DNA of 51,690 bases. Source: an uncultured Acidobacteriota bacterium (GTDB lineage Bacteria; Acidobacteriota; UBA6911; CAINFC01). Location of the stretch: NCBI GenBank assembly GCA_903847975.1, contig CAINFC010000244.1:1-51690 (forward strand), given 5' to 3'. Both the position numbers and the translations under genes were made by a program. Positions 1-51,690 of the stretch are shown piece by piece. Position 1 is the stretch's first letter. Every line of letters begins with the position of its first letter. The notes below the pieces were generated by a model. That model was not told the origin of the DNA. It did no database searches and saw only the letters and a list, made by a program, of their open reading frames with translations.

Positions 1-292
1 CACTCCCTGATAACCCGGCAAAAAGTCCCATGTATGGAGATTTCCGTTGGGGAAAGCCCTGAAAGGGCTTCGGATCGCAGCCCGGGGTTGGCGCGCTTCG
101 CGCCAACCCCGGGTAAGGTTACCCGCAGGCGACAACCCTGCAATGGTTGCGCAAAATCCGGTCATGCCAATCGTTTGCGCAGCCCTTACAGGGCTGGGTT
201 TCAAACCAATCCGCATACCCGGGGTAGCGCCTGCGGCGCAACCCCGGGCTGTGTACCGGAACCCCTTTGGGGTTCCTTTTTTTCGAATCTGT
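1..292. repeat. Mosaic palindromic repeat, family A, copy 1
   Basis: This copy is repeated in direct orientation with a period of 292 bp (the word starting at 1 recurs at 293). It is built from ordered palindromes: a GCCCTGAAAGGGC-type unit near 56-68, a 15-bp perfect hairpin at 81-95/99-113 with a CTT loop, an ACCCTGCAATGGTT unit near 134-148, GCCCTTACAGGGC near 183-195, a second GC-rich hairpin at 218-248 with one mismatch, and AACCCCTTTGGGGTT near 260-275, followed by a T-rich run. The short ORFs here come from the repeat and show no protein character. I found no gene in 1-746; about 540-746 holds nothing I recognise. Confidence 0.85.
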
Positions 293-530
293 CACTCCCT
301 GATAACCCGGCAAAAAGTCCCATGTCTGGAGATTTCCGTTGGGGAAAGCCCTGAAAGGGCTTCGGATCGCAGCCCGGGGTTGGCGCGCTTCGCGCCTACC
401 CCGGGTAGGGTTACCCGCAGGCAACAACCCTGCAAGGGTTGCGCAAAATCCGGTCATGCCAATCGTTTGCGCAGCCCTTACAGGGCTTTCGCGAGAATTC
501 TCGATTTCCTGCGCCTTCATCCGCAATGAT
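293..530. repeat. Family A repeat, copy 2 (partial, altered right end)
   Basis: This follows copy 1 directly and matches it closely through the GCCCTTACAGGGC unit near 475-487. The sequence then switches to TTTCGCGAGAATTC instead of the second hairpin half. That switch resembles the reverse complement of the left end of the copy at 41486, so half-units appear to be joined in different orientations. A third fragment of the left-end word (ATAATCCCGCAAAAAGTC) begins near 529. Confidence 0.75.
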
Positions 531-746
531 AATCCCGCAAAAAGTCTTCTTTGTTTAGAGTTCAAGCTTCAGCTTGCGGGGTACAAGCTGAAACCTGCTT
601 GCAGCGCGAAGTCTGAAGACTGTACTCAAAACGGATATCGTTTGGTAGATGGTTACGGATCCCACCGTATTTTTTCGAAGGGATCAACGAATTCGATGGC
701 GAGCAAGAAAGAGGAGTTGGAAGCGGGACGGGCGGGACGACAGGAG

Positions 747-2138
747 CTACCTTTTGCTGGCGGCGGTTTCACGGAGCCAATGCTCGAAACGGGAAGCCAT
801 CTCTTTGGCCCGCTCCGGCTGCGCTGCGGAGAGGTCCGTGGTTTCCCCGAGATCCCGGCCCAGGTCGTAGAGCTGCCACGGTTCGGCATCGGCACGGCGC
901 AGGATCTTGAACGACCCCTCGCGCATTCCGCGCCACTGCTCGTTTTTCCCCTGGTCCCACACCCAGTGCAAAGCCTTGTGCGGGGAAGGAGAGCGCCCGG
1001 AAAGGACTGAAGACATGTCTCGTCCGTCCAGCACCCGGTCCTCAGGCCGCGGGACGCCGGCGGCCGCCAGGAGGGTGGGCAGGACGTCCAGGCTGGAAAG
1101 CATTTCCCGGCAGACCGAGCTGGCAGGGATCCTCCCGGGCCAGCGGACGATCGCCGGAACGCGCACGCCGCCCTCGCACACGGTCACTCCGCCGGAGCGC
1201 AGCGGGCGGTTGGACTGCACTTCCAACCCGCGGCCGGGAAGCATGAAGGCGCCGTTGTCGGAAATCAGCAGCACCACCGTGTTCCGCTCCAGGCGCAGCG
1301 CCTCCAGGGTCTGCAGGACACGTCCCACGGCGTCGTCCAGGGCGGTGAGCACCGCGCGGAAGCGCTTCTGCGGATCCGCTTCGTCGGGCGGCAGTCCGTA
1401 AAGCTTCAGGTACCGCTCAGGCACCTGCCACTCCACTTTCTCCCCGGGCTCCACGTTTTGCGGGTAGACGTAGTGCACGGCATTGAAAGGAAGGTAGACG
1501 AACCAGGGATTGTCTTTGTGGCGGCTGATAAAATCGATGGCCGCATCGGCAAAAAGATCTGTCGAATAGGTGCCGCGCCGGTCGAGGACCTCCGTTCCCT
1601 GGCGCAGATCATTCTCGCCGTGATAGAGGTGCTTGAAGTAGTGGATGTTGCCCGAGCGATGGCCGAGGAATTCGTCGAAGCCGCGCTCGGTGGGCCTTCG
1701 GCCGGGGCTGAAGCCGATATTCCATTTGCCGAAGGCCCCGGTAGCGTATCCGCGCGGGCGAAGGTACTGGGGGATGATTTTTTCCGCCGCCGGCAGCCCC
1801 TCGGTGCCGCCCCCCTCCCCGGTGGAAAGCTGGTAGTTCAAGCCGTTGCGCACCGGGTGGCGGCCGGTCAGCAGCGCCCCGCGCGACGGGGAGCAGCTGG
1901 GCGAGGCGATATAAAAATCGGTGCAGCGCACTCCCTGACGCGCCAGGCGGTCGATCTGCGGCGTCCGGTTTTCCCGGTTGCCGTAGCAGCCGGGATCGCC
2001 GTAACCCAGGTTGTCGACAAAAATCAGCAGGAAATTCGGCGGGCGCGGCGGTTCCGCCCGGGCCGGCACCGCCAGGGCCCACAGAAAAAATACGGCCCGG
2101 AGCACGATGGCCGCCTTCCTCATTGCTTGGCCCTTCAT
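747..2138 (-). CDS. Exported sulfatase (arylsulfatase A family)
   Basis: Hydrolyses a sulfate ester, probably on a carbohydrate, in the periplasm or outside the cell. A signal peptide covers about residues 6-28. The metal-site motif VDNLGYGD is at 41-48. The formylglycine motif C-S-P-S-R starts at Cys82, so an anaerobic or oxygen-dependent formylglycine maturase is needed; none is in the window. ISDNG later in the protein is the usual second metal site. The family GKWHLG motif reads GKWNIG here, so the His that normally helps the formylglycine is Asn. The start at 2138 has GGAG 5 nt upstream; 2123 (AAGGG upstream) is an equally plausible start and gives a tidier signal peptide. The gene lies 40 bp after the TonB receptor on the same strand, so the two are probably one operon for a sulfated glycan. 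The subfamily and substrate cannot be fixed. Confidence 0.9.
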   Translation of the reverse strand: MKGQAMRKAAIVLRAVFFLWALAVPARAEPPRPPNFLLIFVDNLGYGDPGCYGNRENRTPQIDRLARQGVRCTDFYIASPSCSPSRGALLTGRHPVRNGLNYQLSTGEGGGTEGLPAAEKIIPQYLRPRGYATGAFGKWNIGFSPGRRPTERGFDEFLGHRSGNIHYFKHLYHGENDLRQGTEVLDRRGTYSTDLFADAAIDFISRHKDNPWFVYLPFNAVHYVYPQNVEPGEKVEWQVPERYLKLYGLPPDEADPQKRFRAVLTALDDAVGRVLQTLEALRLERNTVVLLISDNGAFMLPGRGLEVQSNRPLRSGGVTVCEGGVRVPAIVRWPGRIPASSVCREMLSSLDVLPTLLAAAGVPRPEDRVLDGRDMSSVLSGRSPSPHKALHWVWDQGKNEQWRGMREGSFKILRRADAEPWQLYDLGRDLGETTDLSAAQPERAKEMASRFEHWLRETAASKR

Positions 2139-2178
2139 GCACGCTCCGTGGGGAAAAAGAACAGGCAATTTCTCATGT

Positions 2179-5100
2179 TCAGAAATTCAACTTGAGCCCC
2201 AGCTGCAGCGTGCGGGCCGGCCCAACTCCGGTGACCTGCCCGAAGGTGCTGGAAGTGGCCGAGGAGGGCAAACTGGTGCCGATCCCGGTAAAGGAAACGT
2301 GGTTGAAAAAGTTGAACAGCTCCGCCCGGATCTGCAGGTTCATGCGCTCCTTGACCGGCAGGTTTTTAAAGAGCGAAATGTCCCAGTTGTTCATGCCCGG
2401 GCCGCGGATCACGCCGCGGGCCGAGTTGCCGAAGCGCCCGCTGGGCGGCGTGGAGAAAGAGAGCGTGGGATCGAACCAGAAGTTGCCGCTGACCGTGGCC
2501 CCGTTGGGCAGCCGGAAGCTTTGTACTTTCCGCGGATCCAAGTAGGAGACCGGGGCAATCTGGTCCGGCCGCGAGGAGGTGGCCCCGGTGCCGGTCAGGT
2601 CGGTGGCCAGGGCGAAGGAGGGAGTGAACGTCTGCCCGGAGGTCATATTGGTGATGCCCGAGACCTCCCATCCGCCGAAAGCCTTGCCGATCCAGTCTTT
2701 CCGGCCGCGGAAGAGCGGCAGATCCCAGATATAGTTGAAGACCAGCACGTGGGTGCGGTCGAAATCGGCCACGCTACGCTCGGCGCGGATGTTGTAATAA
2801 TCCTGCACTCCGCCGCCCTGCTCGCCGTAGCCGTTGGTGATGGTCCGGCCCCAGGTGTAGGCCACGCCCAGTCCCAGCCCGCCTTTGAAGCGGCGCTGCA
2901 GCGAAGACTGCAGGGCGTTGTAGCCGGAGGATCCGCTGGTGGTCAGCCAGAGAATGCTGCCGAATCCGGGATAGGGGCGCAGGCTGTCGCGGGGAACCGA
3001 GGAGTTGCCCGGCTTGAGGCGCGTTCCCACCGGCAGCTGGTTGATGTCCAACCCCATGGTGATGAAGCGGGCCTGGGTTCCCTGGTAGCGCACCTCGGCC
3101 AGCAGCGCCTGCGGCAGCCGCTTCTGGAATCCGAAGCTGTAGCTGTAGAGCGTCGGAGTCCGGGTGTCGTTCCCCCAGCTGGTGGGCGCAGACGGCAGAA
3201 CCGGCGAGCGCCCTCCGGTCATCCGGTCGATGTTGGCGTCATACAGGGTGACCCGGTTGAGGAAGGGAATCCCGTTGCCGGTCAGCACGGTGCTGCCGGA
3301 GCGGATGCGGTCGTAGGTGATGCTTCCCCCGCCGCGGATCGACCAGTCCCCTTTGCCGTTCGGATCCCAGGCGAAGGAGAAGCGCGGGGAGACATTCACC
3401 GCCGGCAGGGTGTAGGAGCCACGCGGAACGCCGCGGAACAGGCGGTTCCAGGCGGGATTGTCGGCCACGGCCACACGGCCCTTGGCTCGATCCGGCCAGC
3501 CGTCGCCGACCAGGGAAATGCCGTTGACGTAAAAGTTTTCGATGTAATCGCCGACGCCGGCCACCAGGGAGCCGTCGGCGTTGAATTTGGGCGCCTTGGC
3601 GGGGTCGAAGAAATTGGAGCGGAAGGATATCAGGTTGTTCAGGGCGCTGTAGACCGGCCCGGAGTGGATCAGCCGCACCCCGTATTCCAGCGAAAGGTTC
3701 GGCCGGATGCGCCAGGTGTCCTGGGCATAGCCCTCGATCTGCCAGAAGCGGGTGAAGATCACCGAGTCGGCGGTCGATTCGCTGTAGCTCTGGAAGTTGC
3801 CGAGCAGCACGTCGGCCAGCACATTGGTGCTCGATAGGGAAGAGGAGGTGGCGAAATTGAGGGCCCCGTTCTCCCGCGCCCCGCTCTGCAGGACGTTGGC
3901 ATTGGCCCGGTAGCGCTCCAGCCATCCGCCGAATTTGAAGGCGTGGTTGCCGCGGATGAAATTGATGTCGTCGCGCAGCAGGAACAGGTGATGAAAGGTC
4001 TGCAGGTTGGCCCCGATGCCGTAGCCGGTGAATCCGGCTATGGATACGTCGGGTGCGGCTCCCAGCCGGGTTCCGGAAAAGAGCTCCGGATAACTGATTC
4101 CCAGCTTGTCGCGCTGGAAGTTGGCGGTCACGGCGTTGTTGTCGATCCGCGTCCCGGACCAGGAAAAGTTGACGGTGTGGACCAGGCGGGGGGTCAGCGT
4201 CTGGCTGAGGTTGGCCGAATAGATCAGCCCGTCGCGCGCGTAGTCGTTGCCGACGATGGCCAGGGAGCTGCCGTTGGAGGTGTCCGAAAGGTCATACTGA
4301 TCGCGAATGGCGCGGACGAAGAGCTGGGTTCGGGCGGAGAGGTTGTAATCCACCCGGAAGATCTGCTGGTTTTGATCTCCGCGCGACAGCGTCTGGGTGA
4401 CGTAGTTGAACCCCTGGCCGGCGATGTTGGGCAGCGGAAAAGGCGACAGCAGCCTGGGCCCGTTGCTGGACCAGAGGTTGGAAGGCAGGATGCGCGGGTT
4501 GGACGGATTCAGCGGCAGTTTGGTCGTCGGGTTGATCGGCACGCTGAGTCGGGAATTGGTGAAATCTCCTTTGCGCTCTTCCGCGGTGGGCACCGTTCCG
4601 GTGCGGGTGGTGGCGTTTCGTTTGGGGCTCCAGGATAGGGAGGTAAAGAAGAACAGCTTGGAGCGATCGGTATTGAATTTTCCGGGGATAAAAAACGGGC
4701 CGCCCAGCGTGAAGCCATAATTGTGGTAGCGCAGAATGGGTTTGGCGGTTCCCGAGCGGTTGCTGATCCAGTCGCTGGCGTCGAAGGCGTCGTTGCGAGC
4801 GAATTCGTAAAGTCCGCCGTGAAAGTCGCGGGTACCGCTCTTGGTGACCACGTTCACCATGGCCCCCTGGTTTTGTCCGTATTCGGCGGCGTAGGAGCTG
4901 GTGGTGATCTTTACCTCCTGGATGGCGTCCACGTTGGGGTTGACGTGCGGCGTGCCGTTGGAGCCCACGTTGAGGTTCCAGGCTCCGTCGACCATGAAGC
5001 CCGAAGTGTTGCCGCGCAGCCCGTTGATGTTCTGCTGATCGGTGGTCGTCTGGTTGAAGGAAGAGGAGTAGTTGACCGTGACCCCGGGCATGAGCGACAG

Positions 5101-5574
5101 CAGCTGCGTGTAGTTCCGGCCGTTGAGGGAGAGCTGGGAAACCTGGTTGTCGGTGATCACCGTGCCGGTTTCGCCGGAGGCGGTCTCCACGCGGTTGCTG
5201 AGCGCGGTGACCTCTACCACCTCGGAAGTGATTCCCGGCGTGAGGGAAGGATTAATGGTGATCTTGCTGTTGGCGCTGAGCTGGATCCCTCCCTCGGTGT
5301 ATTTTTTGAAGCCCTGGAATTCCACGGAGACCTCGTACACCCCGGGCACCAGGTCGGGGAAGACGTAAAGCCCGCTGTCATTGGTCATCTGCTGCCTGGA
5401 CATTCCCGTGTTCCTGTTCAGCGCCACCACCGGGGCTCCGACGACCACCGCCCCGCTGGAATCGAAGACGGTTCCGGAGATCTGCCCGGACAATACCTGG
5501 GCTGGAAGAGAGCCCGCGAAGAAAAGTAAAACCAGAATGCCGAAACCCAAAGTCCGAATCCGACCGTTGCCCAT
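2179..5574 (-). CDS. TonB-dependent receptor, Oar-like, with carboxypeptidase-regulatory-like domain (1)
   Basis: Predicted outer-membrane transporter of 1131 residues. It has a signal peptide (1-26), a CarboxypepD_reg-like beta-sandwich (about 28-110), a plug domain with the LSLNGRNYTQLL and VDGAWNLN type motifs, and a long beta-barrel ending in ...LKLNF with the terminal Phe used for outer-membrane insertion. The start at 5574 is chosen because AGGAGG lies 7 nt upstream; a longer frame to 5607 lacks such a site. There is no SusD-like partner, as is normal for the acidobacterial Oar-like group. The sulfatase downstream suggests the cargo is a sulfated or decorated glycan, but ligand specificity cannot be read from the sequence. 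Promoter-like boxes lie at 5635-5663. Confidence 0.92.
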   Translation of the reverse strand: MGNGRIRTLGFGILVLLFFAGSLPAQVLSGQISGTVFDSSGAVVVGAPVVALNRNTGMSRQQMTNDSGLYVFPDLVPGVYEVSVEFQGFKKYTEGGIQLSANSKITINPSLTPGITSEVVEVTALSNRVETASGETGTVITDNQVSQLSLNGRNYTQLLSLMPGVTVNYSSSFNQTTTDQQNINGLRGNTSGFMVDGAWNLNVGSNGTPHVNPNVDAIQEVKITTSSYAAEYGQNQGAMVNVVTKSGTRDFHGGLYEFARNDAFDASDWISNRSGTAKPILRYHNYGFTLGGPFFIPGKFNTDRSKLFFFTSLSWSPKRNATTRTGTVPTAEERKGDFTNSRLSVPINPTTKLPLNPSNPRILPSNLWSSNGPRLLSPFPLPNIAGQGFNYVTQTLSRGDQNQQIFRVDYNLSARTQLFVRAIRDQYDLSDTSNGSSLAIVGNDYARDGLIYSANLSQTLTPRLVHTVNFSWSGTRIDNNAVTANFQRDKLGISYPELFSGTRLGAAPDVSIAGFTGYGIGANLQTFHHLFLLRDDINFIRGNHAFKFGGWLERYRANANVLQSGARENGALNFATSSSLSSTNVLADVLLGNFQSYSESTADSVIFTRFWQIEGYAQDTWRIRPNLSLEYGVRLIHSGPVYSALNNLISFRSNFFDPAKAPKFNADGSLVAGVGDYIENFYVNGISLVGDGWPDRAKGRVAVADNPAWNRLFRGVPRGSYTLPAVNVSPRFSFAWDPNGKGDWSIRGGGSITYDRIRSGSTVLTGNGIPFLNRVTLYDANIDRMTGGRSPVLPSAPTSWGNDTRTPTLYSYSFGFQKRLPQALLAEVRYQGTQARFITMGLDINQLPVGTRLKPGNSSVPRDSLRPYPGFGSILWLTTSGSSGYNALQSSLQRRFKGGLGLGVAYTWGRTITNGYGEQGGGVQDYYNIRAERSVADFDRTHVLVFNYIWDLPLFRGRKDWIGKAFGGWEVSGITNMTSGQTFTPSFALATDLTGTGATSSRPDQIAPVSYLDPRKVQSFRLPNGATVSGNFWFDPTLSFSTPPSGRFGNSARGVIRGPGMNNWDISLFKNLPVKERMNLQIRAELFNFFNHVSFTGIGTSLPSSATSSTFGQVTGVGPARTLQLGLKLNF

Positions 5575-5634
5575 AGCGAATCCTCCTGACTGGAAAAGTG
5601 ACTTCACCGATACTGCGATTTACCGAATTGCTAA

Positions 5635-5663
5635 ATTGTAATGCGAATTCAAATTGACAACAA
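5635..5663 (-). promoter_or_regulatory. Sigma70-like promoter for the TonB receptor/sulfatase operon
   Basis: On the minus strand TTGTTG (5658-5663) and TACAAT (5635-5640) are separated by 17 bp. The predicted start of transcription is about 50 bp before the start codon at 5574. The -35 box overlaps the -35 box of the divergent promoter at 5654-5682. Confidence 0.45.
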
Positions 5664-5682
5664 TGGATGGTCCAATTAAAAT
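5654..5682 (+). promoter_or_regulatory. Strong sigma70-like promoter for the esterase/MFS operon
   Basis: TTGACA (5654-5659), a 17-bp spacer and TAAAAT (5677-5682) form a near-consensus promoter. Transcription would begin near 5689, so the ATG at 5689 is too close to serve. This supports translation from 5749, which has GGAG upstream. Confidence 0.6.
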
Positions 5683-5748
5683 TGCACGATGATTTCAGAC
5701 AACACCATGCCTGCCCAATCTCCCAAGAACACCCACACGGAGAATGCC

Positions 5749-6876
5749 ATGAAGGTTTTATTAGCTGTCCTGCTCGTATTGCTTTTCCTGCCTGGCCTTA
5801 CAGTCTATGCCCAGACTCCGCCCCCGGACAACCTGGTTTCTCCCACGGTCAACGCCGACCGGACCGTCACCTTCCGGGTCCGCGCGCCCAAGGCCGCCCA
5901 GGTGGCCCTGTACGGCGACTGGATGCCGGTCGGAACCCAGCAGCCGATGACCCGCGATGCCGAAGGCGTCTGGAGCGTGACCGCCGGTCCGCTGGAAGCC
6001 ACCGTCCACCTCTACTGGTTTATTCTCGACGGTCTGGCCATCGCCGATCCCATCAACCCGATCCTCAAACTCCGGCAGCGGACCTCGGCCAGCCTGGTGG
6101 AGGTGCCCTCACAGCCGGCCGCCGTCTGGGAAGTGAAGGACGTGCCCCATGGCAGCGTGGAAGTCAACTGGAGGAAATCGGCGGTGCTCGGCGGCAGCAC
6201 GCGCCAGATCTGGGTTTACCTGCCGCCCGACTACGAGAAAAATACGGCCAGGCGCTACCCGATCCTCTACCTGCTGCACGGCAGCGGCGACACGGCAGCC
6301 GCCTGGACCACGGCGGGCAACGCCAATATCATTCTCGACAACCTGATCGCCGAGAAGAAGGCCCGGCCGATGATCATCGTCATGCCTCTGGGCCACGCCG
6401 TGCCCTTCGGTTCGCCGCCCGAGATCCAGGCCAAAAATACTCCGCTCATGGAAGAATACATGCTCCAGGAAGTGCTGCCCTGGGCGGAATCGAAATACCG
6501 GGTGATGGCCGGGAGGGACAACCACGCGATTGCCGGCCTTTCCATGGGAGGCGGGCAGACTATGAACATCGCTTTCGGCCATCTCGACCTTTTCAGCCAG
6601 GTCGGGGTGTTCAGTTCCGCGGTCGGGGCCGATTTCGAGAAGAAATACCAGGCCGTCCTGCAGAACGCCAGGGAGACCAACAGCAAGCTCAAGGTCTTCT
6701 GGATCGGCCTGGGTGACAAGGACAACATCTTCAGCGGGGAACGGGCCAAGTTTTATTTCGACATGCTGAAGAAATACGGCATCCAGCACAAGCTGCGGAT
6801 GATTCCGAACGGAGCGCACACCTGGCCGGTCTGGCGGTTGTGCCTCAGCGAATTTGCCCCCCTGCTTTTTCCATAA
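5749..6876 (+). CDS. Secreted alpha/beta-hydrolase esterase (feruloyl/acetyl-xylan esterase type)
   Basis: Esterase of the PF00756 (esterase D/IroE/XynZ) family, 375 residues. The signal peptide covers 1-21. An N-terminal E-set/CBM48-like beta-sandwich (about 27-120) precedes the catalytic fold. The nucleophile is Ser265 in GLSMGG, the likely acid is an Asp near 323 (GDKDN), and the catalytic His is 357 in GAHTW. Such proteins remove ferulate or acetyl groups from plant polysaccharides. The start at 5749 is preferred over 5689 because of GGAG at 5739 and the immediate signal peptide. An MFS transporter follows 34 bp downstream, suggesting one transcript. The exact ester hydrolysed is unknown. 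Confidence 0.88.
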   Translation: MKVLLAVLLVLLFLPGLTVYAQTPPPDNLVSPTVNADRTVTFRVRAPKAAQVALYGDWMPVGTQQPMTRDAEGVWSVTAGPLEATVHLYWFILDGLAIADPINPILKLRQRTSASLVEVPSQPAAVWEVKDVPHGSVEVNWRKSAVLGGSTRQIWVYLPPDYEKNTARRYPILYLLHGSGDTAAAWTTAGNANIILDNLIAEKKARPMIIVMPLGHAVPFGSPPEIQAKNTPLMEEYMLQEVLPWAESKYRVMAGRDNHAIAGLSMGGGQTMNIAFGHLDLFSQVGVFSSAVGADFEKKYQAVLQNARETNSKLKVFWIGLGDKDNIFSGERAKFYFDMLKKYGIQHKLRMIPNGAHTWPVWRLCLSEFAPLLFP

Positions 6877-6910
6877 CCGGACCCGATAACCAGGAAAACC
6901 CAATAAAATA

Positions 6911-8239
6911 ATGAAGAGCAAAAAGACTCACGCACCCCCGGTACCGCTTGCCGAAGAGGCCATTTACCGGAAAATCACCTGGCGGCTGATGCCGTACCTG
7001 TTCCTGTGCTACGTTCTGGCCTATGTGGACCGGGTCAACGTCGGATTCGCCAAGCTGCAGATGCAGCAGGACCTGGCGATGAGCGACTCGGTCTACGGAA
7101 TGGGCGCCGGTATTTTCTTTGTCGGGTATTTCCTCTTCGAAGTGCCGGCCAACATGATTCTGCAGCGGATCGGGGCCCGGAGGTGGATCGGGCCGATCAT
7201 GATCGCCTGGGGCGTGGTGAGCGCCTGCACCCTGTTCGTGCAGGGGGCGTTCAGCTACTATGTCCTGCGCTTCATTCTGGGGATCGTGGAATCCGGATTT
7301 TTCCCGGGCGTCATCCTGTACCTGACCTACTGGTACACGAGCAGGCACCGGGCGAAGATGGTGGCCCTCTTTATGAGCGCCGTGCCGGTTTCCGGAGTCA
7401 TCGCCGGCCCCATCTCCGGATGGATTCTGGAACGGATGAAGGACGCCGGACACCTCTCCTCCTGGCAGTGGCTGTTTCTCATCGAGGGAATTCCTTCGCT
7501 GATCGTCGGCCTGATTACTCTCTACTACCTGACGGATCACCCTGGCAAAGCCGCCTGGCTGAGCGCCGAGGAAAAGAAGATCGTCCTGCAGCGTCTGGAG
7601 GAGGAGGAGCAGATGAAGAAATCCGCTTCCGGCGGAGGAAAGCATCGGCTCATCGACGCGTTCCGCAGCGTGCCGGTCTGGATGCTGAGCCTGGCCTATT
7701 TCGGGATGGCTGCCGGGAATTACGGAATCAGCTTCTGGCTGCCCCAGGTGATCAAGGAGACCATCACCCAGAATGCCATCACCATCGGGTGGATTTCGAC
7801 GATTCCCTGGGCTGCCAGTATCGTGGTTATGATCGCCTTCGGACATCATTCCGATGCCACCGGCGAGCGAAGATGGCACCTGGCTCTGGCCGGGATGCTG
7901 GGCGCGACGGCTTTTGCCGCCAGCGCCATCCCGGGGATTTCCGGCGTGGCCGGGGTGGCCGCGCTGACGGTAGCCACGGTGGCCCTGATGTGCGAATTCG
8001 CTATTTTCTGGGCGCTGCCCACCGCCATTCTCAGCGGATCGGCGGCGGCCGCGGGAATCGCCTGGATCAACTCCATCGGCAACCTGGCCGGTTACGTGAG
8101 CCCGTCGGCCGTCGGCATCATCCGCGATCAGACCCACAGCATGGTTCCCGCTCTGCTGGCCCTGGCCGGCGCGCAGCTGATGACCGCGGTGATGGTGCTG
8201 GTCGTCACCCGCAAGCGCCCGGCCGGCGGGTCCATATAA
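6911..8239 (+). CDS. MFS transporter, anion:cation symporter family
   Basis: Inner-membrane carrier of 442 residues with about 12 hydrophobic segments and a central cytosolic loop rich in Glu and Lys (about 220-245). The first segments (RLMPYLFLCYVLAYVDRVNVG) and the conserved GxxxEVPxN-type second helix identify the ACS group, which imports organic anions such as galactonate, glucarate, tartrate or phthalate. It follows the esterase by 34 bp; the ribosome site is weak (AGGAAA well upstream of 6911), so coupling to the esterase is likely. Possible cargo includes a sugar acid or a released aromatic acid such as ferulate. Confidence 0.88.
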   Translation: MKSKKTHAPPVPLAEEAIYRKITWRLMPYLFLCYVLAYVDRVNVGFAKLQMQQDLAMSDSVYGMGAGIFFVGYFLFEVPANMILQRIGARRWIGPIMIAWGVVSACTLFVQGAFSYYVLRFILGIVESGFFPGVILYLTYWYTSRHRAKMVALFMSAVPVSGVIAGPISGWILERMKDAGHLSSWQWLFLIEGIPSLIVGLITLYYLTDHPGKAAWLSAEEKKIVLQRLEEEEQMKKSASGGGKHRLIDAFRSVPVWMLSLAYFGMAAGNYGISFWLPQVIKETITQNAITIGWISTIPWAASIVVMIAFGHHSDATGERRWHLALAGMLGATAFAASAIPGISGVAGVAALTVATVALMCEFAIFWALPTAILSGSAAAAGIAWINSIGNLAGYVSPSAVGIIRDQTHSMVPALLALAGAQLMTAVMVLVVTRKRPAGGSI

Positions 8240-8263
8240 TAAAACTCAGCGGAAGCCGGGAGG

Positions 8264-8478
8264 ATGGGTTCGGTTCTGCCGTCCCTTACGGGACTTTTGG
8301 GGCCGCGCCCGGGCGTGGCAGAGCACAACGGTACGGTATCCGATATTTCGTTCCGCGCGGCGCACACCCAGGTCCCGTCAGGGACGAAAGGGGGAAGCCC
8401 TGCAAGCGCCTGTGAGACGCAACCCCGGGTAGTGATCCGAAACCCCTGCAGGGTTCCGGAATTTTTACAGCTTCTTCC
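8264..8478. repeat. Palindromic repeat, diverged relative of family A
   Basis: Fills the gap between convergent genes (8240-8524). It contains GTCCCTTACGGGAC (8281-8294), GGTCCCGTCAGGGACG near 8372-8388, and a right end with GCAACCCCGGGTAG and CCGAAACCCCTGCAGGGTTCCGG. That right end matches the right end of family A copies at 1 and 41486, while the left half is different. Repeats with shared ends and swapped interiors suggest modular exchange. Confidence 0.65.
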
Positions 8479-8524
8479 ATCCGGAGGGCTTTGAAAAAAC
8501 CTGCCCGGGGGCGGAACGACTTCC

Positions 8525-9877
8525 CTATGTGGCGCGCGGCAGCGAGGCGGCTCCGGGCGGCTCCAGCGTGGCGAGTCCCGCCAGGCGCGCGATCTGCCGG
8601 AGGTCTTCGATCCAGTCGCCGTATACCAGCACCAGGTGGTGCTCTACGCCGTGCTGCAGCATGGCATCCAGAAATGCGTCCATCGACGGTTCCACGCGGA
8701 TTGTGGCCACGCTTCCCCGCGTTCCGTCCGGCGTGGGAATCACCTCCCCCCTCGCCAGAAACAGCTGAAAGCGCCCTTCCACCGGCCGCATCAGTTTGGC
8801 CAGGGTAATGGGCCCCGGCTTGAGGGCCAGTTCCAGAAGCGCCCCGGTGCCGGTACGCATGTGCCGGCGTATGTGGGCGCAGGACGGATGGGCAGCCAGC
8901 GAAAGTGCGGCGGAACCGCAATGGGCCATCTGCAGAGCGGCCGTTTCGCGGAGGTAGGCGGTGATTTCCAGCGTACAGGCTGCCTGGCCGGAGAGCTGCT
9001 GCAGGAGAAAGACCGTGACCAGGGAGGTCGGATCGGCCTCACAGGCGGAAGCGATCCCGCGATCGGCCATTTCCGTCAGGGTCAGGCAGATCGTTGTTTT
9101 GCGGCGGTCGCGGAGCTCCGGCCAGCAGCGCACCGAAAAGCCGTCCAGCCGGTGCTCGCGCAAGAGATCGCTCATCCCCAGGAAAAGCCGGTACTGTTCG
9201 GCCAGCGTCTCCAGCGGCACCTCGCAGCTTCCGGCCTGGCTCTGCAGCTTGCGGGCCAGCTCCAGCGCCTCTTCCTGCGAACTGGCTTCCGCAGCCTGAA
9301 GCAGCGTGTCCAGCTCGAAGCGCTGCACGTCGGCACCCAGGGCCTGCTGCAGGGCCGCATCGTCGCAGCTGGTGTCCAGCATGCCCGGGCAGGCGGCGCC
9401 GAAAATGCCGAATCGCGAACGGCTCAGCCGGCGCGCCACGGCAGCCAGGCGGGCCAGGCGGGCGGTGAACTGCAAAGTTTCCGGTGTTACCGCGTCGATC
9501 CGGTGCAGAAAAATGCGTCCGGCGCGCTGCAGGTTGCAGCCTGTCGAGGTGATCCCGGTCATGGGCGAGGGCATCGGGATGGAAAGATCAAAATAGGGCA
9601 GGGCCCAAAGCAGCAGCGGAATCTCCTTCAGTTCCTGGGCGATGGACAGCGTGACCTCCTCGGCGATCCAGGTGCAGAAAAAGAAGACCAGCAGGTCGAC
9701 CTCCGCAGATTTGACTTCCTCCACGATGCAGGGGATATCGTCCCGGTTGCGGGCCAGCGCGGAAACCGCCACCTGGCATCCGGCAGCGCGCAGTCCCGCG
9801 GCGGCTTCCTCGCGGTGCCGGGCCACGGAAGGGAGGTTGTAAATGGGATGAACGCAGGTGATAAAACCGACTTTCAT
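8525..9877 (-). CDS. L-fucose/L-arabinose isomerase-like protein
   Basis: Predicted aldose-ketose isomerase (450 residues), cytosolic, with no signal peptide. The N-terminal part (1-210) is a Rossmann-like lobe as in FucI/AraA. The C-terminal part carries the metal-site pattern: Glu269 in LTEMADRGIASAC, Glu280 in CEAD and His319 in AHCG. It is shorter than E. coli FucI (about 590 residues), in the range of the short FucI/AraA-related proteins. It is the last gene of a co-directional run, 37 bp after the fused E1 gene, so it probably feeds an unusual keto-sugar to the transaldolase-family enzyme. The substrate is unknown; L-fucose itself is only one option, since no fuculokinase or fuculose-phosphate aldolase is present. 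Confidence 0.75.
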   Translation of the reverse strand: MKVGFITCVHPIYNLPSVARHREEAAAGLRAAGCQVAVSALARNRDDIPCIVEEVKSAEVDLLVFFFCTWIAEEVTLSIAQELKEIPLLLWALPYFDLSIPMPSPMTGITSTGCNLQRAGRIFLHRIDAVTPETLQFTARLARLAAVARRLSRSRFGIFGAACPGMLDTSCDDAALQQALGADVQRFELDTLLQAAEASSQEEALELARKLQSQAGSCEVPLETLAEQYRLFLGMSDLLREHRLDGFSVRCWPELRDRRKTTICLTLTEMADRGIASACEADPTSLVTVFLLQQLSGQAACTLEITAYLRETAALQMAHCGSAALSLAAHPSCAHIRRHMRTGTGALLELALKPGPITLAKLMRPVEGRFQLFLARGEVIPTPDGTRGSVATIRVEPSMDAFLDAMLQHGVEHHLVLVYGDWIEDLRQIARLAGLATLEPPGAASLPRAT

Positions 9878-9914
9878 AATAACCCGACGGTTCTTCTTTT
9901 TTTTTCAGTCCGTC

Positions 9915-12374
9915 TCAGACCCCCAGCCGCAGCCTGCGGGCCAGCTCCCCGCCGGACTGGTTGGTGGTCACCCGGTGATTACGGAGCGGAACGATCCGCT
10001 CATGGATGGCATCCAGAACCCACTCCGGCTGCGGGAAAAACATCGCTTCCAGCTCGGCGGCCGGGGTAATCCAGTTGCGGCTCCCCAGCACCACCGGCGG
10101 GGCGTCGAGCCAGTCGAAGGCCATCTGGGTCAAGCTGGCGGCCACCCCCTGCATCACGCATCCCCTTTCCACGGCATCGCAGAGCAGCAGGACTTTTCCG
10201 GTTTTTTTTACCGATTCCACCAGCGGCTCGTAGTCGAGCGGGTTGGCGGCGCGGAGATCGATGATTTCCGCCGACAGGCCATATTGTTCCGCCAGAAGTT
10301 CGGCAGCACGGACCGCCACGTACAAGGCCGGGCCGAAGGTGATCAGGGTGATATCCTTGCCGGCACGCTTCCGGGAGGGCTCGCAGAGGGGAATTTCATA
10401 GTACCCCTCCGGTACGCCGCCTTCCACGAACATTTCGCCGTAATCGTAAATCTTCTGGCTTTCGAAAAAGACCACCGGGTCGGTTCCGGCCAGGGCGGTG
10501 TTCATCATTCCCTTGGCGTCATAGGGGGTCACCGGATAAACGACCTTGAGCCCGGGGATGTGCGCCACCAGGGCCGACCAGTCCTGGGAGTGCTGGGCGC
10601 CGTACTTGGCGCCCACGGAGATGCGCAGCACTACCGGCAGCTGCAGCTGGCCCGCCGACATGGCCTGCCACTTGGAAAGCTGGTTGAAGATCTCGTCGCC
10701 GGCCCGGCCCATGAAATCGGCGTACATCAGCTCGGCGACCGCCCGGCCGCCCTCCATGCCGTAGCCGACGGCCGCTCCGACGATGGCTGCTTCCGAAATG
10801 GGCGAGTTGAACAGGCGGTGATAGGGGAGGGCCTCGGTCAGCCCGCGGTAGACGGCGAAAGCGCCGCCCCAGTCGCGGTTTTCCTCCCCGAAGGCCACCA
10901 GGGTCGGGTCAATGCGGAAGCGGTGCAGCAGCGCCTCGAAAATCGCGTCGCGAACGTTGTAGGCCTTCAGTCGGGAAACCGGCTTGCCGTCCTGCAGCGG
11001 GGTGCGTACCTTGCCCTGAATTTGCCGGACGCGGGAATTTTCCGCCGGATCCTGCAGCAGCTCCGGCTCCCGCTCCAGGTAGCGCTCCACCCGCCCGTTG
11101 GAAAACATCATTTCTCCTACCAGCGGGGACCCGATGGAGATGCGCGGAGCGCAATCGAAATCCACCGCTTTGCGGAACATGGCAAAAACCCCGTTTTCGG
11201 TGCGCTCCCGGGCTCGTTCGAGGTCGGCCTCCGGGAGAGCCCCGCCCTCGATCATCCGGCGGCGGTAAGCGGACAGGGAATCGGCTTCCTGCCAGCCCTC
11301 GATCTCCTCCTGGGAGCGGTAGCTGGAGGCGTCGGAGGGGGAGTGTCCGCTGATGCGGTAGGTGATGGTATCGAGCAGCACCGGGCCCCGGCCCGCGGCC
11401 AGCAGCGGGATTTTGCGCCGGAAGGCGTCGATGACCGCCAGCGGGTCGTAGCCGTTGATGCGCTCGGCATGCATCTGCTCGGGATTGACGCCGGCGCCGA
11501 TGCGGGCAATGAACCGGCAGCCCATGGTTTCGCCCAGCGGCTGTCCGCCCATGCCGTAGTGGTTGTTCATGCAGTGGAAAAGAATCGGCAGCCCGCCGCC
11601 CAAAGCCGGATCCCACAGGTTCCGGTACTGGTCCATGCCGGCGAAAGTGATTCCCTCCCAGACCGGCCCGCAGCCGAAGCTGGCGTCGCCGATGTTGCAG
11701 ACCACAATTCCGGGCTGGCGGTTGACCCGTTTGAACAGGGCGGCGCCCGGGGCGATGGATCCCGACCCGCCCACGATGGCATTGTTCGGATAGATGCCGA
11801 AGGGGGTGAAAAAGGCGTGCATCGAGCCGCCCAGGCCGCGGTTGAAGCCGGTCTCCCGGGCGAAGATTTCGGAGTAGGCGCCGAAGAGCATAAAGCTCCA
11901 GGCCAGCTCCTTCACCGTGCCGGAGTGCTCCTTTTCCAGCGGGCGGAGGATGGCGCCTCCGAGGTAGCTTTCCATGATCCGCATCAGGGCGCCCTCCTCC
12001 AGGCAGCGGATGGCGGAGAAGCCCTTGGCCAGGATTTCGCCGTGGGAGCGGTGCGAGCCGTAGATATGGTCTTCAGGCCGCAGCAGAAAGGCCATGCCGA
12101 CTGCCGAGGCTTCCTGTCCGATGGATAGGTGGGCCGGCCCCAGGTGGTCGTACTGAACGCCCTGAAAGGTGCGCTTGATCTTGATTTCGTTCAGGATGGT
12201 TTCAAAGTGGCGGATGGCCACCATGTCCTCCCAGATGGCCAGGAACTCCTCCCTGGAAAAGACCGCCCGCTCCTCCTCCATGGTCCTGGCATAGGAATTC
12301 ACTTCAATGTCGGTGAGCGGAATCCGGCCGGGCTGCAGCAGGACGTCCGGGTCAAGCAGGATCGATTTGGGCAT
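9915..12374 (-). CDS. 2-oxoacid/acetoin-type dehydrogenase E1, alpha and beta fused
   Basis: Thiamine-diphosphate-dependent E1 of 819 residues. The alpha half (about 40-405) has the ThDP motif from G229-D230 to N270/N271 and the phosphorylation-loop-like [10 protein letters not shown] at 344-353. A linker (about 405-468) joins it to the beta half (about 470-819). The single-chain alpha-beta form is known in some bacterial branched-chain-type E1 enzymes. It decarboxylates a 2-oxoacid, or cleaves an acetoin-like ketol, and passes the acyl group to E2. AAGGAG overlapping the lpd stop codon lies 13 nt upstream of the start. Genes for E2 and E3 lie directly upstream, so the whole complex is encoded here. 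Substrate choice cannot be decided by motif. Confidence 0.9.
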
Positions 12375-12391
12375 AGCGGGTCAGCGGCTCC

Positions 12392-13735
12392 TTAGGCGAT
12401 TTCCAATAAAGCAAGTTTCAGCGCTTCGGATACGGTCGGGTGAGGGAAGACCACCTTTTCCACATCCGCGATGCGCATTTCCATTTCCATCATCTGGGCG
12501 GCGGCGACGATGAATTCGCTGGACAGGTCGCCGAGCATATGCACGCCGAGAATTTCTCCATACCGGGCGCCGGCCAGCACTTTCACGACGCCGCTGCCTC
12601 CCTCGTTTTCCACCAGGAATCGGCCGGCGACGGCCATGGGGACCAGAGCTTTTTTGTACTCCTTGCCCTGGGCCTTCAGTTCCTCTTCGGTCCAGCCGAC
12701 GCAGGCCACCTCGGGATGGGTGTAAATGACCGACGGGATGGCCTCATAGCGGATCCGGTCGCGGCGCCCGGCCATTTCGTTCACCGCCACCAGCCCTTCG
12801 CGCGTGGCGGCATGCGCCAGCTGCCTCCGGCCGGTGACGTCGCCGCAGGCCCACACGCCGGGCAGGCTGGTGCGGCCGCGCTCGTCGACTTTGATTCCTT
12901 TGCGGTCCAGGTCGATTCCCAGCTCCTCCAGGCCCAGATCCTGAACCACCGGCACCCGGCCGGTGGCGTTGACGATACACTCGGCTTCCGTTTCGAAGGC
13001 CGCCCCCTGGTCGTCCAGGCAGGAAATACGGTTTCCCTCGATCCGTGTGACTTTACAGGAGGTCTTCAGCGTAACTCCGCTCTTTTTGAAGGCCTGCTGC
13101 AAACGGCTGGAGATGTCGGCGTCGGACCCCGAAGCGATCCGGGGCAGCATTTCGAGCACGGTAACCGCGGCGCCGGCCGCGAAGAAAAAGCCGGCCAGCT
13201 CCAGGCCGATATAGCCTCCGCCGATCACCGCCACGCGGGCGGGCACTTCCGTGAGATTCAGAACGGCGGTGGAGTCGAGGACGCTTGGGGAATCGATCCC
13301 GGGGATGGGCGGCACGGCCGGCCGGGCGCCGGTGGCGATCAGGATATTCCTGGCCTCCAGGCGGCGGTCGCCGACTTGCACCAAGCCGGCCGACTGCAGC
13401 CGGGCCGCAGCGCGGACCACTTCCACCCGGTTCTTTTTCAAAAGGGCTTCCACCCCCCGGGTCAGCGTGGATACGACCTTGTTTTTGCGCTGAACCACCG
13501 CGGCCTGGTTCCACTTGGCCCCGGCAATCTCGACTCCATAGGCCGCGGCGCTCCGGCACTCGGAAAAAAGCCGGGCGGATTTGAGAAAGGTTTTGGTCGG
13601 GATGCAGCCGACATTGAGGCAGGTGCCGCCGATAAATTCTTTTTCCGCCAGCAGGGTCTTCATTCCCAGCCGGCCGGCGTGGGCCGCGGCTTCATAGCCG
13701 CCGGGGCCGGCTCCGATGACAATCAGATCGTACAT
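12392..13735 (-). CDS. lpdA: Dihydrolipoamide dehydrogenase (E3)
   Basis: FAD enzyme that reoxidises E2-bound dihydrolipoamide with NAD+ (447 residues). It shows the FAD dinucleotide motif GAGPGG at 8-13, the redox disulfide Cys39/Cys44 in GGTCLNVGCIPTK, a second NAD-binding motif GGGYIG in the middle and the catalytic HPTVSE (His432, Glu437) at the C terminus. It is located between the E2 and E1 genes, 51 bp after E2 and 17 bp before E1, which assigns it to this complex rather than to a housekeeping pyruvate dehydrogenase. All catalytic residues are intact. Confidence 0.95.
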   Translation of the reverse strand: MYDLIVIGAGPGGYEAAAHAGRLGMKTLLAEKEFIGGTCLNVGCIPTKTFLKSARLFSECRSAAAYGVEIAGAKWNQAAVVQRKNKVVSTLTRGVEALLKKNRVEVVRAAARLQSAGLVQVGDRRLEARNILIATGARPAVPPIPGIDSPSVLDSTAVLNLTEVPARVAVIGGGYIGLELAGFFFAAGAAVTVLEMLPRIASGSDADISSRLQQAFKKSGVTLKTSCKVTRIEGNRISCLDDQGAAFETEAECIVNATGRVPVVQDLGLEELGIDLDRKGIKVDERGRTSLPGVWACGDVTGRRQLAHAATREGLVAVNEMAGRRDRIRYEAIPSVIYTHPEVACVGWTEEELKAQGKEYKKALVPMAVAGRFLVENEGGSGVVKVLAGARYGEILGVHMLGDLSSEFIVAAAQMMEMEMRIADVEKVVFPHPTVSEALKLALLEIA

Positions 13736-13786
13736 AACTTCTCCTTGGATAGCCCGTCCGAATCACGGCACCCGGGCATTCCGCGT

Positions 13787-15094
13787 TCAACGCGGAAAAG
13801 GGGCCAGCGATTCGATGGCCTCGATTTTCTCGCGCACCGTTTTCAGGAACCGGGCGCCGGGGGCGCCGTCGATGACCTGGTGATCGCAGGTCAGCGACAG
13901 CCCGATGTGCTCCACAAACTCCACCCCTCCGTCCTTGCCGCGCACCGGCTTGAGACCGATGGCGTTGACGCCGAGGATGGCTACCTGCGGCGGATTGAGG
14001 ATCGGGGTGAAGGACTCGATGCCGAAGACGCCCAGGTTGGTGACGGTGAACGTTCCCCCGCCGAGGTCCTCCCGGGCGATGCTGCCCTCGGAGGCCTGTC
14101 GGGCCAGCGTTTTGATTTTCCTGGCCAGTTCGGCGATTTCCAGGCGACGGCAGTTCCTGACCACCGGGACCACCAGGCCCCGCGGCGTATCGCAGGCAAA
14201 CCCGATGTGAATCTCCTCCGTTCGGTAAATCCGCCCGTCGAGGAACTCCACGTTCAGCTCCGGAACCTGCTCCAGGGCCCGCACCGCGCAGAAAAGGACC
14301 ATCTCGTTGATATTGATGTCCGGCCAGCTCTGCGCCAGGTGGCCGGCTTTGATACGGGAGCGCAGGGCCAGCAGTCCGACCGCCGAAGCGGAGGCATTCA
14401 TGGTGTACTGCGCCGTGGAGGAGAGCGACTCCCGCATCCGCCGGGCGATTCGCTCCCGCATGGTCGAAATCTTCGCGGCCGGCGGGCGCAGGTCCGATGA
14501 CCGGATCAGGCCCGCGGCCTCGGAGGGTTCCTCCCGGATCTGGAAGCCATCGTCGAGAAGCGCTTTAGCCAGAGGAGAAGGGCGCGGCGAGCGGTGGTAC
14601 CGCTCGAGCAGGTCGCTTTCCAGGATCCGGCCTCCGGCTCCGCTGCCGGTGATGGCCTCCGGGTAAAAATGACGCTCCCGGGCAAAACGCCTGGCCCGCG
14701 GGCTGAGCGAAGGTCGATCCGGAGAAGCGGCTGCTGCGGCCGGCGCCGCGGCAGCCTGTGGCGGAGGAGGCTCCGCGGTTGTCCGGCTGTCGGACGAAGG
14801 AGCCGGCCCAGGGGGCGGATCGCCCGCTTGCGGACGGAACAGCTCGAAGGGTTCGCCGGGATGGCCCAGCACGCAGACATTGGCAAAAACCGGGACGGCG
14901 TCGCCGCTCTGGAAAAAAGTGGCCAGCAGCGTGCCGGAAGCCGGCGCTTTCAGCTCGAAGACCGCCTTGTCGGTCTCGATTTCGGCGATGATCTCGCCTT
15001 CCGAAACCGGTTCTCCGACCTGCTTCCGCCACTTAGCCAGCAGGCACTCCTCGACCGTGTTGCCGAGTTTCGGCATTTCAATGGGAATAGCCAT
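13787..15094 (-). CDS. 2-oxoacid dehydrogenase E2 (lipoyl acyltransferase)
   Basis: Core of the complex (435 residues). One lipoyl domain (1-78) carries Lys43 in ETDKAVFE as the lipoylation site. A Pro/Ala-rich linker (about 90-127) leads to the peripheral-subunit-binding domain (about 129-166), then a second linker and the acyltransferase domain (about 200-435) with the catalytic His405 in DHQVIDG. It transfers the acyl group to CoA. The family covers acetyl-, branched-chain- and acetoin-specific enzymes; the single lipoyl domain fits all of them. It lies 33 bp after the transaldolase-family gene. Confidence 0.93.
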   Translation of the reverse strand: MAIPIEMPKLGNTVEECLLAKWRKQVGEPVSEGEIIAEIETDKAVFELKAPASGTLLATFFQSGDAVPVFANVCVLGHPGEPFELFRPQAGDPPPGPAPSSDSRTTAEPPPPQAAAAPAAAAASPDRPSLSPRARRFARERHFYPEAITGSGAGGRILESDLLERYHRSPRPSPLAKALLDDGFQIREEPSEAAGLIRSSDLRPPAAKISTMRERIARRMRESLSSTAQYTMNASASAVGLLALRSRIKAGHLAQSWPDININEMVLFCAVRALEQVPELNVEFLDGRIYRTEEIHIGFACDTPRGLVVPVVRNCRRLEIAELARKIKTLARQASEGSIAREDLGGGTFTVTNLGVFGIESFTPILNPPQVAILGVNAIGLKPVRGKDGGVEFVEHIGLSLTCDHQVIDGAPGARFLKTVREKIEAIESLAPFPR

Positions 15095-15127
15095 TCCGAC
15101 TCTCCGTTTTATGGTGCCGAGGCTGCC

Positions 15128-16156
15128 TCAGCGCATGCCTTCCAGCAGCTTCCATCCCGCCTCGACAAACTGGCAGAGGGTGCGCTGCGATACGCCGTAG
15201 GAGATGAAATCCTGCGGGGCCATTCCGTCCGGCTCGTACGCTTTCCGGAATTCCGGCATGGCCGCCAGCCGCTCGAGGACCTCCGCGGGGATTTCCTTTT
15301 CGATCCGTTCCTCGCGGGGGTGATCGCGATGCACGAACCACTCCTGGGGAGCCGGGGCGATGGACATGATCAGGTCCGCTCCGGCCAGCTCGGTGAGGTG
15401 GTAATCGCCGCGCAGGGCGGCCACCAGCAGCACCGCTTCGTAGCCGCGCTCCCGGTAGATCCGGTAGGCCCGCTTGGTCACCGCCAGCCCGGACTGGCGG
15501 ATATCCGCCTCGCTGACCGCGACGCCGTTGTCCTGGGCCACCTCACGAAGGTAGTCGTCCGTGCGGCCGATCATGATCACCGCGAAGCATTTTCCCGGTT
15601 CGATGCCGCGGGCCAGGGCGCGCTGCCGGCCGGAGCGGCAGCGCTCGGCTATGGCTATGGCTTGCGGCACGGTAAAGCTCACCGTGGCGGTGGCGGTGAT
15701 TCCCTCGGCGATGCATTCCTCCAGGACGTCGAGGCCGGCCGCAGCGGCGGGGAGCTTGACGGCAATGTTGGGCGCCCAGGTCCGGTAGCGTCGGGCCATG
15801 GCCAGCATCGCTTCCCGGTCCCCGGCGCGCGACGGATTGACCTGTCCGCACACAAAGCCGGAGCGGCCGCCGCTCTGCTCGTAGATCGGGCGGTACATGG
15901 CCGCGGCCCGGGTAACCACGATTTTCATCAGCTCCTCGGCTTTTTCTTCCGCGCCGAGGTTGCGGGCCAGGACGGCTTCGGCTTCCGCGGACCAGAGGGC
16001 ACGGTTTTTAGACATGGCCAGGGCGGAGAGGAAGGGGTTGGTGGTAACCCCGGTTGCGCCCCGATCCAGACCCAGCTGCAGCTCCGCCGGATCGGCGGAA
16101 TCGTGCCACCAGCTGGTCCGGGTGTTTTCGATCACCCAGTTCAGATAGGTACTCAT
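15128..16156 (-). CDS. Transaldolase-family aldolase
   Basis: TIM-barrel Schiff-base enzyme of 342 residues. GVTTNPF (36-42) is the family signature near the first strand and Lys134 in NIAVKLP is the predicted imine-forming lysine. Length fits classical transaldolase, but the neighbours (TIM-barrel isomerase 24 bp upstream, acyltransferase complex downstream) suggest a dedicated catabolic aldolase/transaldolase, as known for sulfoquinovose and some inositol routes, rather than the pentose-phosphate enzyme. No signal peptide, so cytosolic. AAGGAT lies upstream of the ATG at 16156. The donor and acceptor sugars are not known. Confidence 0.85.
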   Translation of the reverse strand: MSTYLNWVIENTRTSWWHDSADPAELQLGLDRGATGVTTNPFLSALAMSKNRALWSAEAEAVLARNLGAEEKAEELMKIVVTRAAAMYRPIYEQSGGRSGFVCGQVNPSRAGDREAMLAMARRYRTWAPNIAVKLPAAAAGLDVLEECIAEGITATATVSFTVPQAIAIAERCRSGRQRALARGIEPGKCFAVIMIGRTDDYLREVAQDNGVAVSEADIRQSGLAVTKRAYRIYRERGYEAVLLVAALRGDYHLTELAGADLIMSIAPAPQEWFVHRDHPREERIEKEIPAEVLERLAAMPEFRKAYEPDGMAPQDFISYGVSQRTLCQFVEAGWKLLEGMR

Positions 16157-16180
16157 AAGTTTGGGTCGATCCTTATTGAT

Positions 16181-17224
16181 TTACAGGTTGAGATTCTGTT
16201 TGGCGTAGGCGATGCACTGCCGGTTGTATTCGTCTTCCAGCTGGATGACCGCTTCCATGCTCAGGCCGGCGGTTTTGGGCAGCGGCTTTTTGGGCTTGTT
16301 CTGCCGGACCAGCGCCAGGACCTTGGCCAGGTCCTTTCCGGAAAGCGGGCTGACCGCATCGTCGAAGGTGGCCCAGTACTTGCCGGTGAAAACCGGAATC
16401 TTCAGCGGATCGCGGGTGATCATTTCCAGGTCGAAAATCATGTTGGGGTCCTTCTGCCGCAGCAGCTGCACCATCTGCTTTAGGTCCAGGAAGCCCTCGC
16501 CCATGGGCACTTCCGATAGCAGGAATCCGTCGGCATATTCCTCGACTGCCATGTCTTTGATATGGGCGAACACCGTGTACGGCAGCAGCGTGCGCAGTGT
16601 GTCCATGGGGTCTTCGCAGAGCGACAGGTTGTTGCCGAAATCGAAGCAGACGCCGACCCACTCGCTGCCGAGCTGCTTGAGCCAGGCGGCCTGTTCGCCG
16701 GAGCGGTATCCCTTGTGATTTTCCACGCCCAGCTTGATTTTCTGGCGGCGCAGGACCGGCTCGGCCAGGGCGATCGACTTCTTGATCCCTTCAAACATCT
16801 GCCGCCAGGGCTCCAGGGCGTCGAAGTCCTCGTAGCGTCGGCCGGTGAGGGCCACATGCAGGCAGGCAGCCCCGGCTTCCTTGAACGACTTGACGGCGTT
16901 CTCGAAGGCGGCGACATCCGATTCCTGCTTGGGCAGCCGCGGATCGCAGATGAGATGCATGCCGTAGCTTTCGATCCGCTGCCGGAATTTCCTGATTTCC
17001 TCGGGATCCATGGAGGGCGGGTTGGTCTGCACTCCGGCCAGGCCGATTTTGCGGCAGTGCTCCACGATATCGAAGGCCGGCCCGCCGCTGCGTGCCGGGC
17101 GAACGCGAGAGACGAAGGCCGTGGGAGCGCCGCCCATTTTAGGGGCCTCGGCGCCCGCGGAAAATGCCGTAGACCAGGCCGGAACAGCGCCGGCCATTGC
17201 CAGAACCTCTCTCCTTGATAGCAT
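16181..17224 (-). CDS. Tat-exported TIM-barrel sugar isomerase/epimerase
   Basis: AP-endonuclease-2-like (xylose-isomerase-like) TIM barrel of 347 residues. The N terminus SRREVLAMAGAV (3-14) followed by an Ala-rich stretch looks like a twin-arginine signal. Putative metal ligands are Glu168 (VENH), Asp195 (CFDFGN), His221 (AHIKD) and Glu267 (FDLEM), the usual E-D-H-E layout. Such enzymes isomerise or epimerise keto-sugars, including 3-keto-glycosides made by Gfo/Idh oxidoreductases, and a Tat-type Gfo/Idh gene begins this cluster. AGGA lies 8 nt upstream of the start. A possible internal promoter lies at 17268-17296. Confidence 0.8.
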   Translation of the reverse strand: MLSRREVLAMAGAVPAWSTAFSAGAEAPKMGGAPTAFVSRVRPARSGGPAFDIVEHCRKIGLAGVQTNPPSMDPEEIRKFRQRIESYGMHLICDPRLPKQESDVAAFENAVKSFKEAGAACLHVALTGRRYEDFDALEPWRQMFEGIKKSIALAEPVLRRQKIKLGVENHKGYRSGEQAAWLKQLGSEWVGVCFDFGNNLSLCEDPMDTLRTLLPYTVFAHIKDMAVEEYADGFLLSEVPMGEGFLDLKQMVQLLRQKDPNMIFDLEMITRDPLKIPVFTGKYWATFDDAVSPLSGKDLAKVLALVRQNKPKKPLPKTAGLSMEAVIQLEDEYNRQCIAYAKQNLNL

Positions 17225-17267
17225 AACGTATTCCTTTCTTAGTAAAGATGTCCGTATGAGATCTGAA

Positions 17268-17296
17268 AAAATAATGGATTATTGGAAAAATGGCAA
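17268..17296 (-). promoter_or_regulatory. Possible internal promoter for the metabolic genes
   Basis: On the minus strand TTGCCA (17291-17296) and TATTTT (17268-17273) are spaced 17 bp apart, about 45 bp before the isomerase start. It would let the enzyme genes be transcribed apart from the TonB receptor upstream. Confidence 0.35.
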
Positions 17297-17309
17297 GTAA
17301 TAAAGAGTA

Positions 17310-17407
17310 AGGGCGCCCGGCGGGCGCCCTGGGAGAGTTATGTCGAAGAACGGAATTCAGCTTTGATTCTGCCCGACGGGCGGGGGCGCCCGCCGGGCAC
17401 CCCCGCC
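17310..17407. repeat. Family B palindrome pair
   Basis: Two GC-rich palindromes sit between the TonB receptor stop and the isomerase gene: 17310-17319/17321-17330 (10-bp arms) and 17379-17391/17395-17407 (13-bp arms, one G-T mismatch). The first ends in GCCCTGGGAGAG, as does the copy at 22652-22676. Either could act as a transcript-processing hairpin or attenuator after the receptor gene. Confidence 0.7.
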
Positions 17408-17428
17408 ATAGGTCCGTTTTTCAATCGG

Positions 17429-20400
17429 TCAGAAGATGTACTTCAGAGCAAACTGCAACTGGCGCATCGAGGTAGCCGTGCTGCGGATCTGTCCGAAGGT
17501 AGCGGCCGGCGTCTGTGTGCTGCTCCCCCATACCAATGTAGGATTGCCAAGAACCGGATGATTGGGGAAGTTGAAGGCCTCGAAGCGGAACTGCAGCTTC
17601 TGCTCCTCGTGGATGGTGAAGTTCTTGATCGCCGAAAAATCCCAGCTGAACTGCGAGGGCCCGACCAGAGCATTCCGCGCCAGGTTGCCGAACTCTCCGG
17701 CATTGGTGTTGCGGAAGGCCTTGATGTTGAACCACTGATCGGGGCTGCGCTGCCCCTTGCCCAGGTAGGGATCGCCGCCGACGTAGACCAGGCGGTTCTC
17801 GCCGAAGAGGCCCTGTCCGGTTCCGTCCCAGCCGGTGGTCAGGTTGAGAGGCCGCCCGCTCTGGGCGGTGACGATCGAACCGACCTGCCAGCCGCCGATG
17901 ATCTGGTTGACCACCGCGCCGCCCGGTCCTCCCAGGTTGTTGGCCAGCTTCTTGCCCTTTCCGAAAGGCAGCTCGTACATCACGGAGGCCACGAAGCGGT
18001 GCGGGGTGTTGTAGGCCGAGTAGCTGTATTCGCAGCGCAGACAGAGGCTGTTTACGGGGTAGATATCGGTGCTGTTGCCGCGGATGGCGCTGACCGTATC
18101 CAGCCCCTTGGACCAGGTGTAGCTGACCAGGCTGGTGAATCCGGTCGCAAAGCGCTGGGTCAGCTTGATGCCCAGGCCATTGTAGCTTCCGAAACCGTTG
18201 CCCTGCACCACCTGGAGCCAGGAGAATTCCGGAAAGGCACGGCGGGTGGCGATGGTGGTGGTTCCCGGTACCGCCGGATTCATGTTCTGCAGGCCCTGCA
18301 GCTTTTTGTGCAGCGCGCCGCTGTAGCCGACTTCCAGCGCGGTGCTCTTGCCCAGGGTTCGCTGAACATTGAACAGGTACATGTAGGAGTAGCTGGTGCC
18401 GACATCCGGCGATACGCCCCAGAGGGAGGGAGTGGAGAGCTGGGTGGGCTTGGAGACTCCGCCCAGGAAGTTCTGGTAGTTGTAGGGAATGGTAACGGAC
18501 TGGGTCAGGGCCGTTTTTCCGGCGATGCCGCGGACCAGGTCGAAGCGGGAGTTGGCGCTTTCCGCGGAGTAGAAAATGCCGACGCCGGAGCGGAAGGACC
18601 ATTCCGCCGAAGGGCTGTAGGCGATCCCGATGCGCGGCGCCCAGTTGTTCCAGTCGTTGTTGATCATCCGGTCGCCCATCCGTCCGTCGCGGGCGGTCTT
18701 GACGCCGACATAGCGGAAATCCTTGCCGTCGTAAAAGTCGCCGTTGCCGGTGCGGATGAAGGTGGGATGCAGGTTCATATCGGCCACCGGCCCGGTGACC
18801 GGGTTGGGAAGGTAGGGGACATAGAGGTTGACCAGGTTGCTCAGCTCATCGCGGAAGGGCTGGAAAAACTCATAGCGCAGTCCCAGGTTTACCGTCAGCT
18901 TGGGGGTGATGCGCCAGGTGTCGTCCACGTAAGCCGCGAAGTTGCTGTTGCGGAAGTTGGAGGCCGCCAGGTTCAGCGAGACGTCGATGCGGTACATGTT
19001 TCCAAGCAGGAAGTCCGCGGCGGAAAAACCGCCGACGTTGGTGGCGCTGCCGCTGCTGCTCAAAGTCTGGGACCGGCTGTAGGAGCCGTCGTAGCCGAAC
19101 ACCGGCCGGCCGAACTCGTTGCCGATCTGGTCATAGATGTCGTAGCGGTATTCGCCGCCCATCTTGATGGAGTGCTTCCCCTTGATCCAGGAGAAGTTTT
19201 CCATGACCTGGAAGATCTTGTCCTGGATGCGGAAGGGGCCGTTGGTTCCGTTGCCGATGGAACCCTGCATGCCGATCATGTCGCGCATGGTGGGAATCCC
19301 CCAGGTGTCGGGATCGGGGTACTTCATGGGAATGCCGACGTCTTCCACCACGTTCTTGATCCCGCCTAGCTCCTGGCCGATGATGTTCTTGAACTGGTTC
19401 AGGCCGAAGCGCAGTTCGTTGACCTTGTTATTGGAGAGCACCCGGGTATTGGAGACCATCCACTGCTTGGCCACGGAATCGAGAATCGTTCCGGACTGCC
19501 GGATCCCGGGAGTCACCGTGGATTCGCTGGTCCAGCTGAAACGGCCGGCCCACTGGGAGCTGGTGCTTTCGTTGAAATCCACCCGCTGGGTGAACTGGTT
19601 CTTGTCGATGGTGTTTTTGAGCGGGGTTTCATAGTTGATCTTGCCCCAGGCCACGTTGGAAATATTCGGGACCGCCCAGTATTCCAGCAGCTTCACGGAA
19701 ACCGGGTCGAAGCGCGAAGTGGGGATTTTGTTGCCCGCGAACGGCTGGCGGACCACCAGCTTGTTCCCTCGCGAATCGACCGGGCAGGCCGGCTGGGTGC
19801 CGGTGCCGCAGACCGTCAGCGGATCATAGATCGGAATCATGTTGCCGGCGGTGTCCACCAGGCCGCTGAAATCGCCGCCGCGCATGGCATTGGTCGGAAA
19901 TACTCCGGTCGCCTGATTCGTCTGGCGCTGCTTGAATCCCTCGAAGTTGGACATGAAGAACAGGCGGTCCTTGCCGTTGAGGATCTTGGGGATCCAGACC
20001 GGGCCGCCGGCCGTGAACCCGTACTGGTTCCAGCGGAAGGGGGCCTTGGATGGCTTGGTTCCCAGGAAGTCGTAGGGCTTGGCGTCAAACTGGCTGTTGC
20101 GCATGAATTCGTAGACCGAGCCGTGGAAGGCGTTGGTGCCCGACTTGGTGGATACGTTGATCTGGCCGGCGCCGCGCCCGAACTCCGCGGAGTAGATGCC
20201 GGTCTGCACCTTGAACTCCTGCAGGGCGTCGACGGAGGGCAGCAGGATATACAGGTTGAAGTTGATGTCGGTGTTTTCAATCCCGTCCAGCGTGTAGTGG
20301 TTCCAGGTGCCGCGGATACCGGATACGGAAATGTTCTGGCTGGCGCGATGGCCGCCCTGCCGCCCGTCCGCCTGACCCGGCGTGCTGAAGCCGTAGCTGA

Positions 20401-20902
20401 CGTTGGGGCTCAGCGCCACCAGCTGCAGAAAGTTGCGGCCGTTCAGGGGCAGATCGACGATCCGCTTGTTTTCGATTACCGTGCCCACGGTGGCATCGGA
20501 AGTGGAGAGCAGCGGTGCGGCGCTGGTCACCTCCACGGTGTCGGTGCGCTGCCCGAGCTGCATGGCAAAGTCGATCCGCGCCGACTGCTGCACCTGCAGC
20601 TCGATGTTGTTGCGGACCACGGTCTGGAACCCGGTCATTTCCACCTTGACCGAGTAGGTTCCGGGAACCAGGTTCGGGAAGGTGTAAATGCCGGCTTCGT
20701 TGGTAGTGGTGATGCGGGCTGCGTTGGTGCCCATGTTTGTTGCGGTTACGGTGGCCCCCGGGATAATCGCCCCGGTCTGGTCTTTGGCTACGCCGGCAAT
20801 TTCGCCGAAGGTTTGGGCCAGGGCGGTTCCCGCCAGGCCGTACAAGAAAAACAGAACGAAAAGTCCCACGATCGGGACCCGATGCATAAAGCTCTTATTC
20901 AT
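17429..20902 (-). CDS. TonB-dependent receptor, Oar-like (2)
   Basis: Outer-membrane transporter of 1157 residues: signal peptide 1-30, CarboxypepD_reg-like domain about 31-115, plug with LPLNGRNFLQLVALSPNV and YTLDGIENTD type motifs, then a barrel ending ...LKYIF. CAGGAG lies 7 nt upstream of the chosen start at 20902; a longer frame to 21025 is unlikely. The gene follows the Gfo/Idh gene by 59 bp. It is closely similar along its plug region to the receptor at 24840-28328, and both sit next to a Tat-type Gfo/Idh gene, so the two pairs look like divergent paralogues. Confidence 0.92.
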   Translation of the reverse strand: MNKSFMHRVPIVGLFVLFFLYGLAGTALAQTFGEIAGVAKDQTGAIIPGATVTATNMGTNAARITTTNEAGIYTFPNLVPGTYSVKVEMTGFQTVVRNNIELQVQQSARIDFAMQLGQRTDTVEVTSAAPLLSTSDATVGTVIENKRIVDLPLNGRNFLQLVALSPNVSYGFSTPGQADGRQGGHRASQNISVSGIRGTWNHYTLDGIENTDINFNLYILLPSVDALQEFKVQTGIYSAEFGRGAGQINVSTKSGTNAFHGSVYEFMRNSQFDAKPYDFLGTKPSKAPFRWNQYGFTAGGPVWIPKILNGKDRLFFMSNFEGFKQRQTNQATGVFPTNAMRGGDFSGLVDTAGNMIPIYDPLTVCGTGTQPACPVDSRGNKLVVRQPFAGNKIPTSRFDPVSVKLLEYWAVPNISNVAWGKINYETPLKNTIDKNQFTQRVDFNESTSSQWAGRFSWTSESTVTPGIRQSGTILDSVAKQWMVSNTRVLSNNKVNELRFGLNQFKNIIGQELGGIKNVVEDVGIPMKYPDPDTWGIPTMRDMIGMQGSIGNGTNGPFRIQDKIFQVMENFSWIKGKHSIKMGGEYRYDIYDQIGNEFGRPVFGYDGSYSRSQTLSSSGSATNVGGFSAADFLLGNMYRIDVSLNLAASNFRNSNFAAYVDDTWRITPKLTVNLGLRYEFFQPFRDELSNLVNLYVPYLPNPVTGPVADMNLHPTFIRTGNGDFYDGKDFRYVGVKTARDGRMGDRMINNDWNNWAPRIGIAYSPSAEWSFRSGVGIFYSAESANSRFDLVRGIAGKTALTQSVTIPYNYQNFLGGVSKPTQLSTPSLWGVSPDVGTSYSYMYLFNVQRTLGKSTALEVGYSGALHKKLQGLQNMNPAVPGTTTIATRRAFPEFSWLQVVQGNGFGSYNGLGIKLTQRFATGFTSLVSYTWSKGLDTVSAIRGNSTDIYPVNSLCLRCEYSYSAYNTPHRFVASVMYELPFGKGKKLANNLGGPGGAVVNQIIGGWQVGSIVTAQSGRPLNLTTGWDGTGQGLFGENRLVYVGGDPYLGKGQRSPDQWFNIKAFRNTNAGEFGNLARNALVGPSQFSWDFSAIKNFTIHEEQKLQFRFEAFNFPNHPVLGNPTLVWGSSTQTPAATFGQIRSTATSMRQLQFALKYIF

Positions 20903-20961
20903 TAATTTACTCCTGAAATTCATGGGTTCGAAACAAATCCGGGCCGGAAAGAATCGGTGGA

Positions 20962-22401
20962 CTATGCTTTTCCGAGGGCGCTCTTCAGCGCGGCATCCCA
21001 CGGGGCGCGATACGGCTTGGTGCACATGGCGGCGGCTTCCTTGTCGCCGATCACCTGCTCCTTATCCGGATCCCAGCGGATCTGCCGGCCGCCAAGGCGC
21101 AGGGAGAGATTGGCCAGGTTGCAGCAGACCGCCACCCGGTGTCCTTCCTCGATCCCGCACAGCGGCTGCTGCCGGCTGCGGATGCAGTCGATCCAGTTGC
21201 GCTCGTTCATGGCCATGGTGTCTTCTCCCCCGGTGCCGTAGCGGGCGTCGGATTCCACGCCGCCCTTGGAGGCCTGAATCCAGGGTGTCGGCTGGGTGTC
21301 GGTGTACACCGGGCCGCCGACCGGATGGCCGGAAAATTTGGGGATATCGTTGACCGGGTCGATTTTGTTTTCGGGGACGACCTGGTAGCCGCCGGCCAGA
21401 ATCATGGTTCCCTTGGTGCCGAAGTAGGCCTGGCCGCGGGAGGCGGCATCGCCGCGCATGGCGTTGGCTTCGCGGATGGCGTAATTCATAATCCAGCCGC
21501 CCGGGAAGGTCCAGATGGCATCCTGCGTGTCCGGCACCTCCCCGTCGTCCTCCATGGCCAGTCGTCCGCCCATGGACACCACCGAGGTCGGCCCCTTGGC
21601 CTTCATTATATAAAGGACCTGGTCGATGGTGTGTGCGCCAAGGTTGGTCATCTGGCCTCCGGAGTAGTCCCAGAACCATCGGAAGTGGTACAGGGCCCGG
21701 TGGGCGGTATAGGGCTTTTTCTCCGCCGGGCCAAGCCACAGGTCGTAGTCGAGATCGGCGGGAGGCTGTGCGACCGGCGTTTTGCCGAATCCCGGGTATA
21801 TGTTCCGGTAGGAGGCGATTCGGATGGAGTGGATTTTGCCGAGGACGCCGCTTTCCACGACCTTCCTGGCCTCGCCCACCCCTTTGCCGTGGCGCCGCTG
21901 GGTGCCGACCACCACAATTCGGTTGTACTTTTGGGCGGCCTGCACCATCCATTTTCCTTCGTCGATGAAGATTGTCAATGGCTTTTCGACATATACATCC
22001 TTGCCTGCCTGGCAGGCCATGATGGTCATCAGGGCGTGCCAGTGGTCCGGGGTGGCCACCAGGATGCCCTGGATATCCTTGTTGTCATACATTTTGCGGA
22101 AGTCGCTATAGCCTTTAGCGGCCGGATTTCCGATCAGCGCCAGGCCTTCTTCCACGCGGGGCTTGTAGACATCGCAAAGCCCGACCAGGTTGACGTCTTC
22201 AAATTTTTTCAGATCGACGATGTGCTGCTTGCCGATCAGGCCGTAGCCGATCACACCGATATTGACCCGCTCATTGGCGCCAAGCACCCGCGAGTAGGAG
22301 GCGGCGGTCATGGCGGCCGCGCCGACTTCACGTAGAAAGATCCGCCGCGGAGTTTTCCTTTCCGGGGTAGATCCTGAAGGAGGGTTATATGAATCCTGCA
22401 T
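20962..22401 (-). CDS. Tat-exported Gfo/Idh/MocA oxidoreductase (1)
   Basis: NAD(P)-dependent sugar oxidoreductase of 479 residues. TPRRIFLREVGAAA (17-30) is a twin-arginine signal. The Rossmann motif GYGLIG is at 52-57 and the family EKP motif at 139-141, followed by the NLGAHTID helix that carries the likely catalytic His. Exported Gfo/Idh enzymes such as glucose-fructose oxidoreductase keep their cofactor bound, which fits folded export by Tat. AGGAAAGG precedes the ATG at 22401. It heads the minus-strand cluster and is followed by a TonB receptor. Likely role: oxidise an imported sugar or glycoside in the periplasm. The substrate is unknown. Confidence 0.88.
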   Translation of the reverse strand: MQDSYNPPSGSTPERKTPRRIFLREVGAAAMTAASYSRVLGANERVNIGVIGYGLIGKQHIVDLKKFEDVNLVGLCDVYKPRVEEGLALIGNPAAKGYSDFRKMYDNKDIQGILVATPDHWHALMTIMACQAGKDVYVEKPLTIFIDEGKWMVQAAQKYNRIVVVGTQRRHGKGVGEARKVVESGVLGKIHSIRIASYRNIYPGFGKTPVAQPPADLDYDLWLGPAEKKPYTAHRALYHFRWFWDYSGGQMTNLGAHTIDQVLYIMKAKGPTSVVSMGGRLAMEDDGEVPDTQDAIWTFPGGWIMNYAIREANAMRGDAASRGQAYFGTKGTMILAGGYQVVPENKIDPVNDIPKFSGHPVGGPVYTDTQPTPWIQASKGGVESDARYGTGGEDTMAMNERNWIDCIRSRQQPLCGIEEGHRVAVCCNLANLSLRLGGRQIRWDPDKEQVIGDKEAAAMCTKPYRAPWDAALKSALGKA

Positions 22402-22555
22402 GACGTTTACCTTTCCTGTCTTAAGAAATTAAAAAAATCATAAAGCACGCCGGTTCATCATCAGGTCCTTGGCACTGCGGCTGGCTGGGCCCGGAGTGCC
22501 CGAAGCGAAGCGCGTTCCTGCGCGAATATCGCCTGGACCCCAGAATGATGCAGGC

Positions 22556-22584
22556 ATTGTACTGTGCCCGATGGGCAATATCAA
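22556..22584 (-). promoter_or_regulatory. Promoter-like boxes for the minus-strand cluster
   Basis: TTGATA (22579-22584) and TACAAT (22556-22561) on the minus strand are separated by 17 bp. The leader to the Gfo/Idh start would be about 150 nt. Confidence 0.4.
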
Positions 22585-22651
22585 GGCGGAGGATGGAAAG
22601 TTTTTCCCGAGGAGAAAAGCCGACGGATTGGTGGGAATCAAGTGGTTGTAG

Positions 22652-22752
22652 GGGCGCCTGGCAGGCGCCCTGGGAGAGCCAGCGGATGGATGAAAGCTAC
22701 CTTCAGAATGTTCGTTGATCCGCCGGGGCGCGCGCCGCACGCCCCGGCGGAT
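22652..22752. repeat. Family B palindrome pair
   Basis: The first palindrome has arms 22652-22659/22663-22670 and is followed by TGGGAGAG. The second has perfect 13-bp arms, 22718-22730/22740-22752. The arrangement (small palindrome, GGGAGAG, about 45-50 bp, larger palindrome) repeats that at 17310-17407. Confidence 0.7.
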
Positions 22753-22881
22753 TTCCCATTCATTTCGGGCAACCGTGCTGTGAATTCTATTGTTCCCCAG
22801 GAGTCGGGAGGATCAGCGGGGAAGATGCTGCGGCCCGAAAATTCCTTTCTTGTTCCGGAACAATTATGGCGGCCTGGCTAT

Positions 22882-22910
22882 TTGTTATTTCCTCGTTTCA
22901 TGGGTATGAT
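22882..22910 (+). promoter_or_regulatory. Promoter-like boxes for the plus-strand Gfo/Idh gene
   Basis: TTGTTA (22882-22887), 17 bp, TATGAT (22905-22910). Transcription would begin about 110 bp before the TTG start at 23027. Confidence 0.4.
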
Positions 22911-23026
22911 CCTTAGGTTCATTGCCGGGCCGGCCCGAGCCGGAAAAGAACGAATGACCTGGAAGCGGCTTCGAATGATGAGGAGCCCGGAGCCCGACAA
23001 ACATCACGTACCACGGAGGAGCCATT

Positions 23027-24442
23027 TTGAAACGAAGGGATTTTTTAAAAAACACAGGTTCCGGGGTTGCCGCCTTTTCTGCAACCTCAATGCAAAAAGT
23101 AATCGGAGCCAACGACCGGTTGCGGATCGGCTTGATCGGCTGCGGCGGACGCGGCAGCTTAGACGCCCGGTTGATGCGCGGCACTGCCGAGGACATCCAG
23201 GCGGTGGCACCCGAATGCTTCCATGACGGCCAATTGGATCCCCGTCTGGCGGCACCGCGCAACCTGGACATCGCGGCGCTTTGCGACGTGTATGCCGCCC
23301 GGATCGAGGCCGCCAAGAGATGGGCCCCGGAGGCCAGGACGTACAGCGATTTCAGGAAGCTGCTGGATAGTAAGGAAATCGATGCGGTGATTATTGCCAC
23401 ACCGGATCCCTGGCATGCGCCGATGGCCATTCTGGCCTGCGATGCCGGCAAGGATGTTTACCTGGAAAAGCCGGTGTTCTATCGCATCGGCGAAGGCAAA
23501 GCCATGATCGATGCGGTCCGCCGCAACAAGCGCATTGTCCAGATCGGTACGCAACACCGTTCCGCGGAGCATATCGCCGAAGCGGCCAGGATGGTCCAGG
23601 GCGGCAGGATCGGAGAAGTCCGATTCGTTCGCGTCTGGAACTACATGAGCATCGCCTGGGGGAACGCCCCTCTCCCGGACAGCGAACCGCCCGCTGATTT
23701 GAACTGGGATGCCTGGCTGGGGCCCAGCCCGAAGGTGCCCTTCAACCGGAATCGTTTGAATTACCGGTCCTTTATGGATTACACCAACGGCATCATCAGC
23801 GATTACGGCAACCATCGTTTCGATTCCGTTCACCAGATCATGGGGGACGAAATCCCGCTCACGGTGGCCTCTTCGGCGCTGCGCTTCAACCAGAAGCTGG
23901 CGGGCGATATCTACGACATGCAAACCGCCACCTACGAGTACAGGAACTTCCTTCTCAGTTACGAGGCCTGCAATTACAACGGGCATGGATTGGGCGGCCG
24001 AACAGCGGGCATGCGCTATTATGGGATGCGCGGTCCGGAAGATCGTCCGCACGGCATGGCCTTCTACGGCACCGAGGCCGCCTTGTTCGTGGATCGTATC
24101 GGGATGGAGCTTTACCCGGAACCCAAGCCTCCCGCGCCGGGAAGCGGGCGAAGGGGATTTGCCTGGGAGCCCCGGATGGAGAAGTTCAAGATGAACGAGG
24201 ACGAACCGACTCCCATGCACACCCTGCATTTCGCCGAATGTGTACGTGCCCGAAAGGATCCCTTTCCGAACATCGAAACCGGAATCCGCGCCACTACGGT
24301 CGCCTGCCTCGGCAACATCTCCTATTGGACCGGGCGTAAGCTGAAGTGGGATGCCGGGCAGCTCACTATCCCGGGCGATGCGGAAGCCAATCGCTATCTG
24401 AACCGCCCGTACCGCAAGCCGTGGGACCTGGTGAAGCTCTGA
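23027..24442 (+). CDS. Tat-exported Gfo/Idh/MocA oxidoreductase (2), TTG start
   Basis: NAD(P)-dependent sugar oxidoreductase of 471 residues. The start codon is TTG at 23027, supported by GGAGGAG 6 nt upstream and by the fact that it yields a textbook twin-arginine start (KRRDFLK at 2-8). GCGGRG (38-43) is the nucleotide-binding turn, LEKPV (146-150) the family motif, and SDYGNHRFD (near 260) carries the likely catalytic His. It is only distantly similar to the divergent Gfo/Idh at 20962-22401 and therefore probably acts on a different sugar. A TonB receptor follows after about 400 bp. Confidence 0.88.
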   Translation: MKRRDFLKNTGSGVAAFSATSMQKVIGANDRLRIGLIGCGGRGSLDARLMRGTAEDIQAVAPECFHDGQLDPRLAAPRNLDIAALCDVYAARIEAAKRWAPEARTYSDFRKLLDSKEIDAVIIATPDPWHAPMAILACDAGKDVYLEKPVFYRIGEGKAMIDAVRRNKRIVQIGTQHRSAEHIAEAARMVQGGRIGEVRFVRVWNYMSIAWGNAPLPDSEPPADLNWDAWLGPSPKVPFNRNRLNYRSFMDYTNGIISDYGNHRFDSVHQIMGDEIPLTVASSALRFNQKLAGDIYDMQTATYEYRNFLLSYEACNYNGHGLGGRTAGMRYYGMRGPEDRPHGMAFYGTEAALFVDRIGMELYPEPKPPAPGSGRRGFAWEPRMEKFKMNEDEPTPMHTLHFAECVRARKDPFPNIETGIRATTVACLGNISYWTGRKLKWDAGQLTIPGDAEANRYLNRPYRKPWDLVKL

Positions 24443-24839
24443 CAGGAACTCACGGCTTTCCGAGGCCAACGGATTCCTGCAGGGGCGCGCGGCGCACGCC
24501 CCTGCCTTTCGACCCCACCCTGTTCGGGTTGCGCACACACACAAAACCTTGACAGATTCAGATCCCTTTGGGTATAGTCCGAAAATCAGCCTTGACGCTG
24601 GCGCACAAGGAGCGGGAATATTATCAAGGCGAAAGTAGGGCGGCCGGGAACGGACCATTCGTTGATCGCCCGGCCCCATCTGTCCATCAGTTAGCATACG
24701 AATTTATCGGCTTCCGTTTCGGTTCTTTCGCAATCCCCGCAGGGGACACAGACGCAGGGAACACCAGATTCCGCCCGGACGATTTCGAAACATCCTCCGG
24801 TTCTTCCAAAAGTAAAAACATCGAATGCGAGGTAAGGGA
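24443..24839. other. Intergenic region with palindrome and long leader
   Basis: A family B palindrome (arms 24479-24487/24497-24505) follows the Gfo/Idh gene and may end its transcript. A promoter-like site lies at 24549-24578. About 260 nt of leader remain before the receptor gene; I see no known riboswitch in it, and no gene. Confidence 0.55.
24549..24578 (+). promoter_or_regulatory. Sigma70-like promoter for TonB receptor 3
   Basis: Perfect TTGACA (24549-24554), 18-bp spacer, TATAGT (24573-24578). It would give a leader of about 255 nt before the ATG at 24840, long enough for post-transcriptional control. Confidence 0.5.
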
Positions 24840-27800
24840 ATGAGAAAAATCCAATGTGTATTTCTGCTTGCCGTAGCTCTTTGTTTGCCGGTGGCCGCCC
24901 AGACGCTCGGCGAGATTGTCGGTGCGGTTACCGACAGCACCGGAGCGGTGGTGGTCGGTGCGCCGGTCACCATCACCAACACCTCCACCAACGCGGTTCG
25001 TAATGCCGTGACCAACGACGCCGGCCTCTATACGGTGCCGGGGCTGGTGCCGGGGCCCTATTCGGTGAAGATCGAAATGGCGGGCTTCCGGGTCATGACC
25101 AGCAGCCTCACTGTCCAGGTGCAGCAGACCGCCCGCGTCGATTTCGTATTGCAGGTCGGCCAGGTCACCGAGACGGTCGAAGTCAATGCCAGCGGCCTGT
25201 CTCTGGCAACCGAAAACGCCACCGTCGGCACGGTCATCGAGGAGAAGCGCATTGCGGACCTGCCGCTGAACGGACGCAACTTCTTCAGCCTGGTCGCCCT
25301 GAGCCCCAACGTGACCTATGGGTTTACGCCTGCTGCGCAGGCCAGCGGTCGCCTGGGAGGCACGCGATCCAATATCACCATGGCCCTGTCGGGGAGCCGC
25401 TCGACCTGGCAGAACTACACCCTGGACGGCATCACCAACACCGACATCGACTTCAATACGTACATCCTGCAGCCCTCGGTGGATGCCCTGCAGGAATTCA
25501 AGGTGCAGACCGGAATTTATCCTGCGGAGTTCGGCCGGGCCGCCGGCCAGGTCAACGTTTCCACCAAACCAGGCACCAACGAATACCACGGCTCTCTGGT
25601 CGAATTTCTGCGCAACGATAAGCTGGATGCCAGAGATTACGATTGGTCCTCGGCCAGCCGCAGCCCCACCAATCCTTCTCCCGGTAAAGCCCCCTACCGG
25701 CAGAACCAGTACGGCTACACCGTGGGCGGACCGGTGCGGATCCCCTGGCTGTACAATGGAACCAACCGGCTGTTCTTCATGTCCAACTGGGAGGGATATA
25801 AGAGCCGCAGAACTACCATGCAGTATGCCACGGTTCTGACTCCGGAAATGCGCAACGGCGATTTTTCTTCCATTCTGCCTTCGTATAAACTGGCCGATCC
25901 GCTCACGCGCACCGGGACATTCCCGAATATCACCCAACAATGGTTCCCGAATAACGTGATCCCCGCCTCACGTATCGACGCCAGTTCTAAGCTGTTGGCC
26001 AGCCGGTGGATGCCGCTGCCAAATCTGACCACGACGCCAGGATCGCTTCCTTATCGGAATTATCAGTACGGGCGGAGCGAGCCGGTCGACAAAGACACCA
26101 TCACCGAGCGTATCGATTTTATCGAGAGTTCGAGCTCCCAATGGTTCGGCCGCTACAGCTGGAACGGCGAAACTTCTTTTGCCGCACTTCCCAGCATGGG
26201 GCTGGATGATGGAAATACGCTGAACACCAAGGCCAGCCAGATCGTGATCTCCAACGTCCGGACTCTTTCGGCCACCAAGGTGCTCGAATCGCGCTTCGGC
26301 TATAACTCGCTGTTCAACAATATCACCCAGCAGCTGGCCGGCAAAGAGGATGTGAATGCCCTCATCAAATCGCCCCTGAAGGTGGAAGATCCGAATTCCT
26401 GGGGCATACCCAACATCAACTTCCAGACCCAGAACCTGACCTCTTTCGGCAACCCGACCAGCAGCCCGTTCCAGATCGACAATAAGTACTTCCAGTTCGT
26501 GGAGAACTTCTCCTGGATCGTCGGCAAGCACTCGCTGCGCATGGGGGGCGAGTACCGCTACAACAAATTTCCGCAGGTCGGCAACGAATTCCCCCGCGGC
26601 CAGTTCTATTTCAACAACCGTTACACCAATACCATTACGCCCACGGGTCCCAACTCCGCTTCCGAGAGCGGCGGGTACGTGGGGGCGGACTTCCTCATGG
26701 GCTACACGAACAACGCGATTGCCGCCGTATCGCTGGTGCAGTCCGATTTCCGCAGCAGCGAATGGGCGCTCTATCTCGACGACTCCTGGCGGGTGAAGCC
26801 GCGACTGACCCTCAGTCTCGGACTGCGGTGGGAAGTCGCTCAGCCGATGTACGATGCCCTCGGTCGCATGCCGAATGTTCAACTCCATTCCTGGCTTCCC
26901 AACGTCGCCAACGTGCAGGATCAGAGCCAGCATCCGGTGTATGTCCGTTCCGGCAGCAGCGGCGATTTTTACGAGGGAATTGCCTTCCGGCTCGCTCCCT
27001 ATTATTCCACGCAGAGCGTGAAGCCGGTCGGGACTCTTTATCCGCTGCAGACGGTGCGCGACGGACGGATGGGCAAGCGGCTGATCGACACCAATTACGG
27101 CGATTTCGCGCCGCGCATCGGCATCGCCTGGAGCCCTACCGACAAGTGGGCGGTGCGCGCCGGCTTCGGCATCTTTTACTCCATGGAGAGCAAGAACTCC
27201 ATTTTCGATATGAGCCGTGGAATGGGCGGTCGTACCGGATCCGTGGCGCCGAATACCTACGGAATTCCGACAATCACCTACTCGAATTTTATCGATACCT
27301 CCAAGCTTCCGGTCACCTTGCCCACCGGACTCACCTGGGGCGCCAATCAGCACCTGCCCGACAGTTCCAGTATGACCTTTGTTCTGAATGTCCAGCGTAT
27401 GCTCGGCAAAGCGACAACGGTTGAGGTAGGCTACACCGGGTCGCTGCAGCGCCATCTGCAGTACCTGACCAATATGAATCAGGGGATTCTCCACCCCAGT
27501 TTGTCGGCGGTGCAACGATTGCCCTACCCGGAATGGGGCGCTTCGGGAATCCAGTTTCTGATGGCCGATGGTATGGGGAGTTATCATGGGTTGGCGGGTA
27601 AGCTGACCCAGCGTTTCGGAACCGATCTGAGCACCCTGTTCTCCTACACCTGGTCCAAAGCCCTGGACACGGCCAGCAACATCCGCGGGCCGGCAAACGA
27701 CTTCTCGCCCCAGGATGCCCGCTGCCCGCTTTCCTGTGAAAAAGGCCCTTCGGCTTTCAACGTTCCGCAACGGTTCGTGGCTTCCATCCTGTACACGCTA

Positions 27801-28328
27801 CCGCTGGGTAAAGGCCGGAGATTTCTCAATCATGGCGGCGTCCTCAATCAGCTGGTCGGCGGCTGGCAATTCAGCACCATCACCACGCTGCAAAGCGGCC
27901 GCCCGGTCAACGTCGGTTCGTGGGATTCCGGTGGTACCAATTTCATCACCAATGCCACCCGGCTCAACTGCAACGCCGGTGTGGATCCGGTTCTGCCCAA
28001 TCCCAGCCAGAACGGGTGGTTTAATCCGGCTGCCTTCTCCAACACGGTCGCCGGCACGTTCGGAAACTGCGGGCGCAACACCCTCCGGGGACCGTGGCGA
28101 GGGACGGAGGATGTTTCCATTGTTAAGATTTTCACGATTGCCGAAAAGAAGAGCATCGAATTCCGCACCGAGATGTTCAATGCTCCCAACCATGTGGTAT
28201 TGGACCCGGGGAATCAGTTGCAGTGGAACAACGGTTCGAGTGCCACGCCCAACGCCAATTTCGGTAAGATTACCGGGACCTGGACTCCCATGCGCCAGAT
28301 CCAGTTTGGTCTGAAGGTCAACTTTTGA
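24840..28328 (+). CDS. TonB-dependent receptor, Oar-like (3)
   Basis: Outer-membrane transporter of 1162 residues: signal peptide 1-21, CarboxypepD_reg-like domain about 22-105, plug with LPLNGRNFFSLVALSPNV and YTLDGITNTD motifs, barrel ending ...LKVNF. The start at 24840 has GAGG 7 nt upstream; the ATG at 24825 is less likely. The plug and early barrel (for example PSVDALQEFKVQTGIY) closely match receptor 2, which lies in mirror orientation. A strong hairpin terminator follows at 28345-28390. Cargo is presumably the glycan whose sugars the neighbouring Gfo/Idh enzymes oxidise. Confidence 0.92.
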   Translation: MRKIQCVFLLAVALCLPVAAQTLGEIVGAVTDSTGAVVVGAPVTITNTSTNAVRNAVTNDAGLYTVPGLVPGPYSVKIEMAGFRVMTSSLTVQVQQTARVDFVLQVGQVTETVEVNASGLSLATENATVGTVIEEKRIADLPLNGRNFFSLVALSPNVTYGFTPAAQASGRLGGTRSNITMALSGSRSTWQNYTLDGITNTDIDFNTYILQPSVDALQEFKVQTGIYPAEFGRAAGQVNVSTKPGTNEYHGSLVEFLRNDKLDARDYDWSSASRSPTNPSPGKAPYRQNQYGYTVGGPVRIPWLYNGTNRLFFMSNWEGYKSRRTTMQYATVLTPEMRNGDFSSILPSYKLADPLTRTGTFPNITQQWFPNNVIPASRIDASSKLLASRWMPLPNLTTTPGSLPYRNYQYGRSEPVDKDTITERIDFIESSSSQWFGRYSWNGETSFAALPSMGLDDGNTLNTKASQIVISNVRTLSATKVLESRFGYNSLFNNITQQLAGKEDVNALIKSPLKVEDPNSWGIPNINFQTQNLTSFGNPTSSPFQIDNKYFQFVENFSWIVGKHSLRMGGEYRYNKFPQVGNEFPRGQFYFNNRYTNTITPTGPNSASESGGYVGADFLMGYTNNAIAAVSLVQSDFRSSEWALYLDDSWRVKPRLTLSLGLRWEVAQPMYDALGRMPNVQLHSWLPNVANVQDQSQHPVYVRSGSSGDFYEGIAFRLAPYYSTQSVKPVGTLYPLQTVRDGRMGKRLIDTNYGDFAPRIGIAWSPTDKWAVRAGFGIFYSMESKNSIFDMSRGMGGRTGSVAPNTYGIPTITYSNFIDTSKLPVTLPTGLTWGANQHLPDSSSMTFVLNVQRMLGKATTVEVGYTGSLQRHLQYLTNMNQGILHPSLSAVQRLPYPEWGASGIQFLMADGMGSYHGLAGKLTQRFGTDLSTLFSYTWSKALDTASNIRGPANDFSPQDARCPLSCEKGPSAFNVPQRFVASILYTLPLGKGRRFLNHGGVLNQLVGGWQFSTITTLQSGRPVNVGSWDSGGTNFITNATRLNCNAGVDPVLPNPSQNGWFNPAAFSNTVAGTFGNCGRNTLRGPWRGTEDVSIVKIFTIAEKKSIEFRTEMFNAPNHVVLDPGNQLQWNNGSSATPNANFGKITGTWTPMRQIQFGLKVNF

Positions 28329-28344
28329 TTTCGTTCCGATAGCC

Positions 28345-28390
28345 GGGCCGGCGCACTTTGGCTTCCGAAAGTGCGCCGGCCCCATTTCTT
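28345..28390 (+). terminator. Intrinsic terminator after TonB receptor 3
   Basis: A 15-bp perfect stem (28345-28359 with 28368-28382), an 8-nt loop and the tail CATTTCTTTT. It lies 17 bp after the stop codon and before the LarA-like gene, which therefore probably has its own promoter or relies on read-through. Confidence 0.75.
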
Positions 28391-28416
28391 TTCCCCCCCT
28401 ACTTCCAGGTTTTCCT

Positions 28417-29817
28417 ATGCATGATTCGAAGACAAAGGATGGAGCTGCCCTGCATCCGCGCAGGGCTTTTCTAAACCGGTTGGGTGCCGTCGGAGCCGTG
28501 CCGTTGATCGGCACCGCGACGGGGACCGCCATGCATCAGCCGACCGGCGTGCCTGCTTTAAAAGGGGCCACCCGATCGGTGATCGTTCCGACGCATGAAT
28601 TCGCCGGCGACCTGGATGAGCGGCTCGATTTTCCAGCGGACTGGGACATCCAGGTCATGAACATGGCCGGGCATGCGGCGCCGGTTCTGACCGCCGCGCA
28701 GATCGGGAATCGGCTCGATCAACCGATTGGAACCCGACGGCTGCGCGAAGTGGCCGAAGGAAAGAAAACCGTGGTGGTAACCTTCGACGATCTGACCCGC
28801 ACGACCCCCACCTACACGGTGACTCCCTGGATCGTACAGGAATTGCAATCGGCCGGCATCAAGGAAGAGAACATTCTCTTTCTGTCTTCCTACGGCACGC
28901 ATCGACCCATGACCGCCCTGGAAGTCCAGAAAAAGCTGGGGAGGGAAATTGCTCTCCGTTACGCCTGGATGAACCACAACGTTTTCGACAGTTTGAAGGA
29001 TGTCGGGGAAACGTCCTTCAGGAATCGCGTCCGGCTGAACCAGACATTTCTTGCCGCGGATCTGAAGATTTGTCTCAGCGGCATCAAGGTCCATCAGGAT
29101 GCAGGCTATGGCGGCGGCGCCAAGGCGATTCTGCCCGGGGTGGCGGGCCTTTCCACCATCGAATACAACCACCAGGTTATTCTGCGCCAGACCAGGACCG
29201 CCGGGCCGGTCCGGGTTTTCAAGAATGAAATGCGCCGCGACATGATCGAGGCGGCACGAATGGTCGGGGTCGATTTCACCGTGCAGATCCTCTACAACCA
29301 GAAGCTGCAGCCGACCCATATTTTCAGCGGCGATATCGTGGACGCCCACCATGCCGGCGTGCGGGTGGCGGCCAAACACTACTGCACTCCGACGGTCAAA
29401 GACGCCGATATTGTCGTGACCAACGGATACCCGCAGAACGCCCAGGCGTTCCACGCCCGGCGATGGATCCATTACTCCGTCCGGGAGGGAGGTACGGGGG
29501 TGTCGATCGTCCAGCACCCGCTGGCGCTGGACCCCATTCATTTTCTGAACAATCGCCTGGCCGGAATGGACGGGTCGACCTACTTCGACCTGACTTCCCG
29601 GAGATTAAACGGGAAAAATCCGAAAAATTCCGCCTTGATCGTCTTTTCGAAGTACACCGATCGATCGCAGATCAACAACTATCCGCGCGACACGGTATTC
29701 TGCGACCGATGGGAGGATGTCATCCGGAATCTTCAGAAGCGTCATCCGGGAACTCCCCGCGTGGCGGTCTATCCGTATGGCGGAATGCAGCACCAGGAGA
29801 TTGACCTGGACGAATAA
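28417..29817 (+). CDS. Tat-exported LarA-family (nickel-pincer) racemase/epimerase homologue
   Basis: Protein of 466 residues related to lactate racemase LarA. HPRRAFLNRLGAVGA (13-27) is a twin-arginine signal. Key residues line up with L. plantarum LarA in identity and spacing: Arg128 in DLTR (Arg75), His162 in GTHRPM (His108), His226 (His174), Lys236 in GGAK (Lys184, which binds the nickel-pincer nucleotide) and His252 (His200, nickel ligand); the 10- and 16-residue gaps are exact. So it probably binds the Ni-pincer cofactor and racemises or epimerises a 2-hydroxy acid or sugar acid, in the periplasm. No cofactor genes (larB, larC, larE) are in the window. The ribosome site is weak. Confidence 0.85.
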   Translation: MHDSKTKDGAALHPRRAFLNRLGAVGAVPLIGTATGTAMHQPTGVPALKGATRSVIVPTHEFAGDLDERLDFPADWDIQVMNMAGHAAPVLTAAQIGNRLDQPIGTRRLREVAEGKKTVVVTFDDLTRTTPTYTVTPWIVQELQSAGIKEENILFLSSYGTHRPMTALEVQKKLGREIALRYAWMNHNVFDSLKDVGETSFRNRVRLNQTFLAADLKICLSGIKVHQDAGYGGGAKAILPGVAGLSTIEYNHQVILRQTRTAGPVRVFKNEMRRDMIEAARMVGVDFTVQILYNQKLQPTHIFSGDIVDAHHAGVRVAAKHYCTPTVKDADIVVTNGYPQNAQAFHARRWIHYSVREGGTGVSIVQHPLALDPIHFLNNRLAGMDGSTYFDLTSRRLNGKNPKNSALIVFSKYTDRSQINNYPRDTVFCDRWEDVIRNLQKRHPGTPRVAVYPYGGMQHQEIDLDE

Positions 29818-29843
29818 TTCCCGAACCGCCCGGGGCTGCGCTC

Positions 29844-29878
29844 TTCTGTAGGGGCGCGCGGCGTGCGCCCCTACAGAA
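29844..29878. repeat. Family B palindrome between convergent genes
   Basis: A perfect 14-bp inverted repeat (29844-29857 with 29865-29878, 7-nt loop), flanked by T/A-rich ends. It lies between the stop codons of the LarA-like gene and garR, where it could act as a two-way terminator. Confidence 0.75.
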
Positions 29879-29945
29879 ATGCGAAATGAAGCGCGCGTGT
29901 CCACTGGGCAACCCTTCCAGGATTCCCGGACTGGATGGTACCAGG

Positions 29946-30845
29946 TCAGTTTTTGGCGTCCCGCTTCACTTCGACCTGCGCCAGGCTTTCGTAGTAACGG
30001 ATCAGGCTGCCGTGGTCCGCTTCTCCCATACCGCCTACCTTCAGAGCCTGCATCATTTCCATGACAGCTGCGCTCAACGGCAGGGGTACCCCGATTTCGT
30101 GGGCGGTTTCCAGCACGTTGTTCAGGTCCTTGATGTGCAGGCGGATCCGGAAGCCGGGATCGAACTTGCGGTCCATGGCGAGGGGGGCCTTGGCATCCAG
30201 CACGGTGCTTCCCGCCAGCCCGCCGCGAATCGCCTGGTAAACCAGATCCGGCTCCACGCCGGCTTTGGTGGCCAGCACCAGGGCTTCGGACATGGCGGCG
30301 ATATTCAGGGCCACGATGATCTGGTTGGCCAGCTTGGCCACATTGCCGGCTCCCAGGGATCCCACGCGGACCACGGAGGCGGCCATGGCGCTGAGAACCG
30401 GCTTGACGCGATCGAAGATTTCCTGCTCGCCGCCGACCATGACCGCCAGGGTGGCGTTGATCGCCTTGGGCTCTCCGCCGCTCACCGGGGCATCCAGGAG
30501 GTGCACGCCCTTTTCCGCCAGGCGGGCGCCGATTTCCCGGCTGACCAGCGGAGCGATGGAGCTCATGTCGGCGATGATATCTCCGGGCTTGGCACCCTCG
30601 AGGATGCCATCGGGCCCGAGAATCACCTGCCGGACCTCCGGGCTGTTGGGCAGCATGGTGATGACCAGGTCGGATTGCGCGGCAACCTCTTTGGGATTGG
30701 CAGCCGTCCGGGCTCCGGCAGCGGCCAGCTCTGCGACCGCAGCCGCGTTGATATCGTAAACGATCAGGGAATGGCCGGCTTTAAGCAGATTCCTGCTCAT
30801 CGGCTTTCCCATGATTCCCAACCCGATAAAACCTATGGTTTTCAT
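29946..30845 (-). CDS. garR: 2-hydroxy-3-oxopropionate (tartronate semialdehyde) reductase
   Basis: Reduces tartronate semialdehyde to D-glycerate with NAD(P)H (299 residues), the last redox step of glucarate/galactarate and glyoxylate use. It shows GLGIMG at 8-13, DAPVSGG at 118-124 and catalytic Lys171 in GAGNVAKLAN. Similarity to enterobacterial GarR runs the whole length, including the AIRGGLAGSTVLDAKAP block. The start at 30845 has GGAGG 9 nt upstream; the frame stays open far upstream but that part is not coding. The gene is divergent from the DUF123 gene. Being cytosolic, it would finish sugar-acid breakdown begun by neighbouring exported enzymes. The partner aldolase (GarL type) is not in the window. 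Confidence 0.93.
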   Translation of the reverse strand: MKTIGFIGLGIMGKPMSRNLLKAGHSLIVYDINAAAVAELAAAGARTAANPKEVAAQSDLVITMLPNSPEVRQVILGPDGILEGAKPGDIIADMSSIAPLVSREIGARLAEKGVHLLDAPVSGGEPKAINATLAVMVGGEQEIFDRVKPVLSAMAASVVRVGSLGAGNVAKLANQIIVALNIAAMSEALVLATKAGVEPDLVYQAIRGGLAGSTVLDAKAPLAMDRKFDPGFRIRLHIKDLNNVLETAHEIGVPLPLSAAVMEMMQALKVGGMGEADHGSLIRYYESLAQVEVKRDAKN

Positions 30846-30901
30846 TTTGAAGATCCTCCAGAATAAGGTGAGAATAAGAACGGAAAAGATTGTAACGACG
30901 G

Positions 30902-31387
30902 ATGAGGAAGTTGTCAAAGGAAAAGAATCCAGGACCGCCGCCATTGCGGACAGACGCGGCCTTGCCGCAACCGGGTGAAAAAGGCACCTATCTGCTGATC
31001 CTTTTTCTGGACGGCGAAATTGTACTGGAGGCGGGATCGCGGAAAGAAGAGCGGTTTCCGGCAGGCTGCTACGCATATATCGGAAGCGCCCAGGGCGGGC
31101 TGCTGCCCCGGCTTGGCAGGCACCTGCGTTCGGAAAAGAAGCTCCGCTGGCATATCGATTATTTGCTGCGCCACGCGCGGATCGTGGAGATACGGTGGCA
31201 CGTCGGGCCGGAGCGGCTGGAATGCACCTGGGCGCGGGCCATCGGGCAATCGAGCGCGCCGCGGCCCCTTTTCCGGGGGTTTGGCTCCAGCGACTGCCGA
31301 TGCCCGTCTCACCTTTTTTATCTGGGGAAGCGGCTGCCGCGAAAGGAGTGGATAAGGACAGGGCCCGTCTGTGTTGCTTCCGGTTGA
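30902..31387 (+). CDS. DUF123 (GIY-YIG-like) family protein
   Basis: Small protein of 161 residues matching the DUF123 family. The family landmarks are seen: GTYLL near 28, FPAGCYAYIGSA at about 52-63, RLGRHLRSEKK, WHIDYLL near 85 and a C-terminal SSDCRCPSHLFYL with two cysteines. DUF123 is a shortened relative of the GIY-YIG nuclease fold; its role is unknown, although it is found alone or fused to DNA-repair endonuclease III in some lineages. The ribosome site before 30902 is weak and the first 20 residues are of low complexity, so the real start may be internal. Its place between sugar genes is probably incidental. Confidence 0.8.
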   Translation: MRKLSKEKNPGPPPLRTDAALPQPGEKGTYLLILFLDGEIVLEAGSRKEERFPAGCYAYIGSAQGGLLPRLGRHLRSEKKLRWHIDYLLRHARIVEIRWHVGPERLECTWARAIGQSSAPRPLFRGFGSSDCRCPSHLFYLGKRLPRKEWIRTGPVCVASG

Positions 31388-31466
31388 CAGCAGCGGGAAG
31401 GAAACTTACCATTACCTGGGGCAGGACAACGGACAACAATACTTTTATTTCATTCGAGCGGAACCA

Positions 31467-32501
31467 ATGGAACAACGAAGACTGGGAAGAAGCGGGCTGA
31501 GCGTTTCGGCGCTGAGCTTCGGAACCATGACTCTGGGCGGAAAGGGCCGCCATGCCGCCATGGGGGGCATCGGGGTGAAGGATGCCACCCGCCAGGTGGA
31601 CCTGTGCCTGGCGCGGGGCGTCAATCTGTTTGATACGGCCGATATCTACTCCGAAGGCCTGGCCGAGGAAGTGCTCGGCGAAGCCTTGCATGGGCGCCGC
31701 CACCAGGTTCTGGTGGCCACCAAGGCCTTTGCCCGCATGGGGCCCGGCGCCAACGACCTGGGCCTTTCGCGCTATCACCTCCTCCGGGCCTGCGAGGCCA
31801 GTTTACGCCGGCTGCGGACGGATTATATCGACCTGTACCAGGCGCACGGCATCGACTCGCTGACCCCCATGGAGGAAACGCTGGAAGCATTCGATCTTCT
31901 GGTCCGGCAGGGAAAAGTAAGGTATATCGGCTGCTCCAACTTTTCGGCATGGCAGACGGTGAAGGCGCTGGGGATTTCGGAGCGGTGCCGCCTGCCGCGC
32001 TACATCAGCCAGCAGATTCAGTACTCGCTGCTGGTTCGCGACGCGGAGTTCGAGCTGATCCCGATGGGCCTGGATGCCGGCGTCGGGGTCCTGGCCTGGA
32101 GCCCCCTGGTCTTCGGCCTTCTTTCCGGCAAGTTCCGCCGCGGAGCGGCCCGACCGGAGGAAAGCCGCCTCAACCTGCTGGATGTGCCCATCCGGCTCGA
32201 CTGGGAGCACCTCTACCGCATCGTGGACCGGATGGCGGAAATCGCCTCTGCGCGTGCGGTAAGCGTGGCCCAGGTCGCCCTGAACTGGGTAAAGGGCAAG
32301 CCCGGCGTGGACACGGTGATTCTGGGGGCGCGCACCGAGGAGCAGCTGCTCGACAACCTGGCTGCGGCCGACTGGAACCTGACGGCCGAAGAGATGGCGC
32401 GGCTCGACGAGGTCAGCGCCGTGCCGGCGCCTTATCCCATCTGGCACCAGCGCATGTGGGCCGCGGCGCGCAACCCGGCGCTGCCTGCCATTCGCATTTG
32501 A
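31467..32501 (+). CDS. Aldo/keto reductase
   Basis: NADPH-dependent (beta/alpha)8 oxidoreductase of 344 residues. The catalytic tetrad is complete: Asp56 and Tyr61 in FDTADIY, Lys86 in ATKAF, His127 in YQAHG. The C-terminal ARTEEQLLDNL block fits NADPH binding. It resembles the general YajO/IolS-like group acting on sugar aldehydes or ketones. The ATG at 31467 is chosen because MEQRRLGRSGLSVS is the normal family start. It lies 79 bp after the DUF123 gene and 16 bp before the beta-helix gene. No signal peptide. Confidence 0.9.
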   Translation: MEQRRLGRSGLSVSALSFGTMTLGGKGRHAAMGGIGVKDATRQVDLCLARGVNLFDTADIYSEGLAEEVLGEALHGRRHQVLVATKAFARMGPGANDLGLSRYHLLRACEASLRRLRTDYIDLYQAHGIDSLTPMEETLEAFDLLVRQGKVRYIGCSNFSAWQTVKALGISERCRLPRYISQQIQYSLLVRDAEFELIPMGLDAGVGVLAWSPLVFGLLSGKFRRGAARPEESRLNLLDVPIRLDWEHLYRIVDRMAEIASARAVSVAQVALNWVKGKPGVDTVILGARTEEQLLDNLAAADWNLTAEEMARLDEVSAVPAPYPIWHQRMWAAARNPALPAIRI

Positions 32502-32517
32502 GAACAGGAAACAGGCT

Positions 32518-34632
32518 ATGAAATGCGGAAACGTTCGACTCTGGAAACTGTCCTGGCTGATGATGGCCCTGTCCGGATTTGCTCCCCGTCCGGGCCTGGC
32601 GCTGGCGGCGTCCGAGACGCATGTCTCTCCTCTCGGCCGGGATACCTGGTCGGGAAAACTTGGCGCGCCCAACGCGGAGCGGACCGATGGTCCCCTGGCC
32701 ACTCTGGAAGCCGCCCGGCGCCTGGTTCTTCGCGAGAAACAGGCCGAGGGTCTGCCCCGGGGCGGCCGGACGGTCTGGATTCACCCCGGAGAGTACTTTC
32801 TGGACAAGGGCTTTGCGCTGACCGCGGAGGATTCAGGCTCGGAAGAGTCGCCGGTTTTCTACCGGGCCGCGGAAGGCGGAGAGGTGAGGCTGACCGGTGG
32901 GCGCGCCATTCCGTCCTGGCGCAAGGTCCAGGACCGATCGATTCTGAACCGCCTCGATCCGGCCGCGGCGAATCATGTCTATGAGGTCGATCTCCGGGCG
33001 GCCGGCATTCATAGCCTGGGCCGGCTTTCCAGCCGCGGATTCGGCCGGGCTGTGGTGCCGGCGGGGCTGGAGCTCTTTTTCGGCGGTCGCCCGATGACCC
33101 TGGCCCGCTGGCCGAACGGGGAGTTCACCCGGATCGCCGCTATCCCGAAAAGCACCCGGGATGAGCATGGCGGTCGCCTGGGTGCGCTGAAGGCCGGATT
33201 CCACTACGAAGGCGACCGGCCGAAACGCTGGAGGGACAAAAGCGACATCTGGGTGCACGGTTACTGGGCGTACGACTGGGCCAATTCCTACGAGCGCGTT
33301 GCCTCCATTCACCCGGCCCGCCGTCTCATCCGGACGGATTCGCCTTATGGTCTTTTCGGCTTTCGCGCCGGCGAGCCCGGCGGCCGGTACTATTTTCTCA
33401 ACATCCTCGAAGAGCTGGACGAGCCGGGGGAATGGTACCTGGATCGGAAGTCGGGCCTTCTCTATTTCTGGCCTCCGGAACCGGCCGGGCAGGAAAGCTC
33501 CGCGGTTTCTCTTACCGGGAGCACCTTGATTCAGATCCGCGGAGCTGCTCACATCGTGCTGCAGGGCCTGACCCTGGAAATGGGTCGGGGGAGCGGCATT
33601 CAGGTCGAGGGGGGGAACGATATCCGGATCACTGGCTGTACCGTGCGGAATTTCGGCAACCACGGCGTCATCCTGAGCGGCGGCCTCCGCCACGCCGTCG
33701 AAAGCTGCCGGATTTACGGAACCGGGGATGGCGGAGTTCTGGCCGAGGGCGGGAACCGCCGCAGCCTTTCTCCTGCGGGGCACATCATAGCCGACAACCA
33801 TATTCACCATATCGGCCGCTGGTCGCGCTGCTACGTGCCGGCCATCGGCATGACCGGGGTTGGCATTCACGCCCGGAACAATCTAATCCACGATCACCCG
33901 CACTGCGCGATTCTGTTCACCGGCAACGAACACCTCATCGAGCTCAACGAGATTCGCCAGGTGTGCCTGGAGACCGGGGATGTCGGTGCGATCTACACCG
34001 GAAGGGACTACACCTTTCGCGGCAACGTCATCCGCCACAACTTCATTCACCACAACGGCGGCGTCGGCCTGAGCTCGCGGGGTATCTACATGGACGACTG
34101 CGTCAGCGGGACGCAGATTTACGGGAACGTTCTCTGGAAGCAGAAGCGGGCCGTGTTCCTCGGCGGCGGGCGGGATTTTCTCGTGGAAAATAACGTTTTT
34201 GTGGATTGCGATCCGGCCGTGGAGCTGGATGACCGCGGTATGAGCCAGGCGCCGGTCTGGCATAACATGGTTTTTCAAACCATGCGCAAGCTCCTGGAAG
34301 AAATGAAATGGACCGAGGCCCCGTACCGCACGCGATACCCGGAACTGGCGGACTTGGACCGCTATTACCAACAGGGGGAGGGCGTGCCGCCTGGAAACAT
34401 CCGGTTGAAGCGCAATGTGTGCTGGAACAGCCGGCTGCTCAACCTGACCTGGAAAGCCACGCCGGATATGGTGGAGCTCTCGGACAACTGGGCAGAAGGG
34501 GATCCGCTGTTTGTGGATCCGGAAAACGGAAATTTCCGGCTGCGGCCCGACTCCCCGGTCTGGGGACTCGGTTTTCAGGAGATTCCCTTCGGGAAGATCG
34601 GTCCGTCGCCCCGCAACCCGAAAGACCGGTAG
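32518..34632 (+). CDS. Secreted right-handed parallel beta-helix protein
   Basis: Exported protein of 704 residues with a signal peptide (1-30). Residues 35-110 include the TLEAARRLVLREKQ-type segment and VWIHPGEYFL strand typical of the first coils of pectate-lyase-like helices. An inserted beta-rich domain (about 160-310) precedes the main run of coils (about 335-600), with repeated G-I-x-x-x-N/D-N-x-I patterns such as IRITGCTVRN, NLIHDHPH and NVIRHNFIHHN. Relatives include polysaccharide lyases, alpha-1,3-galactosidases (GH110) and uncharacterised glycan-binding proteins. I cannot identify the catalytic residues. It lies 16 bp after the aldo/keto reductase and 54 bp before the lactonase gene. 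Confidence 0.85.
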   Translation: MKCGNVRLWKLSWLMMALSGFAPRPGLALAASETHVSPLGRDTWSGKLGAPNAERTDGPLATLEAARRLVLREKQAEGLPRGGRTVWIHPGEYFLDKGFALTAEDSGSEESPVFYRAAEGGEVRLTGGRAIPSWRKVQDRSILNRLDPAAANHVYEVDLRAAGIHSLGRLSSRGFGRAVVPAGLELFFGGRPMTLARWPNGEFTRIAAIPKSTRDEHGGRLGALKAGFHYEGDRPKRWRDKSDIWVHGYWAYDWANSYERVASIHPARRLIRTDSPYGLFGFRAGEPGGRYYFLNILEELDEPGEWYLDRKSGLLYFWPPEPAGQESSAVSLTGSTLIQIRGAAHIVLQGLTLEMGRGSGIQVEGGNDIRITGCTVRNFGNHGVILSGGLRHAVESCRIYGTGDGGVLAEGGNRRSLSPAGHIIADNHIHHIGRWSRCYVPAIGMTGVGIHARNNLIHDHPHCAILFTGNEHLIELNEIRQVCLETGDVGAIYTGRDYTFRGNVIRHNFIHHNGGVGLSSRGIYMDDCVSGTQIYGNVLWKQKRAVFLGGGRDFLVENNVFVDCDPAVELDDRGMSQAPVWHNMVFQTMRKLLEEMKWTEAPYRTRYPELADLDRYYQQGEGVPPGNIRLKRNVCWNSRLLNLTWKATPDMVELSDNWAEGDPLFVDPENGNFRLRPDSPVWGLGFQEIPFGKIGPSPRNPKDR

Positions 34633-34686
34633 TACGCCGGAGAATAATATTTAAAGCGCGCCTGCCAAGGGCGAGAGGAGGAAACG

Positions 34687-35685
34687 ATGAGGCTGGGAAG
34701 AAGGACATTCCTGTCGGAAAGCGGCGCCGCGGCAGCGGCAATCGCCCAGTGGCAGCCGAGCCAGCGATATCCGGATCCGCTGGTCCGCAGCCTGGACGGC
34801 AGCTTCGACCGCTATCGCCTGGCTCTGGCCAAGGTCGAGAAGCTGGCCACCGGCTTCCGATGGGCGGAAGGCCCGGTCTGGTTCGGCGACGGACGATACC
34901 TGCTCTGGAGCGATATCCCCAACAACCGGATCATGCGCTGGGAGGAGGAGACCGGGGCGGTCAGCGTATTCCGCAAGCCGTCCAATTTTTCCAACGGCAA
35001 TACCCGCGACCGCCGGGGACGGCTGCTGACCTGCGAGCACGGTGCGCGCCGCATCACCCGCACGGAGTACGACGGAGCCATCCGGCCGCTGGCCGACAGC
35101 TTCGAGGGGAAACCGCTGAACTCCCCCAACGACATCGTCTGCAAATCGGACGGATCCGTCTGGTTCAGCGATCCGCCCTTCGGGATCCTCGGCCTCTATG
35201 AAGGCTTCCCCGCCCGTGCCGAGCTGCCCACCAACCTCTACCGCCTGGATCCCGAGCGGCGCGAACTGAGCGTCGCCGCAGGGGATCTCAACCGCCCCAA
35301 CGGGCTGGCTTTTTCCCCGGACGAATCGCGGCTCTACGTGGTGGAGGCCGGAGTATCCCCACGGGCCATTCAGGTTTACGATGTGGTCCAGGGGGGGGCG
35401 AAGCTTGCCAATCGGCGGCGTTTCATCGATGCCGGCGCCGGAACCCCCGACGGAATGCGCTGCGACGTCGACGGAAACCTCTGGTGCGGCTGGGGCATGG
35501 GCCAGGAGGGGCTGGACGGCGTTTCGGTTTTTAATCCCGACGGCAAGGCCATCGGCCGGATCGATCTGCCGGAGCGCTGCGCCAACGTCTGCTTCGGGGG
35601 CCTGCAGCGTAACCGGCTTTTTATGGCCGCCAGCACCTCTCTCTACAGTCTGTACGTCAACACCCAGGGCGCCGTGGGAGGCTGA
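34687..35685 (+). CDS. Tat-exported SMP-30/gluconolactonase-like protein
   Basis: Six-bladed propeller lactonase of 332 residues. RRTFLSESGAAAAAIA (5-20) is a twin-arginine signal. Expected metal ligands are visible: Glu61 in WAEGPVW, an Asn in NSPND (145-149), Asn205 in RPNGL and Asp255 in PDGMRCD. It hydrolyses sugar-acid lactones made by sugar dehydrogenases, which fits the Tat-type Gfo/Idh enzymes in the same window: aldose to lactone to aldonic acid in the periplasm. AGGAGG lies just upstream of the ATG. An enolase-superfamily dehydratase gene follows. Confidence 0.9.
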   Translation: MRLGRRTFLSESGAAAAAIAQWQPSQRYPDPLVRSLDGSFDRYRLALAKVEKLATGFRWAEGPVWFGDGRYLLWSDIPNNRIMRWEEETGAVSVFRKPSNFSNGNTRDRRGRLLTCEHGARRITRTEYDGAIRPLADSFEGKPLNSPNDIVCKSDGSVWFSDPPFGILGLYEGFPARAELPTNLYRLDPERRELSVAAGDLNRPNGLAFSPDESRLYVVEAGVSPRAIQVYDVVQGGAKLANRRRFIDAGAGTPDGMRCDVDGNLWCGWGMGQEGLDGVSVFNPDGKAIGRIDLPERCANVCFGGLQRNRLFMAASTSLYSLYVNTQGAVGG

Positions 35686-35757
35686 CGGACTGCCCGGGCT
35701 GGTTCCGGCCTCCAGAATGGGTGGACCCGTTAAAAAATCCACACGGCCGAAAGGAAC

Positions 35758-35859
35758 AGCACCCGGCTGCTTTTTTCTTTTCCACCTTCCCATCTTCCTG
35801 CGAAAAAAACTCACAGGAAGATACGGAAGGACGGGAAGAAAAGCGGAAGAGCCGGGTGA
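35758..35859. repeat. Family C inverted repeat
   Basis: Imperfect inverted repeat of about 45 bp per arm between the lactonase and dehydratase genes. Its core is CTTCCCATCTTCCTGCGA (35786-35803) facing TCACAGGAAGATACGGAAGG (35811-35830), with outer arms CACCCGGCT...CTTTT and AAAAGCGG...CCGGGTG. Related cores occur at 41388-41405, 41752-41785 (opposite strand) and 49657-49675. Confidence 0.7.
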
Positions 35860-35921
35860 GGGAAATACGTGACTTTTTTCGAATGAACCAGAATGATTCC
35901 TTTTTATCTCCGGAGATCCGC

Positions 35922-37163
35922 ATGAATACACCAGGAAACCGCCGACATTTTCTCTCCTCTCTTCTGGCCCTCCCTCTGGCCGGCCGCTATCAGGCTTTGG
36001 CTGCCCAGGCGCCCCCGATGAAAGTCACACGGATCGACAGCCTCTACTGGAATTCGCGGGATGACGCGCCCTTCTGGCCTCACTGGACCTGGCTGCGGCT
36101 GCATACCGACACCGGAATCACGGCCGTCGGCGAAACCTATCCGCGCGGCGAAGCGGAGGCGGCCATGATCCACACCCAGCTCTCGCGCCTGCTCCTGGGC
36201 CGCGACCCGCGGAACATCGAACGGCTCTGGTCCGACTTTTACCACACCATCGACTACCAGATTGCCGGCGGGACGGAAATGCGGGTGCTGAGCGCCTGCG
36301 ACCTGGCCCTGTGGGACCTGCTGGGCAAGTCGCTCAACGCTCCGGTCTATCAGCTGCTCGGCGGGAAAGCCAACCCGCGGGTCCGCCTGTACAACACCTG
36401 CTTCCCGCACCGGTACGATTTTCTCAAGGAGCCGGACCGGATCATGCGCGAGCTGATCGACCGCTACGGCATACGGGCCATTAAAATTTGGCCCTTCGAT
36501 CCGGCGGCACACTCCACCTCCCGCCAGTACATTACCAGCGAGCAGATAGAGACCGCGCTGTTTCCGGTGCGCCTGCTGCGGGAGAAGTTCGGAAAAGAGA
36601 TCGAAATTCTCATCGAGTTTCACAGCCTCTGGCCGCTGACCGCGGCGGTGCGCATCGCCAGGGCGCTGGAACCCTACCAGCCGATGTGGCTGGAGGATAT
36701 GCTGCTGCCGGGGCATTTTGCGCAGTACCGGCAGCTGGCGGAATCCACCTCGCTGCCGCTGACGGTCGGGGAGCGCATGGCCGGCAAGCTGCAGTTCCAG
36801 CAGCTGCTGGAAAGCCGGGCGGCCAAATTCATCATGTTCGACGTCTGCTGGTGCGGCGGAATCACCGAGGCCCGCAAGATCGCCGCCATGGCCGATTCCT
36901 ACCAGCTGCCGGTGGCCCCGCACACCGCCGGCGGCCCGCTGCTGTTTTACGCCTCCACCCATCTGACTGCCGCCAGCCCGAATGTGTGGATCCAGGAAAG
37001 CTGCCAGCGGTTCTACGAGAACGACTGGCCGCTCATGCTGGAAAACCCGCTCCTGCCACGGGACGGCTCGATTGCCGCCCCGGAAGGGCCGGGATTCGGC
37101 ATGCGGATCAAGCCGGAAATCTGGGAGCACCCCAAGGCCATTCGCCGCACCACGGCACTCTGA
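35922..37163 (+). CDS. Tat-exported enolase-superfamily acid-sugar dehydratase (GalD-like)
   Basis: Mandelate racemase/muconate lactonising enzyme family protein of 413 residues. GNRRHFLSSLLALPLAG (5-21) is a Tat-like signal. Proposed residues are Lys188 in IKIW, metal ligands Glu232 (IEFH), Glu258 (WLED) and Glu284 (GER), and His234 and His334 (APHTAGG). The E-F-H and late His positions follow the D-x-H and His pair of D-galactonate dehydratase (GalD), so an aldonate dehydratase is the best guess, giving a 2-keto-3-deoxy acid. The start at 35922 has CGGAGA 7 nt upstream; an open frame reaching 35721 crosses the repeat and is not coding. Export of such an enzyme is unusual. Confidence 0.82.
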   Translation: MNTPGNRRHFLSSLLALPLAGRYQALAAQAPPMKVTRIDSLYWNSRDDAPFWPHWTWLRLHTDTGITAVGETYPRGEAEAAMIHTQLSRLLLGRDPRNIERLWSDFYHTIDYQIAGGTEMRVLSACDLALWDLLGKSLNAPVYQLLGGKANPRVRLYNTCFPHRYDFLKEPDRIMRELIDRYGIRAIKIWPFDPAAHSTSRQYITSEQIETALFPVRLLREKFGKEIEILIEFHSLWPLTAAVRIARALEPYQPMWLEDMLLPGHFAQYRQLAESTSLPLTVGERMAGKLQFQQLLESRAAKFIMFDVCWCGGITEARKIAAMADSYQLPVAPHTAGGPLLFYASTHLTAASPNVWIQESCQRFYENDWPLMLENPLLPRDGSIAAPEGPGFGMRIKPEIWEHPKAIRRTTAL

Positions 37164-37232
37164 GGTTCGTTCCGGGTTCGGGCGTATTCCCGCGCGAAAA
37201 AAAGTCGGCGGGAAGAGCGGAAAGCGCCGTGC

Positions 37233-38609
37233 TCAAGGGTGCTGCCAGCGCCTCTCGATTTCCTCCAGGGTGCGCCCCTTGGTTTCCGGCACCATGGCAT
37301 ATACGAACCACAGCGCCGCCAGGCTGCAGGCAGCGTAGACCCAGAAGGTGATCGCCGGACCGATGGACGGGTTGTCGTTCAACATCGGGAAAGTCTGTGC
37401 CACGATATAGCAGGCGGTCCAGATGGTGAAGGTGGCCACCGACATGGCCCTGCCGCGCACTTTGGTCGGGAAGATCTCCGAGCATAGAATCCAGGGAATC
37501 GGCCCCAGGGCCATGGCAAAGGCCCCGATAAAAGCCAGAATGGCGAACAGCAGGGGGCGTCCGTTCAGCCCGACGTGAAACATCCAGCCGACGGCGGCCA
37601 GAGCCATCACCTGCATGGTCAGCCCGAACAGCAGCAGGGGTCGCCTTCCGGCCCGGTCCACCAGGGCGATGGCCACGAAAGTCAGCAGCAGGTTGACCAG
37701 CCCGACTATCACCGAGGAGAGGAAGGAGTCCTTCACGCCGACTCCCGCGGTGGTAAAGATCTTGGTGGAATAATAGGTGATGGCGTTGATGCCGCTGAAC
37801 TGGCTGAAGGCCATCAGCAGCACGGCGACCACCAGCGGCCGCCGGAACCGGGAGTGGAAGAGCTCCGAGAAGCGGCCCTCCTCTTCGCGGAGCACCGCTT
37901 TCACCGCGGCGACCTCCTGCCGGGCGTGCTCCGGGCCGCCGACGCCCTCCAGGATGCGCCGGGCTTCCTCGTCGCGGCCGGCGCCGATCAGCCAGCGCGG
38001 GCTTTCCGGCACGAAAAACAGCAGCGCCAGGAGCCAGACGGCGGGCACGGCTTCCGCCCCGAGCATCCATCGCCACCCGCTCCGGGCGTTCCATATCTCG
38101 TCTCCCAGGTTCTGGATGCAGGCGTTGGCCAGCAGCGTCAGGAACACCCCGACGACGATCCCCAGCTGGAAGAGCGAGCCCAGGCGGCCGCGACGCTTGG
38201 CCGGAGCCAGCTCGGCGATGTAGATCGGGCAGATCATGGAGGAGGAGCCGATCCCCAGGCCGCTGATGAAGCGGGCGGCCAGAAATTCCATGAAGGTGCG
38301 CGGGATGGCCGAAAGAACGCCACTCACGGCGTAGAGCAGCGCGCAGAGAAACAGCACCTTGCGCCGCCCGAAGCGGTCGCTGAGGAAGCCGGCGAACATC
38401 GCTCCGGGGATGCAGCCCAGGATGGCGCTGGCCCCGGCGATTCCTTCCTGCATGGGATTGAGCTGGAAGTGCGCCTTGAGGTACTGGTTGGCCCCGTTGA
38501 TAACGGCGGTATCATAGCCAAACAGGAATCCGCCGGTGGCGGCCACCAGGGTCACCAGGGCGAGAGAAGAGGAGACGGGGGCATCTCCCAGGGACGCGGG
38601 CTGTTTCAT
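37233..38609 (-). CDS. MFS sugar transporter (sugar porter family)
   Basis: Inner-membrane proton-linked sugar carrier of 458 residues with 12 predicted helices. Sugar-porter signatures are seen: GYDTAVINGA in helix 1, DRFGRRK after helix 2, PESPRWLI before the central loop, QFSGINAITYYS in helix 7, DRAGRRP, and PETKGRTLEEIE at the C terminus. It resembles XylE/GalP-type importers, with monosaccharides such as xylose, galactose or glucose as likely cargo. It is convergent with the dehydratase gene (69 bp gap) and divergent from the propeller protein at 38826. The 216-bp upstream gap shows no clear promoter to me. Confidence 0.92.
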   Translation of the reverse strand: MKQPASLGDAPVSSSLALVTLVAATGGFLFGYDTAVINGANQYLKAHFQLNPMQEGIAGASAILGCIPGAMFAGFLSDRFGRRKVLFLCALLYAVSGVLSAIPRTFMEFLAARFISGLGIGSSSMICPIYIAELAPAKRRGRLGSLFQLGIVVGVFLTLLANACIQNLGDEIWNARSGWRWMLGAEAVPAVWLLALLFFVPESPRWLIGAGRDEEARRILEGVGGPEHARQEVAAVKAVLREEEGRFSELFHSRFRRPLVVAVLLMAFSQFSGINAITYYSTKIFTTAGVGVKDSFLSSVIVGLVNLLLTFVAIALVDRAGRRPLLLFGLTMQVMALAAVGWMFHVGLNGRPLLFAILAFIGAFAMALGPIPWILCSEIFPTKVRGRAMSVATFTIWTACYIVAQTFPMLNDNPSIGPAITFWVYAACSLAALWFVYAMVPETKGRTLEEIERRWQHP

Positions 38610-38825
38610 TCTTCTTCGATCCTCATTGAGAAAAGTAGAGCCGATTCAATCGTTCGGGGTTCCGGAACACCCTGCCAGTTTACGGTCTTTTCCTTCCGAA
38701 ATCAACCGCGGGCCGAGCGTCCTGCTCACGGAGTGCCGCCGACATGCGGTCCGCCGCCTCTTGTTATCCGTATGCCGCTGCCCTAAAATGGGGGAAGGTG
38801 TTGAAAGTGGTGGATAGGGAGGCGT

Positions 38826-41108
38826 ATGAATAAAAAGGACCGGCTCCGGGTTCTCCTGGAGTGGATGGTGCTGCTGTCGATCAGTGTGGGCGCGTCATGG
38901 GCGGAAATCCGGAAACCGTCCCATCCCCGGTGGAAACCGGAGCCCGACCGGGTTTACCTGCAGGATGTAGGGCAGAGGGTGCGCAGTGCCTCGCCGATCC
39001 TATCCGCAGCCTGGTACGGCGAAAGGCTTTTCGCCGGCGACGCGGCCGGTCTTCTCGAGCTGACCGATGGGAACCTGGTGCGGGTGACCGGCCCCTCCGG
39101 TCCGGTGCGGCGCCTGAAAGCGATTCAGGACGTGCTTTACGCCGCCACCGAGCGTGGTCTGTGGCGCCTACAAGGGGCCTCCTGGCAGCCGATTGGCGAA
39201 CGGCCGGTTGCCGACGTCTGTCTTCACCTCGGCGTGCTCCTGGCCGCTTCCGGCAATCAGGTGTGGAAGGTCGAAGGGGACCGGCTGGTGTCGATCAGCG
39301 ATTCCTCCCGCTTCCCGGTGGAAGGGGTGGCTTCCTACAGCGGGAACGTCTATGTGCGCCATCCGCAGCGCCTGGGAGTCCTGGAAGGGAAGACGCTCAC
39401 CCTGGAAGACGTGCAGGACTGGGGCAACCTGCCCACCGGCTCTTCCACACGCGATTTTCTTTCCCTGGGCAGCCGGCTGCTGGTGGCCACCGACCGCGGG
39501 CTGGCGGCCCTCCGGGGTATGACCTGGTATGAAACCCGAGGCGAAGACGGGCTGTGCTACGAGGATACCACCTGCCTGGCGGAGGGATTTGCCGGGGACC
39601 TCTGGATCGGAACGACGCGAGGGGCCATCCGCCAGGTGGGCGCCGAATTTCATTATTACGGCAGCGGCCGGTGGCTGCCCCACGATCGCGTCAACGCCGT
39701 TGCGGTCGGAGGCAGCCGGGTATGCATTGCCACGGACGGGGGCCTCGGGCTGATCTCCTATGAGCCCTACACGCTGCGCAAGAAAGCGGCTTGGTATGAA
39801 CGCTGGCTGGAAGAATGGGGGATGAAGCGGCTGGGATTCACCCACGCGCTCGGGAAGCGGAATGGAGAATGGCTCCGCGTGGTCGGCGAAAACGATGTCG
39901 GCTTCAGCGCTCATTATCTGGCGGCCAGGTGCTACGAATATGGAGTGACCCGCGATCCCGCGGCCCGCGCCGCGGCCCTCGACTCGATGACCATGATCAA
40001 GTGGAGCGAGGAGATCACCACCATCCCGGGCTTTCCGGCCCGGAGCATCTGGGCCGTCGGCCAGAAGGGGATCAAAGCCAAGGAGGGTTCGGACATTCTT
40101 ACCGACCAATGGCATCCGACGCCCGACGGTTGCTGGGAATGGAAAGGAAACACCAGCAGCGACGAGACCGACGCACACGCCTATGCCGTGACGTTGTTTC
40201 TGGAGCTGGTGGCCGAGGGCCGGGAGCGCGACATGGCAGTGGAGCACCTCCGCCGCGTTTTCGGTCACATCGTCGACCATGGCTGGACGTTGCGCGACGT
40301 CGACGGGTTGCCGACGCGCTGGGCGCGCTGGGACCCGGAGTACCTGAACAGTCCGAACGGTTTTCTCGCTCGCGGCCTGAATGGGCTGGAGGCTTTCAGC
40401 ATGGTCACCTCCTCTTTTCATTTTACGAAGGATGCGAAGTTCCAGAAAGGCAGGGAGCATTTGCTGCAGCAAGGGTACCTGAAGGATATCCTGCGCCAGA
40501 AGCAGGCCTTTCCTCCGGGATTATATACCGACCATGACGACCGGCTGGCCTTCCTGGCCTACGATCCGCTGCTGCGCTACGAAACCGACCCCAACCTGCG
40601 GTCACTTTGGCTGCGGAGCCTGGAGCGGAGCTGGGAGGTGAAGCGAATCGAGAGCGTCCCTTGGTATAACTATATTTACGGGGCGGCCACGGGAAATGAC
40701 TGCGAGAGCGACCGCGCCGCAGCCCACCTGCGGGACTGGCCGCTGGATCTGGTGGCCTGGAGTCAGTTCAATTCCCATCGCCACGATATACGCACGCCGA
40801 AGGGATACCGCAACTACTCCGACCGGATCCGGGCCCTAAGCCCGCGCGAAGTCGGGCCCCAACGCGTCAACCGCGACTGGACGGTTCTGGATAACGACGG
40901 CAAGGGCAACAGCGTGGTCGACCCGGCCTGCTGGCTGGAGCAGTACTGGATGGGGCGCTACTACGGATTCATCGAGGCTCCGACGGCGACAGACCGGGAG
41001 CTTCTTTCTGTTCCTCATCGCGGTCTCCGGCTGGGAGCGGAGCCCTACGGCGGTCCGCCCCGCCCGCAGCTGCCGATCAAGCCGCCTGCCGGATCGGCGG
41101 CCCGGTAG
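38826..41108 (+). CDS. Secreted propeller plus helical-domain protein of unknown function
   Basis: Exported protein of 760 residues. A signal peptide (about 1-26) precedes a beta-propeller (about 50-315) built of short blades such as LLVATDRGLAAL, LWIGTTRGAIR and VCIATDGGLGLI, like the ligand-binding sensor propellers of hybrid two-component systems, but no kinase follows. The second half (about 320-740) is helical with conserved-looking polar runs (GNTSSDETDAHAYA, WARWDPEYLNSPNG, NDCESDR) and resembles (alpha/alpha) barrel enzymes. I do not recognise a named family for this half. GGGAGG lies just before the ATG. It may be a glycan-degrading or glycan-binding enzyme; function is unassigned. 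Confidence 0.8.
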   Translation: MNKKDRLRVLLEWMVLLSISVGASWAEIRKPSHPRWKPEPDRVYLQDVGQRVRSASPILSAAWYGERLFAGDAAGLLELTDGNLVRVTGPSGPVRRLKAIQDVLYAATERGLWRLQGASWQPIGERPVADVCLHLGVLLAASGNQVWKVEGDRLVSISDSSRFPVEGVASYSGNVYVRHPQRLGVLEGKTLTLEDVQDWGNLPTGSSTRDFLSLGSRLLVATDRGLAALRGMTWYETRGEDGLCYEDTTCLAEGFAGDLWIGTTRGAIRQVGAEFHYYGSGRWLPHDRVNAVAVGGSRVCIATDGGLGLISYEPYTLRKKAAWYERWLEEWGMKRLGFTHALGKRNGEWLRVVGENDVGFSAHYLAARCYEYGVTRDPAARAAALDSMTMIKWSEEITTIPGFPARSIWAVGQKGIKAKEGSDILTDQWHPTPDGCWEWKGNTSSDETDAHAYAVTLFLELVAEGRERDMAVEHLRRVFGHIVDHGWTLRDVDGLPTRWARWDPEYLNSPNGFLARGLNGLEAFSMVTSSFHFTKDAKFQKGREHLLQQGYLKDILRQKQAFPPGLYTDHDDRLAFLAYDPLLRYETDPNLRSLWLRSLERSWEVKRIESVPWYNYIYGAATGNDCESDRAAAHLRDWPLDLVAWSQFNSHRHDIRTPKGYRNYSDRIRALSPREVGPQRVNRDWTVLDNDGKGNSVVDPACWLEQYWMGRYYGFIEAPTATDRELLSVPHRGLRLGAEPYGGPPRPQLPIKPPAGSAAR

Positions 41109-41179
41109 GGGGAGCAGCTGTCCGGAAATGGATGGCTCAAGGCGGTGAAATAAAAAACTGATGGGTAGGACAATTTTTT

Positions 41180-41207
41180 TTGAATTGTGTGACAGAGATC
41201 GCATAAT
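41180..41207 (+). promoter_or_regulatory. Possible promoter of a small RNA
   Basis: TTGAAT (41180-41185), 16 bp, CATAAT (41202-41207). Transcription would start near 41214, about 83 nt before the U-tract of the hairpin at 41258-41296. The match is moderate. Confidence 0.35.
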
Positions 41208-41213
41208 CGGGTT

Positions 41214-41296
41214 GATTTATTCATTAAAATGACAGACAACTAAATGCTTTTTCTGGTCGGCCGTTTCTCACCTCCCACGAGAGCGGCCGTTTTTTT
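41214..41296 (+). ncRNA. Candidate small RNA with anti-Shine-Dalgarno loop
   Basis: A short transcript is suggested by promoter-like boxes upstream and a strong intrinsic terminator. The terminator stem (CGGCCG at 41258-41263 and 41284-41289, then TCTC/GAGA) holds a 9-nt loop ACCTCCCAC and is followed by seven T. TCACCTCC across the stem-loop junction equals the 16S rRNA anti-Shine-Dalgarno core, a design seen in C-rich-loop bacterial small RNAs that block ribosome sites. It could equally be just the 3-prime terminator of the gene ending at 41108. Confidence 0.35.
41258..41296 (+). terminator. Intrinsic terminator with C-rich loop
   Basis: Stem 41258-41263/41284-41289 (CGGCCG), internal UU/G, then 41266-41269/41279-41282, loop 41270-41278, U-tract 41290-41296. 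It lies 149 bp after the stop codon at 41108. Confidence 0.75.
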
Positions 41297-41485
41297 ATGT
41301 CCAGCACCATGGAAGGAAGAAAGACCTGGCAACAAGACCTTTTCAGGCATCCCGGGAACAAGATTAGATGGATTCGCAAAACCTGATCTTCCCGTCTTCC
41401 TGTGAAAAGATTGGGCTTACGCGGGAATAAAGGCGGAGGGGCTTGCCACAAGGAAGGGGTGACATTTTATCGGCTCGTCAGATAA

Positions 41486-41752
41486 GATAATCTCGCAAAA
41501 AGTCCGGAATTCTTGCGAAAGCCCTGCAAGGGCTTCGGATCGCAGCCCAGGGTTGGCGCGCTTCGCGCCTACCCTGGGTAAGGATATTCGGATAGGACAA
41601 CCCTGCAGGGGTTGCGCAAAATCCAGCATTGGCGGTGTTTGCGCAGCCCTTAAAGGGCTGCTTGTGAAAAATCCGCTCACCCGGGGTAGCGCCTGGGCGG
41701 CGCAACCCCGGGCTGTGTTGCGGAACCCCTTCAGGGTTCCCACGATTTTTTT
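41486..41752. repeat. Family A repeat, copy near 41.5 kb
   Basis: It carries the same order of units as 1-292: AAGCCCTGCAAGGGCTT, the GGTTGGCGCGCTTCGCGCC hairpin, ACCCTGCAGGGGTTGCG, GCCCTTAAAGGGC, the CCCGGGGTAGCGCC hairpin, GAACCCCTTCAGGGTTCC and a T-run. Its left end (GAATTCTTGCGAAAGCCC) is the inverted counterpart of the right end of the copy at 293-530. Confidence 0.85.
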
Positions 41753-41787
41753 GCGAAGCCATCCGAGAAGGAAGATAGGGAAGAAAA

Positions 41788-42414
41788 ATGGGGCGTAGGA
41801 TTTTATCGCTGTTCCAGGATTTTCACCTGCTGGCAGGGCTGTTTGCGGCCCCGTTTCTTTTGGTGTATGCCGTTTCTGCCCTCCTGCTGAATCATCCCGG
41901 AATTCCGCTGGGTGAGACGGCCTGGTCTGCGGAGAAGACGGTTCCCGTGGAGCTGCCGACCGGCATGGAAGAGATGGATGCCGGAGCGCGGCTGAAGCCG
42001 GCGCAGGACCTGTTGCGGCAATCGGGCATATGGGGCGAGATCAGCTATATCGGCGCTTCCCGCAAGGAGCGAAAGTGGCTGATCCCGGTGACCCGCCCGG
42101 GCTACGAAGCCCGTCTGGAGGTGTCTCTGGCCGATCGAACGCTTTCGGTTCGCGAGCGCCGGACCGGATTTTGGGACAAGCTTTTGTACCTGCACAAAAT
42201 GCCCGGACCTCATCTGGCGGATTTACGCGGAAACTGGCTGGGGATGCGGATCTGGAAAATTCTGGCCGACACCACGGTCTGGCTTACACTGCTTCTGGCG
42301 GTCAGCGGTATCTGGCTTTGGGCCTCGGTCCGGTCGGAGCGCCGCCCGGGGCTGGTCCTGATCCTGGCCGGTATGATCATCCTGGGAGGTGCTGTCTATG
42401 CCGTCTGCCGCTGA
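41788..42414 (+). CDS. PepSY-associated membrane protein, half-unit 1
   Basis: Inner-membrane protein of 208 residues: one helix near 12-34, a periplasmic domain (about 36-150) and two helices near 158-177 and 187-206. The end of helix 1 (SALLLNHPG) and the later HKMPGP/WLGMRIWKILAD segment resemble PepSY-associated transmembrane proteins, often linked to iron uptake or reductase function. Its 3-prime end overlaps the next gene by 17 bp, and the two proteins share layout (VLNHP after helix 1, three helices, similar length), so they are probably paralogous partners made together. Confidence 0.75.
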   Translation: MGRRILSLFQDFHLLAGLFAAPFLLVYAVSALLLNHPGIPLGETAWSAEKTVPVELPTGMEEMDAGARLKPAQDLLRQSGIWGEISYIGASRKERKWLIPVTRPGYEARLEVSLADRTLSVRERRTGFWDKLLYLHKMPGPHLADLRGNWLGMRIWKILADTTVWLTLLLAVSGIWLWASVRSERRPGLVLILAGMIILGGAVYAVCR

Positions 42415-43012
42415 CCGCTGGAATCGCAAGCTCCATCTCTGGGTTGGTCTTTTTTCCCTTTCGGCTCTCGGTGTTTTCTTCCTTTCCGGGCTGGTGCTGA
42501 ATCATCCCAAATGGAATGTTGCCGGGTTCTGGAAGGAAAGGGTGGAGTCAAATCAGGTCCTCCCCGTATCGGCTCCATCGGCGGCCGACGCTCTCGGTGC
42601 CGCCCGGGAAGTGATGTCGCAGGTCGGGCTGCGCGGAGAAATCTCCCAGATCCGGATGTCCGAGAACGGAGTCATCCGGGGATTCCGCGTCACCCGCCCC
42701 GGCTCGATATCCGACCTGAGCATCGATTTCAGCATCTCGCGCGCCGGGATAAAGCGGATCGAGGTTAATGCCTGGGGAGCGATGAACATGCTCCATTCTT
42801 TTACCGGTGTGCGCCGCAGCGATCCGGCCCTGCAAACCAACGGGTGGGCTACCTGGCTCTGGCGTGTGATGATGGATGCCGTTTCGGCCGGGGTGATCCT
42901 TCTGGCCCTTTCCGGAATCTATCTCTGGTATGGGAGCGGCCGCCGGCGGCGGACCGGCCTGGCGGTGCTCGCCGGCGCTTTTCTGGTTCTTTTGTGGATC
43001 TTATGGTCCTGA
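42398..43012 (+). CDS. PepSY-associated membrane protein, half-unit 2
   Basis: Inner-membrane protein of 204 residues with the same plan as its upstream neighbour: KLHLWVGLFSLSALGVFFLSG helix near 11-31, LVLNHP, a periplasmic domain, MNMLHSFTGVRR (the counterpart of YLHKMPGP) and two C-terminal helices. The ATG at 42398 has GGGAGG 8 nt upstream, inside the previous gene, giving a 17-bp overlap that suggests translational coupling. Full-length PepSY-TM proteins carry such modules in a single chain; here they are split. Role unknown; a membrane redox or metal-related function is a family-based guess. Confidence 0.75.
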   Translation: MPSAADRWNRKLHLWVGLFSLSALGVFFLSGLVLNHPKWNVAGFWKERVESNQVLPVSAPSAADALGAAREVMSQVGLRGEISQIRMSENGVIRGFRVTRPGSISDLSIDFSISRAGIKRIEVNAWGAMNMLHSFTGVRRSDPALQTNGWATWLWRVMMDAVSAGVILLALSGIYLWYGSGRRRRTGLAVLAGAFLVLLWILWS

Positions 43013-43029
43013 AACAGCCGAGGGATTGG

Positions 43030-44151
43030 ATGCCATCGATCTCGAAATCCATGCGGACCGGCCGGAGGGATCTGCTTTGCGGCCTGGCCCAGGCGGTCGC
43101 CGGCCTTTGCCCTGCCGCGGCGCAGGAAGCCTCTCCGCCCCAGGTGCCCAATTATTCGGTGGGAGTGGAAGTCGTTCAAGTGCTGGCTTCCGTTCGCGAT
43201 CCGCGCGGGGCGATCGTCAAAGACCTGACCCGGGAGGACTTCCTTCTTCGCGAAGACGGTCGGGAGCAGACCATCCGCTATTTTGCCCGGGAGACCGATC
43301 TCCCCCTGACCATCGGCCTGCTGGTCGACACCACCCCCAGCGAATCGAACATGCTTTCGGAGGAGCGGAAAGCGAGCATGGCATTTCTGGAACGTATGCT
43401 GCGGCCGGAAAAAGACAAGGCTTTCCTGATTCAATACCATTCGGAAATCGAGCTGCTCCAGGACCTGACGTCCTCGCGTGCGAAACTGGAAGCGGCCATG
43501 AACCGCCTGGAGGCGCACGGCATGGCCGGAATGCGCGGCAGCAGGGGGGGCGGCGGCCCGACCGGCGGACCCGGATCCGCTCGGCCGGGCATGAATCCGA
43601 CGGCGCTATCGGATGCCGTTTATCTGGCTTCCGAAGAGGTGCTGAAAACCCAGAGCGGCAGGAAAACGCTGCTCGTCCTGGGGGATGGCGGGCACCTGGG
43701 CGATCGGGGCGAGCAGGCCATTGCCGCCGCGCTCGAGGCGGATGCCCTGATTTATTCGATCCGGATCTACGACAAAAACTTCGCCGCCGGGGGCGGGCCC
43801 CGAATTCCGACGGGCCGCATCCCGGGGATGGGCGGGCCCGGCCGGCGACCCGGTACGGGACCTTCCGGTCGAGGTGCGCCCGGGGTGAACGATCACGCCC
43901 AGGGCAAGGAAAACCTGCAGAAGCTGTCCTCCCGGACGGGGGGCGGATATTTCGAAGTCGGCAAGAAGGAAACCCTGGATCGGATTTACGCGCAGATCGA
44001 AGAGGAGCTGCGCAGCCAGTACAGCCTGGGCTATACCCCCGAAGGCCCGGCCGGGGAAGGGTACCGGCGTATCCAGGTTGCCGTCCGCCGCAGCGGCCTT
44101 TCGGTTAAGAGCCGGGAGGGATATTATTCCCGCCGGCGGGAAGCGCGCTGA
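43030..44151 (+). CDS. Exported VWFA-related acidobacterial-domain protein
   Basis: Protein of 373 residues with an N-terminal export signal (1-32; GRRDLL at 11-16 is Tat-like). The region 44-90 (VEVVQVLASVRDPRGAIV, LTREDFLLREDG) and the VWFA core with MIDAS-like Asp100-Thr-Thr-Pro-Ser104 are typical of the VWFA-related domain seen mainly in Acidobacteria. Gly/Pro-rich loops interrupt the domain near 170-190 and 280-310. The family C-terminal block SQYSLGYTPEGPAGEGYRRI is present. It probably binds a divalent metal and a protein partner in the envelope. The start at 43030 has GAGGG 5 nt upstream; an ATG at 43003 overlapping the previous gene is possible. Its 3-prime end overlaps the convergent DUF1801 gene by 28 bp. 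Confidence 0.85.
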   Translation: MPSISKSMRTGRRDLLCGLAQAVAGLCPAAAQEASPPQVPNYSVGVEVVQVLASVRDPRGAIVKDLTREDFLLREDGREQTIRYFARETDLPLTIGLLVDTTPSESNMLSEERKASMAFLERMLRPEKDKAFLIQYHSEIELLQDLTSSRAKLEAAMNRLEAHGMAGMRGSRGGGGPTGGPGSARPGMNPTALSDAVYLASEEVLKTQSGRKTLLVLGDGGHLGDRGEQAIAAALEADALIYSIRIYDKNFAAGGGPRIPTGRIPGMGGPGRRPGTGPSGRGAPGVNDHAQGKENLQKLSSRTGGGYFEVGKKETLDRIYAQIEEELRSQYSLGYTPEGPAGEGYRRIQVAVRRSGLSVKSREGYYSRRREAR

Positions 44152-44534
44152 GCGGCCTTCCCGGGGGCTGCCCCGTCGCCGGCGGTTTCCTTGACGCGGA
44201 ATTCCACCATGGCGCGGATCAGCGGCAGAGGCAGCGGCCGGTCATGCGGGAACTGGACCGAGCCTTTTCCCGTCCGGTAATCCCCCAGCTTTTCCTCGAA
44301 AGCCCGAAGGGCGGAAGGCATCGGGTAGAATCCGGTGTGGTTTTTAAATACCGCAAAAGCCACCAGAATCTTCCGGTAAGAAAAGGTGGGCATGCTCCAC
44401 TTGATGGCCTCCGTGGAGCCGGGTGCCGCACCGGCGATGCACCGGTGCAGCTCTCTCAGCCGGGGCTGAAGAGCAGGAGGAGCCTCGCGGATATAGTTCT
44501 CGATCGCCGCGGGATTTTCTTTCTCTTTCTGCAT
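44124..44534 (-). CDS. DUF1801 (YdhG-like) family protein
   Basis: Small cytosolic protein of 136 residues. YIREAPPALQPRLRELHRCI near 14-33, EAIKWSMPTFSY near 42-53 and FYPMPSAL near 68-75 are the DUF1801 landmarks. The family includes a Bacillus frataxin-like iron chaperone, but most members have no known role. It lies 11 bp after the xylanase gene and is the last gene of the minus-strand operon; the tail overlaps the 3-prime end of the VWFA gene by 28 bp on the other strand. The basic C terminus (KAAQRASRRRE) may be an extension caused by that overlap. Confidence 0.85.
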   Translation of the reverse strand: MQKEKENPAAIENYIREAPPALQPRLRELHRCIAGAAPGSTEAIKWSMPTFSYRKILVAFAVFKNHTGFYPMPSALRAFEEKLGDYRTGKGSVQFPHDRPLPLPLIRAMVEFRVKETAGDGAAPGKAAQRASRRRE

Positions 44535-44545
44535 GTTCCTGTCCG

Positions 44546-45883
44546 TCAGAACACCAGTTTCTGCAAGGGTTCGGCGCGTCTCAACGAAACCGGCTGCTCC
44601 TTGCCGTTCACCGTCACCCGGTGCTCGCCGAAGAAGGCGCGCACCTCGCAGCGGCCTCGGGCATCGGTCTTTCCGCTCCAGGAGGTCCACCACTGCCGGT
44701 AGACCAGGTCCCGATAGGCCCTGGCCGACGGGGTTTCCGCCCAGTCGCGCCGGAAGAGGGAGGACTGCGGGATCCAGTTGGCTCCCTCCCAGAATCCCCA
44801 CATAAGGATGCCAGCGACGGCCGGGTGGGCGAAGCAGATGCGGTAGTAATCGACGATCGCCGAAGCCTTGGCCTTTTCTTCCTCCTCCGACAGCGGCGCA
44901 TCCCTTTTCCCATAGTAGCGGGATCGCTGGCCGGGGAAGTTGAATTCCGTCACCCGCACGGGAAGTTTGAACTCCGCCAGCCGGTCCAGGGCGTTCTTCA
45001 GGGCGTCGGCATCGAAGCTGTCCCCGTGCAGGTGGCCCTGCACGCCGATGCCGGCAAAGGGGACGCCCTGGCCGAGAAACTTCCGGATGTGGGCCAGGTA
45101 ATCGTCCAGCCGCCGGCCGGTCAGGATGTCATAGTCGTTCAGGTAAAGAACTGCGGCCGAATCTTCCTCCCTCATCCAGGCGGCCATTTCCCGGGTGATT
45201 TCCGGCCCCAGACGGTCCTCGTACCAGTTGCCGTGCACCATTTCGTTGTTCAGGTCGTATTCGGCGAAGCGGCCCCGGTAGCGCCGGGCCACATCGCGGG
45301 CCCTGGCTTCCAGCGCCTTGCGGAGTTCGCCGTCGCTCATGGCTTTCAGCCAGGGCTGCACGCGGTTGGGAATGCCCCAGAACACGTTGTGGCCGCGCAG
45401 GGGGATCCTGTTTTTTTCCGCCCAGTCCAGCATGCGGTCGGTGATGCGATAATCGACCTGGCCCCGCTCCGGCTCCATGGCGTGCCACTTGAGGGCATTC
45501 TCGGTGACCGCAGCGTTGAAATTTTCAAGAAAGACGCGCTTGTACCGTGCCGCTCCCTCGGTGTCGGCATCCGAGGAGAACATGCCGCTGGCCAGCGCCG
45601 CTCCGAACCAGAATTCGTGGCGCTGCTGCGTCACCCGGACTTCCGCGTCCGGCGAGGCCTGGATAACCAGAGTGCCCATGCGGATCTTGCGGATGGCTTC
45701 CTCCAGGTCGGGATTTTCGGCGCGAACGTAAACCGTCTGGGCCAGGATCGGGATGGAGGCCAGCCGCAAGGTGCGATAGGACCAGTAGCGGCAGTGGCAT
45801 ACCGAGGTTTCCACCGCCCGGAACAGAGAGCGGGGGAATAGTGCGAGAACGGCTTGCAGGCCTGTTTTCATACGATTTCCCAT
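44546..45883 (-). CDS. GH10 endo-1,4-beta-xylanase
   Basis: Glycoside hydrolase of 445 residues. GH10 landmarks are intact: KWHAMEPERG (132-141), RGHNVFW (163-169), acid/base Glu214 in DLNNEM, GIGVQGH (278-284) and nucleophile Glu313 in VRVTEF, then WGFWEG near 362. It cuts xylan backbones by a retaining mechanism. The N terminus is odd: about 50 residues with a weak hydrophobic segment (40-49) and an ALFPRSLFRAVETSVCHC stretch that is not a normal signal peptide. AAGGA lies before 45883. A C-terminal beta-rich tail of about 40 residues follows the barrel. It is in the same operon as a 2-hydroxyacid dehydrogenase and an M20 amidohydrolase. Confidence 0.92.
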   Translation of the reverse strand: MGNRMKTGLQAVLALFPRSLFRAVETSVCHCRYWSYRTLRLASIPILAQTVYVRAENPDLEEAIRKIRMGTLVIQASPDAEVRVTQQRHEFWFGAALASGMFSSDADTEGAARYKRVFLENFNAAVTENALKWHAMEPERGQVDYRITDRMLDWAEKNRIPLRGHNVFWGIPNRVQPWLKAMSDGELRKALEARARDVARRYRGRFAEYDLNNEMVHGNWYEDRLGPEITREMAAWMREEDSAAVLYLNDYDILTGRRLDDYLAHIRKFLGQGVPFAGIGVQGHLHGDSFDADALKNALDRLAEFKLPVRVTEFNFPGQRSRYYGKRDAPLSEEEEKAKASAIVDYYRICFAHPAVAGILMWGFWEGANWIPQSSLFRRDWAETPSARAYRDLVYRQWWTSWSGKTDARGRCEVRAFFGEHRVTVNGKEQPVSLRRAEPLQKLVF

Positions 45884-45916
45884 AAGTCGGGTCCTTTCGC
45901 AGGGCGGGAGATATTT

Positions 45917-46954
45917 TCAGTATCCCTTCTGCTTGTCGACGATGTAAATTAGTTTTTCTCCCCGGCCAAAGCGCCGCAGGTTTTCCTTGAACAGGGCCAT
46001 GTACCTGGCAAATTCACCGTCCGAGCGTCCGGCAAGGTGCGGGGTGATAATTACATTTTCGAATTTCCAGAGCGGGTGCCCGGGAGGCAGCGGCTCCTGC
46101 GGATCGGTAACGTCGACTCCGGCGCCGGCGATCTGCCCTGCGCGGAGCGCGGCGACCAGGGCGTCCATTTCATAAATGCGGCCCCGGGAGACGCAGATGA
46201 AGTAGGCCGATTTTTTCAGCAGTCCGAACTGCCGGGCTCCCATCATCCGGGCCGATTCCGCGGTACTGGGGGCGGCTATGAAAACCGCATCGGCTTCCGG
46301 AAGAACCTCGTCCAGCCGATCGGGCGGGTACCAGCGGTCGATGAGCACCGTGGGAGCCACCATTTCCCTGGGGTCCAGCCCGATGACCTTCATGCCGAAT
46401 CCCTTGGCCCGCTGGGCGATATGGGTGCCGATGCCCCCCATCCCGACGATGACCGCGGTCTTGCCGTTCAGCTCGACCGGGCGATACTCCCCTCTCAGCC
46501 ATTCCTCCTTCGCTTTCCGGGGGATGATGCGGTAGAGCTCGCGGGTAAACGACAGGAGCATGGCAAAGGCGTGATCGGCAATTTCCGGCCCCTGGGTGAT
46601 CTTGCAGTTGGTCAGCACCACCGGACTGTTTTTCAGCTCCGGGAAGAGCGTGTTTTCCACCCCGGCCTGCTGCACCTGGACCCACTGCAGCTTTCGGGCG
46701 GCACGGAAAATTTCCGGGGTGATGAACCCCAGGATGCCGTCGGCGTCGGCCACTTCTTCCAGGATTTTAGCCTTGTCTTCCGTCACCACCAGATTGATAT
46801 TGGGCGCAGCGGCGCGAAACTCCGCCAGCTCTTTTTCGCCGATACGGGAGTGGTAAGGGCCGAGGCTGTTGATGACCACTTTCCTGGTTGTCTGCGCGAG
46901 GCCTACGGATACCAGGATGCATAGAAGCAGGGCGGAAACGCAGGTTTTTTTCAT
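45917..46954 (-). CDS. Sec-exported D-2-hydroxyacid dehydrogenase family protein
   Basis: NAD-binding protein of 345 residues with a clear Sec signal peptide (1-20, cleavage after GLA). GMGGIG (171-176) is the Rossmann motif; catalytic residues Arg257 (SRGR), Glu287 (DPQEPLP) and His306 (TPHLAG) are all kept. Family members are normally cytosolic and reduce 2-oxoacids to D-2-hydroxy acids. An intact active site behind a Sec signal implies either periplasmic cofactor capture or a non-redox role. It lies 33 bp before the xylanase gene and 48 bp after the NHL gene. Confidence 0.87.
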   Translation of the reverse strand: MKKTCVSALLLCILVSVGLAQTTRKVVINSLGPYHSRIGEKELAEFRAAAPNINLVVTEDKAKILEEVADADGILGFITPEIFRAARKLQWVQVQQAGVENTLFPELKNSPVVLTNCKITQGPEIADHAFAMLLSFTRELYRIIPRKAKEEWLRGEYRPVELNGKTAVIVGMGGIGTHIAQRAKGFGMKVIGLDPREMVAPTVLIDRWYPPDRLDEVLPEADAVFIAAPSTAESARMMGARQFGLLKKSAYFICVSRGRIYEMDALVAALRAGQIAGAGVDVTDPQEPLPPGHPLWKFENVIITPHLAGRSDGEFARYMALFKENLRRFGRGEKLIYIVDKQKGY

Positions 46955-47002
46955 CAGGATCCTTTCTTTATTCTTTCCGGATAGTAAACGGGAGCCGGCG
47001 GA

Positions 47003-48121
47003 TCAGATCGCCGGGAATTCTCCTTTGACGGGAACATTCCGCTGCGGCGTGCAGGTGAATTTCTGGGGGCCGGGCAGAAAAGCCTCGCCAAGGTAGAGGT
47101 TGCCCTGCGCATCGGCGCATAGGCCGTGAAGCATGTTGAAACGGCCGGGGATGTGCCGTTCCGTCCGCGGGCAGGTGGGGAAGGACCAGAGCTGCAGGAT
47201 TTTTCCTTCGGCGCTGAACTTCACCGCGATCTGGTCCTGCTGCTGCCGGCCGTTGGTGATTTCCGTGTATTGATCCAGCCGGATCGGCGTGCACCCGCAG
47301 CTCCAGATGGCGTTCTGGCCGCAGGGGATCAGCGGCCAGGCGATCATCAGGTTTTGCCAGAGGTCCAGGAGCTTCCCCTCAAAATCGTAAACCTTGATAC
47401 GGACATTGCCGCGGTCGACAACGTACAGGTGCCGGCCCAGGTGGCAGATGGCGTGCGGATCGATGAAGTCCTCCGGCCCGGAGCCTTCCCGCCCCCATGC
47501 CCGGATGAATTTTCCTTCCGGCGAAAAATGCACAATGCGGCGGTTGCCGTATCCGTCGGAAACGAAGATGCCGGCCGGAGTGACGGTCATATCCGTGGGG
47601 CGGTTGAAATGCGCGGCATCCGCACCCGGCTTATCGGGCGTTCCGAGCGTCAGCAACACATTGCCGTCCGGATCGCATTTCTGGATCACGTGCCGGTTGG
47701 TGTTGGCGATCCAGACATTCCCTCGGTCATCGAAGCGGAAAAAGTGCAGGTTGTAGGGTCCTTTCTCGCGACTCTGAAAAAGCGCGGGCCCTTTTTCGGA
47801 GAACAGCTCCGGGCGGTCCCAGGCACGGATAAAATTGCCCTGGGCATCAAAAATCATCATGGCGGGGAAGGCGCGGTTCGAGACCCAGATCTGCTGCTTC
47901 GCGTCCACCATGAGAGCGGGATTTCCGGCCCAGGATCCCAGCGACTCCGGCTTTTTAGGCCAGGAGGGATCCGGGTCGTAGCGCACCAGCGGTGAGGCGG
48001 ATCCGACCGGTTCTGGAGCGGCTGCCGCTTCGACACGGCTGCCGGCTATGGCAAGACCGGCCAGGCTGCCGGTGGCCGTTTCGAGAAATTGCCGTCTGTG
48101 CTGCGATGGGGGGGTATTCAT
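47003..48121 (-). CDS. Tat-exported NHL-repeat propeller protein
   Basis: Protein of 372 residues. HRRQFLETATGSLAGLAIAG (8-27) is a twin-arginine signal. The rest is an NHL-type propeller with repeated blades such as NVWIANTNRHVIQKCDPDG, GIFVSDGYGNRRIVHFSPEG and YVVDRGNVRIKVYDFEG. Relatives include peptidyl-alpha-hydroxyglycine lyases and many periplasmic proteins of unknown role in acidobacteria. No enzyme motif can be assigned firmly. The gene starts 3 bp after the stop codon of the upstream amidohydrolase, with AAGGTGAG as ribosome site, so the two are translationally linked. Confidence 0.87.
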   Translation of the reverse strand: MNTPPSQHRRQFLETATGSLAGLAIAGSRVEAAAAPEPVGSASPLVRYDPDPSWPKKPESLGSWAGNPALMVDAKQQIWVSNRAFPAMMIFDAQGNFIRAWDRPELFSEKGPALFQSREKGPYNLHFFRFDDRGNVWIANTNRHVIQKCDPDGNVLLTLGTPDKPGADAAHFNRPTDMTVTPAGIFVSDGYGNRRIVHFSPEGKFIRAWGREGSGPEDFIDPHAICHLGRHLYVVDRGNVRIKVYDFEGKLLDLWQNLMIAWPLIPCGQNAIWSCGCTPIRLDQYTEITNGRQQQDQIAVKFSAEGKILQLWSFPTCPRTERHIPGRFNMLHGLCADAQGNLYLGEAFLPGPQKFTCTPQRNVPVKGEFPAI

Positions 48122-48124
48122 AGC

Positions 48125-49492
48125 TCACCTTCCGGTAAGAAAGTCCACCGCCAGGCTGGCCAAGGCCCGGACGCCGGTGGAGATAGCTCCCTCGTCGGGA
48201 GAAAACCTGGAGGAATGATTGAAGGGCACCAGGGACAGGTTTGCTCCTTCCGGAGCCACTCCCAGGAAGAAATAAACACCGGGGATTTTCTGCTGATAAA
48301 AGGAAAAATCTTCCGCGGTGGTCAGCATCCGGGTGTTGCCGTTGAAGCGCGGCGCGGCGACCCGACGCAGCGAAGGAATCATCCGCTCGGTAAGCGACGG
48401 GTCGTTGTAGGTGACCGGATAGCCCTCGCCGTAGGCCACGGCGGCCGTGGCCCCGGCGGCTTCGGCGATCTTTTCCGCGGTGCGCCGGACGCGTTCCAGG
48501 ACCTGCTTGCGCATCTCCGGGTCGAAGGTGCGAATGGTTCCCGTCATGCGGACCGTGTCGCTGATGATATTGGAGCGGTTGCCTCCTTCGATCGTTCCGA
48601 TGGTAACGACTGCCGGAGCGGTGGGCAGATCCACCTGGCGGGAGATGATGGTCTGCAGCCCGAGAATGATCTGGGCGGCGACGACAATCGGATCGATTCC
48701 CTGGGCCGGCATGGCACCGTGGGTGCCGCGCCCGCGTACCGTAATCTGCACCGTGTCGCTGGCGGCCATGATGCCCCCCGGCCGGACCTCGATGGAGCGC
48801 AGCGCATAAGGAAAGACGTGGAGGCCGAAGACGGCATCCACCTTGGGGTTGTCCAGGGCTCCTTCGGCCACCATACGTTCGGCTCCGCCGGTTTCGCCTT
48901 CGGGGGCTCCTTCTTCGGCCGGCTGGAACAGGAATACCACCGTGCCGGCGAGGTCGGTCTTCATCCCGCTGAGCACCTCCGCGGCTCCCATCAGCATGGA
49001 CATGTGGTAATCGTGCCCGCAGGCGTGCATCACGCCGACCTCTCTCCCGTTGTACTGCGCCCGGGCTCGGGAAGCAAAGGGCAGCCCGGTCTCTTCCGTG
49101 ACGGGCAGCGCGTCCATGTCGGCGCGCAGGGCGACGACCTTGCCGGGGCGGCTTCCGGACAGCACGCCGATCACGCCGGTCTTGGCGATGCCGGTGCGCA
49201 CCTGGAGGCCGAGCTGCTGCAGATGCCGGGCGATCACTCCCGCGGTGCGGGTTTCCTGGTTGCCCAGTTCGGGATGCTCATGCAGATCCCGTCGCCACTG
49301 GACTACCTTGGGCAGGATGGCTTCCGCCGAACGGTCGATACGGAGATGCAGCCCTTCCAGCGGAGAGGGCGGGGACTGCGGCGCGCGGGTCGGGCCTTCA
49401 CCGAAAGCGTACCAGGCCGACGGCATGACGGCCAGAAGGAGGAGAAGAAAAAAGCGAAGCGGATCGATGGTTTGAATCTTCGTGTTGCGCAT
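48125..49492 (-). CDS. Exported M20D amidohydrolase
   Basis: Metallopeptidase-like amidohydrolase of 455 residues related to hippurate and indole-acetyl-amino-acid hydrolases. A hydrophobic export segment covers 13-29. Zinc-site residues are present: RADMDALP (123-130), HACGH (156-160, Cys158 and His160), Glu193-Glu194 in PAEEG, LHVFP, and a late FNHSSRF. It would release an amino acid or acyl group from an amide in the periplasm. The start at 49492 gives a normal signal; an open frame to 49567 is less likely. It is the first gene of the five-gene operon 49492-44124. Confidence 0.9.
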   Translation of the reverse strand: MRNTKIQTIDPLRFFLLLLLAVMPSAWYAFGEGPTRAPQSPPSPLEGLHLRIDRSAEAILPKVVQWRRDLHEHPELGNQETRTAGVIARHLQQLGLQVRTGIAKTGVIGVLSGSRPGKVVALRADMDALPVTEETGLPFASRARAQYNGREVGVMHACGHDYHMSMLMGAAEVLSGMKTDLAGTVVFLFQPAEEGAPEGETGGAERMVAEGALDNPKVDAVFGLHVFPYALRSIEVRPGGIMAASDTVQITVRGRGTHGAMPAQGIDPIVVAAQIILGLQTIISRQVDLPTAPAVVTIGTIEGGNRSNIISDTVRMTGTIRTFDPEMRKQVLERVRRTAEKIAEAAGATAAVAYGEGYPVTYNDPSLTERMIPSLRRVAAPRFNGNTRMLTTAEDFSFYQQKIPGVYFFLGVAPEGANLSLVPFNHSSRFSPDEGAISTGVRALASLAVDFLTGR

Positions 49493-49811
49493 AAGCGGGA
49501 TTGTACTGGGAAAGCACTGGTGGAGCAAGAAAGAAAAGATTGCCGGGTTGGCTCCAGCACGGAGCAAGTCCCAATCGGGACGGCAGACCCGGATCCATCC
49601 ACTGCCTTCGAAAAGAGGTGCTTTTTTCTGCCGGCTTATTTCCTTTTCTTCCTGTTCTTCCCGATCTTCCTGTGATTTCGTTCGCTTCCCGGGAAGATGC
49701 GAAAGCCGGGAAGGGAATCAGGCTCCGGAATCTTGATTGACCGCCGTCCGGAAGGGTAAAATATCAGGGCTGAAAGCAAATCAGAAAACAAGCTATTCTC
49801 GCGAGGACACC
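49493..49811. other. Divergent intergenic region with family C repeat and promoter
   Basis: This 319-bp gap holds a family C core (CTTCCCGATCTTCCTGTGA, 49657-49675) followed by a reversed partner near 49687-49715, and promoter-like boxes for the receptor at 49733-49762. I see no gene in it. Confidence 0.6.
49733..49762 (+). promoter_or_regulatory. Promoter-like boxes for TonB receptor 4
   Basis: TTGATT (49733-49738), 18 bp, TAAAAT (49757-49762). The leader to the ATG at 49812 would be about 43 nt. Confidence 0.45.
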
Positions 49812-51690
49812 ATGACCGAACGTATGAAATTCATTTTCCCGACCACGCTCCTTCTTTTTTTGACTATTGCTCCCTGGATTTCCGCCCAGGAAACCACCGG
49901 CAGTTTGATCGGGGCGGTGCGGGATACAACGGGAGCCACCATTCCGGGGGCCAGGATTTCCATTTATGATGCGGAAAAAAATGTTCTGGTCCGCACCGTG
50001 GAAACAGACGCCGAAGGTCAGTTTTCCGCTCCCCTCCTCCCGGCGGGAATATACAATATCGAAGCCGAGGCGCAGGGATTTAAAAAGCAGATATCGCAGG
50101 GTGTCAAGCTGGACCTGAACCAGCGGCGGTCTGTGGATCTGGTCCTGGAAGTGGGCAACCTCAGCGAAACCGTTACGGTGGAGGCCACCGCCAACCAGGT
50201 GGAAATTTCCACCCCGCTCTCCTCCTCGCTCATCAGCGGGGATCAGGCCCGCGAGCTGGCGCTCAACAACCGCAACTGGGTGCAGCTGGTGGCCCTGGCT
50301 CCCGGAGTGTCCAACGACCTGTCGGATCAGGTCTACGTGGGCAGCACCAACCCGGACGGGCAGGCCAACACCATCAATATCGCCGTCAACGGGGCCCGCA
50401 GCAGCCAGAACACCTTTACGGTGGACGGCGCCGACATCACCGATCGCGGCTCCAATATCACCATCCAGGCCTATCCGAGCGTCGATTCCATCGGGGAGTT
50501 CAAGGTGCTGCGCAGCCTGTACCCGGCTGAATCGGGGCGCAGCGGCGGCGGCCAGATCAATATCGTTACCCGGTCCGGTTCCAGCCGGTTTCACGGCAGC
50601 GCCTTCGAGTTTTTCCGCAACGAGATGCTCAATGCCAACAGCTTCCTGATCAACAGCAGCGCCAATCCGGCATTCGGCCGGACTTCGGAGGGCAAGGCCA
50701 AACGCCCGCCCTTTCACTACAACAACTTCGGCTGGACCCTGGGAGGGCCCGTGCCGTTCGTCCAGAAGCTGCTCGGAGAAAAAGGGAAAAACACCTTCTT
50801 CTTCTTTTCCCAGGAATTCCGGAAAGACCGCCGCTTTTCCTCGGCTTCGACGGTCAGCGTGCCGAATTCCCTGCTACGCAGCGGCGTTTTTCCGATGCCG
50901 GTCTGCATCAACCGTCCGGCGCTGGGAGAAGCCTCCTGTACTGATCCCTACATCCTGCCGGCCAACACGCCCCTGCCGGCCAGCCTGATCAATCCTACGT
51001 CCAAGGCCTATCTGACCGGCATCTACAGCAAGCTTCCGCTGCCCAACAATGTATCGGTGACCAATCCTTTCGGGCTCACCACGGCTATTGCCAACCGCAC
51101 CGACTTTCGCCAGGAAGTGATCAAGATCGACCACTCCTTTTCTCCCCGGCTTTCCGCCTATTACCGCTTTCAGCACGACAGCATCCCCACGCTGGACGGC
51201 AATTCGCTGTTTTCAAGCGGCAGCGGTCTTCCCGGGGTGTCCACCACCGAAACCAACTCGCCGGGCAAGGCCCACACCGCACAGGCCACATTCATCGCCA
51301 GTCCGAAGATGATTTTCGAAGGCCGATACAACTACGGCTACGGAGCCATTCTCAGCAGGAACGTCGGTCTCCTGGCCCTGGCCAACACCCGGATTCCCGT
51401 CACCCTGCCGTTCGAAAATACCCGGGACCGCATCCCGACCCTTACCGGCAACGGATTTACCGGGCTTAGCGGCTACGGACCCTACGACAACTTCTCCTAC
51501 AAGCATAACTTCACCGGAAGCTGGACCGCGGTCTTCGGGCGGCACACCGTGAAATCCGGGGGGGTCTTTTCCGTATACCGCAAAAATGAAAACAACCTCG
51601 CAGGCAGCAATGAAGGCAGCTTCAGCGCGTTCGGCACCTCCTACCCTACCGGGCAGACCTTCCCCCAGAACCTGGCGCTGCCGGACGGCA
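49812..51690 (+). CDS. TonB-dependent receptor, Oar-like (4), cut by window end
   Basis: The first 626 residues of an outer-membrane transporter: signal peptide 1-26, CarboxypepD_reg-like domain (about 28-110), plug domain (ELALNNRNWVQLVALAPGV, FTVDGADITD, GGGQINIVTRSG) and the start of the barrel. No stop codon occurs before the window edge. GAGG lies 5 nt upstream of the ATG. It is more distant from receptors 2 and 3 (NNRNW in place of NGRNF). It diverges from the M20D/xylanase operon and may serve uptake for it, but that is inference from position only. Confidence 0.92.
   Translation, partial: MTERMKFIFPTTLLLFLTIAPWISAQETTGSLIGAVRDTTGATIPGARISIYDAEKNVLVRTVETDAEGQFSAPLLPAGIYNIEAEAQGFKKQISQGVKLDLNQRRSVDLVLEVGNLSETVTVEATANQVEISTPLSSSLISGDQARELALNNRNWVQLVALAPGVSNDLSDQVYVGSTNPDGQANTINIAVNGARSSQNTFTVDGADITDRGSNITIQAYPSVDSIGEFKVLRSLYPAESGRSGGGQINIVTRSGSSRFHGSAFEFFRNEMLNANSFLINSSANPAFGRTSEGKAKRPPFHYNNFGWTLGGPVPFVQKLLGEKGKNTFFFFSQEFRKDRRFSSASTVSVPNSLLRSGVFPMPVCINRPALGEASCTDPYILPANTPLPASLINPTSKAYLTGIYSKLPLPNNVSVTNPFGLTTAIANRTDFRQEVIKIDHSFSPRLSAYYRFQHDSIPTLDGNSLFSSGSGLPGVSTTETNSPGKAHTAQATFIASPKMIFEGRYNYGYGAILSRNVGLLALANTRIPVTLPFENTRDRIPTLTGNGFTGLSGYGPYDNFSYKHNFTGSWTAVFGRHTVKSGGVFSVYRKNENNLAGSNEGSFSAFGTSYPTGQTFPQNLALPDG

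Follow-up and report, generated by a model that had tools for sequence, protein, structure and literature searches.

The nickel-pincer nucleotide (NPN) enzymes closest to the protein described here are the lactate racemase LarA of Lactiplantibacillus plantarum (5huq) and the malate racemase Mar2/LarAH6 (6d6z), which share with it the fold, the Lys, His, and Arg residues that bind NPN, and two catalytic His residues. The broad-substrate LarA of Isosphaera pallida (9eia) belongs to the same superfamily and has the same fold (Z 26.6). To our knowledge, the NPN nickel cofactor is known only from inside the cell. The Tat pathway exports folded, cofactor-loaded proteins. The periplasmic glucose-fructose oxidoreductase of Zymomonas and other Tat-tagged Gfo/Idh/MocA proteins follow the logic that we propose below, that of a self-contained, cofactor-loaded redox enzyme of a sugar pathway that is exported in the folded state, although glucose-fructose oxidoreductase has a fold unrelated to that of the present protein and its cofactor is NADP, not NPN. 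Export of the NADP-loaded oxidoreductase, for which PMC7317946 cites Halbig et al. 1999, may serve as a precedent.

The gene of interest lies at positions 28417-29817 on the + strand of the window, by which we mean the whole stretch of DNA analyzed (51,690 nt, contig CAINFC010000244.1 of an uncultured Acidobacteriota bacterium, GCA_903847975.1). Profile, alignment, and fold match indicated that its 466-residue product is a protein of the LarA superfamily (NPN-dependent 2-hydroxyacid racemases/epimerases) with an N-terminal Tat-type signal. The protein is a true member of this superfamily, as a first-pass annotation had proposed: it matched Pfam Lar_N/DUF2088 with 1e-50 and 172 bits (cut-off 23.3) and has the LarA fold at residues ~52-466 (28570-29817, + strand), which aligned from residue 1-2 of the solved LarA and malate racemase chains. 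None of the curated LarA equivalogs of NCBIfam reached its cut-off with this protein. The nearest model was that of malate racemase LarAH6 (228.6 bits vs a cut-off of 500), the other scores being 198/540 for LarAH10, 185/460 for LarA, and 181/462 bits for LarAH5.

In a phmmer alignment to L. plantarum LarA (5huq), R128, H162, H226, K236, and H252 of the window protein corresponded to R75, H108, H174, K184, and H200, and D125 corresponded to D72. The first five of these matches, with the spacings of 10 and 16 residues, had been put forward in the first-pass annotation and were borne out. All six residues are unvaried throughout the alignment of a 14-member clade, which comprises the window protein, eight relatives with 62-71% identity, one with 48%, and four proteins obtained from a class-wide search. 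By alignment with LarA, K236 and R128 are predicted to serve NPN binding, H252 to ligate nickel, and H162 and H226 to be catalytic. The lactate-binding loop of LarA (Y294/Q295/K298) has no clear counterpart in the window protein, where the loop is three residues shorter and the placement of these residues differed between two alignments. Therefore, the pocket appears to be unlike that of lactate racemase. Q343 and W350 are invariant throughout the clade; the sequence alignments ended short of the substrate-specificity residues W358/T359 of LarA1.

The AlphaFold model of the full-length protein had a modest mean pLDDT of 67, being poor at residues 1-43 and near the NPN lysine, with some of the C-terminal half also weakly modeled. 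It matched the structures of LarA and malate racemase (Foldseek about 1e-22; VIA Z 26-28.5), the top match, with Z 28.5, being malate racemase. Residues 51-54 of the model superposed on residues 1-3 of solved LarA-type chains; in the case of 9eia, which has no N-terminal extension, residues 2-3 fell on residues 53-54. The first 50 residues are therefore an extension that is absent from the solved enzymes. Compared with 5huq and 6d6z, the window protein differs by this extra Tat-type signal of ~50 residues and by its substrate loop.

The extension (MHDSKTKDGAALHPRRAFLNRLGAVGAVPLIGTATGTAMHQ) includes a predicted Tat signal at residues 1-38 (28417-28530, + strand), with RR at residues 15-16 and a short h-region that contains PLIGTA. 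The N terminus, with its twin-arginine motif, reads MHDSKTKDGAALHPRRAFLNRLGAVGAVPLIGTATGTA followed by MHQ, and cleavage is likely to occur after A38, as judged by eye from the A-x-A rule. RR-x-[FLIV]-L was found close to the N terminus in all 14 clade members. Only M1, R15, R16, and L19 are invariant among residues 1-54 of the 14-member alignment, and the codons of both motif arginines vary synonymously among the members. Under our own signal rule, which combines the motif, an uncharged stretch (13 or more), and hydropathy, 13 of the 14 members qualified and the remaining one (L031) was one residue short; when these residues were shuffled, the full pattern arose in 0-0.16% of cases. Some relatives have a short h-region. 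The deep members (L011, L030, L031, and L032) differ in their hydrophobic regions and retain RRxFL or RRx[FL]L, L030 having a textbook Tat signal that ends with ARA ahead of A (SRRGFLSATLGTAVGGMALAGLPTARA followed by A). The Tat-signal HMM TIGR01409 matched four of ten relatives (loose threshold, best 0.031) and did not match the window protein alone; TIGR02811 matched two of ten (best 0.0099), the window protein again giving no match. Because TIGR01409 recognized so few members, the case for a signal is built on conservation and not on a predictor, and on that footing the Tat-type N terminus read at the first pass is upheld.

We considered the possibility that the protein is a cytosolic LarA enzyme, either because its N-terminal stretch is a vestigial or non-functional Tat-like sequence or because translation truly starts at Met39. 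Several points could be read in this way: the solved LarA proteins have no such extension, no strong ribosome-binding site precedes the ATG at 28417, which is the earliest start codon of the open frame, Met39 is in frame, and the window protein escapes the Tat HMMs. Yet, RR-x-x-L is preserved in 14/14 members despite synonymous codon changes, in most relatives a good ribosome-binding site lies directly 5' of the signal-including start, and none of them has a Met aligned with Met39. Met39 was rejected as the real start on these grounds, and we regard a cytosolic location as improbable.

In a tree of the mature part, a 100/99 branch set all 14 members apart from the other proteins, so that the Tat-tagged LarA clade is monophyletic. 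The five LarA proteins outside the clade, its nearest relatives in the tree (two from the same genome and three from the phylum), all lack a signal. The export tag of the clade suggests that nickel-pincer chemistry is not confined to the cytoplasm.

PLIGTA (28501-28518, residues 29-34) recurs in most of the clade, exactly in the window protein, L012, L015-L018, and L029, and as near variants in L013, L014, and L019; such conservation of an h-region is unusual for a signal peptide.

The first-pass annotation had named the absence of larBCE from the genome as an argument against its own reading. This does not apply, as larB and larC are adjacent in the window's genome and larE is also present, all above curated cut-offs. 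The genome also has tatC (TatC, 241 bits). By inspection, no export signals were found on LarB, LarC, or LarE; therefore, NPN loading must precede export, as Tat permits. LarC is encoded in 8 of the 9 other genomes that contain the clade, the exception being a 4.1 Mb assembly whose completeness is not established, and in L012 larC lies ~4.7 kb from the clade gene.

Alternatively, the LarA-like fold might have been repurposed, for instance as a binding protein, so that the product would be exported by Tat and yet have no NPN or no racemase activity. This would agree with the substrate-loop residues of lactate racemase not being clearly retained, with the lability of NPN in preparations (PMC11796402), and with the constraint that loading has to come before export. 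If the fold had been repurposed in this way, however, the NPN-binding and acid/base residues would hardly be expected to be invariant in the clade, as all of them are, and LarC to accompany it in nearly every genome. We consider a repurposed protein improbable as well.

Under our preferred reading, which we consider probable as a whole, Tat exports a holoenzyme already loaded with NPN in the cytosol, and this enzyme epimerizes a 2-hydroxy (sugar) acid in the periplasm; we infer the export, the loading, and the substrate. LarB, LarE, and LarC would load NPN onto the LarA-type enzyme in the cytosol, and the Tat translocon would then export the folded holoenzyme. In the periplasm, the enzyme would use hidden redox chemistry to invert a 2-hydroxy acid, most likely an aldonic or aldaric sugar acid, at its alpha-hydroxyl carbon: H162 and H226 would act as alternating acid and base to deprotonate and reprotonate the 2-hydroxyl, and NPN, tethered to K236 and with its nickel ligated by H252, would take up a hydride and return it to either face. 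These steps are drawn from the LarA family (PMC7583248, PMC12611868, and PMC11770544). As the reaction would be redox neutral and would need no diffusible co-substrate, it would be suited to the periplasm, like that of glucose-fructose oxidoreductase. Points that weigh against this reading are the missing TIGR01409 match of the window protein, the short h-region of some relatives, the unusual PLIGTA conservation, the altered substrate loop, the modest AlphaFold model, and, as described below, the variable gene context and the hairpin ahead of larA.

The theme of the neighborhood is extracytoplasmic carbohydrate use. A TonB-dependent outer-membrane receptor (OMP_b-brl_4 + CarboxypepD_reg) is encoded at 24825-28328 (+ strand), 88 bp upstream of larA, and another TonB receptor at 17429-21025. 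Tat-type signals were seen on two Gfo/Idh/MocA oxidoreductases (23027-24442, + strand, TTG start, LKRRDFLKNTGSG...; 20962-22401, - strand, TPRRIFLREVGAAA...), on a xylose-isomerase-like TIM barrel (16181-17224, - strand, MLSRREVLAMAGAVPAWSTAFSAGAEA), on an enolase-superfamily protein resembling sugar-acid dehydratases (35922-37163, + strand; best match galactonate dehydratase, below cut-off), and on a metabolic protein encoded at 47003-48121. With several tagged metabolic proteins in the window, Tat export of sugar enzymes looks habitual for this organism. A dehydrogenase of the 3-hydroxyisobutyrate/tartronate-semialdehyde reductase type (29946-30845, - strand) has no signal, and further neighbors in the window are an L-fucose-isomerase-like protein, a transaldolase-like protein, and an MFS sugar transporter.

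A strong hairpin resembling an intrinsic terminator (28345-28382, + strand; 15 bp stem, T-rich tail, z -5.0) separates larA from the TonB receptor gene upstream of it. Common transcription of the two genes is therefore not to be assumed, and the idea of an operon, weakened in this way, was set aside.

Among the relatives, TonB receptor genes adjoin L014 and L015 and lie near L040 and L043, Gfo/Idh/MocA genes adjoin L014 and L017, and genes for xylose-isomerase-like proteins adjoin L018, L041, and L043. GH10 is found beside L042, a 3-keto-disaccharide hydrolase beside L013, and metallo-beta-lactamase-fold proteins beside L016, L017, and L042. The context thus varies, and among the relatives' loci examined there was no single constant neighbor that would fix the substrate.

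From this neighborhood, a sugar acid is a plausible substrate and our best guess. The exported holoenzyme could instead act on a 2-hydroxy acid that is not a sugar acid (malate-, lactate-, or 2-hydroxyglutarate-like), an alternative that concerns the substrate only. The closest characterized group being the malate racemases (LarAH6, 229 bits) would fit with this, as would the gene for an FAD-linked oxidase that adjoins the relative L019. In contrast, the genes that dominate the neighborhood relate to carbohydrates (galactonate-dehydratase-like, xylose-isomerase-like, Gfo/Idh/MocA, GH10, and 3-keto-disaccharide hydrolase), and a non-sugar substrate seems to us possible, though on the unlikely side.

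A second NPN-family protein of the same genome, L005 (G000:C138:51815-52291, minus strand), also has a Tat-type start (SSRRAFAARAASSGALLALAGTHPAFA). It belongs to NPN isomerase group 22 of NCBIfam (NF052515; 519 bits, above cut-off), a distant group; the paralog L007 has no signal. A broader proposal, which we favor with some reserve, is that Tat exports every member of the monophyletic LarA group in the NPN-loaded state and that these proteins work as periplasmic hidden-redox sugar-acid epimerases, with group 22 in the same genome seemingly exported too.

The enzyme class is already known, and what would be new is an exported clade. In a literature search that had most subscription papers outside its reach, no paper tied lactate racemase, nickel-pincer enzymes, or DUF2088 to twin-arginine, the periplasm, or a signal peptide, respectively, and the LarA papers searched, including the superfamily studies of 2020 and 2024, make no mention of export, signal peptide, or periplasm. 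If the clade is exported, NPN chemistry would be placed outside the cytosol, a labile, lysine-tethered nickel cofactor would survive Tat transport, and one would have to ask how Tat quality control recognizes that NPN has been loaded. The clade also marks a LarA group beyond the curated equivalogs, with a clear search space for substrates (sugar acids).

Elsewhere in the genome, the locus L001, beside larC (G000:C208), encodes a Tat-tagged protein resembling sugar isomerases/epimerases (LSRRRFLSAAASVPFLAGSGEGKE). At L037:1084-1353 (G000:C22), the LarA-type gene of the window occurs a second time in degenerate form; this copy lacks roughly residues 44-123, ends near residue 182, and has kept the Tat-type N terminus (SETRRLFLGRPGTLGSVPLIGTALA).
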